64,000 nucleotides of DNA from Parvularcula lutaonensis (GTDB lineage Bacteria; Pseudomonadota; Alphaproteobacteria; Caulobacterales; Parvularculaceae): contig NZ_BMXU01000001.1 of assembly GCF_014651915.1 (NCBI RefSeq), positions 682,001-746,000 on the forward strand, written 5' to 3'. Every line of letters starts with the position of its first letter. The stretch's first letter is position 1. The notes under the pieces were generated by a model. That model had not been told where the DNA came from, did not search any database, and saw only the letters and a program-made list of their open reading frames with translations. The translations under genes were made by a program, and so were the position numbers. Shown here in pieces: positions 1-64,000 of the stretch.

Positions 1-204
1 TCCGGCGTCCGTGCCTCGGGCGAGCTTGCCGCTGTGCGCGATACGGTCGGCGCGGCCCTTTACAAGCGTGCCGAAGCCAACCGCCTTGCCGCGGACGCAG
101 CCTTCCAGCGTCAGGCCCTCGAGAGCGTAGGGTCCCTCCGTGAGGAGGTCATCAACAAGGAAGCCTACGTCCCGCGCCTCAAGCCGATCGCGGCAGGTCA
201 GTGA
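1..204 (+). CDS. C-terminal end of an unrecognised protein (5' end outside window)
   Basis: An open frame enters from the left edge in frame 1 and ends at TGA 202-204, leaving 67 C-terminal residues. They are rich in Ala, Glu and Arg and look helical, with no signature I recognise. The stop overlaps the GTG start of the downstream recombinase by four bases (GTGA), so the two are probably co-transcribed and translationally coupled. Family and function cannot be judged from this fragment. Confidence 0.55.
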   Translation, partial: SGVRASGELAAVRDTVGAALYKRAEANRLAADAAFQRQALESVGSLREEVINKEAYVPRLKPIAAGQ

Positions 205-1145
205 GCGACGCCTGGGCCATCGAGGCCTTTCTCGAAATGATGGTCGTCGAGCGCGGCTCGTCCCAGCGGACCGTGCGCAATTACGGCCGTGACCTCGGCC
301 GAGTCACAGAGTTCCTGGGCAAGCGCAACAAGGACCTCCTCTCCGCGGGCCGCGATGACCTTGCAGCCTATTTCCAGCATCTCGAAAAGACAGGCCGGAG
401 CCAGGCAACAGCCGCGCTCTGCCTGTCCGCTATTCGCCAGTTCTACGGCTACGCCTTCGCTGACGAGCTGCGCCCCGATAACCCCGCGCTCACGCTCGAA
501 GCGCCGAAGAAAGCCAAGCGCCTGCCGAAGGTCCTGACGGTGGAGGAGGTCTCCGACCTTCTCGATACCGCCGACCGCGAGGCTGAAAGCGGTGATGCCA
601 AGGCGCTGCGGCTGCAAGCGCTGCTGCATGTGCTTTACGCCACGGGCCTCAGGGTTTCGGAGCTCGTCTCCCTCTCGGCCAACAGCTTTTTCGGCACCGG
701 TGGCTCGATCCTAAGAATCAGGGGCAAGGGAGACAAGGAACGCCTTGTCCCCCTGACCGAGGAGGCCGAGAAAAACCTCCGCCGCTATCACGAAGAAGCG
801 CGCCCGGCCTTCCTGCCCGAGGGTGGCAGCAAGTGGTTGTTTCCGAGCCGAGGCAAGCAAGGTCACCTGACCACCGCCCGTTTCGCGCAGCTTCTCAAGG
901 AGATAGCGGCGAGGGCAGGAATTGAGCCCACGAAAATCAGCCCCCACGTCCTGCGCCACGCCTTTGCGACCCACCTGCTCGAAGGCGGCGCGGATTTAAG
1001 GTCCCTCCAACACCTTCTGGGGCATGCTGACATCACGACCACACAGGTCTACACGCACGTCAGACAAGACAGGCTGCGCAGGGCACTCGAAGAGTACCAC
1101 CCCCTGGCGCGCCCCGGGAAAGGAAGTCATGCGGACGTATCTTGA
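201..1145 (+). CDS. xerD: Tyrosine site-specific recombinase XerD
   Basis: Cytoplasmic recombinase of the XerC/XerD pair that resolves chromosome dimers at dif during division. At 314 residues it has the usual Xer length. The N-terminal SAM-like core-binding domain covers about residues 5-90. The catalytic domain carries the full set Arg151, Lys176, His249, Arg252, His275 and the nucleophile Tyr284 in the VYTHV motif. The GTG start overlaps the preceding stop, and the 3' end overlaps accA by 17 bases, implying a shared transcript. XerD rather than XerC is inferred from the N-terminal sequence and from its position before accA, an arrangement I recall from other alphaproteobacteria. The activity is secure; the paralogue assignment less so. 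Confidence 0.9.
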   Translation: MSDAWAIEAFLEMMVVERGSSQRTVRNYGRDLGRVTEFLGKRNKDLLSAGRDDLAAYFQHLEKTGRSQATAALCLSAIRQFYGYAFADELRPDNPALTLEAPKKAKRLPKVLTVEEVSDLLDTADREAESGDAKALRLQALLHVLYATGLRVSELVSLSANSFFGTGGSILRIRGKGDKERLVPLTEEAEKNLRRYHEEARPAFLPEGGSKWLFPSRGKQGHLTTARFAQLLKEIAARAGIEPTKISPHVLRHAFATHLLEGGADLRSLQHLLGHADITTTQVYTHVRQDRLRRALEEYHPLARPGKGSHADVS

Positions 1146-2112
1146 TTTCGAGAAGCCGATCGCGGAGCTCGAGACGAAAATCGACTCCCTGCGCGAGATG
1201 GACGACGAGAATGCCTCGAAGGAAGTCGAGCCGGAGATCCAGCGCCTCGAAGAAAAGGCGAAGAAGATCCTCAAGGACACCTATGCCGGGCTTAGCCGCT
1301 GGCAGAAGACGCAGGTCGCGCGCCATCCGAACCGTCCGCACTTCATCGACTATTCAAAGGGGCTTGCCACCGGCTTCACCGAGCTGTGCGGTGACCGCGC
1401 CTTCGGTGACGATCGCGCCATCATCGGCGGGGTTGCGCATATCGGTAAGCACCGCGTGGTCATGATGGGCCATGAGAAGGGCACCGACACCGAGAGCCGC
1501 CTGACCCATAATTTCGGCATGGCCCGGCCCGAAGGCTACCGGAAGGCCATCCGCCTCGTGGAGATGGCTGAGCGCTTCGGCCTGCCTGTCGTCACCCTTG
1601 TCGATACCGCCGGTGCCTATCCCGGCCGCGGTGCTGAAGAGCGCGGCCAGGCTGAAGCAATCGCTTCGTCCACGGCCAAATTCCTCGAAGCCCGCGTCCC
1701 GGTGATCGCGATCATCACCGGCGAAGGCGGCTCGGGCGGTGCCATCGCGCTTGCCGCGGGCAACCGTGTCCTGATGCTCGAACATTCCATTTACTCGGTG
1801 ATCTCGCCCGAGGGCTGCGCTGCGATCCTCTGGAAGGACGCCATGGCCAAGGGCGAGAACAAGGCGCCCGATGCTGCCGATGCCATGAAGATCTCCGCGC
1901 AGGACCTCCAAAAGCTTGGCGTGATCGACGGCATCATCCCGGAGCCCGTGGGCGGCAGCCACCGCGCCCCGGACCTTGCCATTGCTGCGGTCAAGGACGC
2001 CATCTGCCAGCACCTCGATGAACTCGTCGGCCTGTCGCCGGAAGAGCTGGTCGCCCAGCGGCGGGAGAAGTTCCTGGAACTTGGTCGACAGGGCCTCGAC
2101 GCCGCGGCCTGA
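1129..2112 (+). CDS. accA: Acetyl-CoA carboxylase carboxyltransferase subunit alpha
   Basis: With AccD it transfers the carboxyl group from carboxybiotin to acetyl-CoA, making malonyl-CoA for fatty acid synthesis in the cytoplasm. The 327-residue product matches the family length. It shows the N-terminal helical region that starts MRTYLDFEKPI, the FIDYSKGL and GDRAFGDD region, and the GEGGSGGAIAL carboxyltransferase core. ATG 1129 was chosen over an upstream in-frame ATG at 1024 because it has an AAGGAAG ribosome site just before it and gives the canonical N-terminus. It lies 17 bases inside the end of xerD and is followed by a strong intrinsic terminator. Confidence 0.97.
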   Translation: MRTYLDFEKPIAELETKIDSLREMDDENASKEVEPEIQRLEEKAKKILKDTYAGLSRWQKTQVARHPNRPHFIDYSKGLATGFTELCGDRAFGDDRAIIGGVAHIGKHRVVMMGHEKGTDTESRLTHNFGMARPEGYRKAIRLVEMAERFGLPVVTLVDTAGAYPGRGAEERGQAEAIASSTAKFLEARVPVIAIITGEGGSGGAIALAAGNRVLMLEHSIYSVISPEGCAAILWKDAMAKGENKAPDAADAMKISAQDLQKLGVIDGIIPEPVGGSHRAPDLAIAAVKDAICQHLDELVGLSPEELVAQRREKFLELGRQGLDAAA

Positions 2113-2138
2113 TCCGGAACATCGGAATTCAGAACAAG

Positions 2139-2178
2139 AAAGGCCGACGGAGAAACCTCTGTCGGCCTTTCTTTTTTT
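2139..2178 (+). terminator. Rho-independent terminator after accA, probably bidirectional
   Basis: A long inverted repeat (AAAGGCCGACGGAG pairing with CTCTGTCGGCCTTT, one mismatch) is followed by a T-rich run at 2169-2178. It ends the xerD-accA transcript. The helicase gene converges from the other side, and on the minus strand the stem is followed by TTTCTTGTT, so it may serve both genes. Confidence 0.85.
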
Positions 2179-2191
2179 CTGGTCTGCCGGC

Positions 2192-5161
2192 TCAGTCCTT
2201 TTTCAGGTTCGCCAGCACCGCGAAGGGGCTGTCGGGATCGGCCTCTTTCGACTTCCTCGGGCCAGAGCTGAACGTGCGTGGCTTTTGTGGGCCCTTTTGT
2301 GGGCGCTTGCCCTTGCCCTTGGGCGGTCCGCCGCGCTTGGCGTCTGCGCCGTGCTTCCCGCCCGGCTTGCCGCGGCGCTGCTGTCCTTGGCCACGGTTGT
2401 TCCGCGGCGGCTGGTAGCGCCACAGGGTCACCGTCTCCATCACGGGTTCTCCCGGCGTTGCCGCTGTCTCGGGCGTCACGTCAACGGTGGGGGCGGGGTC
2501 GCCCGCGGCGCTGACCGGCGTCTCCACCGGCTGGGCCTCACCCTCCGTGGGGGTCGCTGCCTCCGCAGGCAGTGCGCCGTCAGCAGGAGCCTCGGGCGCT
2601 CCAGCGATCTCGATGGCGGGCGTTGCTGCGGGATCGGTCTCGGGCTGCGCGCGCGCCGCCGTCGGTGCCGGATCCTCTACGGTCTCGGCCACCGGATCGG
2701 CAATCTTCGGCGCCTCGGCTTTCACCTCGCGTTCCACCGTCTGTTTGCGGTATCCGAGGTTCTTGAGAATGTCTTCGAAAGCCTCTCCGGAAACGCCGAC
2801 GAGGCTCATCATCCGCTGGTTGGCTTCGAAGCCTTCCTTGGAGCCCTGTTCCCGCGCCGAACGGATTTCCTGCGCAAGGCGCTCGAGCATGTCGATCCGC
2901 ACCGCCCGGTTGCCGGATGGCCGGTAGCCGACGGCGTACCAGAAGGCATGTGGGACCTTCTCCTCGGCTTCGACCGATGTTGCGCCAGCCTGCGGCACCG
3001 GGAAAGCGTCGGGATCGTTGCCGCTCCACAGCGCCCAGAGCAGGCCGAGGAACTGCGCCGGAGCAGGTTTCAGGAGGGCGGGGATAAAGAGGGTGTACTC
3101 GCCGAACCGGACGCCGAGCTTGCGCAGGCCCGCCCGCTCGTCCTGGGTCAGCGCCTTGACCTCCTCGGCGATCGGCCGCCGCGACATAGCGCCGAAATTC
3201 TCGACCAGGCGGAAAGCCACGCCCCGTGCACCGGGGGACAGGGCCTCTGGGTGATCGGACGGACGGTTCAGCGCCGCCTGCAGGGCGACGAGCGGCCCCG
3301 CCAGCCCCTCCACGCGGTCAGCGATGAAGGCGCGCAAACGCTCCTCGATCGCGGCCACCGCGCTGGCGGGCATGTGCTCCATCGCCACGAACTTGAAGTC
3401 GGGCCGCAGGGGCTGCGGGCCTTTGACGAGCTGAGCGACGACGCTCTGCCGCCAGACGATCTCGCCGCCGGGCTCGAGCCTGAATTCTTCCGGCTTGGCC
3501 GAGGCCAGCGCGGAGGCTCGCGCCATCAGCTCGGGCTGCAGGGCCTTCAGTGCGGCAAACCGCACGGCCTTTTCGTGAGGACCCCGGGCCTTGGGATCGA
3601 GAATGAACTGAAAGCCCAAAAGCCGTCCGACGAATTCGCCTTCCACGACGACCTCTCCATTGTTGCGGACGCCCGCGAGGAGCGGGGCGTCATCCTTGAG
3701 CCGCTTCAAAAGGACTGACGTGCGGCGGTCAACAAAGCGTTGTGTCAGTCTCTCGTGCAGGACATCCGAAAGGCGGTCCTCGATACGCCGCGCTTCGTTC
3801 TGGAAGTGCGCCGCGTCGTCAAGCCATCCCGAGCGATGGCTGAGATAAGTCCAGGTCCGCACATGGGCGATCCTGTTGGAAAGCGCATCGACGTCGCCGT
3901 TCGGATTGTCCAGCCGGGAAAGCTGGAGTTCGGCCCATTCCGAGCGTATCGAGCCGCGCTCCATCAGCTGCTGGTAGAGCTCGCCAAGCATCACCGCATG
4001 CTGGTCAGGGGTGACTTTCCGGAAGTCGGGGACCTGGCAGACCTCCCAGAGGAGCTTCAGCGCCGCGCCGCCCTTGGCCATGTCACGAATATCGTGACGC
4101 CGGGCGAGTCGGCGTAGGGCCTCCTCGTCATCATCCATCCGCGCCCTGACGAGGCCGTCTTCCGGAGGCGGCATTTCGAGCGACCGCAACAGGGCGGGCA
4201 AACTTCCAAAACGGACGTTCGGATTACGCCATTGGAGCGCGGTCACCGGCTCGAACGTATGTTCGGAAACCTGCTCGACCAGGTCTTCGTCAAAAGGCGG
4301 AGCCTCAGCGGTGGAGCCCCATGTGCCATCCCGAACATGCCGTCCGGCGCGCCCGGCAATTTGCGCCACTTCGGTCGGAAACAAGTGCCGCGCGTTCTTG
4401 CCATCGAACTTGCGGCCAGCCGCGAAAGCCACGTGGTCGATGTCCATGTTGAGGCCCATCCCGATCGCATCGGTGGCCACGAGATAGTCGACCTCGCCTT
4501 CGTTATAGAGCGCTGCCTGTGCGTTCCGGGTCCTCGGGCTGAGCGCGCCCATGACCACGGCCGCGCCGCCGCGCTGGCGCCGGATGAGCTCCGCGATGGA
4601 GTAGACGTTCTCGGCAGAGAAGGCGACGATTGCCGAGCGCCGAGGCAGGCGTGTGACCTTCTTGTGCCCGATATGGGTAAGATGACTGAAGCGCTCGCGG
4701 CCGAGGAAGTTGATCTCCGGGATCAACCGCCGAAGGATCGGCGCCATGGTGTCCGAGCCCAGCATCAGCGTCTCGTTGCGCCCTCGGGCATGGAGGATCC
4801 GGTCGGTGAAAATACGTCCCCGCTCGGGATCGGCTGCAAGCTGCACTTCGTCTATCGCGAGGAAACTCACCTCGCGCTCCAGCGGCATCGCTTCGACCGT
4901 GCAGACCCAGTAGCTCGGATTGGGCGGGATGATCTTCTCTTCGCCCGTCACCATGGCCACGGCCCGCTTGCCGCGACGATCGACCATCTTTTCGTAGACC
5001 TCCCGCGCGAGCAGGCGCAGCGGCAGGCCGATCATGCCGGTCGAATGCGCGGCCATGCGCTCGAGGGCATAAAAGGTCTTGCCGGTATTCGTGGGACCGA
5101 GAACGGCCGTGACACCGCTGGGGCCTAGCCCTGGCGGCACGGGAAGAGGGCGGGACATCAC
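2192..5161 (-). CDS. SUV3-like ATP-dependent RNA helicase
   Basis: A 989-residue superfamily 2 helicase related to mitochondrial SUV3. Near the N-terminus there is a Walker A motif (GPTNTGKT, about residues 25-32), then a DEVQ-type Walker B motif (AIDEVQLAADPERG) and a later helicase-C region with AGRAGRH, motif VI. After about residue 770 the chain becomes a low-complexity Ala/Pro/Glu stretch and then a Lys/Arg/Gly-rich basic tail that probably binds RNA. Family knowledge suggests a role in RNA unwinding or turnover; the substrate is not known here. Start: ATG 5161, with a second Met next to it. The gene converges on accA across the shared terminator. Confidence 0.9.
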   Translation of the reverse strand: MMSRPLPVPPGLGPSGVTAVLGPTNTGKTFYALERMAAHSTGMIGLPLRLLAREVYEKMVDRRGKRAVAMVTGEEKIIPPNPSYWVCTVEAMPLEREVSFLAIDEVQLAADPERGRIFTDRILHARGRNETLMLGSDTMAPILRRLIPEINFLGRERFSHLTHIGHKKVTRLPRRSAIVAFSAENVYSIAELIRRQRGGAAVVMGALSPRTRNAQAALYNEGEVDYLVATDAIGMGLNMDIDHVAFAAGRKFDGKNARHLFPTEVAQIAGRAGRHVRDGTWGSTAEAPPFDEDLVEQVSEHTFEPVTALQWRNPNVRFGSLPALLRSLEMPPPEDGLVRARMDDDEEALRRLARRHDIRDMAKGGAALKLLWEVCQVPDFRKVTPDQHAVMLGELYQQLMERGSIRSEWAELQLSRLDNPNGDVDALSNRIAHVRTWTYLSHRSGWLDDAAHFQNEARRIEDRLSDVLHERLTQRFVDRRTSVLLKRLKDDAPLLAGVRNNGEVVVEGEFVGRLLGFQFILDPKARGPHEKAVRFAALKALQPELMARASALASAKPEEFRLEPGGEIVWRQSVVAQLVKGPQPLRPDFKFVAMEHMPASAVAAIEERLRAFIADRVEGLAGPLVALQAALNRPSDHPEALSPGARGVAFRLVENFGAMSRRPIAEEVKALTQDERAGLRKLGVRFGEYTLFIPALLKPAPAQFLGLLWALWSGNDPDAFPVPQAGATSVEAEEKVPHAFWYAVGYRPSGNRAVRIDMLERLAQEIRSAREQGSKEGFEANQRMMSLVGVSGEAFEDILKNLGYRKQTVEREVKAEAPKIADPVAETVEDPAPTAARAQPETDPAATPAIEIAGAPEAPADGALPAEAATPTEGEAQPVETPVSAAGDPAPTVDVTPETAATPGEPVMETVTLWRYQPPRNNRGQGQQRRGKPGGKHGADAKRGGPPKGKGKRPQKGPQKPRTFSSGPRKSKEADPDSPFAVLANLKKD

Positions 5162-5264
5162 CAGAACCTAGAGCAGGGTTGGCCCCCGGCGTCAAAGCGG
5201 CGATAAGGACATCAGGGCAACCTGTCGCGGGCAGCGGCGGGTCAGGGAACAGGGGACTGGGACA

Positions 5265-5687
5265 ATGCTTCTCCGCCGCACAATCGCTTGCCTTTTCATG
5301 GGCTTGCTCCTCGCAAACTGCAGCGAGAACGTCTCGGAGCCACCGGGCATCCCCGAAGCGATGCAGCAGGACCTGCCCGAGGACATGAAATCGGAGCGCA
5401 CGCCGGTCGAGATCAAGACCGCGACATGCCTTCTGTGGCCTTCCAACTTTCGGGGTGACTGCAACTTCGAACCCCGCGGCCGGGGCTCTTTTTCCGTGAC
5501 TCTTCCCGAGGGCGAGGCTTTCTACGACGATGTCACGCAGCTCCTCGTGACCGTCTACATGGAGGGTCACGCAGACGTTCGCGCCATGAAGGCCGACGGC
5601 ACGTCGGAAATGGTGGGCGAGGCCAAACGGTCGGAAACCTATCCCGCATGCTGGATCGGCACCGGTTTCTCGGTTTGTGCCTATTGA
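5265..5687 (+). CDS. Small predicted lipoprotein, unknown function
   Basis: Encodes 140 residues beginning with a charged n-region (MLLRR), a hydrophobic stretch and a lipobox LLANC at Cys19, so export and lipidation are likely. The mature part is hydrophilic and has four further Cys residues (CLLWPSNFRGDC and near the C-terminus), which could form disulfides. I recognise no family. It lies 134 bases before another lipoprotein gene on the same strand. An ATG at 5265 preceded by GGGGACTGGG is the only start that includes the whole signal. Confidence 0.75.
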   Translation: MLLRRTIACLFMGLLLANCSENVSEPPGIPEAMQQDLPEDMKSERTPVEIKTATCLLWPSNFRGDCNFEPRGRGSFSVTLPEGEAFYDDVTQLLVTVYMEGHADVRAMKADGTSEMVGEAKRSETYPACWIGTGFSVCAY

Positions 5688-5820
5688 GACTGCATTCGAG
5701 CTAATCCCGCAATTCTGCGGTGATGACCAAGGACTATCGTCTCCCGCCAGCGGGGGTAGAACGCCCAGTACGCGCCGGGCAGGGCGTGGGCGGGGCAGAG
5801 CAGAACGCAGGGACATCACC

Positions 5821-7737
5821 ATGAACGCACTTCGAACCGTATCCGCTTTGGCACTCACTGCGGGACTCCTCGCCTGTTCGGGTGGTGGCGGCGACAGCGC
5901 AGGGCAGCAGCAGCCTAGCGCGGGCGGCGGGACCTCGACCCCGCCGGCGGCGTAGTCGGGCACACCGATCACGTCCGAGGGCGTCATCACCGGCTTTGGC
6001 AGTGTGTTCGTCAACGGCAAAAAGTTCGAAGTCCTGAACTCGACGGTGGTCCAGATCGAGGGCCAGAACGGTGTCGGCGGCGGACAGAGCCTCCTGCGCC
6101 TTGGCCAGAAGGTCCGCGTTGAAGCGCGCGCTCTCGCCAATTCGAACGAGGCGGACGTGATTGTCTTCGACGAAGACCTGCGCGGTCCGGCCGTTCGGAT
6201 CACGCCCGATGGAGACGATCCGTCGGTCGGCACGTTCAAGGTGATTGGCCAGACTGTCACCGTCGATGCCCTGACCATCATCGGAGAGGACTTCACGGAC
6301 CTGAACGGTGATGGAGCGGTGGATATCCGCGATTTGGACGGGCGGCTCGGGACCGCAGGGGCGCCCTTCATCGTGGAGGTCTCCGGCTCGGTCACCGAGA
6401 GCGGGTTTATCGCCTCACGGATCGACAAGATTGACCGGGCGGCAGGCGACCCGAACACCGATGGAGACGAGTATGAGGTGAAGGGCTTTGTCGACCAGGT
6501 GATCGGCAGTGGAACATCGATCGTCATCAACGGCACCGAGTTCCTGATCGACAATGCCACCGTTCTTGAAGACGGGCTGATCGCCGACGACACACTCTTG
6601 GGGGTCTTTGTCGAGGTGAAGGCGGACCAGCAGGCCGATGGCAGCTACATCGCCCGCGAGATCGAACTCGGCGACGACAACGCGAATGACGCTCCGCAGG
6701 AAAACGAGGAATTCGAGATCGAAGGTATCCTCATCCCCGTCGACACCAGCGTCACGCCGAACACCATCGTCATTGGTGGCAGGACGATCGAGGTCGACGA
6801 TGCAAGCGGCCTTGCGTCGCTCGTCGGCCAGAGGGTCGAAATCGGAGGCACGTTCGATGCGGCGGGCACGCTCGTCGTCAGCAAGACGGAAGTCGAGGTC
6901 GAGAACACGCTCGGCGTCTGGGATGAAGTTGCTTCGATCGACACCGCCGGCGGTACGTTCACGACCCGCCTTGGGATCGTGATCGAACCTACGGGGGAGA
7001 GCCGCCTGCTCGATCTTTCCGATCCGCAAGGCGGACCGCAGCGCACCGTGGATGCTTTTCTCAGCCGTCTCAGCGTCGGTGACGACATCCGCGCCAAAGG
7101 CTATCCTGATGCCTCAGGAGCCCCGGTGTGGACCCGGATCAGGGTCGAGCCCAAGGACCGGGACGGCTGCCGCGTCATGGGACCGCCCTCCGACCCGATT
7201 ACTGCAGGCGTCAGCTTCACGATCCTCGGTGTCACGGTGGAGACATCCAGCATGACAGCACCGGGCAGCTTCCTCGGCGCCGATGATACCGATCTCGGTG
7301 CCGATGCGTTCTACAACCAGATCGCATCCGCCACCGCGGTCAAGGCGAAGGCGTCGGGTGACGCAGCCTGCGCAACAGGGCGGATGACCCTCGCGGATGG
7401 CGATGAGGTCTCTCTCGAGGAGGATGACGGTGTCGCTGCGAATGGTGACGATTCCGGGACTGAGTCCGAGGACATCGGCGTGATCGGTTCGGTTTCCGCC
7501 ATCGATGCTGCGAACGGCTTCCTGACGGTTGCCGGCCAAGAGGTCTTCGTCGGACCGGCAACAATGATCGACAATGACATCGTTGCAGCGTTCAAGGGCA
7601 CATCGCCTGCGCAAGAGCAGGATACGGCCTTTGCCAACCTCTCGGCATCCCTCGACGCGGTGTTCACGGTCGGCGATGTCCTGGAGATCGAACTCGATAT
7701 CGAAGGCGCTGCGGTCGAGATCGAATACGCCAACTGA
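5821..7737 (+). pseudogene. DUF5666-domain lipoprotein interrupted by in-frame TAG
   Basis: ATG 5821, after an AGGGA ribosome site, opens a lipoprotein signal with lipobox LLAC at Cys19 and a Gly/Ser/Pro-rich linker. Codon 45 (5953-5955) is TAG. The same frame then continues without a break to TGA at 7737. It starts at once with a typical DUF5666 segment (GVITGFGSVFVNG), followed by several related beta-rich repeats (FDEDLRGPAV, DGDEYEVKGFV, NEEFEIEGIL and similar). Without the TAG the product would be 638 residues. DUF5666 proteins are secreted and of unknown function. Either the gene is inactivated, the base is an error, or the stop is read through. A GTG at 6004 could start the remainder, but the product would lack an export signal. 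Confidence 0.75.
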
Positions 7738-7798
7738 TCCGATCCTGAGGGGAACTGGCGGCGCAAGCCGTTCCCCGCGGCAACGCGATCAAACCCCT

Positions 7799-8725
7799 GT
7801 GCAAGCGCTTGTCCTGAAGCTCTGCTTGTTGTTCATCTTGCGTGTGCGAAAGAGCGAAGCGGTTCAGGAAGCCTTCCACGGCGATGCCGAGAAACTGGCC
7901 ATAGAGGGCGACCGTTCGGTCGTCGTCGCGCGCTATGGCGTGCCCGACGCGGGCAGGGTCCTGCTGTTCGATCCGGGTTCGTTTGGCATCTATGCCGACT
8001 TCCATCACATTGCCCAGCACCTCGCCCGCGAGGACTGGTACGTCATCGCCATGACCCGCGCCGGGATGTACCAAAGCGATCCGCTCCCTGAGGGTCAGGA
8101 CCCGGTTCCGAGGTTCCACGTGGCCGATATGGCACGGGTTCTCGATACGCTGGGCATCGACCGCAAGGTGATCCTCGCCGGACACTCGATGGCCGGGGTG
8201 CGGCTTCACATGGCGGGGCGCATCATGCCCGAACGTTTCCGCGGTCTTGCGCTTCTCGATGCGGTCTGCCCATCGCAAATGCGGGGGCTCGCATGGGCCG
8301 GCTGGGTTGCCTGGGCGCAGCTGATCGGCAGGGCAGGGGCCCGCTTTGCCCGCAGCCGCATGGGCGGGCTGATGGAGAGCGTGCATCCGAATCTTCTCAA
8401 GCTCGAAGGCCAACCGCGAAACGACAAGCTCGCTTCGGTCATGTCAGAGAAGCACCTGCGCTGTGCGGCCAGGGAGGTCGCGGTGACCGAACGCAAAGCC
8501 TTGGGCGAGCCCGTCGAGCCAGCCATCAAGCTCCCTGCGTTCTTCGCGACAGCGACACAGGTCAGTCAGGGTACATCCGAACTGCTGAGGGAATATGAGA
8601 AGGAAGGCACCTGGACCCGCCGTATCCATCTCAAGAATGACGGCCACATGTCGATGCTGACGCCTCCCTCTTCGCACCTCATCGCCGAGGGGATTGACGA
8701 GCTTTGGGAAGCGGGCGCGCGCTAG
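7799..8725 (+). CDS. Alpha/beta-fold hydrolase
   Basis: A roughly 308-residue alpha/beta hydrolase. The nucleophile elbow GHSMAG supplies the Ser, NDGHMSML near the C-terminus supplies the His, and FDPGS near the front probably forms the oxyanion region. A segment of about 50 residues after the elbow (AWAGWVAWAQL) looks like a lid. Substrate unknown. The start is uncertain: GTG 7799 gives a hydrophobic N-terminus that might be a membrane anchor, and a GTG near 7843 would give a soluble protein. Neither has a strong ribosome site. The frame extends upstream into the preceding gene, but that part is overlap. It ends six bases before rluA. Confidence 0.8.
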   Translation: MQALVLKLCLLFILRVRKSEAVQEAFHGDAEKLAIEGDRSVVVARYGVPDAGRVLLFDPGSFGIYADFHHIAQHLAREDWYVIAMTRAGMYQSDPLPEGQDPVPRFHVADMARVLDTLGIDRKVILAGHSMAGVRLHMAGRIMPERFRGLALLDAVCPSQMRGLAWAGWVAWAQLIGRAGARFARSRMGGLMESVHPNLLKLEGQPRNDKLASVMSEKHLRCAAREVAVTERKALGEPVEPAIKLPAFFATATQVSQGTSELLREYEKEGTWTRRIHLKNDGHMSMLTPPSSHLIAEGIDELWEAGAR

Positions 8726-8731
8726 CCTGCC

Positions 8732-9379
8732 ATGCCGCTTCCGATGAAACCCTACATGCCACCTTTGGAGCCGCGGCTCAGTCTCGTCCATGAAGACGGA
8801 GCGCTCCTCGTGTTCGATAAGCCATCCGGCTTGCTTTCCGTCCCCGGCAGGACCGAGCCGGACTGCCTCGAGGCGCGGGTCATTGAGCGCTATCCCGAAG
8901 CCCTCACCGTCCACCGCCTCGACATGGCGACCTCCGGCGTGATCGTCATGGCACGGAGCAAGGAGGCGCTCGCTCATCTGGGCAAGCAGTTCGAAAAGCG
9001 CCAGACGAGGAAGCGCTACATTGCCGTCGTCGAGGGTGCGCCCGACGCTGACAGCGGCACCATCGACGCGCCCCTGCGCTGCGACTGGCCGAACCGTCCC
9101 TTGCAGATGATCTGCGAGGAGCACGGCCGTCCGGCAGTGACCCATTGGGAGGTGCTGGAGCGCGGCGAAGGCAGGACGCGCCTTGCCCTGACCCCCGTCA
9201 CAGGCCGCAGCCACCAGCTGCGGGTGCACCTTGCCTCGATCGGCCATCCGATCCTCGGGGACGAATGGTACGGAGACGCAACCTCGGCGCCGCGGCTTCT
9301 TCTGCATGCGGAGCGGTTGGAGCTACGCCACCCGAATGGCGGTGCGTGGATGAGCTTCGAAGTCCGGGCGCCGTTCTGA
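8732..9379 (+). CDS. rluA: RluA-type pseudouridine synthase (23S U746 / tRNA U32)
   Basis: Converts uridine to pseudouridine in 23S rRNA and certain tRNAs. The 215-residue length fits RluA, which lacks an S4 domain. The catalytic motif HRLDMATSG holds the nucleophilic Asp. The later segments CDWPNRP, GRSHQLRVHL, GHPILGDEWYG and APRLLLHAE match the E. coli RluA pattern closely. The ATG at 8732 follows the hydrolase stop by six bases, so the two are probably co-transcribed. The gene converges on the FlhF-type GTPase gene. Confidence 0.9.
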   Translation: MPLPMKPYMPPLEPRLSLVHEDGALLVFDKPSGLLSVPGRTEPDCLEARVIERYPEALTVHRLDMATSGVIVMARSKEALAHLGKQFEKRQTRKRYIAVVEGAPDADSGTIDAPLRCDWPNRPLQMICEEHGRPAVTHWEVLERGEGRTRLALTPVTGRSHQLRVHLASIGHPILGDEWYGDATSAPRLLLHAERLELRHPNGGAWMSFEVRAPF

Positions 9380-9430
9380 CCATCTGGCATACCGAGGTGG
9401 CGACGCAGGATATTTGCGGTGACGTGGGGC

Positions 9431-10573
9431 CTAGCGTCCCCTACCAAGCCTCGCCGGGACATCCATCAGTAGCCTGCGGGCAAGATAATCCGGCTGCGCA
9501 TCGATCAGGCCGTCGGCAATGAAGGGAGCTTCGGAGAAATAGGCGAGGGCCATGCCCGACTGGTAGCAGGCGGAGATCGCGGCACCGATCCGGCGCGAGG
9601 CGTCGAACTTCGTGATGATGCAGCGGCGCACGCCGAGATCGGCGAAGGCCGAGACCCAGTCCGTATGCTCACCGACATCGCCGGAAGCCGGGATGACGAG
9701 AATCATCTCTGCGCCGAGCGCTTCGCGGAAGGCGCGCACGGCGGAAACGTCGGCGCTGGCGAACGGGCTGACGCCGGGCGTGTCGAGGATGATGCCTTCG
9801 CCCGGACGCTCCTGGCGCATGATCTGGGCGACCTGGCGCGGCTCCTCGACGGCCCAGAAGCGGGTATCGAGCGCGTCGGCATAGGTCTGCATCTGCTCGA
9901 TGGCACCGGCACGGCCGACATCGGCGGAGATGAAAGCGAGACGGCCACCTTGGGCCGCGGCGCTGGCGGCGATCTTGGCAGCGGAAGAGGTCTTCCCGGC
10001 GCCGGTCTGCCCGATCAGCATGATCGGAACATCGCGCAGGATGTTCAGCGGCGCGAAGCGCAGGGTGCGCGAAAGGGCATGAGCAAGCTGTTCCACCTCG
10101 TCGCCGCGCCCGCCATGGTCATGGGCCTCGTCGACCAGCGCCCGGATCAGGTGCGGGGTCAGGCCATGACGGCCGAGCTTCTGCTCCCACGAACGCAGGA
10201 GCGGGTCCGCGTCGCTGCCGTGGTCACGGGCAAGGTTGCGGGAAAAATCACCGCGCAGGGCACTGACCGGGCTTTCCTCGCGGCGCGGGCGTTCGGGCAC
10301 GATTTCAGGCTCGCTCACACGGGGCTCGCCCAGACCGCCAAGCGACGGCGCGGGAGCGGGCTCCTCGCGCTGCGGCTTGCGACCGAACAGGCCACCGCCT
10401 CCCGTGCCGCCTTCACCCTTGTAAAGCGGCTGTCCTTTCTGGATGGCGCGAAGTTCGACCCCGCCAGAGGGACTGCGCCTCACGGCCAGCACCACGCCGT
10501 CGGGGCCGAGAGCGCGGCGCATGGCGCGCTTGGCTTCGTCGACGGTGGCACCCTTGAAGGTCTGATAGCTCAT
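9431..10573 (-). CDS. flhF: FlhF-type SRP-family GTPase
   Basis: A 380-residue protein. The short N-terminal domain (MSYQTFKGATVDEAKRAMR) and Pro/Glu-rich linker resemble FlhF. The NG GTPase domain follows, with P-loop GQTGAGKTSS, ADVGRAGAIEQ, ILDTPG (DTAG in most relatives) and TKFDASRRIG for guanine binding. FlhF places and assembles flagella at the pole. No flagellar structural genes are in the window, but the next gene is sciP, a regulator of flagellar and CtrA genes, which supports the call. ATG 10573 gives the canonical N-terminus; a longer upstream extension looks spurious. A flagellum-independent SRP-like GTPase remains possible. Confidence 0.75.
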   Translation of the reverse strand: MSYQTFKGATVDEAKRAMRRALGPDGVVLAVRRSPSGGVELRAIQKGQPLYKGEGGTGGGGLFGRKPQREEPAPAPSLGGLGEPRVSEPEIVPERPRREESPVSALRGDFSRNLARDHGSDADPLLRSWEQKLGRHGLTPHLIRALVDEAHDHGGRGDEVEQLAHALSRTLRFAPLNILRDVPIMLIGQTGAGKTSSAAKIAASAAAQGGRLAFISADVGRAGAIEQMQTYADALDTRFWAVEEPRQVAQIMRQERPGEGIILDTPGVSPFASADVSAVRAFREALGAEMILVIPASGDVGEHTDWVSAFADLGVRRCIITKFDASRRIGAAISACYQSGMALAYFSEAPFIADGLIDAQPDYLARRLLMDVPARLGRGR

Positions 10574-10824
10574 CGGCGCAGGCTCGGGTCCCTTATCGGA
10601 ACGCCTGGGGCGTTGGCCCCGGCGTCCGTACTCACTCGACCTCTCTGATTTGAGAAGGTCCTGTGAGCTACCTAACGGTTCATAGCCGAGCCTGAAAGTG
10701 CCGTGCATCATATGTTTCGGTCAGGGAAGCCCTGACTCCCGCCCTAGCTGCATTCAGCTTCAGCGATGCACGTTGCGTGCCGCAGCGGACCCAGCCCCCA
10801 CCGGGACCGCTGCTGACAGCGCTT

Positions 10825-11106
10825 CTAGCGGTATTGCTGGATGCGGGTGGCGCGGAGCCCCTGCATGCCATGCTTGTCGATCGCCTTCTCCCAGGAAGCG
10901 TATTCCTCATCGGTGAGCTTGTAGCGCTCACAGGCGGCTTCGAAGCTGAGAAGGCCCCCGCGCACCGCGGAGACGACCTCGGCCTTGCGCCGGATGACCC
11001 AGCGCTTTGTGTTTGGCGACGGAAGGTCAGCGAGCGTAAGCGGTGTGCCATCAGGACCGATGACATAAGGCTCTCTCTGCTGCCTCTGGTGCATCATTGC
11101 GTTCAT
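10825..11106 (-). CDS. sciP: SciP, CtrA inhibitor (DUF1153)
   Basis: A small protein of 93 residues from ATG 11106 (97 from GTG 11118). The conserved block runs from YVIGPDGTPLTLADLP through NTKRWVIRRKAEVV, a trpR/helix-turn-helix-like region and LRATRIQQYR. In Caulobacter SciP binds CtrA and blocks recruitment of RNA polymerase to CtrA promoters in swarmer cells. A GGGGAAG sequence lies just before ATG 11106, although the spacing is short; ATG 11094 is another option. It is the strongest single indicator of an alphaproteobacterium with a CtrA cell-cycle circuit. Confidence 0.9.
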   Translation of the reverse strand: MNAMMHQRQQREPYVIGPDGTPLTLADLPSPNTKRWVIRRKAEVVSAVRGGLLSFEAACERYKLTDEEYASWEKAIDKHGMQGLRATRIQQYR

Positions 11107-11489
11107 GTGCTTCCCCACGAAAGACCACCCCCACGGCGGACATAACTTCGGTGTGTTTCTGTGGGTGATAGTACATAACGCCTTCTAACATTGACCTAAG
11201 CCACAAGGTGAAAGGCCCGTGAAACGCGCATAAAATCTGGGGTTTGGAGCCGTGGAACTGTTCCGGATGGGTACAGGGCAGGGGCAGATGTCCCAAGCCG
11301 GAGCGAAAATTTACGGAGCCTGACAGAGGGTAAACATGACAGGCGTTAACCTTTTCAGGCACTGACCGACGATACCAGCACGCCATCCCGGCGACATTAT
11401 GGCCGCCAAAAAGGCCCCGCCGCTTGACGGTCCCGCAGCGGCACGTCATGGCGTGGCCTTTCCCGGAATTCTCATCAGGAAGACGATCG
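11107..11489. other. Divergent regulatory spacer between sciP and aspS
   Basis: About 380 bases with no convincing gene. The AT content rises near 11150-11230 (towards sciP) and 11310-11350 (towards aspS), where promoters are expected. On the minus strand near 11180 there is TTAG-N7-TTAG, a poor resemblance to a CtrA box. GTTAACC at 11345 is only a half-site. Confidence 0.4.
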
Positions 11490-13325
11490 ATGCATCCTTA
11501 CAGGTCCCACCACTGCGGCGCGCTCCGGGGATCCGATGTCGGCAAGGAGGTTCGCCTCGCCGGCTGGGTCCACAGGAAGCGCGACCATGGCGGCATCCTC
11601 TTCATTGACCTGCGCGACCATTACGGCCTGACGCAGGTTCTCTGCGAACCTGAGTTCGCGCAATTCGCGGAAGTCGACGCCGTGCGCGCCGAGAGCTGTA
11701 TCCAGATCGACGGCGTCGTCGTCGCGCGGGCCGAGGACCAGGTGAACCCGAACCTTGCCACCGGCGAGATCGAAGTGCGGATCACCGACTTCAAGGTCCT
11801 GTCCGCTGCCGGTGACCTGCCGCTGCCGGTCTTCCAGGAGCCTGACTATCCGGAGGACATCCGGATGCGTCACCGCTATCTCGATCTCCGTCGCGAGACG
11901 ATGCACAAGAACATCGTGCTGCGCTCCAACGTCGTGAAGGCGCTGCGCCGGGGCATGGAAGACGCGGGCTTTACCGAGTACCAGACCCCGATCCTGACGG
12001 CCTCGTCGCCGGAAGGTGCGCGGGACTTCCTCGTTCCGTCGCGGCTTCATCCGGGCAAGTTCTACGCGCTGCCGCAGGCGCCGCAGATCTTCAAGCAGCT
12101 CATCATGGTCTCCGGCTTCGACCGCTACTTCCAGATCGCGCCCTGCTTCCGTGACGAAGATGCCCGTGCCGACCGTTCGGCGGGTGAGTTCTACCAGCTC
12201 GATGTCGAGATGAGCTTCGTCGAGCAGCACGAGGTCTGGGACACGACCGGCCCCGTGGTCGCCAGGACCTTCGAGCTCTTCGCGGGCGACAAGAAAGTCG
12301 ACCCCTATGAAAGCTGGCCGAAAATTCCCTATGCGGAATCGATGCTGAAATACGGCTCGGACAAGCCCGACCTCCGCATCCCGCTCGAGATGCAGGTCGT
12401 CACCGAGCACTTCAAAGGCTCTGGCTTCAAGATCTTCGCCTCCATGGCCGAAGATCCCGAGAAGCAGATCCGGGCCATTCCTGCGCCGGGCGGCGGCAGC
12501 CGTGCGTTCTGCGACCGGATGAACAGCTGGGCGCAGAAGCAGGGCCTGCCGGGCATGGGCTACATCATGTTCGACGATGGCGACGGCAAGGGTCCGCTCG
12601 CCAAGAACATCGGTCCTGAGCGCACCCACGCGATCCGCGAGCAGCTCGGCCTTCAGGCTGGCGACGCTGCCTTCTTCTTGGCTGGCAAGGTCGAGGAATT
12701 CGAGAAGGTGGCCGGTGCTGCGCGGGTCGAAATTGCGAAACAGCTTCATGAGCAGGGCAAGACCATGCCTGACGGCTCGCCGATCTTCGACGAAAACCGT
12801 TTTGCGTTCTGCTGGATCGTCGACTTCCCGATGTATGAGTGGGACGAGGAGCGGAAGAAGGTCGATTTCGGCCACAACCCGTTCTCCATGCCGCAGGGCG
12901 AGCTCGCTGCTCTCGAAAAAGCAACGACCCCGGAGGAAATCCTCCAGATCAAGGCCAACCAGTACGACCTTGTCTGCAATGGCTATGAGATGGCCTCGGG
13001 GGCGATCCGGAACCACAAGCCGGAGATCATGTACGCCGCCTTCGAAAAAGCCGGCTACGGCCCCGAAGTGGTCGAGAAGGAATTTGGCGGTATGCTGAAC
13101 GCCTTCAAATATGGCGCGCCGCCCCACGGCGGCATCGCTTACGGCGTCGATCGCATTGTCATGCTGCTTGCGGACCAGGAAAACATCCGTGAAGTGACGA
13201 TGTTCCCGCTGACCCAGAACGCCGAAGACCTTCTCCTCGGCGCGCCGTCGGAGCCTTCGGAAGAGCAGCTCAGGGACGTCCATATCCGTGTCGTGAAGCC
13301 GATCGTCGAGGCGAAGGATTCCTGA
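11490..13325 (+). CDS. aspS: Aspartyl-tRNA synthetase (bacterial type)
   Basis: Charges tRNA-Asp with aspartate. The 611-residue length and the presence of the GAD insertion domain mark the long bacterial type. The N-terminal OB-fold includes [19 protein letters not shown]. Class II motifs 1 ([10 protein letters not shown]), 2 ([10 protein letters not shown]) and 3 ([13 protein letters not shown]) are all present. In alphaproteobacteria AspRS is often non-discriminating and also makes Asp-tRNA-Asn for GatCAB; I cannot tell which kind this is. ATG 11490 follows a CAGGAAG ribosome site, and an upstream in-frame start at 11424 lacks homology. The gene stands alone, with its own terminator. Confidence 0.97.
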
Positions 13326-13351
13326 CGAATAGCCTCGCCCGGGCAAGACAA

Positions 13352-13378
13352 GGAGCGCCCCGCGGGGCGCTTTTTTTT
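13352..13378 (+). terminator. Rho-independent terminator after aspS
   Basis: A GC-rich hairpin, AGCGCCCC-GC-GGGGCGCT, is followed directly by eight T residues, 27 bases past the aspS stop. Confidence 0.92.
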
Positions 13379-13442
13379 GTGGACCGCCGCCAACTGCATC
13401 TCGCGTTGGATCACACCGGCCGTTACAGGCTAACCGCGCGGG

Positions 13443-13967
13443 ATGCTGATTCATTCCATGCTTGCCGCAACCGCCATGCTGCAGCCTTCCGACGAAGAGG
13501 CTGTCCTGCAAACCGTCGATCGCTTTTTCGAGGCTTACTACGACCGCAACGTGGCAGGCGTGAAGGCGACGCTGGCGCAAGGTGCGCTCGGCCACGGGCT
13601 CGTGGTCAACGGCGATAGCCGCGGGATCACGGCGCCGCTCGACATGCACCAGTGGGCGGAAAGCCTGAAGACCCTCACCACGCGCAACAACGAACTCTAC
13701 TGGGAACCGAAGGTCGAGATACGCGCAGGTTCGCTAGCGCAGTTCTGGGCGCCTTACGTGATCGAGGTCGATGGTGTGCTCACCCATTGCGGCATCGACG
13801 CCTTCACCTTGGTCAAAGCTCAGGACGAGTGGAAGCTGTCCAGCCTCCAGTTCACCATGGAGCCGAGGGGTTGCGACGAGCTCGGCTATGACATCAGGCG
13901 AGAGGGTATGCGCCCAGCGTCTCTGGTCGAACATCTCGAAGGAAAGATCAGGCTCCCGCGCCAGTAA
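13443..13967 (+). CDS. NTF2/SnoaL-like secreted protein, function unknown
   Basis: Encodes 174 residues. After a short hydrophobic leader (MLIHSMLAATAML) comes a helix, EEAVLQTVDRFFEAYYDRNVAGVKATLA, typical of the NTF2-like cone fold. Beta strands with WAPYVIEVDGVLTHCGIDAFTLVK then follow, ending in DEWKLSSLQFTMEP. The fold is well supported by this pattern; members range from enzymes to immunity or scaffold proteins, so no activity is assigned. The leader may direct export but is weak. It is a single gene after the aspS terminator. Confidence 0.7.
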   Translation: MLIHSMLAATAMLQPSDEEAVLQTVDRFFEAYYDRNVAGVKATLAQGALGHGLVVNGDSRGITAPLDMHQWAESLKTLTTRNNELYWEPKVEIRAGSLAQFWAPYVIEVDGVLTHCGIDAFTLVKAQDEWKLSSLQFTMEPRGCDELGYDIRREGMRPASLVEHLEGKIRLPRQ

Positions 13968-14310
13968 TGCGCGCGCGGAAAGGTGGCTGCCGGAGAGATC
14001 CAAAGGGCAGAGGATCTCCCCGGCGTCGGACGACCCCCGGTCCGGGGGACTAAGAGGAGGGAGCACGTCCAGACCCACCACGCTCACCCCTCCGTCCGTC
14101 GCAGGAAGAAAGACCGCTCACCGGGTCGATCCTTTTGGGGATGGACCTGCAAGGATGGTGAGTTCGATCAAAAAAGACGAAGAAAGAGAGCGCTCAAAAG
14201 AGGTAAGCTGAGTTCGGGCATGAAGCAACAGGAGGTTGCAGTATCTTCAGCCGGTCCGAGCAGAGGGCGTTTCTCCGGTAGCTCGAGTCCCTGTCGACGG
14301 CGCCGCCTTT
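13968..14310. other. Non-coding spacer with two strong hairpins
   Basis: No plausible gene in 343 bases. It holds GAGATCC/GGATCTC (13995-14018, loop about 10) and a near-perfect palindrome CCCCCGG-T-CCGGGGG (14034-14048). No T-run follows either, so they are not clear intrinsic terminators, though they lie between convergent genes. Confidence 0.4.
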
Positions 14311-14802
14311 TCAGACCGACTGCTCGGCAGGTGCTCTCGGTCCGTCAGGGCCCCAGTCGACGTAGAAATTCGTCGTCTCCCAGTTCTCTTTTCGGTGGAG
14401 CGCCGTGAAGTTGATGGCGAGGTCGCCCTTGGTGGAGGTTGCCGCAACCTGGCAGACCGCGACGAAATACTGGCCGTCCGCGGCGGTCACGCCAGACTGG
14501 AAGCTGGGATATTCCACCTTGTCTACTGACGTGATCGGGCCGAAAGTGGTCAGGAGAAGCTGGCTCACCTGTTCGAGAACGCCGGTATTGGCGACAGCCT
14601 CCGGCGAGAGGTGCTTGCGGAACACCTCGGGATCATAGCTCTCGCCAATCTCCAGGGTGGCCAGTTCGACATAGGCCTTGGCATCGTTGATCTTGGCATA
14701 GGCGGTGAAGCCGACGATCGTGCCGACGCCCACCAGCAGCAGGACGAGGGCAAAGAACAGCCCTCCAAAGATCATCAGGATCGTACGCATAGCCCGCCCC
14801 AT
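14311..14802 (-). CDS. Membrane-anchored protein of unknown function
   Basis: About 163 residues. An N-terminal hydrophobic segment (ILMIFGGLFFALVLLLVGVG) acts as an anchor or signal. A mostly hydrophilic, probably periplasmic part follows (FRKHLSPEAVANTG, YFVAVCQVAATSTKGDLAINFTALHR). I do not recognise the family. Several starts are possible: ATG 14802 and ATG 14790 both precede the hydrophobic segment, and neither has a good ribosome site. It lies downstream of a periplasmic thioredoxin on the same strand, 65 bases away, so they may be transcribed together. Confidence 0.6.
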   Translation of the reverse strand: MGRAMRTILMIFGGLFFALVLLLVGVGTIVGFTAYAKINDAKAYVELATLEIGESYDPEVFRKHLSPEAVANTGVLEQVSQLLLTTFGPITSVDKVEYPSFQSGVTAADGQYFVAVCQVAATSTKGDLAINFTALHRKENWETTNFYVDWGPDGPRAPAEQSV

Positions 14803-14867
14803 CAAAGCCCGATGGGATGAAAGCAGGCAAACCTATTGGAGAGCAAGCATGTTCTCGCCTGCAGGCA

Positions 14868-15419
14868 TCAGGACGCGGGTTCCGCTGGCGCCTCGGCCTC
14901 CAGATCGCGCACGAGCGGCTTCAGCCGTCTCTGCCACTCGCGGTCAGTGATCGGGCCGACATGGCGGTAGCGGACCTTCCCCGCTTTATCGAGGATGAAG
15001 GTCTCCGGCGCACCGGTCACGCCGAACTCCGCCACCGCACGGCCTGTCTGGTCGAGGCCCACGGCAGTGAAGGGACTGCCATGCTGGTCGAGCCATTTGG
15101 CGGCGGCTTCCGGCGTATCGTTCCATGCGAGGCCGTAGATCTGCACGCCTTCCTCGGCCATCCGCAGCAAGACCGGGTGCTCATAGAGGCAGTAGACGCA
15201 CCAGCTCCCCCAGACATTCACCAGCGTCACTTCGCCCTCGAACTCGGAAGGATCGAAGGGGCCAGGGTAGCGCGGGATTTTATCCAGTTCGACGGCCGGG
15301 GCGTCGAGGCCAATCAGGACCGACGGCATGGCCTGGCCGTTGATGGACAGGCCCCGAAAGGCGAACACTGCAACCATGCCGAACGCGATCAGGGGGAAGA
15401 TCAGGAGCTGCTTATTCAT
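14868..15419 (-). CDS. ccmG: CcmG/DsbE-like thiol-disulfide oxidoreductase
   Basis: A 183-residue membrane-tethered thioredoxin. The N-terminal anchor (LLIFPLIAFGMVAVFAF) precedes a periplasmic thioredoxin fold with FEGEVTLVNVWGSWCVYC, EHPVLLRMAEEGVQIYG, GVTGAPETFILDKAGKVRYRHVGPIT and the cis-Pro at GAPET. These are the hallmarks of CcmG/DsbE, which keeps apocytochrome c or its partners reduced during cytochrome c maturation. The active site reads WCVYC where WCVPC or WCPTC is usual. No other ccm genes are nearby. A GTG at 15452 would add 11 residues; ATG 15419 fits the anchor better. Confidence 0.85.
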   Translation of the reverse strand: MNKQLLIFPLIAFGMVAVFAFRGLSINGQAMPSVLIGLDAPAVELDKIPRYPGPFDPSEFEGEVTLVNVWGSWCVYCLYEHPVLLRMAEEGVQIYGLAWNDTPEAAAKWLDQHGSPFTAVGLDQTGRAVAEFGVTGAPETFILDKAGKVRYRHVGPITDREWQRRLKPLVRDLEAEAPAEPAS

Positions 15420-15524
15420 CAGGTCGATATGGAGGAGGGGGCTTGTAAACACCAGCGCCCGTTCTTTTATCGAATAACATGATGCTTACAGTATCGTTAG
15501 CCAACAATCGGAGGAGGGCAAAAC

Positions 15525-15917
15525 GTGGAAGAGATTGAAGACCGTCGCGGCGGGGGTGGTGTCTGGAAGTTCCTGCTGTTCCTGATGGTGGTAGCCGTCG
15601 CGCTGGGGACCTACGCGGTTTATCACTTCGGCGCGGATGCGGACATTTATATCAACGGCCGCACGGTCGATGAGCTGCAGCCTTGGGAAGTCGTGGGCGG
15701 CGTGATCATCGGCATCTTCGGCCTCATCATCGGTTTGATCGGCGGAGCGATCGGTCTGCTTATCGGCCTCGGCGCGGCCATTCTGGCGATCGCGCTGGCC
15801 ATGCTCGGGATCATGACGGGCCTCTTCATCACTGCGGGTGTCATCCTCGGCCCGTTCCTCCTGATTGCGGCGATCATCCTGCTGCTGCGGCGGCGGTCCC
15901 ACCCCGAGATGATCTGA
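15525..15917 (+). CDS. Membrane protein with Gly-rich helices, YbjQ operon
   Basis: A 130-residue protein from GTG 15525, with a GGAGG ribosome site 10 bases before it. A first transmembrane helix (KFLLFLMVVAVALGTYAVY) leads to a short loop carrying DADIYINGRTVDELQPWE. A Gly/Ile-rich region of about 65 residues then forms two or three further helices, ending in a basic tail (LLRRRSHPEM). Family unknown. It starts an apparent three-gene operon with another small membrane protein and a YbjQ-fold protein, spaced 12 and 3 bases apart. Confidence 0.75.
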   Translation: MEEIEDRRGGGGVWKFLLFLMVVAVALGTYAVYHFGADADIYINGRTVDELQPWEVVGGVIIGIFGLIIGLIGGAIGLLIGLGAAILAIALAMLGIMTGLFITAGVILGPFLLIAAIILLLRRRSHPEMI

Positions 15918-15929
15918 GGGGTAAGCGCG

Positions 15930-16139
15930 ATGAGTCTTGGGAACATCATGCTCACGGCGGTGATCGTCGCGGCCGTCGTTTATATCGGCATCATCGTGAC
16001 CGGGATGATCGCGCTCTGGCCTTACGGGGTCGTCGGGCTGGCGGTGCTCGGCTTCTTCGGGCTGATCTTTGGGGCCGTGGTTTTCCAGCGTGTCACCAAC
16101 AAGGAAGACCGCCACTACATCGAGAACGTGAAGGAGTAG
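15930..16139 (+). CDS. Small two-helix membrane protein, YbjQ operon
   Basis: Encodes 69 residues with two predicted transmembrane helices (about residues 6-27 and 31-50) and a charged cytoplasmic tail, NKEDRHYIENVKE. No family recognised. It sits between a larger membrane protein and the YbjQ-like gene, whose ATG comes three bases after this stop. The tight spacing suggests the three products act together at the membrane. Confidence 0.7.
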   Translation: MSLGNIMLTAVIVAAVVYIGIIVTGMIALWPYGVVGLAVLGFFGLIFGAVVFQRVTNKEDRHYIENVKE

Positions 16140-16142
16140 GCG

Positions 16143-16517
16143 ATGCTGCTGACGACCACGGACTACGCCGTCGGGCACGAGGTCATTGAAGTGCTGGGCC
16201 TCGTGCGCGGGAATGTCATCCGTGCACGGCATGTGGGGAACGACATCATCGCGGGCCTCAGGAACATCGTCGGTGGCGAGGTCAACGAATACACCAAGCT
16301 CATGGCGGAGGCACGGGAGCAGGCCGTCGACCGGATGATCAAGCACGCCGAAAGCATGGGCGCGGACGGCATCATCGGCGTCAATTTCACGACCGCTGCC
16401 GTCACGCAAGGGGCGGCGGAGATCCTTGCCTTTGGCACCGCAGTGAAGCTCGGGCCGAAACGGGTTTCGCAGCCTGTCTCCATGATGTCCGAAGACGGAG
16501 TGATGCGTCGGCGGTAA
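16143..16517 (+). CDS. YbjQ/UPF0145 family protein
   Basis: Encodes 124 residues covering the whole YbjQ_1 domain: LLTTTDYAVGHEVIEVLGLVRG at the start, then IVGGEVNEYTKLMAEAREQAVDRMIKHAESMGADGIIGVNF, and TQGAAEILAFGTAVKL at the end. The family forms compact pentamers; a heavy-metal-binding role has been suggested but the function is not established. It is the last gene of a three-gene set with two small membrane proteins. No signal peptide, so the protein is likely cytoplasmic and may sit on the membrane partners. Confidence 0.88.
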   Translation: MLLTTTDYAVGHEVIEVLGLVRGNVIRARHVGNDIIAGLRNIVGGEVNEYTKLMAEAREQAVDRMIKHAESMGADGIIGVNFTTAAVTQGAAEILAFGTAVKLGPKRVSQPVSMMSEDGVMRRR

Positions 16518-16544
16518 GCAGGCCGGCGCACCACCGGCTCCCCC

Positions 16545-16678
16545 CTGGAGAGGCCGGCATCATCGATGTCGGGCGAAGGTTAGGGCAGGTGTCGGTGAAG
16601 CACCCCTTCGGCCCGAAACCGCTCATGCGGCCCCGACCTCTCCAGGAGAGAGAAGGTGGCCCCGCGCCGGGGCGCGGG
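16545..16678. repeat. Inverted-repeat element between convergent genes
   Basis: CTGGAGAGG at 16545-16553 is the exact inverse of CCTCTCCAG at 16637-16645, enclosing about 83 bases. A second perfect palindrome, CCCGCGCC-GG-GGCGCGGG, lies at 16661-16678. Intergenic elements with CCTCTCC-type ends are common in some alphaproteobacteria, so this may be a dispersed palindromic unit. No other copy is in the window. The 16661 hairpin could stop transcription from either side, but it lacks a T-run. Confidence 0.4.
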
Positions 16679-16703
16679 ACCATTGGCAGTCAGGCAACTC
16701 CGC

Positions 16704-16973
16704 CTACTGACGGCAGAACGCCTCGGTGACCTGCGCCTGAGCGACCTGGGGATCGCAGGACGCCTCGGTCTCACCTGCCTGCCCGTTCGTGCAATCGTAG
16801 GAATAGGTGCAGGTCTCGTCGCTCTCCTCACCCTCGAGCTTTTCGACCGTACACGTGCATTGTGAAGTGGTGCCGGAATCGCCCAGCAGCTGGTCGATCA
16901 GGGCCAGTTGCTGGTCAGCAGGCATGGGAGCCACGCTGAGATATGACGACACGAGCAGCGATATGAGGTTCAT
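16704..16973 (-). CDS. Small Cys-rich exported protein
   Basis: Encodes 89 residues. ATG 16973 has a very strong ribosome site (AGGAGGAG) six bases upstream, which argues for a real, well-expressed gene. A short leader (MNLISLLVSSYLSVA) is followed by a Gln/Asp-rich segment and an acidic, Cys-rich part with six cysteines: CTC, C(T)YSYDC, SCD and FC near the end. Six Cys suggest three disulfides in an exported protein. No family recognised. Confidence 0.65.
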   Translation of the reverse strand: MNLISLLVSSYLSVAPMPADQQLALIDQLLGDSGTTSQCTCTVEKLEGEESDETCTYSYDCTNGQAGETEASCDPQVAQAQVTEAFCRQ

Positions 16974-17413
16974 GACGAACTCCTCCTCTTCGGTTGAACG
17001 AAGACGCCCGGTTGCTGCGAGGCAGGATAGCCTCGGAAGGATGGGTACACGGAGAGTGGATACGCGGCCCGTTGCATTGCGGTAAGCAATTGAAAGGTCG
17101 ATGCTTTGTATACTGTCCGTAAGGTGAGGAAGGAGTGTCTCACCTACCAGCGCGGGAAACTCCGGAACCGGTCGTTGAACATGAACTGTTCACTCACGCA
17201 GCGCGGGACGGATGTTGCGGCAGGGTCACGGGGAGGTGAACGGCGTGCTGGTATCCCGGCACCGGCACAGCCTGAGCGCGGGACCCACAAAACACGCTAT
17301 CGGTTCCGGGTTCGCTCTGGCGAGCGGCCCGTCATCTCAGAGTGTCGCACAGCTCGCCCCCTGGCGCCGTGGCGCATTCCCGATCTCAAATCAGGAAGTG
17401 CAGGTGGGTGACC
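16974..17413. other. 440-base spacer without a gene
   Basis: It lies upstream of the Cys-rich gene and downstream of the phosphohexomutase gene, both on the minus strand. Hairpin GGTGAG/CTCACC is at 17123-17144. An inverted repeat AATCAGGA/TCCTGATT (about 17391-17429) spans the mutase stop codon and could help end its transcript. Several short open frames have no coding character. The promoter of the Cys-rich gene should lie near 16990-17060. Confidence 0.4.
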
Positions 17414-18901
17414 TCAAAGCTCCTGATTGAACGCTCCGACGTCCGGTTCGGTCGCAAGGACTTCTTTCAGCTCAGCGAACATCTTGTTGCGCGCTTCTTC
17501 GCTGGAAGGGCTTTCCACCACGACGACCAGCTCGGGCTTGTTCGAGGAAGCCCGGATGAGACCCCAGGTGCCGTCCTCCACAGTGATACGCACACCATTG
17601 ACGGTGTTCACGTCGACCACCTTCTGACCGATCATCTCGGTCTTCTTCGAGAGCTTCTCGACGATGCGGTCGATGACCTCGTATTTCTTCTCGTCGTCGC
17701 AATGGGGCGACATGGTTGGTGACTGGTACGTGGTCGGAAGATCCCGGCGCAGGCTAGACAGCGAGCGGCCCGGATTGCGCTCCAGCATCTTCAGGATCGC
17801 GATCGCCGCGACGAGGCCGTCATCGTACCCGCGCCCATAGGGCTCGCGGAAGAAGAAGTGGCCAGACTTCTCGAAACCGGCAACGGCGCCAAGCTCAGTC
17901 GTCTTGCGCTTGATGTAGCTGTGGCCCGTCTTCCAGTAATGCGTCGTCGCGCCGTTGGCCTTCAGGACCGGGTCGGTCGTGAAGAGACCCGTCGACTTCA
18001 CGTCCACGACGAAGACGGCGTTCTTGATCTGGGCGGAGAGGTCCCGTGCCAGCATGACGCCGATCTTGTCAGCGAAGATCTCCTCGCCCTCGTCATCCAC
18101 CACGCCGCACCGGTCGCCATCGCCGTCGAAGCCGAGCGCGAGGTCCGCCCCGTGTTCCTTCACGGCGGCCTGCATGGCGTGGAGCATCTCCATGTCTTCA
18201 GGGTTCGGATTGTATTTCGGGAAGGTGTGATCGAGTTCGGCATCCATCGGGATGACCTCGACACCGAGCCGCTTGAGGGCCTCAGGGGCATAGGCACCGG
18301 CCGTGCCGTTGCCACAGGCCGCGATGACCTTCAGCGGGCGCTTGATCTCGATGTCCTTGGTCAGGTCGTCGATGTAACGCTCGCGCAGGTCGGTGTGGTA
18401 GACATACTCGCCGCCTTCGCGCGCCACGCTTTCGCCGTTCAGGACGATGTCCTTGAGGCGGCCCATTTCGTCCGGCCCGAAGGTGAGGGGGGCTTCCACG
18501 CCCATCTTCACGCCGGTCCAGCCGTTTTCGTTATGGCTGGCGGTGACCATGGCGACGCACGGCACGTCGAGTTCGAACTGCGCGAAATAGGCGACGGGGG
18601 AGAGGGCGAGGCCGATGTCGTGGACCTTCACCCCTGCGGACATCAGGCCCACGGTCAGGGCTTGCTTGATCTGGGCCGAGTAGCTGCGGAAGTCGTGGCC
18701 GACGACGATCTCCGGACGCTTGCCGAGTTCGTGGATCAGGGTACCGAGTCCCGCGCCAAGGGCCTGGATGCCGAGGGTGTTGATTTCGTCGCCAAAGATC
18801 CAGCGGGCGTCATACTCGCGGAAGCCTGTCGGCTTCACCTTCGGAATGACTTCATAGTCCAGCGTGTTGGCTTTGATATCGGCCTGCGGCTTGGGCAGCA
18901 T
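17414..18901 (-). CDS. Phosphomannomutase/phosphoglucomutase
   Basis: A 495-residue alpha-D-phosphohexomutase that interconverts hexose 1- and 6-phosphates, feeding sugar nucleotides for surface polysaccharide and cell-wall synthesis. The active-site phosphoserine lies in TASHNENGWTG, the Mg-binding loop is DGDGDRCG, the sugar-binding loop is near GFEKSGHFFF, and the C-terminal phosphate-binding region is DGTWGLIRASSNKPEL. This is the bifunctional PMM/PGM (AlgC/ManB) layout; substrate preference cannot be read from the sequence. It is divergent from mrcA with a spacer of about 166 bases. The ATG at 18901 follows GGGAACCTCCT. Confidence 0.92.
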   Translation of the reverse strand: MLPKPQADIKANTLDYEVIPKVKPTGFREYDARWIFGDEINTLGIQALGAGLGTLIHELGKRPEIVVGHDFRSYSAQIKQALTVGLMSAGVKVHDIGLALSPVAYFAQFELDVPCVAMVTASHNENGWTGVKMGVEAPLTFGPDEMGRLKDIVLNGESVAREGGEYVYHTDLRERYIDDLTKDIEIKRPLKVIAACGNGTAGAYAPEALKRLGVEVIPMDAELDHTFPKYNPNPEDMEMLHAMQAAVKEHGADLALGFDGDGDRCGVVDDEGEEIFADKIGVMLARDLSAQIKNAVFVVDVKSTGLFTTDPVLKANGATTHYWKTGHSYIKRKTTELGAVAGFEKSGHFFFREPYGRGYDDGLVAAIAILKMLERNPGRSLSSLRRDLPTTYQSPTMSPHCDDEKKYEVIDRIVEKLSKKTEMIGQKVVDVNTVNGVRITVEDGTWGLIRASSNKPELVVVVESPSSEEARNKMFAELKEVLATEPDVGAFNQEL

Positions 18902-19067
18902 AGGAGGTTCCCCTTCTCGGTCGCTGGCGACACTAGTGAACGGAATCGATGCCGCAAGCCTTACTGTCGCGAAACTTCAGCGATTGTAGGGTTCAGGGAG
19001 GTCGCAGGGCGGACCACCTTGTGGTATCCCCTCTCTCCGTGGGGCTATCGGTGATTCGAAAAGCACG

Positions 19068-21692
19068 ATGAACGAGTACGATAACGACGATCATGCGTAC
19101 CGCTTCGGCGGCGTGGACAGCCCGCTGCGGGACGGCAGAGGCTATGACGACGAGCCGGAGAAGAAGCGCGGCGGCGGGTTCTTCCGCGCACTCTGGCGCG
19201 TTTTCAGCGTCATGTTCATCGCTGGTTTCGTGGTGGCGATCGCAGGCCTCGTCTATGCCTTCATCTATGTGAAGGGGCTGGAGCCCGAGCTCCCCGACTA
19301 TACCAAGCTCGAGAATTACCAGCCCAAGGTGACGACCCGCATCCATGCGGGCGACGGCACTCTCGTGGCCGAGTTCGCGCGGGAGCGGCGTCTTTTCGTC
19401 CCGGCGGAATCGATACCCGACACGGTGAAGCAGGCTTTCATCAGCGCCGAGGACAAGACCTTCTACGAGCATGACGGCATTTATTGGCTCGGCATTCCCC
19501 GCGCCGCGCTCAACAACATCGAGAATATCCGCAACGGCGCGCCCCTCGAAGGTGCCTCGACCATCACCCAGCAGGTGGCCAAGAACTTCCTCCTGACCTC
19601 CGACCAGAAGATCGAGCGGAAGGTGAAGGAAGCGATCATCGCCCGCCGGATGGAAAAGGTCTTCTCGAAGGAGGAGATCCTCGAACTCTATCTCAACGAG
19701 ATCTATCTCGGGAACCGCAGCTACGGCGTCGCTGCGGCGGCGCTCAACTATTTCGGCAAGCCGCTGAGCGAGATCGAACCGCATGAGGCTGCCTATCTCG
19801 CGACCCTCGCCAAGGCGCCTGCGAACTATCATCCGGTCTATAATGAGAGCCGGGCGATCGCCCGTCGCGACTGGATCCTCGGCCAGATGTTCGAGAATGG
19901 CTACCTGACGGCAGAGGAACTTGCGTTCTACCGCGACATGCCCCTCGGCGCACAACTGGCGCCTCCGCTGGGCGCGCGCTCTGCCGCCTTCGAGTATTTC
20001 GCCGAAGAGGTCCGCCGCGACGTGGCCGAGCGCTATGGCACGGACGCCCTTTATGACGGTGGCCTGTCGGTTCGCACGACGATCGACCCCGAGCTGCAGC
20101 TCAAGGCGGAGAAAGCCTTCCGTGAGGGGCTTGCCGAGTACGACATGCGCCATGGCTGGCGGGGCCCGCTCACGACCATCTCCCTGCCCGAAGACTTGGA
20201 CGCGAAGACGACGGTCGAGCGCGAAGGCGACGAGGAGGTGCCCCTCTGGGCGCTCAGCCTGCGCGAAGCCAAGAAGCGTCTGGTCGCTGAACGGAAGTCG
20301 GCCGAAGACCTGGCGCCTTGGAAAATCGCCGTGGTGCTTTCGACCACCGATGCGGTGGCGGAAATCGGCTTCCGCGACGGCTCGGTCGGCTCGATCACCC
20401 TTCCCAATCTCAGCTGGGCGCGCCAGTTCATCTCGATCAACGAACTCGGCCCCGAAGTGGAAAGCGTCACCCAGGTCCTGACGCCGGGTGACGTGATCCT
20501 CGTCGAGCCGGTCGAGGGCGACAATTCCTATGCCCTGCGCCAGATCCCGGCGGCCAATGGCGGGATGCTCGCCATGGACCCGCACACCGGCCGTATCAAG
20601 GCGATGGTGGGCGGCTTCAGCTTCGGCCTTTCGGAGTTCAACCGCTCGACCCAGGCGTGGCGCCAACCAGGCTCGACCTTCAAGCCGTTCATCTATGCCG
20701 CAGCGCTCGATAATGGCTACACGCCGAGTTCGATCGTGCTTGACGCGCCCTTCGTGGCGCCGGGGCTGGACGGCACCTGGTACAAGCCGGGCAACTACGT
20801 CGCGGATCGCTTCTACGGCGACTCGACCCTTCGCCTCGGGATCGAGAAATCGCGGAACACAATGACGGCCCGTCTCGCCCAGGATCTCGGCATCGGCACC
20901 ATCATCGAATATGCGGAGCGCATGGGCGTTTCTGATCGCCTGCCGCGGAACCTGTCCATTTCGCTCGGCGCGGGCGAGACAACGTTGATGCGCCTGACTG
21001 CTGCTTACGCCCAGTTCGTGAATGGCGGGAAAAAGATCGAGCCCACAATCATCGACCGGGTTCAGGACCGGCACGGCGATACGATCTTCGCCAGTGACGA
21101 CCGGCCATGCTTCGGCTGCAATGTCGATGTCTGGGAGAACCAGGAAGAACCGCCCATCGTCGATGACCGCGAGCAGGTGATCGATCCGCGTACGGCGTTC
21201 CAGATGGTCTCGATCATGGAAGGCGTGATCGAGCGGGGGACGGGGACGAAGATCCGCGAGATGTTCCTTGACGAGCCGCTCCCGCCGCTGGCTGGCAAGA
21301 CCGGCACCACCAACGATTATCGGGACGCGTGGTTCGTCGGTTTCTCGCCGGACCTTGCTGTCGGTGTGTTCGTCGGCTTCGACATGCCCCAGAGCCTCGG
21401 CAATGGCGAAGGCGGCGGCAACGTGGCCGCGCCGATCTTCGGCAAGTTCATGAAGGACGCCCTTGTCCCCGAGGAGGTTGTCCCGTTCCGGGCGCCGTCG
21501 GGCATCCGTCTCGTCCGGGTCAATGCCCGCACCGGCAAGCCCGCCAATGCCAACGAGCCGAACGTCATCCTCGAAGCCTTCAAGGCCGAGGACGACATCT
21601 ATGGCCGGAGCCGGCGTTTTACCGGTGACGGCAACATCAACGCGCCTACGGGCGACGAAGACATCGATGGCGATCTCGGCGTGATCTACTGA
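19068..21692 (+). CDS. mrcA: Penicillin-binding protein 1A (bifunctional PBP)
   Basis: An 874-residue peptidoglycan synthase with glycosyltransferase and transpeptidase activities. An acidic cytoplasmic N-terminus comes first, then a transmembrane helix at about residues 44-68. The GT51 domain carries EDKTFYEHDG with catalytic Glu128, GASTITQQVAKN and KVKEAIIARRMEKVFSKEEILELYLNEIYLG. An OB-like insertion follows, then the transpeptidase domain with GSTFKP (active-site Ser and Lys), SRN and KTGTTNDYRDAW. It is the main elongation-type class A PBP. In many relatives prfB comes right after mrcA; here four features lie between. Confidence 0.96.
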   Translation: MNEYDNDDHAYRFGGVDSPLRDGRGYDDEPEKKRGGGFFRALWRVFSVMFIAGFVVAIAGLVYAFIYVKGLEPELPDYTKLENYQPKVTTRIHAGDGTLVAEFARERRLFVPAESIPDTVKQAFISAEDKTFYEHDGIYWLGIPRAALNNIENIRNGAPLEGASTITQQVAKNFLLTSDQKIERKVKEAIIARRMEKVFSKEEILELYLNEIYLGNRSYGVAAAALNYFGKPLSEIEPHEAAYLATLAKAPANYHPVYNESRAIARRDWILGQMFENGYLTAEELAFYRDMPLGAQLAPPLGARSAAFEYFAEEVRRDVAERYGTDALYDGGLSVRTTIDPELQLKAEKAFREGLAEYDMRHGWRGPLTTISLPEDLDAKTTVEREGDEEVPLWALSLREAKKRLVAERKSAEDLAPWKIAVVLSTTDAVAEIGFRDGSVGSITLPNLSWARQFISINELGPEVESVTQVLTPGDVILVEPVEGDNSYALRQIPAANGGMLAMDPHTGRIKAMVGGFSFGLSEFNRSTQAWRQPGSTFKPFIYAAALDNGYTPSSIVLDAPFVAPGLDGTWYKPGNYVADRFYGDSTLRLGIEKSRNTMTARLAQDLGIGTIIEYAERMGVSDRLPRNLSISLGAGETTLMRLTAAYAQFVNGGKKIEPTIIDRVQDRHGDTIFASDDRPCFGCNVDVWENQEEPPIVDDREQVIDPRTAFQMVSIMEGVIERGTGTKIREMFLDEPLPPLAGKTGTTNDYRDAWFVGFSPDLAVGVFVGFDMPQSLGNGEGGGNVAAPIFGKFMKDALVPEEVVPFRAPSGIRLVRVNARTGKPANANEPNVILEAFKAEDDIYGRSRRFTGDGNINAPTGDEDIDGDLGVIY

Positions 21693-21779
21693 ACAAGCGG
21701 CGGGCCGCTTCGCGTTCCGCCCGGCTTGTGCTTTCCTTCGCTGGGCTGCGCGCCAGACGCAGCATCATGCGGAGGACCC

Positions 21780-23531
21780 ATGTGCAAACCGATCGCAGCA
21801 GCCTTGAGCGCCATGGCGCTCTTCGGGGCGGCCATGTCCGCGGATGAGCTTGGGGCCGGGGGCAGGCCGGTAGGCGAAATTTGGTCGCGAAGCCCCGTCT
21901 ACGCCCAGAACGGCATCGCTGCGACGGCTCATCCGCTCGCCAGCCAGGTTGCAATCGATATCCTCAAGGAGGGCGGCAGCGCCGTGGATGCGGCCATCGC
22001 GGCCAACGCTGCGCTCGGGCTTATGGAGCCCACGGGCAACGGCATCGGCGGCGACCTCTTCGCCATCATTTGGGACCCGGAGACAGAAAAGCTCTACGGC
22101 TACAACGGCTCGGGCCGCTCGCCCAAGGGGCTTAGCTATGACACGCTGATCGAGAAGCTGGACGGCGCGGACAGCCTTCCGCCCTTTGGTGCGTTGCCGG
22201 TCAGCGTGCCGGGTGCCGTGGACGGATGGTTCGCCATGCATGGCCGCTTTGGAAAGCTTCCCATGCGGGAAAACCTCGCTCCAGCAATCGCGTATGCGGA
22301 GGATGGCTTCCCCGTCAGTCCCGTGATCGCGACCTATTTCTCCATGAACTATGCCCGGTTCACCGAAGAGGGCCTGCGCGAACAGATCGAAGAGTTCGCC
22401 AATGCCGAGGCGACCTACTTTTCCGATGGCCCGCCTGAAGCCGGTGAGATTTTCCGCAACCCGGACCTCGCCAAGACCTACCGCACCCTTGCTAGGAAAG
22501 GTCGCAGGGCCTTCTACGAAGGCGAACTGGCTCGCACGATGTCAGACTACATGGAGCGCATCGGCGGGTATCTCCGCTACGAAGACTTCGCCGCGCATGA
22601 GGGCGAATGGGTCGAGCCTGCCTGCGTCAGCTATCAGGGGGCGGAGCTTTGCGAGCTTCCGCCTAACGGCCAGGGTTTCGCCGCGCTCCAGATGCTCAAC
22701 ATCCTGAAGAATGCCGACCTCGCCTCCATGGACAGGGCAGGGCCGGAGATCTTCCATACCATGGTAGAGGCCAAGCGCCTCGCCTTCGAGGACCTCGCCC
22801 GCTACTACGCCGATCCGGACACGTCGGAGTTCCCGATGGAACTGCTTTCCGAGGAGTACGGACAAGAGCGCTTCGCCCTCATCGACCCCGAAAAACCGCT
22901 GGGGAATCCCGGACCGGGCGGGCCTTGGGACAGCGATGGCGACACGACCTACCTGACCGTCGCCGACAAGGACGGCATGATGGTCTCCCTGATCCAGTCG
23001 AATTATCGCGGCATGGGGTCGGGCCTCGTGCCCGACGGGCTTGGCTTCATGTTCCAGGACAGGGGCCAGCTCTTCAGCCTCGATCCGAACCACCCGAACG
23101 TCTACGCCCCCGGCAAGCGGCCCTTCCACACGATCATTCCCGCCTTCGCGATGAAGGACGGCCAGCCCTGGATCAGCTTCGGCCTCATGGGCGGCGCGAT
23201 GCAGCCCCAGGGCCATGTGCAGGTGATGGTGAACATCCTCGATTTCGGCATGAACCTGCAGGAGGCCGGCGACGCCGCACGCTTCAACCATTCGGGGGGC
23301 AGGGCACCAACCGGCAATCTTGACGATCAGCCTGCGGATACCGGCCGCCTGAGCGTTGAACCCGGCGTGCCGATGGCCACGGTAAAAGCCCTGCGCGCCA
23401 TGGGCCATAATGTCGAGGTCATCGACAATGGCATCATCTTCGGCGGCTACCAGGCCATCATGCGCCAGGACAACGGCGTCTATGTCGGCGCGACCGAGAT
23501 GCGGAAAGACGGGACGGTAGCGGGGTACTAG
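21780..23531 (+). CDS. ggt: Gamma-glutamyltranspeptidase family protein
   Basis: A 583-residue Ntn hydrolase made as a precursor that cuts itself into large and small subunits. A probable signal peptide (MCKPIAAALSAMALFGAAMSA) directs it to the periplasm. Large-subunit landmarks include ATAHPLASQVAIDILKEGGSAVDAAIAAN and GNGIGGDLFAI. The autoprocessing nucleophile is a Thr at about residue 389 in DTTYLTVADKDG; the usual next residue, His (TTH), is Tyr here, as in some GGT-like acylases. ATG 21780 has GGAGG six bases ahead. It may cleave glutathione or another gamma-glutamyl compound; the substrate is uncertain. Confidence 0.88.
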   Translation: MCKPIAAALSAMALFGAAMSADELGAGGRPVGEIWSRSPVYAQNGIAATAHPLASQVAIDILKEGGSAVDAAIAANAALGLMEPTGNGIGGDLFAIIWDPETEKLYGYNGSGRSPKGLSYDTLIEKLDGADSLPPFGALPVSVPGAVDGWFAMHGRFGKLPMRENLAPAIAYAEDGFPVSPVIATYFSMNYARFTEEGLREQIEEFANAEATYFSDGPPEAGEIFRNPDLAKTYRTLARKGRRAFYEGELARTMSDYMERIGGYLRYEDFAAHEGEWVEPACVSYQGAELCELPPNGQGFAALQMLNILKNADLASMDRAGPEIFHTMVEAKRLAFEDLARYYADPDTSEFPMELLSEEYGQERFALIDPEKPLGNPGPGGPWDSDGDTTYLTVADKDGMMVSLIQSNYRGMGSGLVPDGLGFMFQDRGQLFSLDPNHPNVYAPGKRPFHTIIPAFAMKDGQPWISFGLMGGAMQPQGHVQVMVNILDFGMNLQEAGDAARFNHSGGRAPTGNLDDQPADTGRLSVEPGVPMATVKALRAMGHNVEVIDNGIIFGGYQAIMRQDNGVYVGATEMRKDGTVAGY

Positions 23532-23612
23532 GGTGTAATCCGGCCCTCTCTTGCTGCAGCGCACAATCTGGGATAGGGGCAGCTCCAGCAACACAATTCC
23601 CCGAAGGCTCCG

Positions 23613-25238
23613 ATGACCTCGAACACCGCCGCGACCATGTTCGCGGACGGCTTCAGCGCCGTTCGCACCTACGCCAAGACCACCGCCGAAGACCTCGGCA
23701 AGCTGACCCCCGGCATCCTCAAAACGGAAGTGCTGGCCGGCCTGACCGTGGCGCTGGCGCTGGTGCCGGAGGCTGTGGCGTTCGCGTTCGTGGCAGGGGT
23801 GAACCCGCTGGTCGGGCTCTACGCGGCGTTCATCGTCGGATTGGTCACGGCCTGCATCGGTGGCCGTCCGGGCATGATCTCTGGCGCGACGGGGGCGCTG
23901 GCCGTGGTCATGGTCGAGCTCGTGAGCTCCCACGGCGTCGAGTACCTGTTCGCCACCGTGGTCCTGATGGGCATCCTGCAGCTGATCGCCGGGGCTCTCC
24001 GCTGGGGCAAGTTCATCCGCATGGTGCCTTACCCGGTTATGCTGGGCTTTGTGAACGGCCTCGCCATCGTCATTGGCCTGGCGCAGCTCGAGCAGTTCAA
24101 GATCCCGACCGCCGATGGCGGGCATGAGTGGATGACAGGCTCGCAGCTTGTCATCACCCTCGGCCTCGTGGCGCTCACCATGCTGATCATCTGGGGGCTG
24201 CCGAAGATAACCAAGGCCATCCCTGCGCCCCTCGCGGGCATCGGCATCGTTGCGGCGATCGTCATCGGCTTCGGCATCGACGTGCCGCGGGTGGGCGACA
24301 TGGCTTCGATCGAAGGCGGCTTGCCGCCGTTCCACATTCCCGAGGTCCCGTTCAACCTCGAGACCCTCCGTATCATCCTTCCCTATGCAGTCATTCTCGC
24401 GGCCATCGGCCTGATCGAGAGCCTGCTCACCCTGAACCTCGTCGGCGAGATCAAGGGCGAGAAGGGCGGCGCTTCGCAGGAATGTGCGGCGCAAGGCGTG
24501 GCGAACGTCATCACCGGCTTCTTCGGCGGCATGGGTGGTTGTGCCATGATCGGCCAGTCGATGATCAACGTGAAGTCGGGCGGCCTGCGCCGGATCTCCG
24601 GCATCGCGGCGGCGCTGTTCCTCCTCAGCTTCATCCTCTTCGCGTCCGGGCCGATCGAGCAGATCCCGCTCGCCGCGCTGGTCGGCGTGATGTTCATGGT
24701 GGTGCTCGGCACCTTTGCCTGGAAATCGCTGCAGATCCTCGCCCGCGTGCCGAAGTCCGATGCGCTGGTCATCATCATCGTCACGGTGGTCACCGTCATG
24801 GAGGATCTCGCCGTCGCGGTGCTTGTCGGGGTCATCGTCTCGGCACTGGTCTTCGCCTGGAAGCAGGCAACCAAGATGCACATCGCTGCCATCGAGGAAG
24901 ACGAGGATGGCAAGCTCTACCGCGTCGAAGGCCCGCTCTTCTTCGGCTCGGTCGAAAGTTTCATGGACCTCTTTGATCCCAAGGGCGATCCGGACAAGGT
25001 GATCATCGACTTCGGCAGCGCCCGCGTCGCGGACCATTCGGGCCTCGCCGCCATCGACGCGCTGGCCCAGAAATACGCAACGGAGGGCAAGGACCTGCGC
25101 CTGCGCCACCTGTCACCGGACTGCCAGCGCCTTCTCACCACGGCGGGCCAGCTGATCGAGCCTGCGGAAGACGACCCGCAATACGGCGTCGCCACAGATT
25201 ACGGCGTCAGGATCGGCCGGACGGATACGGGGCACTGA
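23613..25238 (+). CDS. SulP/SLC26 family anion transporter with STAS domain
   Basis: A 541-residue inner-membrane transporter. The transmembrane part begins at about residue 35 with LTPGILKTEVLAGLTVALALVPEAVAFAFVAGVNPLVGLYAAF, the SulP signature region, followed by about 12 membrane segments to residue 420. A C-terminal cytoplasmic STAS domain (about 430-530) includes VEGPLFFGSVESF and VIIDFGSARVADHSGLAAID. Family members carry sulfate, bicarbonate, C4-dicarboxylates or other anions; the substrate cannot be read here. It follows ggt by about 80 bases on the same strand. Confidence 0.92.
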   Translation: MTSNTAATMFADGFSAVRTYAKTTAEDLGKLTPGILKTEVLAGLTVALALVPEAVAFAFVAGVNPLVGLYAAFIVGLVTACIGGRPGMISGATGALAVVMVELVSSHGVEYLFATVVLMGILQLIAGALRWGKFIRMVPYPVMLGFVNGLAIVIGLAQLEQFKIPTADGGHEWMTGSQLVITLGLVALTMLIIWGLPKITKAIPAPLAGIGIVAAIVIGFGIDVPRVGDMASIEGGLPPFHIPEVPFNLETLRIILPYAVILAAIGLIESLLTLNLVGEIKGEKGGASQECAAQGVANVITGFFGGMGGCAMIGQSMINVKSGGLRRISGIAAALFLLSFILFASGPIEQIPLAALVGVMFMVVLGTFAWKSLQILARVPKSDALVIIIVTVVTVMEDLAVAVLVGVIVSALVFAWKQATKMHIAAIEEDEDGKLYRVEGPLFFGSVESFMDLFDPKGDPDKVIIDFGSARVADHSGLAAIDALAQKYATEGKDLRLRHLSPDCQRLLTTAGQLIEPAEDDPQYGVATDYGVRIGRTDTGH

Positions 25239-25304
25239 GGCGGCAGCTCCTTCGGTGCATCGGTCGTTTCCCTTCGCCATGCGGAGCGTGTAGCTTGGCG
25301 CGCG

Positions 25305-26015
25305 ATGCTGATACTCTTGCTGCTGCAGGCAACGGCCCAGGGCGTTGCAGAGCGTGATCTTTTTGATCTGACCGAAGCGCTCGCCGGTTCATGGAACAAC
25401 ACCGAAGCGGTCTACTTCGCCGGTGAACTGGGCGATGAACCACCGCCGCACATGTCTCTCCATGTCCATGCCGATAACGATGGCACGATCAACCTCTCCA
25501 ACGGGCAACGCTGGACCCTCGTGGCCAGGGATGGAGGTCTGCAGGCCGAAGCCCGGCAAGGTCTTCACCAATGCAGTTTCCGCGTGGACCGGACAGGCGA
25601 TGTTTTCTTCCTCGCGCCGCTTGAGAGCGGGTGCCCGATGTTCGCTACCGAGAACCCGACGATCATGGTGACGGCAAGGGAAATGGCCTGGCCCGGCGTC
25701 GGTACCCTTTACCCCGCAGACATCTACTCCTGCTGGGTCAGCCGTCAGCGACCGGATGGGAGCTGGACCTTCGACGCAGATATCGAACTTTCCGAAGGCA
25801 CCTACCACCAGATGGATGCAATTCCGGGGCTTCCGCCCGTCGGCATCAAGCTACGCCATGTGCGCTGGCCCTATGGCCGAAATCGCGACAGCCAGGTCCT
25901 CTATATCCACGAAACGGAGGACGAGCCCGCGGTGAGCTATGTCTGGGGTGAGCCCGATGCGCCGCGCCTGGCGGTAAACCTGCGATGGGTGCAAGTCAGT
26001 TGTACCCGGAACTGA
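25305..26015 (+). CDS. Exported protein, possibly CpcT/CpeT-like
   Basis: Encodes 236 residues with a short hydrophobic leader (MLILLLLQATAQG). The early motif LTEALAGSWNNTEAVYFA recalls the start of CpcT/CpeT-fold proteins. The rest is beta-rich with paired Cys (HQCSF, SGCPMF, YSCWV, VSCTRN), which suggests a disulfide-bonded periplasmic protein. The CpcT-like call is tentative: I see only the N-terminal resemblance and overall beta character, and function outside phycobiliprotein organisms is unknown. Confidence 0.6.
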   Translation: MLILLLLQATAQGVAERDLFDLTEALAGSWNNTEAVYFAGELGDEPPPHMSLHVHADNDGTINLSNGQRWTLVARDGGLQAEARQGLHQCSFRVDRTGDVFFLAPLESGCPMFATENPTIMVTAREMAWPGVGTLYPADIYSCWVSRQRPDGSWTFDADIELSEGTYHQMDAIPGLPPVGIKLRHVRWPYGRNRDSQVLYIHETEDEPAVSYVWGEPDAPRLAVNLRWVQVSCTRN

Positions 26016-26313
26016 GTTGCTAGAAGAAGTAGGCTTTCCTTTCGGCCGTGAAGCCGAACTATCGAACCCATCGACTTCCGTATCGGGAATAACTGCCTCG
26101 CTCCGGAGCAGTCTCTCCGCTGAGCCAACGACGATTGGGGTTGAAGCCCTTGCACTTCCATGGCGCCTCACTTGTGTTTCGAAGTGAGGTAGGGACTTCC
26201 AGTCCTTCCATCCCTAGGTTTTGGATCGATCCGATGGTGCAGTTCCGCCCAAGGCAGTTGCTCAATAAAGGTCAGCGCTCTAGACGGTGCGGCCAAGCCT
26301 TACGGACCTCACC
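26016..26313. other. Hairpin-rich, AT-richer spacer before prfB
   Basis: 298 bases without a convincing gene and with base composition lower in GC than either neighbour. Three compact hairpins: TTCGGC/GCCGAA (26041-26058), CCTCACTT/AAGTGAGG with an 8-base loop (26166-26189), and AGGGA/TCCCT enclosing GGACT-TCC-AGTCC (26191-26215). A weaker ACTGC/GCAGT pair lies near 26092. This could be a small RNA gene, a prfB leader or the debris of an old insertion. No known RNA family is recognised. Confidence 0.4.
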
Positions 26314-27423
26314 ATGCGCGCAGAAATCACCCATGCTTCCGATCAGGTTCAGGAATCGCTGAACCTGCTGCGCCGGTCGCTCGATTGGGACGTGGCCAAT
26401 GCCCGCCTCAAGGAGCTCAACGACAAGGCTGAGGATCCAGCCCTCTGGGACGACCCGCAGGAAGCGCAGAAGCTGATGCAGGAGCGCACGCGGCTCGAAA
26501 ACGCCATCAGTGCCCTGACAGACATCGCGCAGGAGCGCGAGGACCTGCTGGAGCTGGCGGAGATGGCCGAGGCCGAGGGCGACGAGGCTTCGATCGACGA
26601 GGTCGAAGCTTCGATGAAGGAGCTGGCCAAGCGCGCCCAGACGGCAGAGCTCGAGGCACTGCTCTCGGGCGAGGCGGACGGCAACAACTGCTACCTGGAG
26701 GTCCATGCCGGGGCAGGGGGCACGGAGTCCAATGACTGGGCCGGGATGCTCCTGCGCATGTACACCCGCTGGGCGCAGCAGCACGGCCATAAGGTCGAGG
26801 TGCTGGAGGAGCAGGCAGGCGACGAGGCGGGCATCAAGTCCGCCACCATTCTCGTCAAGGGTCCGAACGCCTATGGCTGGCTCAAGACCGAAAGCGGCGT
26901 TCACCGGCTGGTGCGGATCAGTCCCTATGACAGCGCCGCCAAGCGGCACACGTCTTTCGCCTCGGTCTGGGTCTATCCAGAGATCGACGACAAGATCGAG
27001 ATCGAGATCAACGAAAGCGACTGCCGCGTGGATACCTTCCGCGCATCCGGCGCAGGCGGCCAGCATGTCAACACGACGGACTCCGCCGTCCGCATTACCC
27101 ACGAGCCGACCGGCATCGTGGTGCAGTGCCAGTCCCAGCGTTCCCAGCACAAGAACCGAGCCGCGGCTTGGGACATGCTCCGTGCCCGGCTTTACGAGTT
27201 GGAGCTTCAGAAGCGCGAGGAAGAGGCCAATGCCGAGGCCGCGTCGAAGACCGACATTGGCTGGGGCCACCAGATCCGCTCTTATGTCCTGCAGCCGTAC
27301 CAGATGGTCAAGGACCTCCGCACGCAAGTGGAAAGTCCGTCCCCTGACGCTGTGCTCGATGGCGACCTCGACAGGTTCATGGCCGCCGCACTGGCGCAGC
27401 GGGTGGCGGGCGACGAGGAGTGA
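26314..27423 (+). CDS. prfB: Peptide chain release factor 2
   Basis: Recognises UGA and UAA and triggers peptide release on the ribosome. The product has 369 residues from ATG 26314; an in-frame GTG at 26287 would add nine residues. The GGQ motif is in [20 protein letters not shown]. The stop-recognition tripeptide position reads SPY ([15 protein letters not shown]), where E. coli RF2 has SPF. The frame is continuous from the start codon, so the autoregulatory +1 frameshift known in E. coli prfB is absent. The stop overlaps the next small gene by four bases. Confidence 0.95.
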
Positions 27424-27671
27424 TCGTCAAGGCGATCTGGATTCTCGCGCTTTGGGTTTTCGCCCTGATCGCATTCGGTTTCGGACTTCATGCCCAAGGG
27501 GCGTTCCGCTGGGTGGCGTTTGTTTCGGGCGGAGGGTTCGCGGGTGTGCTGCCGCTGGTTGTCTTCCTGAGCAATACCCCTGAGAAGCTCCGTACCCACG
27601 TGATTTATCTCCTTGCCGGAGTGTCTCTCGTGGCTGCGTTTATCGTGGTGTCTCCATCGGTTTTTGGGTGA
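27420..27671 (+). CDS. Small membrane protein coupled to prfB
   Basis: Encodes 83 residues from a GTG that overlaps the prfB stop (GTGA). The protein is almost wholly hydrophobic, with three likely transmembrane helices (about residues 3-24, 30-50 and 60-78) and a short polar loop NTPEKLRTH. Family unknown. The overlap points to translational coupling with prfB, but a functional link to termination is not implied. Confidence 0.6.
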
Positions 27672-27726
27672 GCCCCTTGTCCCCTGAATTTCCTTGCTTA
27701 GGTTGAAGCGCTCAGGGGGGAGCGCC

Positions 27727-28146
27727 ATGCGCCAGGTCTTTTACTATCTCATCAATATCGCGTTCTTGGTTTATGGCTTCGCGCGGTTGGTCGGCTCGGG
27801 CCTCGGCTTCGGACAGGCCGCGCGCTGGTTCGACACCGAGGTCGGAAGGCAGGCTGTCGATGCCCTGCGTCCGGGCTTCGCTGAACTGAGCGAGAACGCC
27901 ATCGTAACCCTGCCCATGGCGGGGTATCTCGGCTGGAGCCTCCTGATGGGGGTGGTGCTGACGGTCGGATCGCTGCTCGCTCTGTTCAAGGCGCGTCTCG
28001 GATACATACTGATGGCGAGCTATTTCGCACTCTTCGCTCTGATGTTCGTCAACTACCAGATCATCAACGTCAAGCTCGTGCACCTCACCGTCGGCCTCGC
28101 GCTTTTTGCGGGATTGCTTCTTCTCTCCAAGCGCCGGAGCGCGTAA
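27727..28146 (+). CDS. Four-helix membrane protein, unknown
   Basis: Encodes 139 residues from ATG 27727, with a GGGGGGAG ribosome site seven bases upstream. Four hydrophobic segments (YYLINIAFLVYGFARLVG, LPMAGYLGWSLLMGVVLTVGSLLALF, RLGYILMASYFALFALMFVNY, LVHLTVGLALFAGLLLLS) are joined by short loops, and the tail is basic. No signature residues recognised. It lies between the prfB-linked membrane protein and the THUMP methyltransferase gene on the same strand. Confidence 0.65.
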   Translation: MRQVFYYLINIAFLVYGFARLVGSGLGFGQAARWFDTEVGRQAVDALRPGFAELSENAIVTLPMAGYLGWSLLMGVVLTVGSLLALFKARLGYILMASYFALFALMFVNYQIINVKLVHLTVGLALFAGLLLLSKRRSA

Positions 28147-28176
28147 CGCCGCGGCTCCGATGAAGGAGCCCGGTCG

Positions 28177-29286
28177 ATGAGCCTCCCCCGTTTCGAGATT
28201 TTCCTCGCAGCCCCTCCGGGCCTTGAGCCAGTGCTGCTCGACGAGGTGCGCGACCACGGCTGGACGGCGGCGAAAGCCGTGCCGGGCGGGGTGGAGATCA
28301 AAGGTTCCTGGCCGGACATCTGGCGGGCAAACCTCCTGCTTCGGGGAGCTTCCCGCGTTCTTGTGCGCCTCGGCAGATTCAGGGCTGACGCGCTGAACAC
28401 TCTTCATGGCAAAAGCAAGGAACTTCCGTGGAAGGAATTCCTAGCGCCAGAGCAGCCCTTCACCGTCGAGGCGACCTGCCGCAAGTCGAGGATCTACCAC
28501 TCGGGCGCGGCGGCCGAGCGCGTCGCCAAAGCGGCGGCAGCGGTCACAGGGGCGGAGCCTTCGGAAGACGGCCTTCGCATTTTTGTCCGCATCGAGAACA
28601 ACATGGTGACGATCAGCGCTGACAGCTCCGGTGATCTACTCCACCGCAGGGGTTTCAAGGAGGACGTGGCCAAGGCACCGCTACGGGAGACGCTCGCGGC
28701 GCTGTTCCTCCGCTCCATGGGCTATCGCGGAGAGACCACTGTCCTCGACCCGATGTGCGGTTCTGGCACCATCGTGCTCGAAGCGGCCGAAATGGCAGCC
28801 GGCCTCGCACCGGGCAGGGGGCGGCGCTTTGCTTTCCAGGAGTTCCCGAGCTTCAACCCGCAAGCATTCGACCGCGCCCGGACGAAAGCTCTCGGCGGGA
28901 GGGCAGACACATCGCTGCGCTTTCACGGCTCGGACAGGGCCGAAGGTGCGATCAAGGCTGCGAAGGCCAATGCCGAGCGGGCAGGCGTATCAGGTCTTTG
29001 CCGGTTCGAGCAGCGCACGGTCAGCGAGGTCACACCGCCGGACAGCCCGCCGGGTCTCCTCCTGACCAACCCGCCCTACGGCACCCGTATCGGCGACAGG
29101 AAAGCGCTTGCCGATCTCTACCGAGCCTTCGGTGCCGTGGTTCGGGATCGTTTCGCCGGGTGGCGCGTTGGCTTCGTGACTTCGGAGGATGCCCTTGCAA
29201 AAGCGACCGGCCTGAAGCTCGAAGCAGCCCCGCCCGTGCCCCACGGCTCCCTCAAGATCAGGCTCTGGTCAACACCTCGGGACTGA
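28177..29286 (+). CDS. THUMP-domain RNA guanine-N2 methyltransferase (RlmL/TrmN-like)
   Basis: A 369-residue class I SAM-dependent RNA methyltransferase. The N-terminal part (FEIFLAAPPGLEPVLLDEV to FVRIENNMVTISAD) is a ferredoxin-like plus THUMP RNA-binding module. The catalytic part has HRRGFKEDVAKAPLRETLAALFL, the SAM-binding VLDPMCGSGTIVLEAA and the NPPYGTRIG active-site motif typical of base amino-methylation. It resembles the m2G2445 half of RlmL, which acts on 23S rRNA; a tRNA m2G6 target, as in TrmN, is the main alternative. Start ATG 28177 lies 31 bases after the preceding gene, with GAAGGAG ahead of it. Confidence 0.85.
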   Translation: MSLPRFEIFLAAPPGLEPVLLDEVRDHGWTAAKAVPGGVEIKGSWPDIWRANLLLRGASRVLVRLGRFRADALNTLHGKSKELPWKEFLAPEQPFTVEATCRKSRIYHSGAAAERVAKAAAAVTGAEPSEDGLRIFVRIENNMVTISADSSGDLLHRRGFKEDVAKAPLRETLAALFLRSMGYRGETTVLDPMCGSGTIVLEAAEMAAGLAPGRGRRFAFQEFPSFNPQAFDRARTKALGGRADTSLRFHGSDRAEGAIKAAKANAERAGVSGLCRFEQRTVSEVTPPDSPPGLLLTNPPYGTRIGDRKALADLYRAFGAVVRDRFAGWRVGFVTSEDALAKATGLKLEAAPPVPHGSLKIRLWSTPRD

Positions 29287-29369
29287 ACGCGCTCGTCCCC
29301 GGAAACGAAGCGGAAGGCTCTTGGATTCACGCCTGTCCAAACCGAAAGGCGGGATAGCCTCACATCGCG

Positions 29370-29399
29370 TTGACCCTGATCTCAACGGCCCCTTAACCT
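29370..29399 (+). promoter_or_regulatory. Predicted rlpA promoter overlapping a CtrA-like box
   Basis: TTGACC at 29370-29375 and TAACCT at 29394-29399, 18 bases apart, resemble -35 and -10 boxes. Within this, TCAA at 29382 and TTAACC at 29393 are separated by exactly seven bases, close to the CtrA consensus TTAA-N7-TTAAC. The site lies about 55 bases before the rlpA ATG. It is a prediction only. Confidence 0.4.
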
Positions 29400-29451
29400 T
29401 AGGGGGAGGAAGGGAAGGGCCACATCATCGCTGGCACGAGGACGTCTGTTT

Positions 29452-30348
29452 ATGCGGTCAGTAGCTTCGCGCATCGTTGCGCTTGCCCTCATCTCCCTCC
29501 TTGCGGCCTGCGCCTCCAACGGCGGCAAGCAGGCGAGGGACGGGATCTACGGCACCCCCAATCCGCACCAAAAGGTCGGCAAGCCCTATCAGGTGAAAGG
29601 TGTCTGGTATGTCCCCAAGGCCGAGCCGAGTTACGATCGCATCGGCTTTGCGAGCTGGTATGGTCCGGGTTTCCATGGCCGACTGACCGCCAATGGCGAG
29701 GTCTTTGACGAGAACCGCCTGACGGCTGCGCACCCGACCCTGCCGCTGCCCTCAATCGTGGAAGTCACAAACCCGAAGAACGGCAGGCGGGTGACTTTGC
29801 GCGTCAATGACCGCGGTCCGTTTGCCAATGACCGCATTCTCGACCTCTCGAAAGAAGCCGCGCGCCAGCTGGGGACGCTGGAAGAGGGTGTCGCGACCGT
29901 CCGCGTCCGTTACAAGGGTCCGGCCAGGATCGACCAGGCGATTACTGCCCTCCGCCAGCCGGAGCGTGGCCAGTCCCTCGCGCTTGCCGCTGGCGCCGTC
30001 CCGCTCCCCCAACCGAAGCCCGATCCGGTCCTGCCTGAAGAAGCTGACGTGATCCTCGCCGATCTCGACGTCAGCGTGCTCGACGGCGTGCGCATTGGCG
30101 GGCCGCAGGACGAAGCCTATTTCGTGCAGGTCGGCGCCTTTTCCTCCGCCGGGAACGCGAGCGCCGCTGCAGCCCGCATTCCCGAGGACAAGCCCGTGGC
30201 CCTGCATAACAAGGACCTTGGCCACACGCGGTTGACCCTTGTCCGGCTCGGTCCGTTCAGCCATCCTTTCGCGGCGCAAAAAGCGCTTGAGGACGCCAAG
30301 CGTCTCGGTTTCCCTGACGCCCATATCATTGAAGGATCTGCCCGCTGA
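29452..30348 (+). CDS. rlpA: Septal lytic transglycosylase RlpA with SPOR domain
   Basis: A 298-residue lipoprotein of the outer membrane. The signal ends in lipobox LAAC at Cys20. The double-psi beta-barrel spans about residues 62-155, with FASWYGPGFHGRLTANGEVFDENRLTAAH and RVNDRGPFANDRILDLS, including the catalytic Glu and Asp positions. The C-terminal SPOR domain (EAYFVQVGAFSSAGNASAAAARI) binds denuded septal glycan. RlpA cleaves naked glycan during daughter-cell separation. It begins a tightly packed run, and the next ATG overlaps its TGA by one base. Confidence 0.93.
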   Translation: MRSVASRIVALALISLLAACASNGGKQARDGIYGTPNPHQKVGKPYQVKGVWYVPKAEPSYDRIGFASWYGPGFHGRLTANGEVFDENRLTAAHPTLPLPSIVEVTNPKNGRRVTLRVNDRGPFANDRILDLSKEAARQLGTLEEGVATVRVRYKGPARIDQAITALRQPERGQSLALAAGAVPLPQPKPDPVLPEEADVILADLDVSVLDGVRIGGPQDEAYFVQVGAFSSAGNASAAAARIPEDKPVALHNKDLGHTRLTLVRLGPFSHPFAAQKALEDAKRLGFPDAHIIEGSAR

Positions 30349-31505
30349 TGCGGCTTTGGCCAGCCACAGTTCTCTCTCTCGCTCTCGTCGCCCTCCAACC
30401 GGCAACAGCCCAGAACGAAGATCTCATCAGGACCACAGCGACCCACGCGGCGATCATGGATGTCGCCACGGGCGAGTTGCTTTATGGCAAGGACGCGGCA
30501 ACGCCCGTGCCGCCTGCCTCGATGTCCAAGCTGATGACGGTGGCCGTTGTTCTCGACCTCATCGAACAGGGGAAAATCAGTCTGGAAACGCCGTTCTACG
30601 TCTCCGAGAAGGCGTGGAAGACCGGCGGCTCGAAGATGTTCGTGCTGGTCGATACCCAGATCACGGTCGAGAACCTGCTCAAGGGCATCATCGTCCAGTC
30701 CGGGAATGATGCCTGCATCGTTGTCGCGGAGAACATCGCCGGCAGCGAAGAAGCGTTCGCCGAGCTGATGAATGCCCGCGCCCGTGCGTGGGGCCTCGAG
30801 GACTCGAGCTTCGCCAACCCCACGGGCCTTCCGCACCCTGATCAGCGGATGTCCATGCGCGACCTTGCCAAGCTGGCACGGCATATCTGGTTCGAATATC
30901 CCGAGTACCGCTACCTTTTCTCGATCCCCGAATTCACTTGGTCGAACATCACCCAGGCCAACCGCAATCCCCTGATCGGCACCATGGAAGGGGCCAAGGG
31001 AATGAAAACGGGTCACACGGAGGAAGCGGGTTACGGCGTTGTCGGTCTTGCCGAACGTGACGGCGAAGCCCGCATCGTCGTCGTGACAGGGCTCGACAGC
31101 GAAGCCCAGCGCCGCAGGACAGCCATCGCGATGATGGACGAAGCCTTCGAAGCCTTCGAAACAAAGACCTTCTTCTCCAAGGACCAGGTGGTCGGAACCG
31201 CCGAAGTCTTCGCCGGAAAGGCCGATACCGTCCCCCTCCGCATCGATCAGGACATCACCTATACGACCCACAAGCGTATCCTTGCGGGCGCCGAGGCGGA
31301 AATCGTCTATGACGGCCCGCTGCGCGCACCGCTGAGGGCAGGAGAGCAGGTGGCTGTCCTCCGCTTCGAGCTTCCGGGCGATCCAGTGCGCGAGTTTCCT
31401 CTTTACACGGCCGAACCCGTCAAGGGCCTCGGCGTCTTCGAGAAGATTGGCCTTGGCCTGAACAAGCTCCTGACTCCGCCGCCTGACGGGGCATCGTCGA
31501 AGTGA
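30348..31505 (+). CDS. D-alanyl-D-alanine carboxypeptidase (class C PBP5/6-type)
   Basis: A 385-residue periplasmic enzyme that removes the terminal D-Ala from pentapeptide stems. A signal peptide ends near residue 22 (ATAQ). Motif SxxK is Ser58-Met-Ser-Lys61, SxN is SGNDACIVVAENIAG, and KTG is in KGMKTGHTEEAGYG. After about residue 270 comes the beta-rich C-terminal domain, ending in an amphipathic segment (VFEKIGLGLNKLL) that anchors PBP5-type enzymes to the membrane. It overlaps rlpA by one base and tmk by four. Confidence 0.93.
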   Translation: MRLWPATVLSLALVALQPATAQNEDLIRTTATHAAIMDVATGELLYGKDAATPVPPASMSKLMTVAVVLDLIEQGKISLETPFYVSEKAWKTGGSKMFVLVDTQITVENLLKGIIVQSGNDACIVVAENIAGSEEAFAELMNARARAWGLEDSSFANPTGLPHPDQRMSMRDLAKLARHIWFEYPEYRYLFSIPEFTWSNITQANRNPLIGTMEGAKGMKTGHTEEAGYGVVGLAERDGEARIVVVTGLDSEAQRRRTAIAMMDEAFEAFETKTFFSKDQVVGTAEVFAGKADTVPLRIDQDITYTTHKRILAGAEAEIVYDGPLRAPLRAGEQVAVLRFELPGDPVREFPLYTAEPVKGLGVFEKIGLGLNKLLTPPPDGASSK

Positions 31506-32137
31506 CCTTCATCACTTTCGAAGGACCTGAGGGAGCGGGGAAGAGCACGCAAATCAAGCGCCTTGCCGATGCTTTCGAAAAGGCTGGCCACACGGTCGTG
31601 CTGACACGGGAACCCGGCGGCGCGCCCGAGGCGGAAGCCCTGCGCGCGCTACTCCTCGATCCGGCGCGCGAATGGTCACCCTTGGCCGAGGCGCTCCTGA
31701 TGAACGCGGCCCGCGATGCGCACATGCGCCAGACGATCCTGCCAGCCCTCGAAGCCGGGCACGTCGTCCTCTGCGACCGTTTCTTCGACTCCACCCGCGC
31801 CTATCAGGCCAGTGTTGGCGAGGAGACGCTGGACGCGATCCACTGCGCCGTCGTCACCCGGCTCCCGGACCTGACCCTGCTTTTCGACCTTCCTGTCGAG
31901 GAAGGCCTGGCCCGAGCCTCGAAGAGAGGAGCCGCCGACCGCTTCGAAGGAAAAGGCCGTGCCTATCACGAGGGCGTCCGCAAGGCATTCCTCGCCAATG
32001 CAGGGAAGGACGCCCGCACTGTCATCATCGACGCCAGCCGCCCCATCGACGAAGTCTCGGCGCAGGTCCTGAAAGCGGTTAACGATCGCCTCCCCGGTCT
32101 GCTAGGGCAGGGGCATGGACACCCTCCCGCCTCCTGA
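31502..32137 (+). CDS. tmk: Thymidylate kinase
   Basis: Phosphorylates dTMP to dTDP for DNA synthesis. The 211-residue length is typical. P-loop GPEGAGKST, the dTMP-binding TREPGG, CDRFFDSTRAYQ and the LID Arg-containing region SKRGAADRFEGKG are all present. The GTG start overlaps the preceding stop (GTGA), and the 3' end overlaps holB by 23 bases. This tmk-holB order is common and pairs nucleotide supply with the replicase. Confidence 0.96.
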   Translation: MTFITFEGPEGAGKSTQIKRLADAFEKAGHTVVLTREPGGAPEAEALRALLLDPAREWSPLAEALLMNAARDAHMRQTILPALEAGHVVLCDRFFDSTRAYQASVGEETLDAIHCAVVTRLPDLTLLFDLPVEEGLARASKRGAADRFEGKGRAYHEGVRKAFLANAGKDARTVIIDASRPIDEVSAQVLKAVNDRLPGLLGQGHGHPPAS

Positions 32138-33087
32138 AGAAGCCACGGATTTCCTCGCCGCCCCCCAGACGCGGCTTGCCGTCGAGCAACTGCTCGCCAG
32201 AGACGCCTTCGAGGGCGGCTTCATCATTTCCGGTGCCGAAGGGGCGGGTAAGGCGACCCTCGCCTTCACCCTCACCGCGACGATCCTGTCCGGCGGGAAG
32301 AGCCTTGGCGAGGCCGATCCGAAAGTCCGCAGCCTGATTGCTGCCGGATCGCACCCGGACGTGGTGGTGCTGCGCCGGACTGAGAACGAGAAGACCGGAA
32401 AGCTCCGCTCCGAGATCGATGTGGAAGCCGCGCGAAGGGTCATCGGACGGCTGCACCAGACCTCGACCTCTGGTCATTCCATCGTCATCGTCGATCTCGC
32501 TGACGAGCTTGGCCGTTCCGCATCGAACAGCTTGCTGAAAATTCTCGAAGAGCCTCCGAGAGGTGCTGCGCTCTTTCTTCTCAGCCGCTCGCCCTCACGC
32601 CTGCTACCAACCCTCACCAGTCGGTGCCGCAAAATCGCGCTACGGGCCGTCGAGGACGAGCCGCTAGCAGACTGGCTGGTCCAGAAGGCAGATTGCAGCC
32701 GGGAAGAGGCGCTCAGCTTTGCCCGTGACGCAGGAGGCGCGCCGGGCAGGGCGCTTCGCCTCTCGCTGGGCGAAGGCAAGGATGCCTCCCAGATGGCCGA
32801 CGGCTTCCTCCGCGCCGTCCACGGCCGGGGCGACCTCCTCGCTGCCTCGCGCAAGTTCTCGGGCAAGAATGCCGAGCTGGTCGCCGAAGAGGCCCGCGAA
32901 ATCGTCCTGACGCGACTTCGCCGCGCCTTGACCGAGGATGATCTTTCCCGGACGGACCTTGCGCGTCGTCTCGCAGCCTATGACAAGGCGAGGGCGCTGT
33001 TTGCAGAAGCGGGCACTGCGGATCCAGCCCAGACGGCGCTCGTCGCCGGGATGGCAATCCGTGATGCCCTGTCCGGAAAGGCCACGC

Positions 33088-33098
<11 letters not shown>
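32115..33098 (+). CDS. holB: DNA polymerase III subunit delta prime
   Basis: A 327-residue clamp-loader subunit. It has an AAA+ fold with a modified P-loop (SGAEGAGKATLAF), the sensor region KILEEPPRGAALFLLSRSPSRLLPTLTSRCRKI (SRC motif) and a C-terminal helical collar domain. The zinc-binding Cys cluster seen in E. coli delta prime is not evident, as is usual in alphaproteobacteria. Starts inside tmk; its end overlaps the TatD-like gene by 11 bases. In many relatives metG follows holB, but not here. Confidence 0.92.
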
Positions 33099-33863
<765 letters not shown>

Positions 33864-33867
<4 letters not shown>

Positions 33868-34703
33868 AGCTCCGTGCCGTCATCCTTGGCTGCGGCAGCT
33901 CGGGCGGCGTGCCGCGCATCGGCGGGCCTGATGGCCGCGGCGATTGGGGCGCATGCGATCCGTCCGAACCCAGGAACCGCCGTATGCGGTGTTCCATCGC
34001 CATTCAGCGTGCGCATGAAAACGGAAGCTGGGAGGGAGATCTCACGACGATCCTGATCGACACGTCGCCGGACATGCGTCTCCAGCTCATCGGGAATGGC
34101 ATTCGTCTCGTGGATGCAGTGCTCATCACCCACGACCACGCCGACCAGACTCACGGCATGGACGACCTGCGGGCCGTTGCCCTCCAGAACATGGCCCGCG
34201 TGCCGGTTTACATCTCCGAGCACACCTCGCCCGCGATCAAGCACCGCTTTCGCTATCTCTTCGAGCAGTTACCGGGCAGCGCATACCCGGCAATCCTCGA
34301 CCGGATCGAGATGCCGGAGGACGGGCAGACGGCATGGATCGATGGCCCCACAGGCCCGATTCCGTTCACGCCATTTCTCCAGAAGCACGGCCGCGTGCCT
34401 TCGCATGGCTTCCGCTGCGGCCCGTTCGCGTATTCGGCCGATCTCAATGACATGGAACCCGAAAGCTGGCCCATTGTGGAAGGCGTCGATTGCTGGATCA
34501 TCGACGCGCTCCAGTACAAACCCCATGGCAGCCATCTGCACCTCGAGAAGTCGCTCGAATTCCTCGAACGCGCAGGCGCCCGGACCGGCGTCCTGACGAA
34601 CCTGCACGTCGTCATGGACTACAACACACTCGCGAAGGAAGTGCCGGATAACGTCGATCCGGCCTATGATGGTATGACCATCGAACGGGAATGGCAGGAG
34701 TAG
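33864..34703 (+). CDS. PhnP-like metallo-beta-lactamase-fold hydrolase
   Basis: A 279-residue MBL-fold enzyme from a GTG start that overlaps the tatD-like stop. GCGSSGGVPRIGG near the N-terminus and ILIDTSPDMRLQL are typical of the PhnP group, which cleaves cyclic phosphodiesters. The metal motif reads THDHADQTHGMDDLR: HxHxDQ rather than the usual HxHxDH. A later His (HLHLEKSLEF) supplies another ligand. It closes the operon from rlpA, about 70 bases before a convergent gene. Natural substrate unknown. Confidence 0.88.
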
Positions 34704-34771
34704 GACCACGCTCCAGCCCCCTGCCTGCCTCGTTTATTATTTGCGACAACACAAATTGTGCATCATACTGA

Positions 34772-35644
34772 TTACCAGTCGAGGCGCTTGCCCAGCAGCT
34801 CCTCCAGCGCCCGGTTGTGCGGCTCGAAGAACGCGCTGAGCTCGTCGCGCACGCTCTGCGGCACCGGCTTCCTATTCGTTCCTCGATTGGCGATACGGTA
34901 GTCGATCTGCTCGTTCATCGTCTTGACGCCGAGGAAGTCGCAGACCCTGGCCACGGCGCGCTCGGGCGCCTCGAAGACATCCGTGCTGCCCATCACGAGG
35001 ACCTGGTTCCTCGGGAAATGCCGCCACAGCCGCCGGATCTGTTCGTGATAAATTCCCCGCCGCTTGTAGCTCGCATGGATCATCGTCTCGCGTCCGCTTT
35101 CGCCCGCCCGCAACGCCGCGAGCTGGCGGTCATCCTCGATCGCCATGGCCTCTTCGATCGGCAGGGTTTCGCGGCCGGCGCGAAGTTCGTGGAAGTAATG
35201 CGAAATGGCTCTCTCCACCGGATCGCGAAGCAGCATGATGATCTTCGCATCGGGGACCGTTTCGCTGAGCGCCTCGATGGCTCCGGGCTCGAAACTGTAG
35301 CCTGCGGTCGCTTCACCGGTCAGCCGCCGCCCCTTCGCCACTTTCAACGGAAAATGCGCCCTGTACCAATTTTCCGTGTACCCTGCTCGCTTTCCCCTCG
35401 TGAAGTAATGGGTTTCCTTTCGGAAGGCCGGCATGATCTGCGGGTGTTTGATGAGATAGCTGTAAAGGCTCGACGTGCCGCTCTTCATCGCGCCGACAAT
35501 CACAAAGTCGGGAAGTGCGCGGAGCGCGGCCATCCAATGGCGCACGCGAAACCTGGGCGGGCGCACGAGACGCCCGTCGTGGTGGGGCGCTGCAAGGAAG
35601 AGGGCCGTGTCCCCTTCCCCGCGCAGCGGTCTCGTCGTCTCCAT
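34772..35644 (-). CDS. Sulfotransferase-domain protein
   Basis: A 290-residue PAPS-dependent sulfotransferase of the heparan N-sulfotransferase-like type. The 5'-phosphosulfate loop is IVGAMKSGTSSLYSYL. The 3'-phosphate motif is IIMLLRDPVERAISHYFHE, with the conserved Arg and Ser. GIYHEQIRRLWRHFPRNQVLVM is the usual central helix and strand. No membrane segment. It probably sulfates a surface glycan or lipid, but the acceptor is unknown. The approximately 45 residues before DFVIVGAMKSG are Arg-rich, and the true start may be the ATG at MAALRALP. It is transcribed in the same direction as the next unknown gene, with a 74-base gap. Confidence 0.88.
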   Translation of the reverse strand: METTRPLRGEGDTALFLAAPHHDGRLVRPPRFRVRHWMAALRALPDFVIVGAMKSGTSSLYSYLIKHPQIMPAFRKETHYFTRGKRAGYTENWYRAHFPLKVAKGRRLTGEATAGYSFEPGAIEALSETVPDAKIIMLLRDPVERAISHYFHELRAGRETLPIEEAMAIEDDRQLAALRAGESGRETMIHASYKRRGIYHEQIRRLWRHFPRNQVLVMGSTDVFEAPERAVARVCDFLGVKTMNEQIDYRIANRGTNRKPVPQSVRDELSAFFEPHNRALEELLGKRLDW

Positions 35645-35718
35645 GCCAGCAAGTTCCCTGCACCGTGACCCGTGCAGGATGGAACAGCTGATCCTGGAGG
35701 CAAGTCAAACCACGGTGC

Positions 35719-36519
35719 TCAGCCGTTGTCCCCCGCCCTTGCGTAGTATTGCTCCGCGTAGAGCGCCGCGAGAGTGCTGTTGAAGCCGCCGACGCCATAG
35801 GTAGCTTCAAAAAGGGAAAGTGCAGCCGTGCCCCTGATGAAAAAGGAGTTCCGGAAGCTGCTCAGGGCCCCGAATTCTGCGCGCATGGCTGCGAGTTCAT
35901 TGGTGAGACCATCGATCCGCGTCAGTAATTCCTTGACGGAATCGCCGTTCTCATTGGCTCGAACATCACGCGCCTCGGTTGACGACACGGACGGCTCGCT
36001 CTCGAGGCCTGTTCTATCCCGGGTTTGCTGTGCTTCCAGCTTGGGTGCCTCGGACTTTGGCGCTGCCTCCGGTTTCAGCGCTTCGGATTGGGGTGATGTC
36101 TCGAGCTTTGGCGCATCGGATGGAGGTGCTGCGTCGAGTTTCGACGCCTGCAGTTGCGAAGCTTCATCCGGCCCATCCGTTACCTTGTCCGGAGCAGGCA
36201 CTGGAGCGTCACGAAAACTGGGGAAACCGCCGGTGAAGAAACGCGCGGATGCGAGGCTCGGGCGGAAGTGCATCAACCCGAGCTGATTGTCGTGGCTGAT
36301 TGAGAGAAGCGTCCGGGAGGCCTTGGCAGGCTTTGTTTTCTTCGGCTTCGAGTGCTCCGCGATCTCGGTCTTCGCCTTGCGGGCCATCTTTTCCGCAGCC
36401 GCGCCTTTTTTCTTCAGCAACTTTGCCCTGTCCGGACCGGCGTCCCGAAGGACTAGCCCTCTCATGGCTTTGCCGTGCGCCCGAGCCCACGGTGCAACAC
36501 CTGCTGTTTCGATACCCAT
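35719..36519 (-). CDS. Unrecognised protein with Lys/Ala-Pro-rich repeats
   Basis: Encodes 266 residues from ATG 36519, which has a perfect AAGGAGG ribosome site seven bases upstream. Layout: a conserved-looking N-terminus (MGIETAGVAPWARAHGKAM), a Lys-rich stretch (residues about 32-70), a central degenerate repeat of the form (S/P)xAPKLExxPxSE (four or five copies, about 125-165), then a predicted coiled coil (VKELLTRIDGLTNELAAMRAEF) and a C-terminal tail rich in Ala, Tyr and Phe. No signal peptide. The shape suggests a scaffold or surface-associated protein; no family assigned. Confidence 0.7.
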   Translation of the reverse strand: MGIETAGVAPWARAHGKAMRGLVLRDAGPDRAKLLKKKGAAAEKMARKAKTEIAEHSKPKKTKPAKASRTLLSISHDNQLGLMHFRPSLASARFFTGGFPSFRDAPVPAPDKVTDGPDEASQLQASKLDAAPPSDAPKLETSPQSEALKPEAAPKSEAPKLEAQQTRDRTGLESEPSVSSTEARDVRANENGDSVKELLTRIDGLTNELAAMRAEFGALSSFRNSFFIRGTAALSLFEATYGVGGFNSTLAALYAEQYYARAGDNG

Positions 36520-36725
36520 CTCGACCTCCTTAAACAAAAACTGCATAAAGATTGGCTTTTATTTGCCGATGCAGTTCTGACTGGACTAACGAGATCAACC
36601 CTTAGTTGGTGCGCTGAAACGATCTCTTGAGGTTTTTGAATCGCTTCTATTCAAAGCTGTTGGTCGAGCTTAGGATCGAAGACACCAAACTGCTCAAATC
36701 ACTGTATTAAAGGCAGAAATGCCAC

Positions 36726-37472
36726 TCAAAGGCCTTTACGGGGTCGGGCGCCACCAAAGTCGATCCCAAAGAGATGTTCCAGGCTCGTGCGCGGCAGGCG
36801 TTCCTTGATTGGGTCGTGGACGGTCAGGTTCACAGCCTTGAGGATCACCCGCTCGACCTCAACGCCTTCGCCACTCGGAACGACATCGAAATCGAGCACG
36901 TTGATGCCGCAGAGGTCCTGCTCGAAATGGCCAAGCGCGCCGAGCCCGCCCCCCGTCAAGTGAGCGAGAAGGATGCGGTTCACCCCCTCATGGGCGACGA
37001 GAATCCCCGTTTTCCAGGCGTGGTCGGTGATAAGGGATTGATACGCATCCACGATTCGCGCCTCAGCGTCCGCGAAGAGTTCCCCGCCCGGAAGGAAGCT
37101 GGCGCCCTCCTCGTCCGCGCCGTCGAAGCTGAAGGCGAGCCGGGCGCAGAGTTCCTCCGGCGTCTCCACCTTGACTTTGCCGCCGCGTATTTCCGCGAAG
37201 CCTTCGATCGACACCGGCTGGAGAGCGGAGTCCTGCTGGTCGAGCACGATGGAGAGCGTCTCGGCGGTCCGGGGCAGCCCTGAATTGAACGCAGCATCGA
37301 ACCGCACCCCTGCCAGAGCCTTCCCTGCCAGCGCCGCTTGCGAGCGGCCCTCTTCGGTCAGCGGAACCTGTGTGAAATCCTCCAGGCCCGGCGCGAAATA
37401 ATCCACATGGCCATGGCGCAGGAGGTAAAGCCGTCGCCGGCCGGTGAGCGGGAGTTCGCTTCCGTCAGTCAT
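36726..37472 (-). CDS. Histidine phosphatase family protein
   Basis: A 248-residue phosphoglycerate-mutase-fold protein. The catalytic motif LYLLRHGHVDY gives the phosphohistidine. Supporting residues are the Arg in NSGLPRTAETLSIVL and the His in VAHEGVNRILLAHL. It is more likely a phosphatase than a glycolytic mutase, as the length and loops differ. Substrate unknown. It stands apart, with about 200 bases separating it from the unknown gene downstream and a short divergent spacer from the VanY-type gene. Confidence 0.88.
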   Translation of the reverse strand: MTDGSELPLTGRRRLYLLRHGHVDYFAPGLEDFTQVPLTEEGRSQAALAGKALAGVRFDAAFNSGLPRTAETLSIVLDQQDSALQPVSIEGFAEIRGGKVKVETPEELCARLAFSFDGADEEGASFLPGGELFADAEARIVDAYQSLITDHAWKTGILVAHEGVNRILLAHLTGGGLGALGHFEQDLCGINVLDFDVVPSGEGVEVERVILKAVNLTVHDPIKERLPRTSLEHLFGIDFGGARPRKGL

Positions 37473-37551
37473 GAAACTGTCTCTGATCGATTCGGGCGCG
37501 GGTGCCGATTGCCCCGCGCCATGGTTATTTTTACGTTGATGACGAGAAAGG

Positions 37552-39285
37552 GTGCGCGCAAGCTCGTTTTCGGCGACACTTGCGCGCCATTCAGGGGCGG
37601 TTCTTGGGAGACTTTGGCGCGTGCGAGGCCATCACGTCTTAGCGGTCAGCTTTGTTGCGCTCGCGGCGATCTACGTCGTGTTGTTCAACACCTCGACGCG
37701 GATCGAGCCTGACGCTGCTTGGAGCCGTTTCGAGAGCTTGTCCGCTGCGGGATATGACGGTCGTGCGGTCGTGCACGGCGATCGCGCGCTTCGGCTTTGG
37801 CGTGAGATGGCGGACGCCGCGCCCCGGGATGTCCACAGCCGACAACTCGAAGTTGCTGACGCCCATTACCGAGGCGGCAAGCCAATGCGCGCGATCGAGG
37901 AATACGCTGCGGCGCTGTCTTCGGCGCAGGCAGCCAGCCTGACCGATGACCGCCGCATCGAGATCCGCCGCCGGATTGCTGAACTCGACCTTGCCCAGGG
38001 CAACGCCGCGCGTCCTGCGCTCATCGCCGCGCGCTTCCTGGAGCGCTCGGGCGACGCGCTCGCCAATCACAAGGACAGGGAGAGCGAGGGCGAGCAGCGT
38101 TTCCTCGACCTTGTTGACGCCATGCGACCGGGTTTCACCGATGTCCTTCCGGCCGATGGTTCAGGCCGCCGCATCGACAGTCGGGCCGGGAATTCTCTCG
38201 AGATCGCGGACGCGATGACCACCGTGGGCGGTTACTATGCCTTGGAGGCCGACGGCGCTTATGCAGCGGCCGGGCTCCTTTCCTCCGCCCATTCCATCCG
38301 CGAGAGCCAGCTCGGCCCGGACCACGCTGACACCATCCAGACTGCCCTTCTCCTCGCACCGGTTTACGAGCGCATCGATCGCCTGTCCGACGCCGAGGAT
38401 CTCTACGAACAGGTCTTCCAGGCGGTGGAGCGGACCAAGGGCTCGAACAATCCCGAGCTCAGCCTCTATATCCGTCTTCTTTCAGGCATTTACGAGAAGC
38501 AGGGCCGCCTGACCGAGGCCGAGGCGCTGAACCGGCACATGCGGCAGATCTTCCGCGATGCTTTCGGCGCCCGCCGCTACGCCGCCAACCGCTCCCGCGA
38601 CCGCCTCTTCGACATCAACCGACCGGTATCGGCCAGCTTCCCGCTGGAAGCCGATTATATCCCGCCGGATCTCGTCCGCGCGGCGGATTTCGGCATCCCC
38701 CTCTCCAAGTCACCGACGGTGGAGGAGATGCAAATGCGCCTTGCGAAGATCGACGGCACGTCGATGCCCGAGAGCCTCGCGGGGCTTCTCGAAGCCTGCT
38801 CCAGCGAGGGCGAACGCCTGACCCTGCGCTCGGCCTACCGCAGCCACCGGACCCAGCGCGTCCTTCACCGTATCAACAAGGACAAGGGCACCGTCGCCGA
38901 TCCGGGCACGTCGGAGCACCAGCTGGGCCTCGCCGCGGATATCGACGTCAACCGCCGCTTCATGCGCGCCACTGACCGGGCCTATTCGTGCTTCGAGAAG
39001 AAGGCGTGGCAGTACGGCTTCATTCTCAGCTTCCCGCAGGGCAACACCTACCTTCCAGGCGCGGACAGCTACGAGCCATGGCACTGGCGCTTCGTCGGCC
39101 CACGCACCGCACTTCTCTACCGGGAGATCGGGCCGTGGGGGATGCCGCAGGAATTCCTGTCGGTCCTGCCCTGTTATGAGGAGCGCGCGCTCTCCGGCCT
39201 GTTTGTGGATAGAGAACGCGGCGATATCTGCATCGAATCGCTCACACAGTCGGCGTCGTCCGAGAGTGAGGAACGGGGCACATGA
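37552..39285 (+). CDS. TPR protein fused to a VanY-type D,D-carboxypeptidase
   Basis: A 577-residue protein. An N-terminal transmembrane segment (VLAVSFVALAAIYVVLF, about residues 29-46) anchors it with the rest in the periplasm. Residues about 60-340 are helical TPR-like repeats (for example RLSDAEDLYEQVFQAVERTKG and GRLTEAEALNRHMRQIF). The C-terminal M15 peptidase domain has the zinc motif GTSEHQLGLAADID and the second motif YEPWHWRFVG. It should cleave D-Ala-D-Ala ends, with the TPR part recruiting partners. GTG 37552 is the longest start; GTG 37621 has the better-spaced GGGAG site. Its stop overlaps the next gene by four bases. Confidence 0.85.
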   Translation: MRASSFSATLARHSGAVLGRLWRVRGHHVLAVSFVALAAIYVVLFNTSTRIEPDAAWSRFESLSAAGYDGRAVVHGDRALRLWREMADAAPRDVHSRQLEVADAHYRGGKPMRAIEEYAAALSSAQAASLTDDRRIEIRRRIAELDLAQGNAARPALIAARFLERSGDALANHKDRESEGEQRFLDLVDAMRPGFTDVLPADGSGRRIDSRAGNSLEIADAMTTVGGYYALEADGAYAAAGLLSSAHSIRESQLGPDHADTIQTALLLAPVYERIDRLSDAEDLYEQVFQAVERTKGSNNPELSLYIRLLSGIYEKQGRLTEAEALNRHMRQIFRDAFGARRYAANRSRDRLFDINRPVSASFPLEADYIPPDLVRAADFGIPLSKSPTVEEMQMRLAKIDGTSMPESLAGLLEACSSEGERLTLRSAYRSHRTQRVLHRINKDKGTVADPGTSEHQLGLAADIDVNRRFMRATDRAYSCFEKKAWQYGFILSFPQGNTYLPGADSYEPWHWRFVGPRTALLYREIGPWGMPQEFLSVLPCYEERALSGLFVDRERGDICIESLTQSASSESEERGT

Positions 39286-40532
39286 TGAGCGACCATGATC
39301 ACCGCGGGAGCGTCACCGTCCGGCTCCTCGGCGCAGCGCAGGCCTGGCGCGACCGACTGATCACAGAAGGTTTCGCTGTCCCCACTGGCGGGACACGCCG
39401 GGTCGCCCTCGCCGACCTCCGCGGGGTGAGCGATCTTTCGGCTGCGATTGCGGACGCTTCGGCTCTCGCAGGCGTCGAGCCGCTGGTCGCGGTCATTGGC
39501 CTCGATGACCGCCTGCCACCGGAGCCGCCTATCGGGGTCATGCTCGTCCGCAACGCCGAGGGTTGCGAGAGCGGTATTTTTCGCGCCCTGCGCAAGGCCG
39601 CAGCGTCCCGGATCGCGGCCCAGACCGCCAGCACGCGTTACCGCGCGCTTGCCTCGTCAGGCCACTGCTTCCCGAACGTGAAGCCCGAAGGTCTCGACAC
39701 GCCGATCGCGCTGCTGGCTGATCCGCATCCTGAAGTTCTCCATCTCCTGACGGCGACAGCGCGGCGCGACCTCATCGCTCCGCTCACCTCCAGCCAGACG
39801 CTCCGCCTGCTAGAGGCGCAGCACGCCGGCGGCCTCCTTATCCACCTTGCAGGCGGCAAGGAGCATCGGCTACCTGTCCTGAAACTCATCCGCAGGCAGA
39901 GCGATCTCAAGGGCCTGCCGGTTGCGGTGATGGCTCCTGAATGGTCTCCGGAGGATGCCGGGCCATGGATCTCCGCAGGGGTCGACCTTCTTCTGACCCC
40001 GGACGAAGTCGAGCATGGGCTCGCTTTTCTCCGTTCGGCTGGCAACCGTTTCGTGGCCGAGCGCACGGTCAGCCGCGCTCTCGCGGCTTCGTCCATGTCC
40101 GATGACGGCGAGGCCTCGCCGATCTACGGCAGCGTGCTCTTCGAGCGGCTCGCGCTCGAACACCTGGCACAGGGTGATGATCTGGCTTTCGGGGCCATCC
40201 GGCTGACTCCGGACGAGCACGGGACCGAGCATGACCTGTCCGAAGCGGGGGTCTACATGGCCATGGCGATGTCGCCGCTCGACTTTGCGATGCGCGTCCG
40301 CGATGACCTGTTCATCGTCGCCATGCCCTATGCCGACCGCTTCCACGCCGGCCGGACCATGCGCACGCTGAAGACGCTGGTCGAGGACCTGAAATTCGGC
40401 ACGGAGCCGGAGCCGGTGCTGATCTCGGCCAGGACAGCCTTCCTGGAAAGCACGGATGAGAGCCCGGCCGAGGCGGTCGCGCGTCTCGTCTCGGTCCTCG
40501 ATCGGGAGCCAACGAGCCTCGCCCTGGCCTAG
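39282..40532 (+). CDS. PleD/PopA-like degenerate receiver-receiver-GGDEF protein
   Basis: A 416-residue protein with three predicted parts. Two receiver-like domains (about 8-110 and 135-250) lack acidic phosphoacceptor sites. The C-terminal region (about 280-400) follows the GGDEF fold: RVRDDLFIVAMP aligns with the canonical RYGGDEFVVVLP, giving RDDLF in place of GGDEF. It is therefore unlikely to make c-di-GMP but may bind it. This matches Caulobacter PopA, a PleD paralogue that helps direct CtrA proteolysis. Assignment is by architecture and short motifs only. It is translated from an ATG overlapping the VanY stop. Confidence 0.6.
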   Translation: MMSDHDHRGSVTVRLLGAAQAWRDRLITEGFAVPTGGTRRVALADLRGVSDLSAAIADASALAGVEPLVAVIGLDDRLPPEPPIGVMLVRNAEGCESGIFRALRKAAASRIAAQTASTRYRALASSGHCFPNVKPEGLDTPIALLADPHPEVLHLLTATARRDLIAPLTSSQTLRLLEAQHAGGLLIHLAGGKEHRLPVLKLIRRQSDLKGLPVAVMAPEWSPEDAGPWISAGVDLLLTPDEVEHGLAFLRSAGNRFVAERTVSRALAASSMSDDGEASPIYGSVLFERLALEHLAQGDDLAFGAIRLTPDEHGTEHDLSEAGVYMAMAMSPLDFAMRVRDDLFIVAMPYADRFHAGRTMRTLKTLVEDLKFGTEPEPVLISARTAFLESTDESPAEAVARLVSVLDREPTSLALA

Positions 40533-43500
40533 GCCGCGGCGGCTTTCTCCTCGGCAATCTCCACAAGGACATTCAGCACACGGCGACAGCCCTTGAGCCG
40601 GGCTTTCTCGTCCGGCCAGTTCTGCTTGAAGACCAGCTTCTGGTCCGGCCGCAGCTTCATGTCGTAGGGCGTCTCGGACAAGTACTGGACGAGACCGCCC
40701 GGGTTCGGGAAGCGGTCGCGGAAGGTGATGACAGCACCCTTCGGCCCGGCATCGATCTTCGCCACCTCGGCCCGACGGCAAAGCGCCTTGATGCCGACAA
40801 TATCGAGCAGGTGCTCCACCTCCCGCGGCATGGGCCCGAAGCGGTCGATGAGCTCCGCGGCAAAGGCTTCGATCTCCTGGTCCTCCTTGGCGTCGGAGAG
40901 CCTGCGATAGAGAGACATCCGCACATCGAGGTCCATCACATAGGTCTCAGGGATGAGGACCGCCGTGCCGATATTGATCGAGGGCGACCACTGCTCGGAC
41001 GCGGCTTCACCGTCCTTCATCTCGGCCACGGCCTCCTCCAGCATATGCTGGTAGAGCTCGACGCCGACTTCCTTGACAGTGCCCGATTGCTCCTCACCCA
41101 GAAGGTTGCCAGCGCCGCGTATATCGAGGTCATGGCTCGCCAAGGTGAAGCCTGCGCCCAGGGTATCCAGGGACTGCAGCACCTTGAGCCGTTTCTGTGC
41201 GCCCTCGGTCAGCTTCTTCCGTGCACTGGTCGTCATGTAGGCATAGGCGCGCTGCTTCGATCGGCCCACGCGTCCGCGGATCTGGTAGAGCTGCGCGAGA
41301 CCAAACATGTCCGCACGGTGAACGATCAGCGTATTCGCAGTCGGCACGTCGATGCCGCTTTCCACGATGGTCGTCGCGAGAAGGACATCGAATTTGCCCT
41401 CATAGAAGGCCGTCATGATATCCTCGAGCTCGCCCGCTGCCATCTGTCCGTGGGCGGTGCGGTACTTCACCTCCGGGACATGCGTCTCGAGCCAGTCTTC
41501 GACATCCCGCAGGTCGGAGACGCGCGGGCAAACATAGAAGCTCTGGCCGCCCCGGTAGTGCTCGCGCAGGAGCGTCTCCCGCGCCACGACGCTGTCGAAT
41601 GGCCCGATGGTCGTCCTGACGGCCAGCCTGTCGACCGGCGGCGTCGCAATGATCGACAGGTCGCGGATACCCGACATCGAGAGCTGGAGCGTCCGCGGGA
41701 TCGGCGTTGCGGTCAGCGTCAGGACGTGAGTATCGCCGCGATACTCCTTCAGGCGCTCCTTGTGCTTGACGCCGAAATGCTGCTCCTCGTCGATGATGAG
41801 AAGGCCGAGGTCCCGGAAACCCACCTGCTTCGACAGGAGAGCATGGGTGCCGATCACGACGTCCACGGAGCCATCCTTGAGCCCCGCGCGCGTCTGGCTT
41901 GCTTCCTTCTGGGAGACAAAACGGGAAAGCTGGCGCACATTAAGCGGGAAGCCCGCAAAACGCTCCTTGAAGGCACGCGCATGCTGGCGTGCCAGCAGCG
42001 TCGTCGGGCAGATGAGGGCCACCTGCCGCCCGTTCATCGCCGCGACGAAGGCCGCGCGCATGGCGACCTCGGTCTTGCCAAAACCGACATCGCCGCAGAC
42101 TAGCCGGTCCATGGGCCGGCCCGAGGCAAGGTCGGACAGCACGTCGTCAATGGCGTTGAGCTGGTCTTCGGTCTCCGCATACGGAAAGCGCGCGCAGAAC
42201 TCGTCGTAGACGCCCTCGGGCGGGGTCAGCACCTCCGCCTTCTTGGCGGCGCGCTTGGCGGCGATGGCGATCAGCTGCTCGGCCATCATCTTGATGCGTT
42301 CACGCATCTTCGCCTTGCGAAGCGACCAGCCCTGTCCGCCAAGCTTGTCGAGCGGGTGGTTCGGATCGTCCGAACCGAAGCGCGAAAGCAGTTCGATATT
42401 CTCGACCGGCAGGTACATTTTCCCGCCGGCATATTCGAGTTCGAGACAGTCATGGGGGGCACCGCCGACCTCAAGGGTCTGGAGCCCTTGGTATCGCCCG
42501 ACCCCGTGGCTCACATGGACGATCAGGTCGCCAACCGAAAGCGAAGAGGCTTCGGTCAGGAAGTTGTCAGCCTTCTTGGTCTTCCGCTTGCGGACGAGGC
42601 GGTCGCCGAGAATATCCTGCTCGGCGAGGATGCAGATCTCGTCCGTCTCGAAGCCATTCTCGAGGCCCAACACCACGACGGGTACGGTGCCCGAGCCAAG
42701 CTTCACGTCTTGCCAGCTCCTGAGGCTCGCAAGGCCCGAAACATCATGGTCGCCGATGACTGTCTTCAGGCGGTCCGCTGAACCCTCCGTCCACCCCGCA
42801 ATGATGACAGTCTTGTCCTTGCGCTTCTCGTCGATATGGGCGGCGACTGCGTCGAAGACGTTCTGCCCCCCTGCCCGCTCGGCAGCGAAGCTCCGCGCTT
42901 TCTTGGCGCCGAAATCGAAGGCGCGCTTGTTCGGCTCGGGGGAAAATGGCGAAAGCGGGCGCAGGGCTACGTTCTGGAGGCTCTGGGTCCACTCGTCCCG
43001 GCCAAGGTAGAGCGCCGTCGGCTTGAGAGCGCGGTAAGGCACGCTGTCGAGGCTCGCCTTCTCGGAGGCCTTCATGTCCTCCGCACGCGCACTGTAATAG
43101 TCCTCGACCTGGTTGAAGCGTTCTTCGACCGCCTCCGCGCCCAGATGGTCGAAAAATGTCAGGCCATCGCCCACATAGTCGAACAGCGTGCCGAGGCTCT
43201 CGTAGTAGAGCGGCAGCCAGTGCTCCATCCCGGCCTGCCGCCGACCCTCGCTGACCGCTTCATAGACGGGGTCGTCGCCGGGCGTGCCGAACCGCTCGAG
43301 GTAGCCCTTGCGAAAGCGGCTGATGGTCTCATCGTTGAGCAGGACCTCCGACGCAGCCGTCAGGTGGATGCCCTTGCGCTGCCGCGTGGTCATCTGGCTC
43401 GCAGCGTCGAAGGCGCGAATTGATTCAAGCGTATCCCCGAAAAAGTCGAGCCGCAGAGGCTCTTTCGTGCCCGGAGGGAAAAGATCGAGAAGGCCACCGC

Positions 43501-44032
43501 GCACCGCGAACTCCCCCGGCTCGCGCACGGTCGAGGCTCGGGAATAGCCATTGCCGACAAGGTAAGCGATCAGCTCGTCCATCTCGACGGTCGCACCAGG
43601 CTTGGCACGGAAGCTCGCCTGCTTGATGACGGCCTTGGGCAGCGTCCGCTGGGTCGCAGCGGCTATGGTCGTGACGACGACAAGCGGTGTGCCGGGCTTC
43701 CTCAGCGCCAGCGTGGCGAGGGTCGCGAGCCGCTCCGCCACGACATCGGAGCCCGGCGACATCCGGTCATAGGGAAGGCAGTCCCACGCCGGATAGCGCA
43801 GGATAGGGATCGTTGGCGCAAAGAACTTCAGGGCGGAGATCATCGCAGCCGAACGCCCCGCGTCGCGGGTGATGATCGTCGTCACCTCGCCCGCCGCCTG
43901 CGCAGCCTCGGCGATGCAGAGCGCATCGGCTCCTTCGGGCGCGCCGTAGACGGTCACATGACCCTTGGGGCGGTAGGCTTCGTCCTTCGAGATGATCGGG
44001 TTGACCGATGTCAGCGCCACGCCGTTCTCCAT
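40529..44032 (-). CDS. mfd: Transcription-repair coupling factor
   Basis: A 1167-residue DNA translocase that removes RNA polymerase stalled at lesions and recruits UvrA. The N-terminal UvrB-like part comes first, then the CarD-like RNA-polymerase-interaction domain (SLSVGDLIVHVSHGVGRYQGL). The RecG-like helicase core has Walker A GDVGFGKTEVAMRAAF, DEEQHFGVKHKE, and ATPIPRTLQLSM. The TRCF C-terminal domain begins near DRFGPMPREVEHLL. ATG 44032 is chosen; a GTG 12 bases further up is possible. Its stop TAG and that of the PopA-like gene share CTAG. Confidence 0.97.
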   Translation of the reverse strand: MENGVALTSVNPIISKDEAYRPKGHVTVYGAPEGADALCIAEAAQAAGEVTTIITRDAGRSAAMISALKFFAPTIPILRYPAWDCLPYDRMSPGSDVVAERLATLATLALRKPGTPLVVVTTIAAATQRTLPKAVIKQASFRAKPGATVEMDELIAYLVGNGYSRASTVREPGEFAVRGGLLDLFPPGTKEPLRLDFFGDTLESIRAFDAASQMTTRQRKGIHLTAASEVLLNDETISRFRKGYLERFGTPGDDPVYEAVSEGRRQAGMEHWLPLYYESLGTLFDYVGDGLTFFDHLGAEAVEERFNQVEDYYSARAEDMKASEKASLDSVPYRALKPTALYLGRDEWTQSLQNVALRPLSPFSPEPNKRAFDFGAKKARSFAAERAGGQNVFDAVAAHIDEKRKDKTVIIAGWTEGSADRLKTVIGDHDVSGLASLRSWQDVKLGSGTVPVVVLGLENGFETDEICILAEQDILGDRLVRKRKTKKADNFLTEASSLSVGDLIVHVSHGVGRYQGLQTLEVGGAPHDCLELEYAGGKMYLPVENIELLSRFGSDDPNHPLDKLGGQGWSLRKAKMRERIKMMAEQLIAIAAKRAAKKAEVLTPPEGVYDEFCARFPYAETEDQLNAIDDVLSDLASGRPMDRLVCGDVGFGKTEVAMRAAFVAAMNGRQVALICPTTLLARQHARAFKERFAGFPLNVRQLSRFVSQKEASQTRAGLKDGSVDVVIGTHALLSKQVGFRDLGLLIIDEEQHFGVKHKERLKEYRGDTHVLTLTATPIPRTLQLSMSGIRDLSIIATPPVDRLAVRTTIGPFDSVVARETLLREHYRGGQSFYVCPRVSDLRDVEDWLETHVPEVKYRTAHGQMAAGELEDIMTAFYEGKFDVLLATTIVESGIDVPTANTLIVHRADMFGLAQLYQIRGRVGRSKQRAYAYMTTSARKKLTEGAQKRLKVLQSLDTLGAGFTLASHDLDIRGAGNLLGEEQSGTVKEVGVELYQHMLEEAVAEMKDGEAASEQWSPSINIGTAVLIPETYVMDLDVRMSLYRRLSDAKEDQEIEAFAAELIDRFGPMPREVEHLLDIVGIKALCRRAEVAKIDAGPKGAVITFRDRFPNPGGLVQYLSETPYDMKLRPDQKLVFKQNWPDEKARLKGCRRVLNVLVEIAEEKAAAA

Positions 44033-44176
44033 GCGAAAAAGCACGGACCGCCTTCTGGCGCCGCGCTGGGAACGTCGGACCTAGTGTGCGGAGCGCAAGA
44101 GATCAACGCGGCAGGTTGCCAACTTATCCGTCATCCGGGGCCCGGTTTCCCGCTGCTGCCAGCCCGGAATGCCGGT

Positions 44177-45889
44177 TCAAAGCCGCCGCGGCTCGCCCTC
44201 GCCCAATCTGAGCGGGCTCGTCCCCATCACGATCAGGGTCAGGGTCATGTCCCGGCCCTTCGAGACATTCGTCCCGCGCACCTGCCCGAGGACGCGGATG
44301 GGTCGTCCCTGCATGGCCGCCGTGAACGAAGCCATTTCGCGCTCTTCCACGATGGCCACGCCGCAGCGGCCGTTGTCGATCAGGAAACGCGCCGCTTCCG
44401 CTCCGGTCTCAGCAAGCACCGTGTCGGTGCCGAAGTAGAAGACATTCGACGGCTCGCGGTAGCCAGCGGTGACGAAGCGCATGTCTTCGCAGCCCTCAAG
44501 CCGGGTCGCGATCTGCCAAGCACGGTTGGAGGGCCACATCTCGTCAAATCGCGGGACCGCTCCGCCAGCGAAGAGAGCGTAAAAGACCACCGCTGCGAGC
44601 CCCGTCCATGCAGTACCGTTGAAGGTCGGCTTCCTCAGTGTCCAAAGACCCACGATCAGCACAAGGATCGCCGCTGCGCACATCCCCAGCACCCACGGGG
44701 TGAAGAACTCCCCGCCGAGATCCGAGATCCCGAAATAGGCAGCCACCGGGAGCGCGATCGTCGCGAGCGCGAACAGCGCCAGCGCCAGCCAGTGCAGCGC
44801 CTTCCCGAGCCGGCCTTCCAGGATCTCTCCGGCGTCCCGCAGGCCGACCGCGCAGAGAAGCGCAAAGGCCGGGTAGACCGGCAGGACGTAGTGCGGCAGC
44901 TTTGTGCCAACGATCTCGTAGAGAATGAAAAACGGGAACGCCCACCCGATGAGGAAGACCATGGCGGGTTCCTTCCGGCGCATCCACGCTGCAGCCAGGC
45001 CCAGTCCGAGCAGCGCCGTTCCTGGCCAGAAAAGCACCGGCAGCAGGCTCGTGTGGTAGAGAAGCCACCCGCCGTGATCGTCGTCACCCTCGGCCACCTT
45101 TCCGAGAAGCGCATGGCCCACGGACTCGCGCAGGAACTCCCCATTGGTCTGGATCGAGATCAGCGCCACCCAGGTCAGGCCGACGGCCGCGAACACCACG
45201 ACGCCCCGTAGCGGCCGAAGCCGCCTCAGAGCGTGCCAGTCCCGCGTCACCCCGACATAGAAGAGGATCGTCAGAACCGTCATGATCGTGATGATCGGCC
45301 CCTTGATGAGGACTGCGAGCCCGCTCGCGAACCAGAAGAGCAGTGGCCAGCCGCGGAATTCCTTTGGCGGAGCTCCCTTCGGTTGCACGAGGATATGAAA
45401 CAGCGCGAGCTGGGACAGGGTGCCGGCCGCCATCAGCATGCTGTCGGTCTTCGCCATCCGTGCATCGGCTGCGGCCAGCATGGTGAAGCCGAGAATGCCC
45501 CCGGCGATGGCCCCCGCCGCCCCGCCGAACATCCGCGCACCGATCATGGCGGTGAAGAGGCAGGTGAGGATTACCCCGAGATAGCTTGGAAGCCGGTAGG
45601 CCCCGATCGGCGCCTCCGGCCCGCCGAAGGGCTGGGTCGCCACCACCTGCATCCAGTAGATGCCGGCGGGCTTCACATAGCGCGGCTCTTCCTGGAACCG
45701 GATGTCGATATAATCACCGGTCTCCATCATCTGCGTCGCGGCCTGGCTGTAACGGGCCTCGTCCCGGTCCGTGACAGGCATCGTCCACTGGCCCGGATAT
45801 AGGACCAGCGCGACAAGCCACAGCATCAGCAGCGCCTGGCCAATGCCAAGCTTGCCCGCGGGCTGGTAGGCCGTGCCGAGCGGGCTCAT
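44177..45889 (-). CDS. ArnT-like membrane glycosyltransferase (GT83/PMT family)
   Basis: A 570-residue multi-pass inner-membrane enzyme. Its first periplasmic loop has the signature VTDRDEARYSQAATQMMETGDYI followed by QEEPRYVKPAGIYWMQ, where the acidic residue is catalytic. About 12 hydrophobic helices follow, then a C-terminal periplasmic domain (RAWQIATRLEGCEDMRFV). The group moves a sugar from undecaprenyl phosphate to lipid A, protein or glycan. The overlap of four bases with the upstream GT2 gene suggests that enzyme makes its lipid-linked donor. The sugar and acceptor are unknown. Confidence 0.88.
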   Translation of the reverse strand: MSPLGTAYQPAGKLGIGQALLMLWLVALVLYPGQWTMPVTDRDEARYSQAATQMMETGDYIDIRFQEEPRYVKPAGIYWMQVVATQPFGGPEAPIGAYRLPSYLGVILTCLFTAMIGARMFGGAAGAIAGGILGFTMLAAADARMAKTDSMLMAAGTLSQLALFHILVQPKGAPPKEFRGWPLLFWFASGLAVLIKGPIITIMTVLTILFYVGVTRDWHALRRLRPLRGVVVFAAVGLTWVALISIQTNGEFLRESVGHALLGKVAEGDDDHGGWLLYHTSLLPVLFWPGTALLGLGLAAAWMRRKEPAMVFLIGWAFPFFILYEIVGTKLPHYVLPVYPAFALLCAVGLRDAGEILEGRLGKALHWLALALFALATIALPVAAYFGISDLGGEFFTPWVLGMCAAAILVLIVGLWTLRKPTFNGTAWTGLAAVVFYALFAGGAVPRFDEMWPSNRAWQIATRLEGCEDMRFVTAGYREPSNVFYFGTDTVLAETGAEAARFLIDNGRCGVAIVEEREMASFTAAMQGRPIRVLGQVRGTNVSKGRDMTLTLIVMGTSPLRLGEGEPRRL

Positions 45890-46623
45890 CGCGTCCCCTC
45901 GGGGCGAAGCAGCATATGCTTGCCCGGCGTATGGGTCCGGCGCATCAGCCAGACGACGCCCATCAGGTCGAAGAAGCCCGCGACAGCACGCCCGATATTC
46001 GAGTATTTCGATTGTCCCGCGGCACGCGGACGGTTCGTGACCGGAACATAGCGCGCTTCATAGCCGAAATGCTTGTTCCACGCCGGAAGGTAGCGGTGGA
46101 GCGCGTCGAAGAACGGCATGGCGAGATAGAGATCCCGCGGCAGCACCTTGAGGCCGCACGCCGTATCCGGGCAGTCATCATGGAGCAGCGCCTTGCGCAG
46201 CCCGTTGGCAAGGCGCGAGGCCCATTTCCGGTTTGCGCCGTCGGTCCTGTTCTGCCGCACCCCGCCCACGAGGCCCACATCGCCGACGCAGGCGAGGTCG
46301 ATCTCCGCCGCCATGCGCAGGAGGTCGTTGGGGTCGTCCTGGCCGTCGCCATCCATGGTGCCGATCCAGACCGTCCTTGCTGCAAGGGCGCCGGTGCGCA
46401 CCGCAGCGGATTTTCCGGCCCGGACAGGATGGCTGATGACCTGGACGCGTTCATTGCCCGCGGCGCGCGCAGCCTCCGCGGTGCCATCGTCGGAGCCGTC
46501 ATCGACGACGATGATGTGCGAGCCGACCGCTTCGGTCTTCGCGATCACTTCCTCGATCACCGGGCCGATCGTCTGGCCTTCGTTGAAACAGGGAATGATG
46601 ATGGAAAGCGTCGCGTCCGCCAT
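45886..46623 (-). CDS. GT2 glycosyltransferase, dolichyl/undecaprenyl-phosphate sugar synthase-like
   Basis: A 245-residue GT-A enzyme of the DPM1 type: LSIIIPCFNEGQTIGPVIEEV, the first acidic pair in IVVDDGSDDGTAEAA, and the DxD-like MDGDGQDDPNDLLRM. The C-terminal part (NIGRAVAGFFDLMGVVWLMRR) is amphipathic, without extra membrane helices. It likely transfers a hexose or pentose from a nucleotide sugar to undecaprenyl phosphate on the cytoplasmic face. ATG 46623 has GAGG about 10 bases upstream; GTG 46629 is the alternative. Its stop overlaps the start of the ArnT-like gene. Confidence 0.9.
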   Translation of the reverse strand: MADATLSIIIPCFNEGQTIGPVIEEVIAKTEAVGSHIIVVDDGSDDGTAEAARAAGNERVQVISHPVRAGKSAAVRTGALAARTVWIGTMDGDGQDDPNDLLRMAAEIDLACVGDVGLVGGVRQNRTDGANRKWASRLANGLRKALLHDDCPDTACGLKVLPRDLYLAMPFFDALHRYLPAWNKHFGYEARYVPVTNRPRAAGQSKYSNIGRAVAGFFDLMGVVWLMRRTHTPGKHMLLRPEGTR

Positions 46624-46831
46624 GCCCACATAACCTCGAAGCTAAACCTAGCGGATAGGCTGCGCAGCGCTGACGGGCAACCGGTAACCGACGGAGTGGT
46701 GTGCAGCTGCCAAGCGTTTCGCGGAGCTTGGGAAGAGCAGCAGGTATGTCTCGCGCGGATTTGCGAAAAGCTCATCGATGTCTTCGTCGGCATCGACGCT
46801 GGCTATCCACTGCCGCGTGACGAACCGCGGA

Positions 46832-47107
46832 TCAGCGGGGGATCGTCGCCGCCACGTCGAAAGCCTGAAGCTTCTTCAGGACCGGTCCCTGATAGTTCGC
46901 CGGGGCCTCTTCCCGGCCGATGATCCAGCCGTAAAGTTGCTGGTCCGGGACTTCGAGCAGGAGCCGGAATTCCTCGGTCTCCTCATCGGTCATCTCGGCG
47001 AGATGCTTCTTGGCGAAGCGGCCGATCACGATGTCCGCCTCCTTGAAGCCGCGGTAGCTGGCCCGGTAGAGGAGCCGTTTCTTCTCGGGTGTGAGTTCTG
47101 CTGACAT
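46832..47107 (-). CDS. sdhE: Succinate dehydrogenase assembly factor SdhE
   Basis: A 91-residue helical protein that promotes covalent FAD attachment to the SdhA subunit. The hallmark RGxxE motif is in [16 protein letters not shown], followed by [32 protein letters not shown], the conserved SDHAF2-like helices. ATG 47107 gives the usual N-terminus [11 protein letters not shown]; a longer open frame upstream crosses the promoter region and is not homologous. In alphaproteobacteria sdhE commonly lies between recG and mfd; here mfd is downstream after two glycosyltransferase genes. Confidence 0.93.
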
Positions 47108-47245
47108 AGCCGTTCGAATAACCGATTTGACGCGGATGCGCGCTGCGACGCATTGCTGATTTCTATCGGCGAAGGCAACCACACCGGGTTGCTTCGCAAG
47201 CGCAACGTCATCATACCCTTCTCGCTCAGACCGGAGAGAGTGCCC

Positions 47246-47587
47246 GTGACCTACGTCGTCACCGATGCCTGCATCGCCTGCAAATATACAGACTGCGTCG
47301 AAGTCTGCCCCGTGGACTGTTTCTACGAGGGCGAGAATTTCCTGGTGATCAAGCCGGAGGAATGCATCGATTGCGGCGTCTGCGAACCTGAATGCCCGGT
47401 CGACGCGATCAAGCCGGATACCGAGGACCCCGACGGCAAGTGGGTCGAGATCAACGCGAAATACGCCGAAGTCTGGCCGAATATCACGGTGGCCAAGCCA
47501 CCGCTCCCCGACGCCGACAAAATGGCCAATGTCGAGAACAAGCTCGAGACCCTTTTCAGCCCGAATCCCGGTGAGGGCGACCAGTAG
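47246..47587 (+). CDS. fdxA: 7Fe ferredoxin FdxA
   Basis: A 113-residue soluble electron carrier with one 3Fe-4S and one 4Fe-4S cluster. Cys patterns are [19 protein letters not shown] and [16 protein letters not shown], with the spacing of the Azotobacter FdI-type seven-iron ferredoxin. The GTG start at 47246 has GGAGAG about seven bases upstream; the open frame continues further up without homology. It is divergent from sdhE and followed by carD after 350 bases, a neighbourhood I recall in many alphaproteobacteria. Confidence 0.95.
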
Positions 47588-47937
47588 TGGTCCCGCGCTC
47601 TCGCAACCTTCATCCCGATCCGGGACAGACAGGCTGGTAACTCTTGGAACTTTGTGCTATATGAGCCAAATGGTGACTTGGCACGAGGCGAAGTTCGAGC
47701 CGCTGGCGAAAGGACAGCGGGCTCCATGGGACCTCGGTCCGCAACATATCAGGACCACGGCGAGTCTTTCGGAAGCAGGGTGCTTTCGCACCACTGCCCG
47801 CTGAGAGAGGACCACGCGTTCCGATGCCCGGTCAACAGGTGATCGCAAGGATTTTCATCAGGATTTTCCGCACCGCTCGTTCTGCGGCTGCCGAAGTCCT
47901 GCTCTGACAGTCCATTGCCATAATAGAGAAGGCAAAC
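47588..47937. other. Leader region between fdxA and carD
   Basis: 350 bases with no gene. A hairpin, GCAG-GGTGC-TTTC-GCACC-A-CTGC, lies at 47775-47797 without a T-run. CTATAT near 47658 could be a -10 element for carD, but no matching -35 is clear. A long 5' leader is possible, as carD starts at 47938 and its immediate upstream (AATAGAGAAGGCAAAC) carries the ribosome site. Confidence 0.35.
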
Positions 47938-48606
47938 GTGGCTAGCTCAAACACTGCTAACGCTCTGAAATCGATTAAACTGTCTCCCGCTCAGGCCAAG
48001 CCGAAGAAAGCGGAAGCAGAAGGCGAAAAGCCGAAAATCGCACCTGCTCCGCTGCGCCCGGCCCTCAAGGTGGCCAAGCGTGCCGAGGCCAACCGCGACA
48101 AGAACCAGAAGTTCAAGGTCAAAACGAACATCATCTATCCCGCGCACGGCGTCGGTTACATCACCGAGATCGAGAAGCAGGAAATCGCCGGCATGGAGAT
48201 CGAGCTTTTCGTGATCGAGTTCGAGCACGAAAAGATGAAGCTCCGCGTTCCGGTTGCGAAGGCTGCTGCCGCAGGCATGCGGAACCTCGCCCCCGCGAAG
48301 AAGATCGACGAGATGATGAAGCTCATCCAGGGCAAGCCGCGGATCAAGCGCACCATGTGGTCGCGCCGCGCCCAGGAGTATGAGGCGAAAATCAACTCAG
48401 GCGACCTGCAGGCCGTCTGCGAAGTCGTTCGCGACCTCTTCCGCCCCGCCGACCAGCCGGAGCAGAGCTATTCCGAACGCCAGCTCTTCGAGCAGGCGCG
48501 GGAGCGCTTTGGCCGCGAGGTCGCTGCCGTCCGCAAGAAATCCTTGGACGAAGCGATTGCCGAGATCATGACCAATCTCGAAAAGCGCGCCAAGGCGGAC
48601 GCATAA
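47938..48606 (+). CDS. carD: CarD-family transcription regulator
   Basis: A 222-residue protein that binds the RNA polymerase beta subunit and stabilises promoter open complexes, notably at rRNA promoters. A basic, disordered N-terminal extension (about residues 1-55, rich in Lys, Pro and Ala) precedes the RID domain (FKVKTNIIYPAHGVGYITEIEKQEIAGMEIELFVIEF) and the helical DNA-binding domain (PRIKRTMWSRRAQEYEAKINSGD). The extension makes it longer than the roughly 170 residues usual for the family. The start is GTG 47938, with GAGAAGG upstream. Confidence 0.95.
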   Translation: MASSNTANALKSIKLSPAQAKPKKAEAEGEKPKIAPAPLRPALKVAKRAEANRDKNQKFKVKTNIIYPAHGVGYITEIEKQEIAGMEIELFVIEFEHEKMKLRVPVAKAAAAGMRNLAPAKKIDEMMKLIQGKPRIKRTMWSRRAQEYEAKINSGDLQAVCEVVRDLFRPADQPEQSYSERQLFEQARERFGREVAAVRKKSLDEAIAEIMTNLEKRAKADA

Positions 48607-48702
48607 ACTTCACAACCTGACGAAGTGTCCCCGGTTCCCGGAACCGAGGGTTCCGCCGTTCGGTTCCTTGCATTATTGCGAGCAGGACCGAGCGGCTTTT
48701 TC

Positions 48703-49803
48703 ATGGCAGACACACACCAGTTCACATCCCTGGAAGAAGAGAACGCCGAGCTCCGGCGTCAGGTCGCCGAGCTGATGGAGCTGCGCGCCGCCGACGCGTC
48801 GGCAGCGGCGAAACGGGACCAGAGGCTCCGGTTACTCGAAGCCGTCCTTGAAATGGTCCCGGTCGGCGTTGTGTTGAGCGACGAGAACGGTCGCATCTAC
48901 CACGGCAATTCCCGCGTCGAGGAGATGGTCGGGCACCCTGTTCTTTATTCGGAGGACGACGAGTCCTACGGGGAATGGGTCTCGTTCCATGCAGACGGGA
49001 AGCAGACCGAAAGCCACGAATATCCACTCGCGCGCGCTCTTGCGGGGGAGGAAGACCCCGAGCTGACGGTCCACTACCGGCGCGGCGACGGATCGATGTT
49101 CTGGATGCGGATCATCGGCCATGCCCTCAGGGACGCGGACGACCGGGTCGTTGGCGCCGCTGTCGCCTTGGTCGACGTCGATGAAGAATACAAACTGCAG
49201 GAAGATCAGCAAATTCTCATCAAGGAGCTCAACCACCGGGTCAAGAATGCCTTCGCCGTCGTGAAGTCGATCGTGAGCCAGTCCCTGCGGGGTCAGGACC
49301 TTCCCGATGGTCTCCGCCAGACGATCGACGACCGTCTGAACGCCTATGCGCGAGCCCACAGCAAGCTTGTCGGAAGCAAGTGGAACTTCGCGCCCGTCCG
49401 CTCCGTTGCCGAAGAGATTCTTCCCGATATCTGCGGCGACCGGATCACGATCGAGGGTCCTGACTGCGAACTGCCTTCCGAGCAGGCGCTCTCGCTATCG
49501 ATGGCGTTTTACGAACTGGCGACCAACGCCACCAAGCACGGTGCCTTGTCAGTTCCGGATGGGCATATCGAACTGAGTTGGCAGGTCGAGGAGCGCGACA
49601 ATAACGAAAAACACCTCCGCTTGATGTGGCACGAACGAGGTGGGCCGCCCGCTGTTCGTCCTGAGAGACGCGGATTTGGAAGTTTCATTATCGGCCGGGC
49701 CATAGCGGCACGCACCGCGGGCGAGGTCGAAACCGATTATACCGATCAGGGATTCGCGTGGACCTTGGATATGCCACTCGAAGCTCTAAGTGAGGAGACA
49801 TGA
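48703..49803 (+). CDS. Soluble PAS-HWE-type sensor histidine kinase
   Basis: A 366-residue cytoplasmic kinase. It begins with a coiled coil (residues about 8-45), then a PAS domain (about 45-160, VPVGVVLSDENGRIYHGNS). The phosphoacceptor His178 lies in IKELNHRVKNAFAVVKSIVSQ, and the ATPase has the N-box FYELATNATKHGAL and a WxE motif (LMWHERGGPP) typical of HWE kinases. No transmembrane helix, so it senses an internal signal. The stop overlaps the response regulator start by four bases. HWE kinases often feed the alphaproteobacterial general stress response, but no sigma or PhyR gene is present here. Confidence 0.9.
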   Translation: MADTHQFTSLEEENAELRRQVAELMELRAADASAAAKRDQRLRLLEAVLEMVPVGVVLSDENGRIYHGNSRVEEMVGHPVLYSEDDESYGEWVSFHADGKQTESHEYPLARALAGEEDPELTVHYRRGDGSMFWMRIIGHALRDADDRVVGAAVALVDVDEEYKLQEDQQILIKELNHRVKNAFAVVKSIVSQSLRGQDLPDGLRQTIDDRLNAYARAHSKLVGSKWNFAPVRSVAEEILPDICGDRITIEGPDCELPSEQALSLSMAFYELATNATKHGALSVPDGHIELSWQVEERDNNEKHLRLMWHERGGPPAVRPERRGFGSFIIGRAIAARTAGEVETDYTDQGFAWTLDMPLEALSEET

Positions 49804-50174
49804 CGACAGCTTCGCCACAGCGCATTTTCATCGTCGAGGACGAGGTCACCATCGCATTCGAGATGAGTGATACCCTTGAGGACCTTGGGTTCGAAGTCGT
49901 CGGTCCGAGCGTCCACCTGTCCGACGCTGAGAAGAAAGCTGCCAACAAGACCTTCGATGTCGCCTGCCTCGATGTGAACCTCGGCAATGGCAAGACATCC
50001 AAGCCCGTCGCGGAGATCCTGCGGGAGCGCTCGATCCCTTACGTGTTCCTCACCGCCTATGATGCGGACCAGGTCGATTTCATCGATGACAAGGACATCG
50101 TCCTCAAGAAACCGGTCTCCCAGCAGGCCCTCGTGAACGCCATCAAGAGAGCGTACAGCGAAGCGGAAGCCTGA
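49800..50174 (+). CDS. Single-domain response regulator
   Basis: A 124-residue CheY-like receiver with all key residues: acidic pair Glu13/Asp14, phosphoacceptor Asp58 in ACLDVNLG, Thr85 in FLTAYD and Lys104 in LKKPVS. It has no output domain, so it signals by protein contact or acts as a phosphate sink. Coupled to the HWE kinase gene by a four-base overlap, it is almost certainly that kinase's partner. Confidence 0.93.
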   Translation: MTTASPQRIFIVEDEVTIAFEMSDTLEDLGFEVVGPSVHLSDAEKKAANKTFDVACLDVNLGNGKTSKPVAEILRERSIPYVFLTAYDADQVDFIDDKDIVLKKPVSQQALVNAIKRAYSEAEA

Positions 50175-50222
50175 AGCAGCGGGTGAATTGCACCGAATCG
50201 AGGCTTGCGGCACACACGGTCG

Positions 50223-51572
50223 ATGGAGTTTCTGTCGCTGTTACCGCCGGTCCTGGCGCTCGCCCTTGCCTTCTGGACGCGGAACGTCGTCCTTTCGCTG
50301 CTGCTTGGCCTCGCGTTGAGCGAGCTCCTGATTCTTGGCGGCAACCCGCTGATGACCTTCCCGGCGACCATCGAGCGCATCGTCGAGGTCTTTCTCTCTC
50401 CCGGTGACGCACAGATCATCCTGTTCTGCCTTCTCGTCGGCGGCCTTCTAGCGCTGATGCGCAGATCCGGGGGCATCGCCGCAACGGTGAAGCACCTTAT
50501 CGATTCAGGAGCCGTCGCCACGCCGCGCAAGGCATCCCTCGCCACCGCCACTGCTGGCATCCTTCTCTTCATCGAAACAAACATCAGCCTGCTGACGGCA
50601 GGTATCCTCGGCCGGCCGCTGTTCGACCGTCTCAACCTCAGCCGAGAGCGCCTCGCCTATATCATCGACAGCACCTGCTCACCGATCAGCGTGCTGATCC
50701 TTTTCAATGGCTGGGGTGCCTATGCCCTCGGGCTGGTCGGCCCCTATGTGGGTGACGACGCCGTCAGCGTTGTGGCCGGTTCAATCCCGCTCAATTTCTA
50801 CGCCCTCGGAACCGTCGCGCTGGTCCTCTTCACCGCATGGACGGGCAAGGTGTTTGGCCCGATGGCAAGAGCCGCGTCCCGCGGCGCCGAGGAAGTCGCC
50901 ACGGAGGAGCCAACCCGCGCCGCCTATACGCTGGTTCCGGCGGGGATCCTCGTCTTCGGCACCCTCGGCTTCATGATGTGGACGGGCAATGGCGATATCC
51001 TGGAAGGCGATGGCGCGAAATCGGTCCTTCTCGCCGTTTCCCTGGCGATGACCGTTCTTCTCACCATGCTGGCGATGGCCAGAAGCTTCAGAAAGGGGGA
51101 GCTCACCGAGGTCACTTTCTCAGGCGTTGGCGAGCTCTTGCCCGCAACGACTGTCATCCTTCTCGCCCTCGCGCTCGGCGACAGCCTCCGCGCCCTCGGC
51201 ACGGGAGAACTGATTGCCAGCCTCGCCACCGCATTCCCTGCGCCGTTCGCCTTCCCTGCCCTCATCTTTCTCGCTGCGGCGGGAACAAGTTTCGCCGTCG
51301 GCACGAGCTGGGGCACTTACGGCATCCTTATCCCTGTGGCGATGCCGATCGCCCTCGAAACAGGCATCCCGCCGAGCGTCATGCTCGCGGCAGTGCTTGG
51401 CGGCGGGGTGTTCGGCGACCATGCCTCGCCGATCTCCGACACCACGCTGATCGCCAGCCTCGCAGCGGGCTGCGACCATATCGAGCATGTCAGGACGCAG
51501 CTGCCCTACGCACTCCTCGCAGCGGCCGCGGCGACCCTGGGCTACCTCGCTATCGGGATCGCGACCGCCTGA
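50223..51572 (+). CDS. NhaC-family Na+/H+ antiporter
   Basis: About 449 residues with 11-12 hydrophobic helices. Family landmarks include FIETNISLLTAGILGRPLFD, DSTCSPISVLILFNGWGAYA, GTSFAVGTSWGTYGILIPVA and GVFGDHASPISDTTLIASLAAGCDHIEHVRTQLPYAL, the NhaC signature. The protein should exchange Na+ for protons at the inner membrane; some relatives exchange organic acids or amines. The start is uncertain: ATG 50223 lacks a near ribosome site, and TTG 50205 follows GAGG closely. Confidence 0.88.
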   Translation: MEFLSLLPPVLALALAFWTRNVVLSLLLGLALSELLILGGNPLMTFPATIERIVEVFLSPGDAQIILFCLLVGGLLALMRRSGGIAATVKHLIDSGAVATPRKASLATATAGILLFIETNISLLTAGILGRPLFDRLNLSRERLAYIIDSTCSPISVLILFNGWGAYALGLVGPYVGDDAVSVVAGSIPLNFYALGTVALVLFTAWTGKVFGPMARAASRGAEEVATEEPTRAAYTLVPAGILVFGTLGFMMWTGNGDILEGDGAKSVLLAVSLAMTVLLTMLAMARSFRKGELTEVTFSGVGELLPATTVILLALALGDSLRALGTGELIASLATAFPAPFAFPALIFLAAAGTSFAVGTSWGTYGILIPVAMPIALETGIPPSVMLAAVLGGGVFGDHASPISDTTLIASLAAGCDHIEHVRTQLPYALLAAAAATLGYLAIGIATA

Positions 51573-51683
51573 CACCTGCACCACTCGGCTGCTCCCGCCG
51601 TTCTCGTCACCGAGAACACAGGAGCACCGAACCATGGATCTCGCCATGGTGGCTGGCGAGGACATCGTGGAGCTTCGATAGCG

Positions 51684-52478
51684 CTACATTCCGCCCATAC
51701 CGATCAAGGTGCCCCCGTCGATCGTGATGTGCTGGCCGTTCATCCACGCGCCCGCATCTGAAGCCAGGAATACGGCCGCGCCCGCGATATCGTCAGGCAT
51801 GCCGAACCTCCGCATGGGGATCGATTGCGTGACCATCTTCTCGACCTTGGGATCCTTCCAGAGTGCTTCGGCGAAATGGGTCTTCACGATGCCGGGGCAG
51901 ATACAGTTGATCCGCACATTGGCAGGCCCGAACTCGACGGCGAGGTTGCGCGCAACCTGCAGGTCCGCGGCCTTGGACACCCCGTAAAAACCGATGCCCT
52001 TGTTACCGACAAAAGCCGAGATCGACGAGATGATGACGATCGCTCCGCCGCCCTTCTCCTCCATGCCGGGCAGGACAAGGTGGCTGAGCTTGTGATTTGC
52101 CTTGATATTGCAGTTGAAGATCTTGTCGATCTGCTCGTCCGTGATGTCCTTGGACGGACCATAGGCCGGGTTCACGGCTGCGTTGCAGACCAGGATATCC
52201 GCCTTGCCGAAGCGGTCCTCATGCGCGGAGACAAGCTTTTCCAGCTCCTCCGTATGGGAAATATTGCAGGCCACTGCAAAGGCAGCATCCCGTCCTTCGG
52301 CGTCGTTGATATCGTTGGCCACAGTCTGGCAAGCGTCGAGCTTGCGCGAGGAAACGGTGACGTTGGCGCCATGCTGCGCCAGCCTGCGGGCAATCGCTTC
52401 GCCAATGCCTCGGCTCGCGCCAGTGACGATTGCGGACTTGCCGCTCAGGTCGAAAAGCGTGTTCTTGAAATCTGCCAT
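51684..52478 (-). CDS. Short-chain dehydrogenase/reductase
   Basis: A 264-residue classical SDR. NAD(P)-binding TGASRGIG, the NAA motif (VCNAAVNPAYG), the catalytic Ser in IISSISAFVG and Tyr-xxx-Lys in YGVSKAADLQ are all present, along with the ICPG and C-terminal DGG motifs. The Arg/Ser after strand 2 (SSRKLDA) hints at NADPH preference. Substrate unknown. The next gene, DUF4167, lies on the same strand and ends 30 bases upstream, so the two could share a transcript. Confidence 0.92.
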   Translation of the reverse strand: MADFKNTLFDLSGKSAIVTGASRGIGEAIARRLAQHGANVTVSSRKLDACQTVANDINDAEGRDAAFAVACNISHTEELEKLVSAHEDRFGKADILVCNAAVNPAYGPSKDITDEQIDKIFNCNIKANHKLSHLVLPGMEEKGGGAIVIISSISAFVGNKGIGFYGVSKAADLQVARNLAVEFGPANVRINCICPGIVKTHFAEALWKDPKVEKMVTQSIPMRRFGMPDDIAGAAVFLASDAGAWMNGQHITIDGGTLIGMGGM

Positions 52479-52508
52479 GGGATGCTCCCTTTGTTGGGAG
52501 CACCGTAA

Positions 52509-53036
52509 TTACTCAGCAGGCGCTTCTTCAAGCTGGAGAGCTGGTTTCTTCTGCTCCTCCGGCGAAGAGCCATCGGCCTGCGCGTCGTTCTCGTCGGAAC
52601 TGCGGCGACGGCGGCGGCGGCGGCGAGGCTTCCCGTCGTCCGAATCATCCCCCGAAGCTTCCGCGTTCTCTTTTGCAGGGGAATCGTCAGGCTTCTTCTC
52701 TTCGGAGCCCTCGGTCTTCGCGTCGACCTGGGCTTCGCTGGAGTGCTGCTCCGCGTTCTCCTGGTCGTCCTGTTTTTTGTCTTCCTTCTTCTCGGGCTGC
52801 ATGGACTTCATCAGCCGATAGTAGTGCTCGGCATGTTGCATCAGGCTTTCGCCACGGATGCGGTCGCCTGACGAGAACGCGTCACGCGCTAACGCCTGGT
52901 ATTTGTCGTAAATCTGGGCAGCAGTGCCGCGGATCTTCACCTCCGGCCCCTGGCTGTCCATGGACCGGTTGGGGTTGTTGTTACCCCCCTGGCGGCGGCG
53001 GTTCGAGTTCCGCCCGCGTTTCGAGTATTGCGCCAT
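52509..53036 (-). CDS. DUF4167 protein with acidic and polyarginine tail
   Basis: A 175-residue alphaproteobacterial protein. The N-terminal DUF4167 block (RGRNSNRRRQGGNNNPNRS, then VKIRGTAAQIYDKYQALARDAFSSGDRI and AEHYYRLM) looks nucleic-acid binding. It is followed by a Glu/Asp/Lys-rich disordered tail holding eight consecutive Arg before a final acidic patch. Function unknown; the family is often near prmC/prfA, which are absent here. ATG 53036 is chosen over an upstream frame that lacks homology. Confidence 0.85.
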   Translation of the reverse strand: MAQYSKRGRNSNRRRQGGNNNPNRSMDSQGPEVKIRGTAAQIYDKYQALARDAFSSGDRIRGESLMQHAEHYYRLMKSMQPEKKEDKKQDDQENAEQHSSEAQVDAKTEGSEEKKPDDSPAKENAEASGDDSDDGKPRRRRRRRRSSDENDAQADGSSPEEQKKPALQLEEAPAE

Positions 53037-53289
53037 CAGCGTATGGTCTTTGTCCTGTTGCTGTGTGTGGTTCGTCGCGCCCCTCATGAGGCGACGAAAC
53101 GGGCTCTCCTAGCCGGGTCATTAGCCGCGAAGCGGCAACACACGAGGGACTGCAGATCAACGATCCGCAAAATCCACCCGGGGCATGGAGCCCAAACAAC
53201 CTCTTTGTCTTGCAGAGATCCGGGGGACCTTGGTCCTTCGCCGTTTCTTCTACTTAGCGACAGTTCGCGGCGCTTCCAACCCCTGTTTT

Positions 53290-54528
53290 TCAGCCGTCTT
53301 GCCGTTTCAGTCGCATCAGTGTGAAGCCGTCGGTGTCCGACGCCCATGGGCTTAGCCTTAGCGCATCCTCGCTGACAAAGGGTTGAAGCCGCTCCTTGAG
53401 CTCCTCAGAAGCCGCAGCGAGCGGATGTTCGATCAAGAAGTCGCTGTATGTATTGATGAATTCGGCGACACGTTCATCATTTTCGCTATTCAGGAAAGAG
53501 CAGGTGACAAACACCAGCGTCCCGCCGGGCTTCACGAATTCCGCCGCCTGCCGGAGAACCTGATCCTGCTCCGCCTGCCTCTGCGCCAGGTGTTCGGGCG
53601 TCAGCCGCCATTTGGCGTCAGGATGCCGCCGCCAAGTCCCTGCGCCGGAACAGGGGGCATCGACGAAGACGAGATCGAGCTTGCCCTTCAGCGCCTCAAG
53701 CCGCTCAGGCTCCTGCGGCGCGATGACCTGCACGTTCCGCGCGCCTGCCCTGCGCAGCCGGTCGTGGATCGGCGCGAGGCGGCTCGCATCGGCATCATAG
53801 GCGAAGACCTGGCCTGAATTCTCCATCACCCCGGAGAGCGCGAGGGTCTTCCCCCCTCCCCCGGCGCAGAAGTCCAGCACCTGCTGCCCGTGGAGATCAC
53901 CGCAGGTGAGGACAGTGAGCTGGCTCCCCTCGTCCTGCACCTCGACCCAGCCCTTGCCATAGGCGGGGATCACCGTGACCCCCGGCCCCTTTTCGGCGGC
54001 TGGCGACGGAGGGATGCGGAGACCGACCGGTGATAGCGGCGCCTCGAGCGCCCCCAGGCTCGCAAGCGCTTTTAACGCCTTCTCCCGATTTGCCTTCAGC
54101 GTATTGACGCGAAGGTCGACAGGGGCACGTGTCCCTAGCGATGCTGCGAATTGCTCCGCATTCGGAAGGTCATGCTCGAGGAACTCCGGCACGTCGAGTG
54201 CATCCAACGGCCGAGCATCCCGCTCATCGTCGCTCAGAGCCCCGTGGCCATGCTCTCCTGAAAAAGCCTCCTCGATGCGCGCTTCATCCCAACCCCAAAG
54301 GTTCTTCAGCGTCAGGAGCGTTGCGATCCGCGGGCTATCCTCCCCGCCGAAGCTCCGCCAACGCCGCAACACATCGAGACACAGCCCCCGCACAAAAGCC
54401 CGGTCCTTCGACCCGGCATAGCGGGCGTTGCGTGCCCAGTCCTGCACCAGCACGGAAAGTGGCGACGGCCTTTGCCGGTACCGCTCGAGGATATCGATGG
54501 ACGCCGCAACGCGGCCAGGATCACGCAA
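53290..54528 (-). CDS. rsmB: 16S rRNA m5C methyltransferase RsmB-like
   Basis: A 412-residue RNA cytosine-5 methyltransferase. The N-terminal NusB-like RNA-binding region is followed by the catalytic domain: VLDFCAGGGGKTLAL binds SAM, VDAPCSGAGTWRRHPD holds one catalytic Cys and VFVTCSFLNSENDERVAEF the other. This is the Sun/RsmB layout (m5C967 of 16S rRNA in E. coli). The start is unusual: TTG 54528 is the most plausible codon, lying three bases beyond the stop of the deleted SDR remnant. Transcription may read through that remnant. The next Met is far inside the domain. Confidence 0.9.
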   Translation of the reverse strand: MRDPGRVAASIDILERYRQRPSPLSVLVQDWARNARYAGSKDRAFVRGLCLDVLRRWRSFGGEDSPRIATLLTLKNLWGWDEARIEEAFSGEHGHGALSDDERDARPLDALDVPEFLEHDLPNAEQFAASLGTRAPVDLRVNTLKANREKALKALASLGALEAPLSPVGLRIPPSPAAEKGPGVTVIPAYGKGWVEVQDEGSQLTVLTCGDLHGQQVLDFCAGGGGKTLALSGVMENSGQVFAYDADASRLAPIHDRLRRAGARNVQVIAPQEPERLEALKGKLDLVFVDAPCSGAGTWRRHPDAKWRLTPEHLAQRQAEQDQVLRQAAEFVKPGGTLVFVTCSFLNSENDERVAEFINTYSDFLIEHPLAAASEELKERLQPFVSEDALRLSPWASDTDGFTLMRLKRQDG

Positions 54529-54530
54529 GG

Positions 54531-54687
54531 TCAGCCATTCCCAATAAAGCCCGGATAGAGGGACATCCCACCATCCACGATCAACGTCGTGCCTGTGACG
54601 TAGTCGCTCTCTTCAGACAAGAGCCAGCTGACGGCTGCATCCGCCTCTTCGGTCTCCGGTGACGACGATCCTCTGTCGGTCGCCCAT
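54531..54687 (-). pseudogene. Remnant of an SDR gene with most of its interior deleted
   Basis: ATG 54687 follows a perfect GGAGG-N7 ribosome site and encodes MGDRQRIVVTG, the typical first strand and start of the Rossmann glycine motif of an SDR. The reading then meets a different frame. From about 54660 to TGA 54531 the -1/+1 frame encodes EEADAAVSWLLSEESDYVTG, TTLIVDGGM and SLYPGF, the typical SDR C-terminus. About 200 codons are missing between. The actual reading frame ends after 24 codons. It is a decay product, still upstream of rsmB. Confidence 0.85.
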
Positions 54688-54741
54688 GGGGGAGCCTCCA
54701 TTCGCTGGGTGGAACGCGAATGGCTGGCGAGACGAAGTGGT

Positions 54742-54954
54742 TCAGCCCCTGCGTGGTCGCAGGACACCGATAATGCCGACAAGCAGCAGCACGGCGAAGC
54801 TGGCATAGAACAAGCCATTTTGTGACCACCACGCTTCGCTCAGGAACGATGCAGCGCCTTCGCTCTCGGCGAGGAGCTGGTAGAAGTTGTGGCTGACAAG
54901 AAACATCAGCCCCACAGTCCCAATAAAGACCAGAATGTTCGACAACGCACGCAT
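54742..54954 (-). CDS. Two-helix small membrane protein
   Basis: Encodes 70 residues with AGGAGG well placed before ATG 54954. Two hydrophobic segments (about residues 5-25 and 45-65) are joined by a polar loop, ESEGAASFLSEAWWSQNG, and the tail is RPRRG. No family recognised. It lies between rluE and the SDR remnant on the same strand. Confidence 0.65.
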   Translation of the reverse strand: MRALSNILVFIGTVGLMFLVSHNFYQLLAESEGAASFLSEAWWSQNGLFYASFAVLLLVGIIGVLRPRRG

Positions 54955-55001
54955 GGCGAGGCCTCCTGCTGGTGACCTCTATGCTAATATTGTGCCGCGC
55001 A

Positions 55002-55019
55002 GCATCAAGCTATTGATGC
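55002..55019 (-). repeat. Hairpin spanning the rluE stop codon
   Basis: GCATCAA-GCTA-TTGATGC is a perfect 7-bp inverted repeat whose loop contains the TAG stop of rluE. No T-run follows, so termination is uncertain. Confidence 0.4.
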
Positions 55020-55543
55020 AGTTCCCGCCATTCTCCCGGCGCCAGCCCTTCGACTGACCAGCCACCAATAGACCAACGCACCAGCCGCAGGGTCGGAAGT
55101 CCCACATGTGCCGTCATCCGCCGCACCTGCCGATTCCGTCCTTCGGTGATCGTCAGCTCGAGCCAGCTCGTCGGCTTGTTCTTGCGGAAGCGGATTGGCG
55201 GATTGCGCGGCCAGAGATCAGGGTGATCGATCGACCGGACCTTCGCCGGCCGGGTCATGCCGTCCTTGAGCTGCACGCCCTTCCGCAGGGCTTCAATCTG
55301 CTCATCGGACGCCTCGCCTTCGACCTGCACGAGATAGGTCTTGGGCAGCTTGAACTTGGGCGAAGCAATCCGGGCCTGTAGCTTCCCGTCGTCGGTCAGT
55401 AGCAACAGCCCCTCGGAATCCCGATCCAGCCGTCCCGCCGCATAGACACCCGGCACGTCAATCAACCCCGACAGCCCCGGCCACTTCCCCTCATCGGTGA
55501 ACTGGCTCAGGACATTCATGGGCTTATTGAGCGCGATCAGCAT
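55010..55543 (-). CDS. rluE: RsuA-family pseudouridine synthase (RluE-like)
   Basis: A 177-residue enzyme lacking an S4 domain. The catalytic region is [19 protein letters not shown] (Asp nucleophile), preceded by [15 protein letters not shown] and followed by the conserved [25 protein letters not shown] and [16 protein letters not shown]. Length and motifs point to RluE, which modifies U2457 of 23S rRNA; other RsuA subgroups usually have an S4 domain. ATG 55543 is used; an upstream TTG adds five residues. It follows guaB after 18 bases. Confidence 0.88.
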
Positions 55544-55561
55544 GCTGACCGAAACCAACGA

Positions 55562-57121
<1,560 letters not shown>

Positions 57122-57871
57122 TCAGCGCGTGCCCCTGAAGCCTGTTCCCACGACATACATCTCGGCCGAGTCAGACCGGCTCGATTCGGGCTTTGCGTGG
57201 TGGACCTTGCTGAAATTCTTCTTCAGCCGGTCCAGCAATTCCTTTTCGGAACCGCCCTGCAGGACCTTGGCGACGAAAGCCCCGCCCGGCGCGAGCACTT
57301 CCTCCGCAAACGCCAGCGCTTCATCGGCGAGGGAGATGATGCGCAAGTGGTCGGTCGCCCGGTGGCCTGTGGTCGGGGCGGCCATGTCGGACATCACCAC
57401 ATCTGCCTGCCCGCCCAGCATTTTCTTCAATTCGACCGGCGCCTCTTCGTCCTGGAAGTCCATCTGCAGGAGTTCTGCGCCGGGGACATCTTCCATTTCG
57501 AGGTAGTCAATGCCGACGACCTTTCCCGTGCCGCCTGTCCGGGCGACGGCGACCTGGCACCAGCCTCCCGGCGCGGCGCCGAGGTCAACGACGCGGCCTC
57601 CCTTCTTGAAGAGACCGAATTTGTCGTCGAGTTCCATGATCTTGTAGGCTGCGCGGCTCTTGTAGCCCTCTTTCTTCGCCCGTGCGACGAAGGGATCGTT
57701 GAGTTGGCGCTCGAGCCAGAGCTTCGAGCCGAGCTTGCGCCCGCGAGCTGTTTTCACCTTCACCGTCAGCTCGCGGTCGGCGACTTTCTTCTTCTCAGGC
57801 TTCACCCGCCTCGTCGTGTCCTCGCCGCCAAGCGCGTTGGGCTTTCCGCCATGTCCTTTTTTCTTTGGCAC
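57122..57871 (-). CDS. rlmE: 23S rRNA 2'-O-methyltransferase RlmE (FtsJ)
   Basis: A 249-residue SAM-dependent enzyme that methylates U2552 in the A-loop of 23S rRNA. The basic N-terminal extension (about 45 residues) is longer than in E. coli and typical of alphaproteobacterial forms. The core has [33 protein letters not shown], and the KDKE tetrad including Lys of KSR, Asp of SDMA, Lys of AKVLQGG and Glu of SAEMYVV. It is five bases after the ppx gene on the minus strand, so the pair is an operon. Confidence 0.94.
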
Positions 57872-57876
57872 AGGAG

Positions 57877-58917
57877 CTACTCCGCAGCTTGCACGGCCTG
57901 CCGGCCACCGGGGCGGGAGCCTTTGTCCGCCATCAGCTCCGTGATCAACCCCTCGCGCAAGCCGCGATCCGCGACGCGGACCCGCTCGAACCCGGTGGCA
58001 TCCAGGATACCCTGCAGGATGGCCACGCCCGGCATGATGAGGTCCGCCCTGCCCGCACCGATGCAGGGCTGGGCAGCCCTTCCGAGATAACCGAGACCTT
58101 CGAGCCTGTCGGCGAGCCCGGTGATGTCCGTCGTGGTCAGCCAGCTCCCATCGACCTCCCGCCGCCGGTAGCGTTGAAGCCCCTTATGCATGGCGGCAAG
58201 GCTGGTGGCTGTGCCGGAGGTCCCGATGATGTGGTCGCGGCACGGATCGATCTCGAAGCCTTCCGGCATCCCTTCGAGCACGCCATCCCTGACCCGCTTT
58301 CTGATTCCCTTGAAATGCTCGCCCGCAAAGCCGCCCTCGGCCAGGCCCTCGCTCAGGCGGACAACGCCGAAGGGCATGGAGATGATCTCCTCCAGCGAGA
58401 ACGAGGGCTTCGGTCGCGTCTGCTGCACGTCGAGAAAGCACACCTCGGTCGATCCGCCGCCGATGTCGAACAGCACGACCCGTTTCGCGCCGTGGTCTAT
58501 CAGGCTCGCGCAGCCCGAAAGCGCCAGCAACGCCTCCTGCTCCGGCCCGATCACCTCGAGCTTCAGCCCTGTCTCTCGGCGCACCCGCTCGACAAAGGCG
58601 TCGCCATTGGCTGCGCTGCGGCAGGCTTCGGTGGTGACGGCGCGCAAGGCGGTCACTTCCCACCTTGCGATGATCTCCGCGCACATTTTCAGCGCATCGA
58701 GAGCGCGCTCCTCAGCAGCTTGTGAAATGCGGCCTGTCGAAGCGATCCCTTCGCCCAGGCGGACGATGCGCGAGAAGCTGTCGACGACGATGAATCCCGA
58801 CCGGCGCGGAAAAGCGATCATCAACCGGCAGTTATTCGTGCCAAGATCCAGCGCCGCATAGGCTTTCCTCCTACGCGGTCCCGCTTTTTCTGCACAGTTG
58901 ACCGTCGACAAGCTCAT
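57877..58917 (-). CDS. ppx: Ppx/GppA-family exopolyphosphatase/pppGpp phosphatase
   Basis: A 346-residue ASKHA-fold enzyme. The phosphate-1 motif is [12 protein letters not shown], and the phosphate-2 motif is [17 protein letters not shown]. The conserved Glu is in [15 protein letters not shown], and [21 protein letters not shown] lies in the second domain. It lacks the extra C-terminal HD domain of long Ppx/GppA proteins. It hydrolyses polyphosphate or the terminal phosphate of pppGpp; which one is unresolved. Directly upstream of rlmE. Confidence 0.9.
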
Positions 58918-58982
58918 CTTGCCTGCGCGTACTCCACTTTCGGACTTGCGAAACAGCAGAATATCGCGGCAAAGGCATCGGC

Positions 58983-59444
58983 ATGAAGCTCGACCAGATC
59001 GACCGCAATATCCTCCATCATCTGCAGCACAATGCGCGCATTACCAACGCAGAGCTAGCGGAAAAGGTGGGACTGTCCCCCACGCCGTGCCTGCGCCGCC
59101 TGCGCAGGCTGGAGACGGAGGGCATTATCAAGGGCTACCGAACCGAGGTGAACCGCGAGGCGGTGGGCCTGCCGGTGACCGTCATCATCCTCGTCAAGCT
59201 CGAGAAAGAGGACGAGGAGAGCCTCCGGATCTTCGAGGAAACGGTGAAGTCCAAGCCCGAGATCATGGAATGCCTGCTCGTGACCGGCAAGTTCGACTAT
59301 TACCTCAAGGCCGTGCTGCCGACGCTGGGCAGTTACGAAGCCTTCCTGTCGGACAGCCTCCTGCGTACCGAGAATGTGGCCACCATTGAGTCGAGCTTCA
59401 TGCTCCGCGAAGTCTCCAAGCGCGCGGCGCTGCCTTCGACCTAG
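58983..59444 (+). CDS. Lrp/AsnC-family transcriptional regulator
   Basis: A 153-residue protein with an N-terminal winged helix-turn-helix (LDQIDRNILHHLQHNARITNAELAEKVGLSPTPCLRRLRRLE) and a C-terminal RAM effector-binding domain (LVTGKFDYYLKAVLPTLGSYEAFLSD). It is a feast/famine-type regulator that binds an amino acid and forms octamers. It is divergent from ppx with 65 bases between, so it might control that promoter or itself. Its stop TAG shares CTAG with the convergent small lipoprotein gene. Confidence 0.93.
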   Translation: MKLDQIDRNILHHLQHNARITNAELAEKVGLSPTPCLRRLRRLETEGIIKGYRTEVNREAVGLPVTVIILVKLEKEDEESLRIFEETVKSKPEIMECLLVTGKFDYYLKAVLPTLGSYEAFLSDSLLRTENVATIESSFMLREVSKRAALPST

Positions 59445-59569
59445 GCCTCTTCCGGTTCCTCGACCGGTGGCCACGCTTCTTCGGGCTCGATGCAGCCGCA
59501 GGCCGGTTGCATCGAAGAACACCCTGCGAGGACAGCCAGCGCCGCCACGACGGTCACCAATTTTCTCAC
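59441..59569 (-). CDS. 42-residue lipoprotein
   Basis: GTG 59569, with GGGAGAGG six bases upstream, encodes VRKLVTVVAALAVLAGC with a lipobox LAGC at Cys17. A short, acidic, Pro/Glu-rich mature part of about 26 residues carries two more Cys (ACGC). It ends with TAG at 59441, converging on the Lrp gene with shared CTAG. It begins 10 bases after ispA on the same strand and is probably its co-transcribed partner. Similar short lipopeptides are often called entericidin-like, but I see no clear match. Its shortness makes it easy to miss. Confidence 0.65.
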   Translation of the reverse strand: MRKLVTVVAALAVLAGCSSMQPACGCIEPEEAWPPVEEPEEA

Positions 59570-59579
59570 GGCCTCTCCC

Positions 59580-60464
59580 TCAATTCGTCCGGCTTGCCTG
59601 CCATTCCAGCAGATCGGCGAGCACTTGGGTATCCTTGCTGACATCCGCCAGCGCGGCGCGCGCCTCGTCATTGATCTGGGCGAGCTTGGCGCGGGTGCCG
59701 TCTTCTCCATACAGGCTGACAAAGGTCGCCTTTCCCTGGTCCTCGTCCCTTCCCGCAGGCTTGCCGATATCCTCCGCTGTCATCGTCACGTCGAGAAGGT
59801 CGTCGGCGACCTGGAAGGCGAGACCAAGCTGGCGTGCGTAGCGCCGCAATGCTTTGGTATCGGCCTCGGGCGCGCCGCCGACGAGACAGCCCATGGTCAC
59901 CGCGGCCTCGATCAGGGCGCCGGTCTTCCGCGCCTGCAGCGCGATGATATGGGCTTCGTCATTCCCTTCGGGGTAGAGGTCCATCATCTGCCCGCCGACC
60001 ATGCCCAGCATTCCCGAGGCGAGCGCCAGTTCGCGGCACAACGGCGCCGCAAGGGCGGCCTCGTAGCTCGTCAGCACCACGAATGCTTCGGTCAGCAGCG
60101 CGTCGCCCACAAGGATCGCGATGGCTTCGTCATAAGCCTTGTGGACCGATGGCTTCCCCCGCCGCAAATCGGCATCGTCCATTGCCGGCAGGTCGTCATG
60201 GACCAAGCTGTAGGCGTGGATCATCTCCAGCGCGACGGCGGCAGGCATTGCCTTCTCATCCGCCCCGTAAAGCGCGGCCGTCTCCAATAACAGGAACGGC
60301 CGCATGCGCTTTCCACCTTCGGTAAGCGCATATGCCATCGCCTCTTGCAAGCGCGCGATCGCCGCTTCATCGCTGTGAGGAGCTAACGCTTTTGTCAGCG
60401 CAAGTTCGACTGCGTCAGCACGCTTCTTCAATCTCTCAGCGATATCAGTCGGGATTTGATGCAT
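59580..60464 (-). CDS. ispA: Farnesyl diphosphate synthase (polyprenyl synthetase)
   Basis: A 294-residue trans-prenyltransferase. The first Asp-rich motif is VHDDLPAMDDADLRRGKP (Asp90-Asp97) and the second is VADDLLDVT (about residue 226). The sequence GGKRMRPFLLL precedes them. The residue set before the first motif (MIHAYSLVHDD) is that of short-chain FPP synthases. The product feeds undecaprenyl and quinone synthesis. On the minus strand, it is followed by a small lipoprotein gene 10 bases on. ATG 60464. Confidence 0.93.
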   Translation of the reverse strand: MHQIPTDIAERLKKRADAVELALTKALAPHSDEAAIARLQEAMAYALTEGGKRMRPFLLLETAALYGADEKAMPAAVALEMIHAYSLVHDDLPAMDDADLRRGKPSVHKAYDEAIAILVGDALLTEAFVVLTSYEAALAAPLCRELALASGMLGMVGGQMMDLYPEGNDEAHIIALQARKTGALIEAAVTMGCLVGGAPEADTKALRRYARQLGLAFQVADDLLDVTMTAEDIGKPAGRDEDQGKATFVSLYGEDGTRAKLAQINDEARAALADVSKDTQVLADLLEWQASRTN

Positions 60465-60533
60465 TGCGGTGACCTTAATAATCGATACGCCTGGGAACGA
60501 TCCCGTTTGAAGCGGCGTTTTGGGCAGAGTTCC

Positions 60534-62420
60534 ATGATTTTATACCGCCTCACCCTTCTCGCGCTCGTTTTTGTGCTGGCGAGCGCCCTTCCCGGCGCGG
60601 CGTCCGCGCAGGGGCTCGAGGTGAAGGTCACCATCGAGGGCCTCGAGAAAGCACTTCAGAAGGAGCTTCGCCCCCTGTCCTCCCTCGCCCGCAAGCCTGA
60701 AAGCTTCAGCGCCCTCGCGCCGATCCGCAGGGCGGCGAACGCCGATGCCGAGGCCCTGCGCGCCGCACTCCAGAGCAAGGGCTACTACGCAGCCCTCGTC
60801 GAGCCGACCGTCGATCGCGAAGGCTCGGTCGTGAACGTCACTTTCCGCATCGAACCCGGAAAGCGCTTCCGGATCACCGGCTATGAGATCGACTATCTCG
60901 ATGAACAGCCAGCAGAACGGATCGAGACGCTGGAAGAGGCAGGTATTTCACCCGACGGCTCGCCCACAGGCGAAGCCCTTCAGGAGATCGAAGCCCGGCT
61001 TCTCGACCATTACTGGGATGCGGGCTTTCTCGGCGCGGAGATCCGCCACCGCGAGGTCCTTTCTGACTTCAGTGAAGGCACCGGCGTTGCGCGCTTTCGC
61101 GTCCGCACAGGGCCGAAGGCGAGCTATGGCGAGATCAGGGTCGAGGGCCTCGAGCGCACCGACCCCGACTTTATCCGCCAGTTCAGGACCTTCGAGACAG
61201 GCGAGACGGCCCAGCGTTCCGAACTCGACACGTTCCGCGAGCGGCTCATTGAAACGTCCTTGTTCAACGAGGTCGATGTGCAGCCGCAGCTGCCCGCAGA
61301 GGACGGCACGACGGACATCCTCGTCCGCCTGCGCGAGCGACCGCACCGCACGCTCGGCGGTGGTGTGTCTTACGCGACAGACGTCGGTCCGGGGGCCAAT
61401 GCTTTCTGGGAGAACCGCAATCTCCTGAGGCGCGGCGAGACCCTCCGTGCCGAGATCATCGCATCGGCGCCGGTGCAGGAGGGCTCCCTGAGCTTCCGCA
61501 AACGGCGGCCGCGCCTGCCTGGTTATTACACGTTCGCCACGGTCCTCAGGAACGAGGACACCGATGCCTTCAACGCCCAGACGGTCGAAGTCGGTGGTGC
61601 GCTCGCCAAGCTCTGGATGGACCGCAACCTGACCACTGAAGGCGGCGTGCGCTTGCAATACTCCGACATCACGGAGAAGGACTGCATCCTGCCGAGCGGC
61701 GTGCCGATCGATGTTGGCGAAGAGCAAACCTGCGAAGGCCGTGGCGGGACCCGGCGGGGCAGGCAGCGGACCTTCCAGGCCGTCAGCGTACCCATGTCCG
61801 TCCTCTGGAACAGCCAGAAGGAACCGCTCGACCCGCAGGACGGCTGGGCTGCCGGCCTCGTCGTCACGCCCTTCTTCGGCACGGTCGATTTCCAGCGCAT
61901 CACGCTCAGCTATACCGACCGCGTCTTCTGGGGCCGACGCGACGGCGGCACGCTGGCAGGCCGCATGAAAATTGGCGCGATCTACGGGGCAGGCCGCGGA
62001 TCCATTCCAGCAACCGAGCGTTTCTATGCAGGCGGCGGCGGCTCCCTGCGCGGCTTCGCTTTCCAGGAAGCCAGTCCCATCGATCGCCTGACCGGCGAAA
62101 TCCTGGGCGGCGCCTCCCTCGGCGAGTTCAACATCGAACTGCGCCAGCACGTCACCGAAGCCATTGAACTCGCGGTCTTCAGCGATATCGGCGGCGCTTT
62201 CGAAGACAACACGCCTTCCTTCGACCAGGTCCTCGTCGGCGCGGGGGTCGGCGTCCGTTACCACACGGCCATCGGTCCGGTCCGGGTCGATGTCGCAGTG
62301 CCTGTCAATCGCCGCCGCTTCACCATCGCTGACACGATCCGCGATGAAAACACCGATCCTGATGTGGTTTTCGAGGATAGCGCTTTCGAGATCTATATCG
62401 GTCTGGGGCAGCCCTTCTGA
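60534..62420 (+). CDS. tamA: TamA, Omp85-family outer membrane assembly factor
   Basis: A 628-residue outer-membrane protein. A signal peptide ends near ASAQ (about residue 23). Three POTRA-like domains span about 24-290 (for example VNVTFRIEPGKRFRITGYEI and GPKASYGEIRVEGLERTD). A C-terminal 16-strand barrel contains the Omp85 motif region FYAGGGGSLRGFAFQEASP and ends in EIYIGLGQPF, a C-terminal aromatic signature. It is TamA rather than BamA because tamB follows with a one-base overlap and the POTRA number is lower. ATG 60534 gives the signal peptide; an upstream ATG does not. Confidence 0.9.
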   Translation: MILYRLTLLALVFVLASALPGAASAQGLEVKVTIEGLEKALQKELRPLSSLARKPESFSALAPIRRAANADAEALRAALQSKGYYAALVEPTVDREGSVVNVTFRIEPGKRFRITGYEIDYLDEQPAERIETLEEAGISPDGSPTGEALQEIEARLLDHYWDAGFLGAEIRHREVLSDFSEGTGVARFRVRTGPKASYGEIRVEGLERTDPDFIRQFRTFETGETAQRSELDTFRERLIETSLFNEVDVQPQLPAEDGTTDILVRLRERPHRTLGGGVSYATDVGPGANAFWENRNLLRRGETLRAEIIASAPVQEGSLSFRKRRPRLPGYYTFATVLRNEDTDAFNAQTVEVGGALAKLWMDRNLTTEGGVRLQYSDITEKDCILPSGVPIDVGEEQTCEGRGGTRRGRQRTFQAVSVPMSVLWNSQKEPLDPQDGWAAGLVVTPFFGTVDFQRITLSYTDRVFWGRRDGGTLAGRMKIGAIYGAGRGSIPATERFYAGGGGSLRGFAFQEASPIDRLTGEILGGASLGEFNIELRQHVTEAIELAVFSDIGGAFEDNTPSFDQVLVGAGVGVRYHTAIGPVRVDVAVPVNRRRFTIADTIRDENTDPDVVFEDSAFEIYIGLGQPF

Positions 62421-64000
62421 TGTTGCGCCGTGTCCTGACCTATATTGGCATCGGACTTCTGGTCCTGATCGGCCTCGTGCTCCTGTCGCTCATCCCGTTG
62501 ACGCAGACAGCGCTCGGCATCTCGCTGGCTGACCGGTTTTCGCGCCCGATCATCGAAGACCTCGTCGCAGACCGGCTTGGCTCGGAGGTCTCCTATGCTC
62601 CTCTCGCAGGCCGCCTGCCCAATCAGATCGTCATCCGCGACCTCGAGCTGAGGAAGGACGGCGAGGTCTGGGCCCGTGCGGAGCGTTTCGCCTTGCGCTG
62701 GGACGCAATGAAGCTCCTCTCCGGCGAGATCCATATCCGCGAGATCGTGCTTGCCGATGCCGCACTCCTCGACGAACCGACCATCGAACCGAGCGAAAAG
62801 CCTGATGAAGATCCTGACGATGAACCCCTCAGCCTGCCCGACATCCGGGTCGACGCCCTGGTCATCGACGACTTTCTCATTGGCGAGAGAATCTTCGGCC
62901 AGCCCTACGGCTTCTCGCTCCAGGGCGAAGGCCGCTACCAGGACCCGGGCCTGCGCTTCTCGCTCTTCGCGGAGACTGATGAGGGCACGGACAGCCTAAG
63001 GATGAGCGGCCTCTTTGACGGAAAAGCCATCGACGGCGACATTTCTGTTCTCAGCCGCGACAACGGGATCATCTCCACCCTCGCAAAGGCCGAAGGCCCC
63101 ATCGCTCTCGAAGCCGTCGCTACCGGCCCGCTCGAAAACCTCCGTGCTGAGATCAAGGCCGATGCCGCGATCTACGGCAAGCTGGAAGGCACGCTCGGCG
63201 GCTCGATGGACGAGATGGACGCTCTCTCCGCAACACTCACTTACGCGCCGGGCAGCCTCCTTCCCGAGGACGCTCGCAAGGCACTTGGCGATGCTGTTCG
63301 GCTCACCGCCACGGGTATCTACCGCGAGGAGCGCGCCACACTGACGATCGACACGTTCGAAGGCGCTTTCGGTGCCATCAATGGCGAGATTTCGGCGGAT
63401 CTTGGCGAGGTCCGCGCCGCCAACGCGGTGCTCCGCGGTGAGATCGATCCCGATGTCCTCGCTCCTTACGACGCCGAAGAGCTCGGAGGAGCAATGGAGC
63501 TCGACGCGGGCATCGAGGAAAGCGGTGATGGTTTTCTCTTCTCCGGTGCCGTCACCGCAGGCCAGGCGCGCCTTGCGGTTCGCGAAGGCCAGTCATCAAA
63601 CGAGGTCCCCTTCTCGGGCAAAGTCAACATTCGCGCTAAAGGCTTGACCATCCAAGACCCGCGCATCGACCCCATGCTGCGCGAAGGCGCCACCGTTGAA
63701 GCCATTGTCCGCTACAATGCAGACGGGCTCATTCGTGCCCGGAATATCAACGCAGTCATCGGCACGACGCAGGGCCGTCGCCTGATGCTGACGGGCGATG
63801 CGCGCTACGGCCTCGAAAGCACCGCTCTTGACGCCGATGTCACCCTGCGCGCAGGCCCCCAGGCTCTTGCTCTTCTCGCAGGCACTGGCTCCTACCAGTC
63901 ACCTCTCACCCTCACCGCGACCGCCAACGGGACGGCCCAGCAGTTCAAGCTCGATGCCAACGCCGCCCTCCCCGCGGGCGCGATCGACGGCAATGCCTTC
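62420..64000 (+). CDS. tamB: TamB, inner-membrane AsmA-like transport protein (C-terminus outside window)
   Basis: The first roughly 527 residues of a long protein that spans the periplasm and works with TamA to move phospholipids and help fold outer-membrane proteins. One N-terminal anchor (YIGIGLLVLIGLVLLSLIP) leads to a beta-rich repetitive chain with AsmA-like repeats (for example IVIRDLELRKDGEVWARAERFALRWD, which matches the TamB N-terminus). The frame is open to the window edge. The ATG overlaps the tamA stop (TGATG). Confidence 0.9.
   Translation, partial: MLRRVLTYIGIGLLVLIGLVLLSLIPLTQTALGISLADRFSRPIIEDLVADRLGSEVSYAPLAGRLPNQIVIRDLELRKDGEVWARAERFALRWDAMKLLSGEIHIREIVLADAALLDEPTIEPSEKPDEDPDDEPLSLPDIRVDALVIDDFLIGERIFGQPYGFSLQGEGRYQDPGLRFSLFAETDEGTDSLRMSGLFDGKAIDGDISVLSRDNGIISTLAKAEGPIALEAVATGPLENLRAEIKADAAIYGKLEGTLGGSMDEMDALSATLTYAPGSLLPEDARKALGDAVRLTATGIYREERATLTIDTFEGAFGAINGEISADLGEVRAANAVLRGEIDPDVLAPYDAEELGGAMELDAGIEESGDGFLFSGAVTAGQARLAVREGQSSNEVPFSGKVNIRAKGLTIQDPRIDPMLREGATVEAIVRYNADGLIRARNINAVIGTTQGRRLMLTGDARYGLESTALDADVTLRAGPQALALLAGTGSYQSPLTLTATANGTAQQFKLDANAALPAGAIDGNAF

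Follow-up and report, generated by a model that had tools for sequence, protein, structure and literature searches.

DUF5666 lipoproteins (Pfam PF18914), as found in Nitrospira and in four of the genomes compared here (G002, G003, G011 and G057), consist of a signal with a lipobox, a low-complexity linker and the DUF5666 domain. The gene described below has the same layout, but unlike the others it carries a stop codon in the linker, and it is the only one of the 19 copies examined that does so. Two further kinds of system bear comparison with it. In the incipient nonsense pseudogenes of bacteria, one premature stop interrupts a frame that is otherwise intact, in a gene of patchy occurrence; no difference from these was seen, loss of the product being in the present case a prediction from sequence. 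In amber recoding, be it by a UAG suppressor tRNA, through pyrrolysine or in codes that lack RF1, an in-frame UAG likewise lies within a conserved frame. Here, in contrast, RF1 is present, TAG terminates genes, a tRNA with the anticodon CUA was not found and the homologues are without the stop. A few checks, on homologues, terminator use, RF1, tRNAs and the spread of the gene, can thus sort a conserved frame that a single stop interrupts; at this locus, they leave either a base error or the recent loss of a gene that occurs patchily.

The DNA analysed, referred to below as the window, is a stretch of 64,000 nucleotides (G000:C1:682001-746000). It belongs to a 2.95 Mb draft genome in 10 contigs that is 99.98% complete and is represented by one assembly.

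Layout of the gene and its in-frame stop

Translation of positions 5821-7737 on the + strand places the start codon ATG, a lipobox-bearing signal peptide, a TAG and the remainder of a DUF5666 protein in a single frame. The features are as follows.

5821-5952, + strand: signal peptide, lipobox LLAC (Cys at codon 19) and low-complexity linker, 44 codons; from translation, with a layout common to 18/18 homologues
5953-5955, + strand: premature in-frame TAG inside the linker; from translation, with a linker stop absent in 18/18 homologues
5956-7737, + strand: remainder of the DUF5666 protein, 593 codons and TGA (7735-7737); PF18914 at E=2e-31 in 5 stretches, homologues of 41-54% identity in G003, G002, G011 and G057
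6004-6006, + strand: GTG, the first ATG, GTG or TTG in frame after the TAG and an unlikely restart; falls in the first conserved strand, no Shine-Dalgarno sequence being seen by eye

The 44 residues before the TAG read MNALRTVSALALTAGLLAC...PPAA (translation of 5821-5952), the signal peptide and lipobox being assigned by eye, and a Shine-Dalgarno-like AGGGA can be read directly 7 nt 5' of ATG 5821. When the whole frame was translated, no premature stop was encountered other than the TAG, which lies outside any homopolymer. That signal peptide, lipobox, amber codon and DUF5666 remainder share one frame with no other disruption had been claimed in an earlier, sequence-only reading, and both the translation and the 18 homologues bear this out; the long run of codons that it described after the TAG is also there, its figure of about 594 becoming 593 on counting.

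The Pfam DUF5666 model matches the part after the TAG with 108.5 bits, against a cut-off of 27. The codon model gives the 44 preceding codons -0.07 per codon, compared with 0.33 downstream, and alone they are not scored as coding, which is put down to their being a short, low-complexity stretch; they are assigned to the DUF5666 gene because the homologues share the layout. Searches with the DUF5666 protein gave a best PDB match at only E=0.2 and no NCBIfam model above the cut-off.

Homologues and the position of the stop

Homologues were found in five of the 60 other genomes of a wider set. Two, with 54% (G003) and 46% (G002) identity, are from the same genus as the window genome, one is from the same family (G011, 41%) and one from the same order (G057, 41%); the match in G022 is shorter and weak (E=3.8e-9). 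A search by family matched four of 61 other genomes, which are those of the wider set minus G057. Thirteen more distant relatives came from a named collection, comprising 12 records from Nitrospirae/Nitrospira and one gammaproteobacterial metagenome-assembled genome.

In all 18 homologues (5 genomic and 13 named), the ATG, the hydrophobic stretch, the lipobox cysteine, the linker and the first motif, G-x-[IV]-[TS]-x-F, follow one another in one unbroken frame, and none has a stop between signal and first motif. The linker stop is therefore private to the window sequence. A homologue beginning past the TAG with a signal of its own, which the sequence-only reading had named as evidence that would speak against it, was sought among the 18; each has its signal upstream and in frame. 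From the cysteine to the first motif, the homologues have linkers of about 21-35 residues (by eye) that look unalike, and the corresponding distance in the window gene is 34 positions, counting the stop. To the eye, the linker that holds the TAG appears unconstrained.

The homologue in G003 (L065:6514-8220, minus strand, G003:C2) stops approximately 100 residues short and is missing its C-terminal part. By eye, the DNA past its stop is likewise without the C-terminal part and runs into another gene.

Termination, tRNAs and recoding

The use of TAG as a terminator was counted in 384 kb, made up of the window and 16 stretches of 20 kb, by means of a simple codon-score gene finder. The 312 predicted genes end in TGA (186), TAG (81) or TAA (45), and TAG terminates 68 of the 258 genes above 150 aa; the gene finder is crude and these counts are approximate, the false calls being too few to alter the result for TAG. 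Among its errors, an antisense open reading frame at 198-629 was called instead of a recombinase-like one at 201-1145, and a hydrolase at about 7850-8725 was overlooked. A list of same-frame continuations beyond the other stops sampled is crowded with adjacent genes lying in one frame, and yields no base rate for split genes in this genome. RF1 (TIGR00019) is full length, with 517.9 bits. The base 3' of the TAG at 5953-5955 is T, the rarest in that position (11 of 76 TAG-terminated genes over 100 aa); in E. coli, a T after the stop favours termination.

A suppressor tRNA, which the sequence-only reading had proposed to look for elsewhere in the genome, did not emerge. None of the 40 tRNAs called by ARAGORN has a CUA anticodon, and the remaining one of the 41 Rfam tRNA hits in the genome, which ARAGORN does not call, has a GCA loop as read from the alignment. 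A pattern for a CUA tRNA gave one match, not called by ARAGORN, as against five for the reversed control. tRNA-Ala(TGC) and tRNA-Ile(GAT) are missing among the 41 hits; the draft may be short of some tRNAs, perhaps those lying in unassembled rRNA operons.

The hit not called by ARAGORN is a tRNA-like sequence of 59 nt at G000:C2:818430-818488 (L063:81-139, minus strand). It scores 29.4 bits with the Rfam tRNA model (cut-off 29), has hardly any D arm and a GCA (Cys-type) loop, and lies about 8 kb from a normal tRNA-Cys.

RNA folding gave z -0.35 for the region downstream of the TAG (5956-6040) and z -1.35 for that around it (5900-6040), the latter fold being equalled by 19 of 200 shuffles; a weak or unfamiliar element could escape such tests. 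No Rfam family matched at 5200-8200. The two folds and the Rfam scan held nothing notable that would speak for an RNA recoding element, and a change of genetic code or a suppressor tRNA is not supported, with TAG a routine terminator, RF1 intact and a CUA tRNA not found. Beyond the intact downstream frame, there is no support for readthrough.

Condition of the frame after the TAG

Private amino-acid changes in the window gene and in the G003 homologue number 60 and 62, respectively, with G002 as the outgroup, 52 and 54 with G011, and 49 and 56 with G057. Of the 115 columns that are constant in the four other homologues, 95 are kept in the window gene; taking out each of the other four in turn yields 95 of 114 to 131, and the window gene thus keeps conserved columns as the homologues do. 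The downstream part has a GC3 of 0.76, the mean of 226 genes above 200 aa being 0.77, and its codon score of 0.33 stands against a mean of 0.26 (sd 0.08). Neither the relative rates, the conserved columns, GC3 nor the codon score thus gives any sign of relaxed selection or decay after the TAG. Because the frame is without decay, the TAG, if real, is recent. Such a frame would be expected after a very recent change, and equally if the gene is intact and the TAG a sequencing error. That no second stop has arisen says little about age, since one would result from 117 of the 5337 single-base changes possible. Dating by decay was given up, as all four tests show none, and the age can be put only as 'recent'.

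Distribution and genomic setting

Within the genus, the DUF5666 gene was matched in two of nine other genomes, one of the nine being 89% complete and one having 6% contamination. The helicases most similar to the one neighbouring the window gene are in G009 (87%) and G003 (82%), and in both genomes the gene for a 140-aa lipoprotein adjoins that for the alpha/beta-hydrolase, with no DUF5666 gene between them. Eight helicase neighbourhoods of 13 kb (G007 being outside the set) contained no match to DUF5666, and the DUF5666 copies of G003 and G002 sit elsewhere in their genomes. This suggests a gain at the locus in the lineage of the window genome, or repeated loss. As regards a paralogue that could stand in, a PF18914 search of the genome itself matched this gene alone, twice. 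The DUF5666 lipoprotein gene is probably dispensable.

Interpretation of the stop

It is probable that a recent nonsense mutation broke an accessory DUF5666 lipoprotein gene, which would make the gene an incipient pseudogene. A single nonsense change would have fallen in the linker, between the lipid anchor and the repeated domains. Translation from ATG 5821 to TAG 5953 would then give a lipidated stub of ~26 residues after signal cleavage, and the 593 downstream codons would presumably not be translated in useful amounts, nor their product reach the membrane. What the sequences themselves show is a stop that the homologues are without, and no suppressor came to light in the searches. Production of the stub, loss of the full protein and tolerance of that loss are inferred, the last from the patchy spread of the gene. 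The sequence-only reading had proposed a recent change, an assembly error or tolerated readthrough; the first two stand, whereas readthrough has against it the use of TAG as a terminator, an intact RF1, and searches that found no suppressor tRNA, unusual fold or Rfam element. It should be noted that, in the one assembly, a recent nonsense mutation and a base error would look the same. Under the latter, which we regard as unlikely though deserving of weight, the living strain would have an intact gene for an ordinary DUF5666 lipoprotein. The TAG is the sole disruption in 1.9 kb, nothing downstream has decayed and the genome is a 10-contig draft, all of which would suit an assembly or base-call error; however, the site is not a homopolymer, and the gene is patchy in the genus, so that its loss is unsurprising. 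Single-base errors are, moreover, rare in good short-read assemblies, should the window genome be one.

The remaining explanations would have the downstream codons translated in the cell. Some full-length lipoprotein could be supplied if a near-cognate tRNA, or a suppressor that escaped the searches, allowed readthrough at a low level; in keeping with this, the linker looks unconstrained and the downstream frame is intact and free of decay. It is nevertheless improbable, with TAG a routine terminator, RF1 intact, no CUA tRNA found, ordinary RNA folds, no Rfam match in the surrounding 3 kb, a T following the codon and a TAG common to none of the 18 homologues. Were it true, the linker stop would set the dose of a surface lipoprotein. 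A stop acting as a dosage brake and not as a knockout, where near-cognate readthrough tolerated by the linker in the presence of an ordinary RF1 yields a little lipidated DUF5666 protein, is a very improbable arrangement. More doubtful still is a cytoplasmic DUF5666 protein made by restarting translation inside the gene, at GTG 6004 or some other codon. GTG 6004 is indeed the first common start codon past the TAG and opens 577 codons, but as codon 17 of the downstream part it falls within ITGFGSVFVNGKKFE, in the first conserved strand, and no Shine-Dalgarno sequence precedes it by eye, while the upstream signal is kept by every homologue. The product from GTG 6004 would have neither the signal nor the start of that strand; the sequence-only reading was right that it would not be exported.

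The adjoining hydrolase gene

In the stretch 7738-7900, 3' of the DUF5666 gene, the hydrolase gene has, by eye, no ATG to match the start of its homologues in G009 and G003. Its start would need to be a GTG or TTG slightly upstream, or ATG 7574 within the DUF5666 gene.
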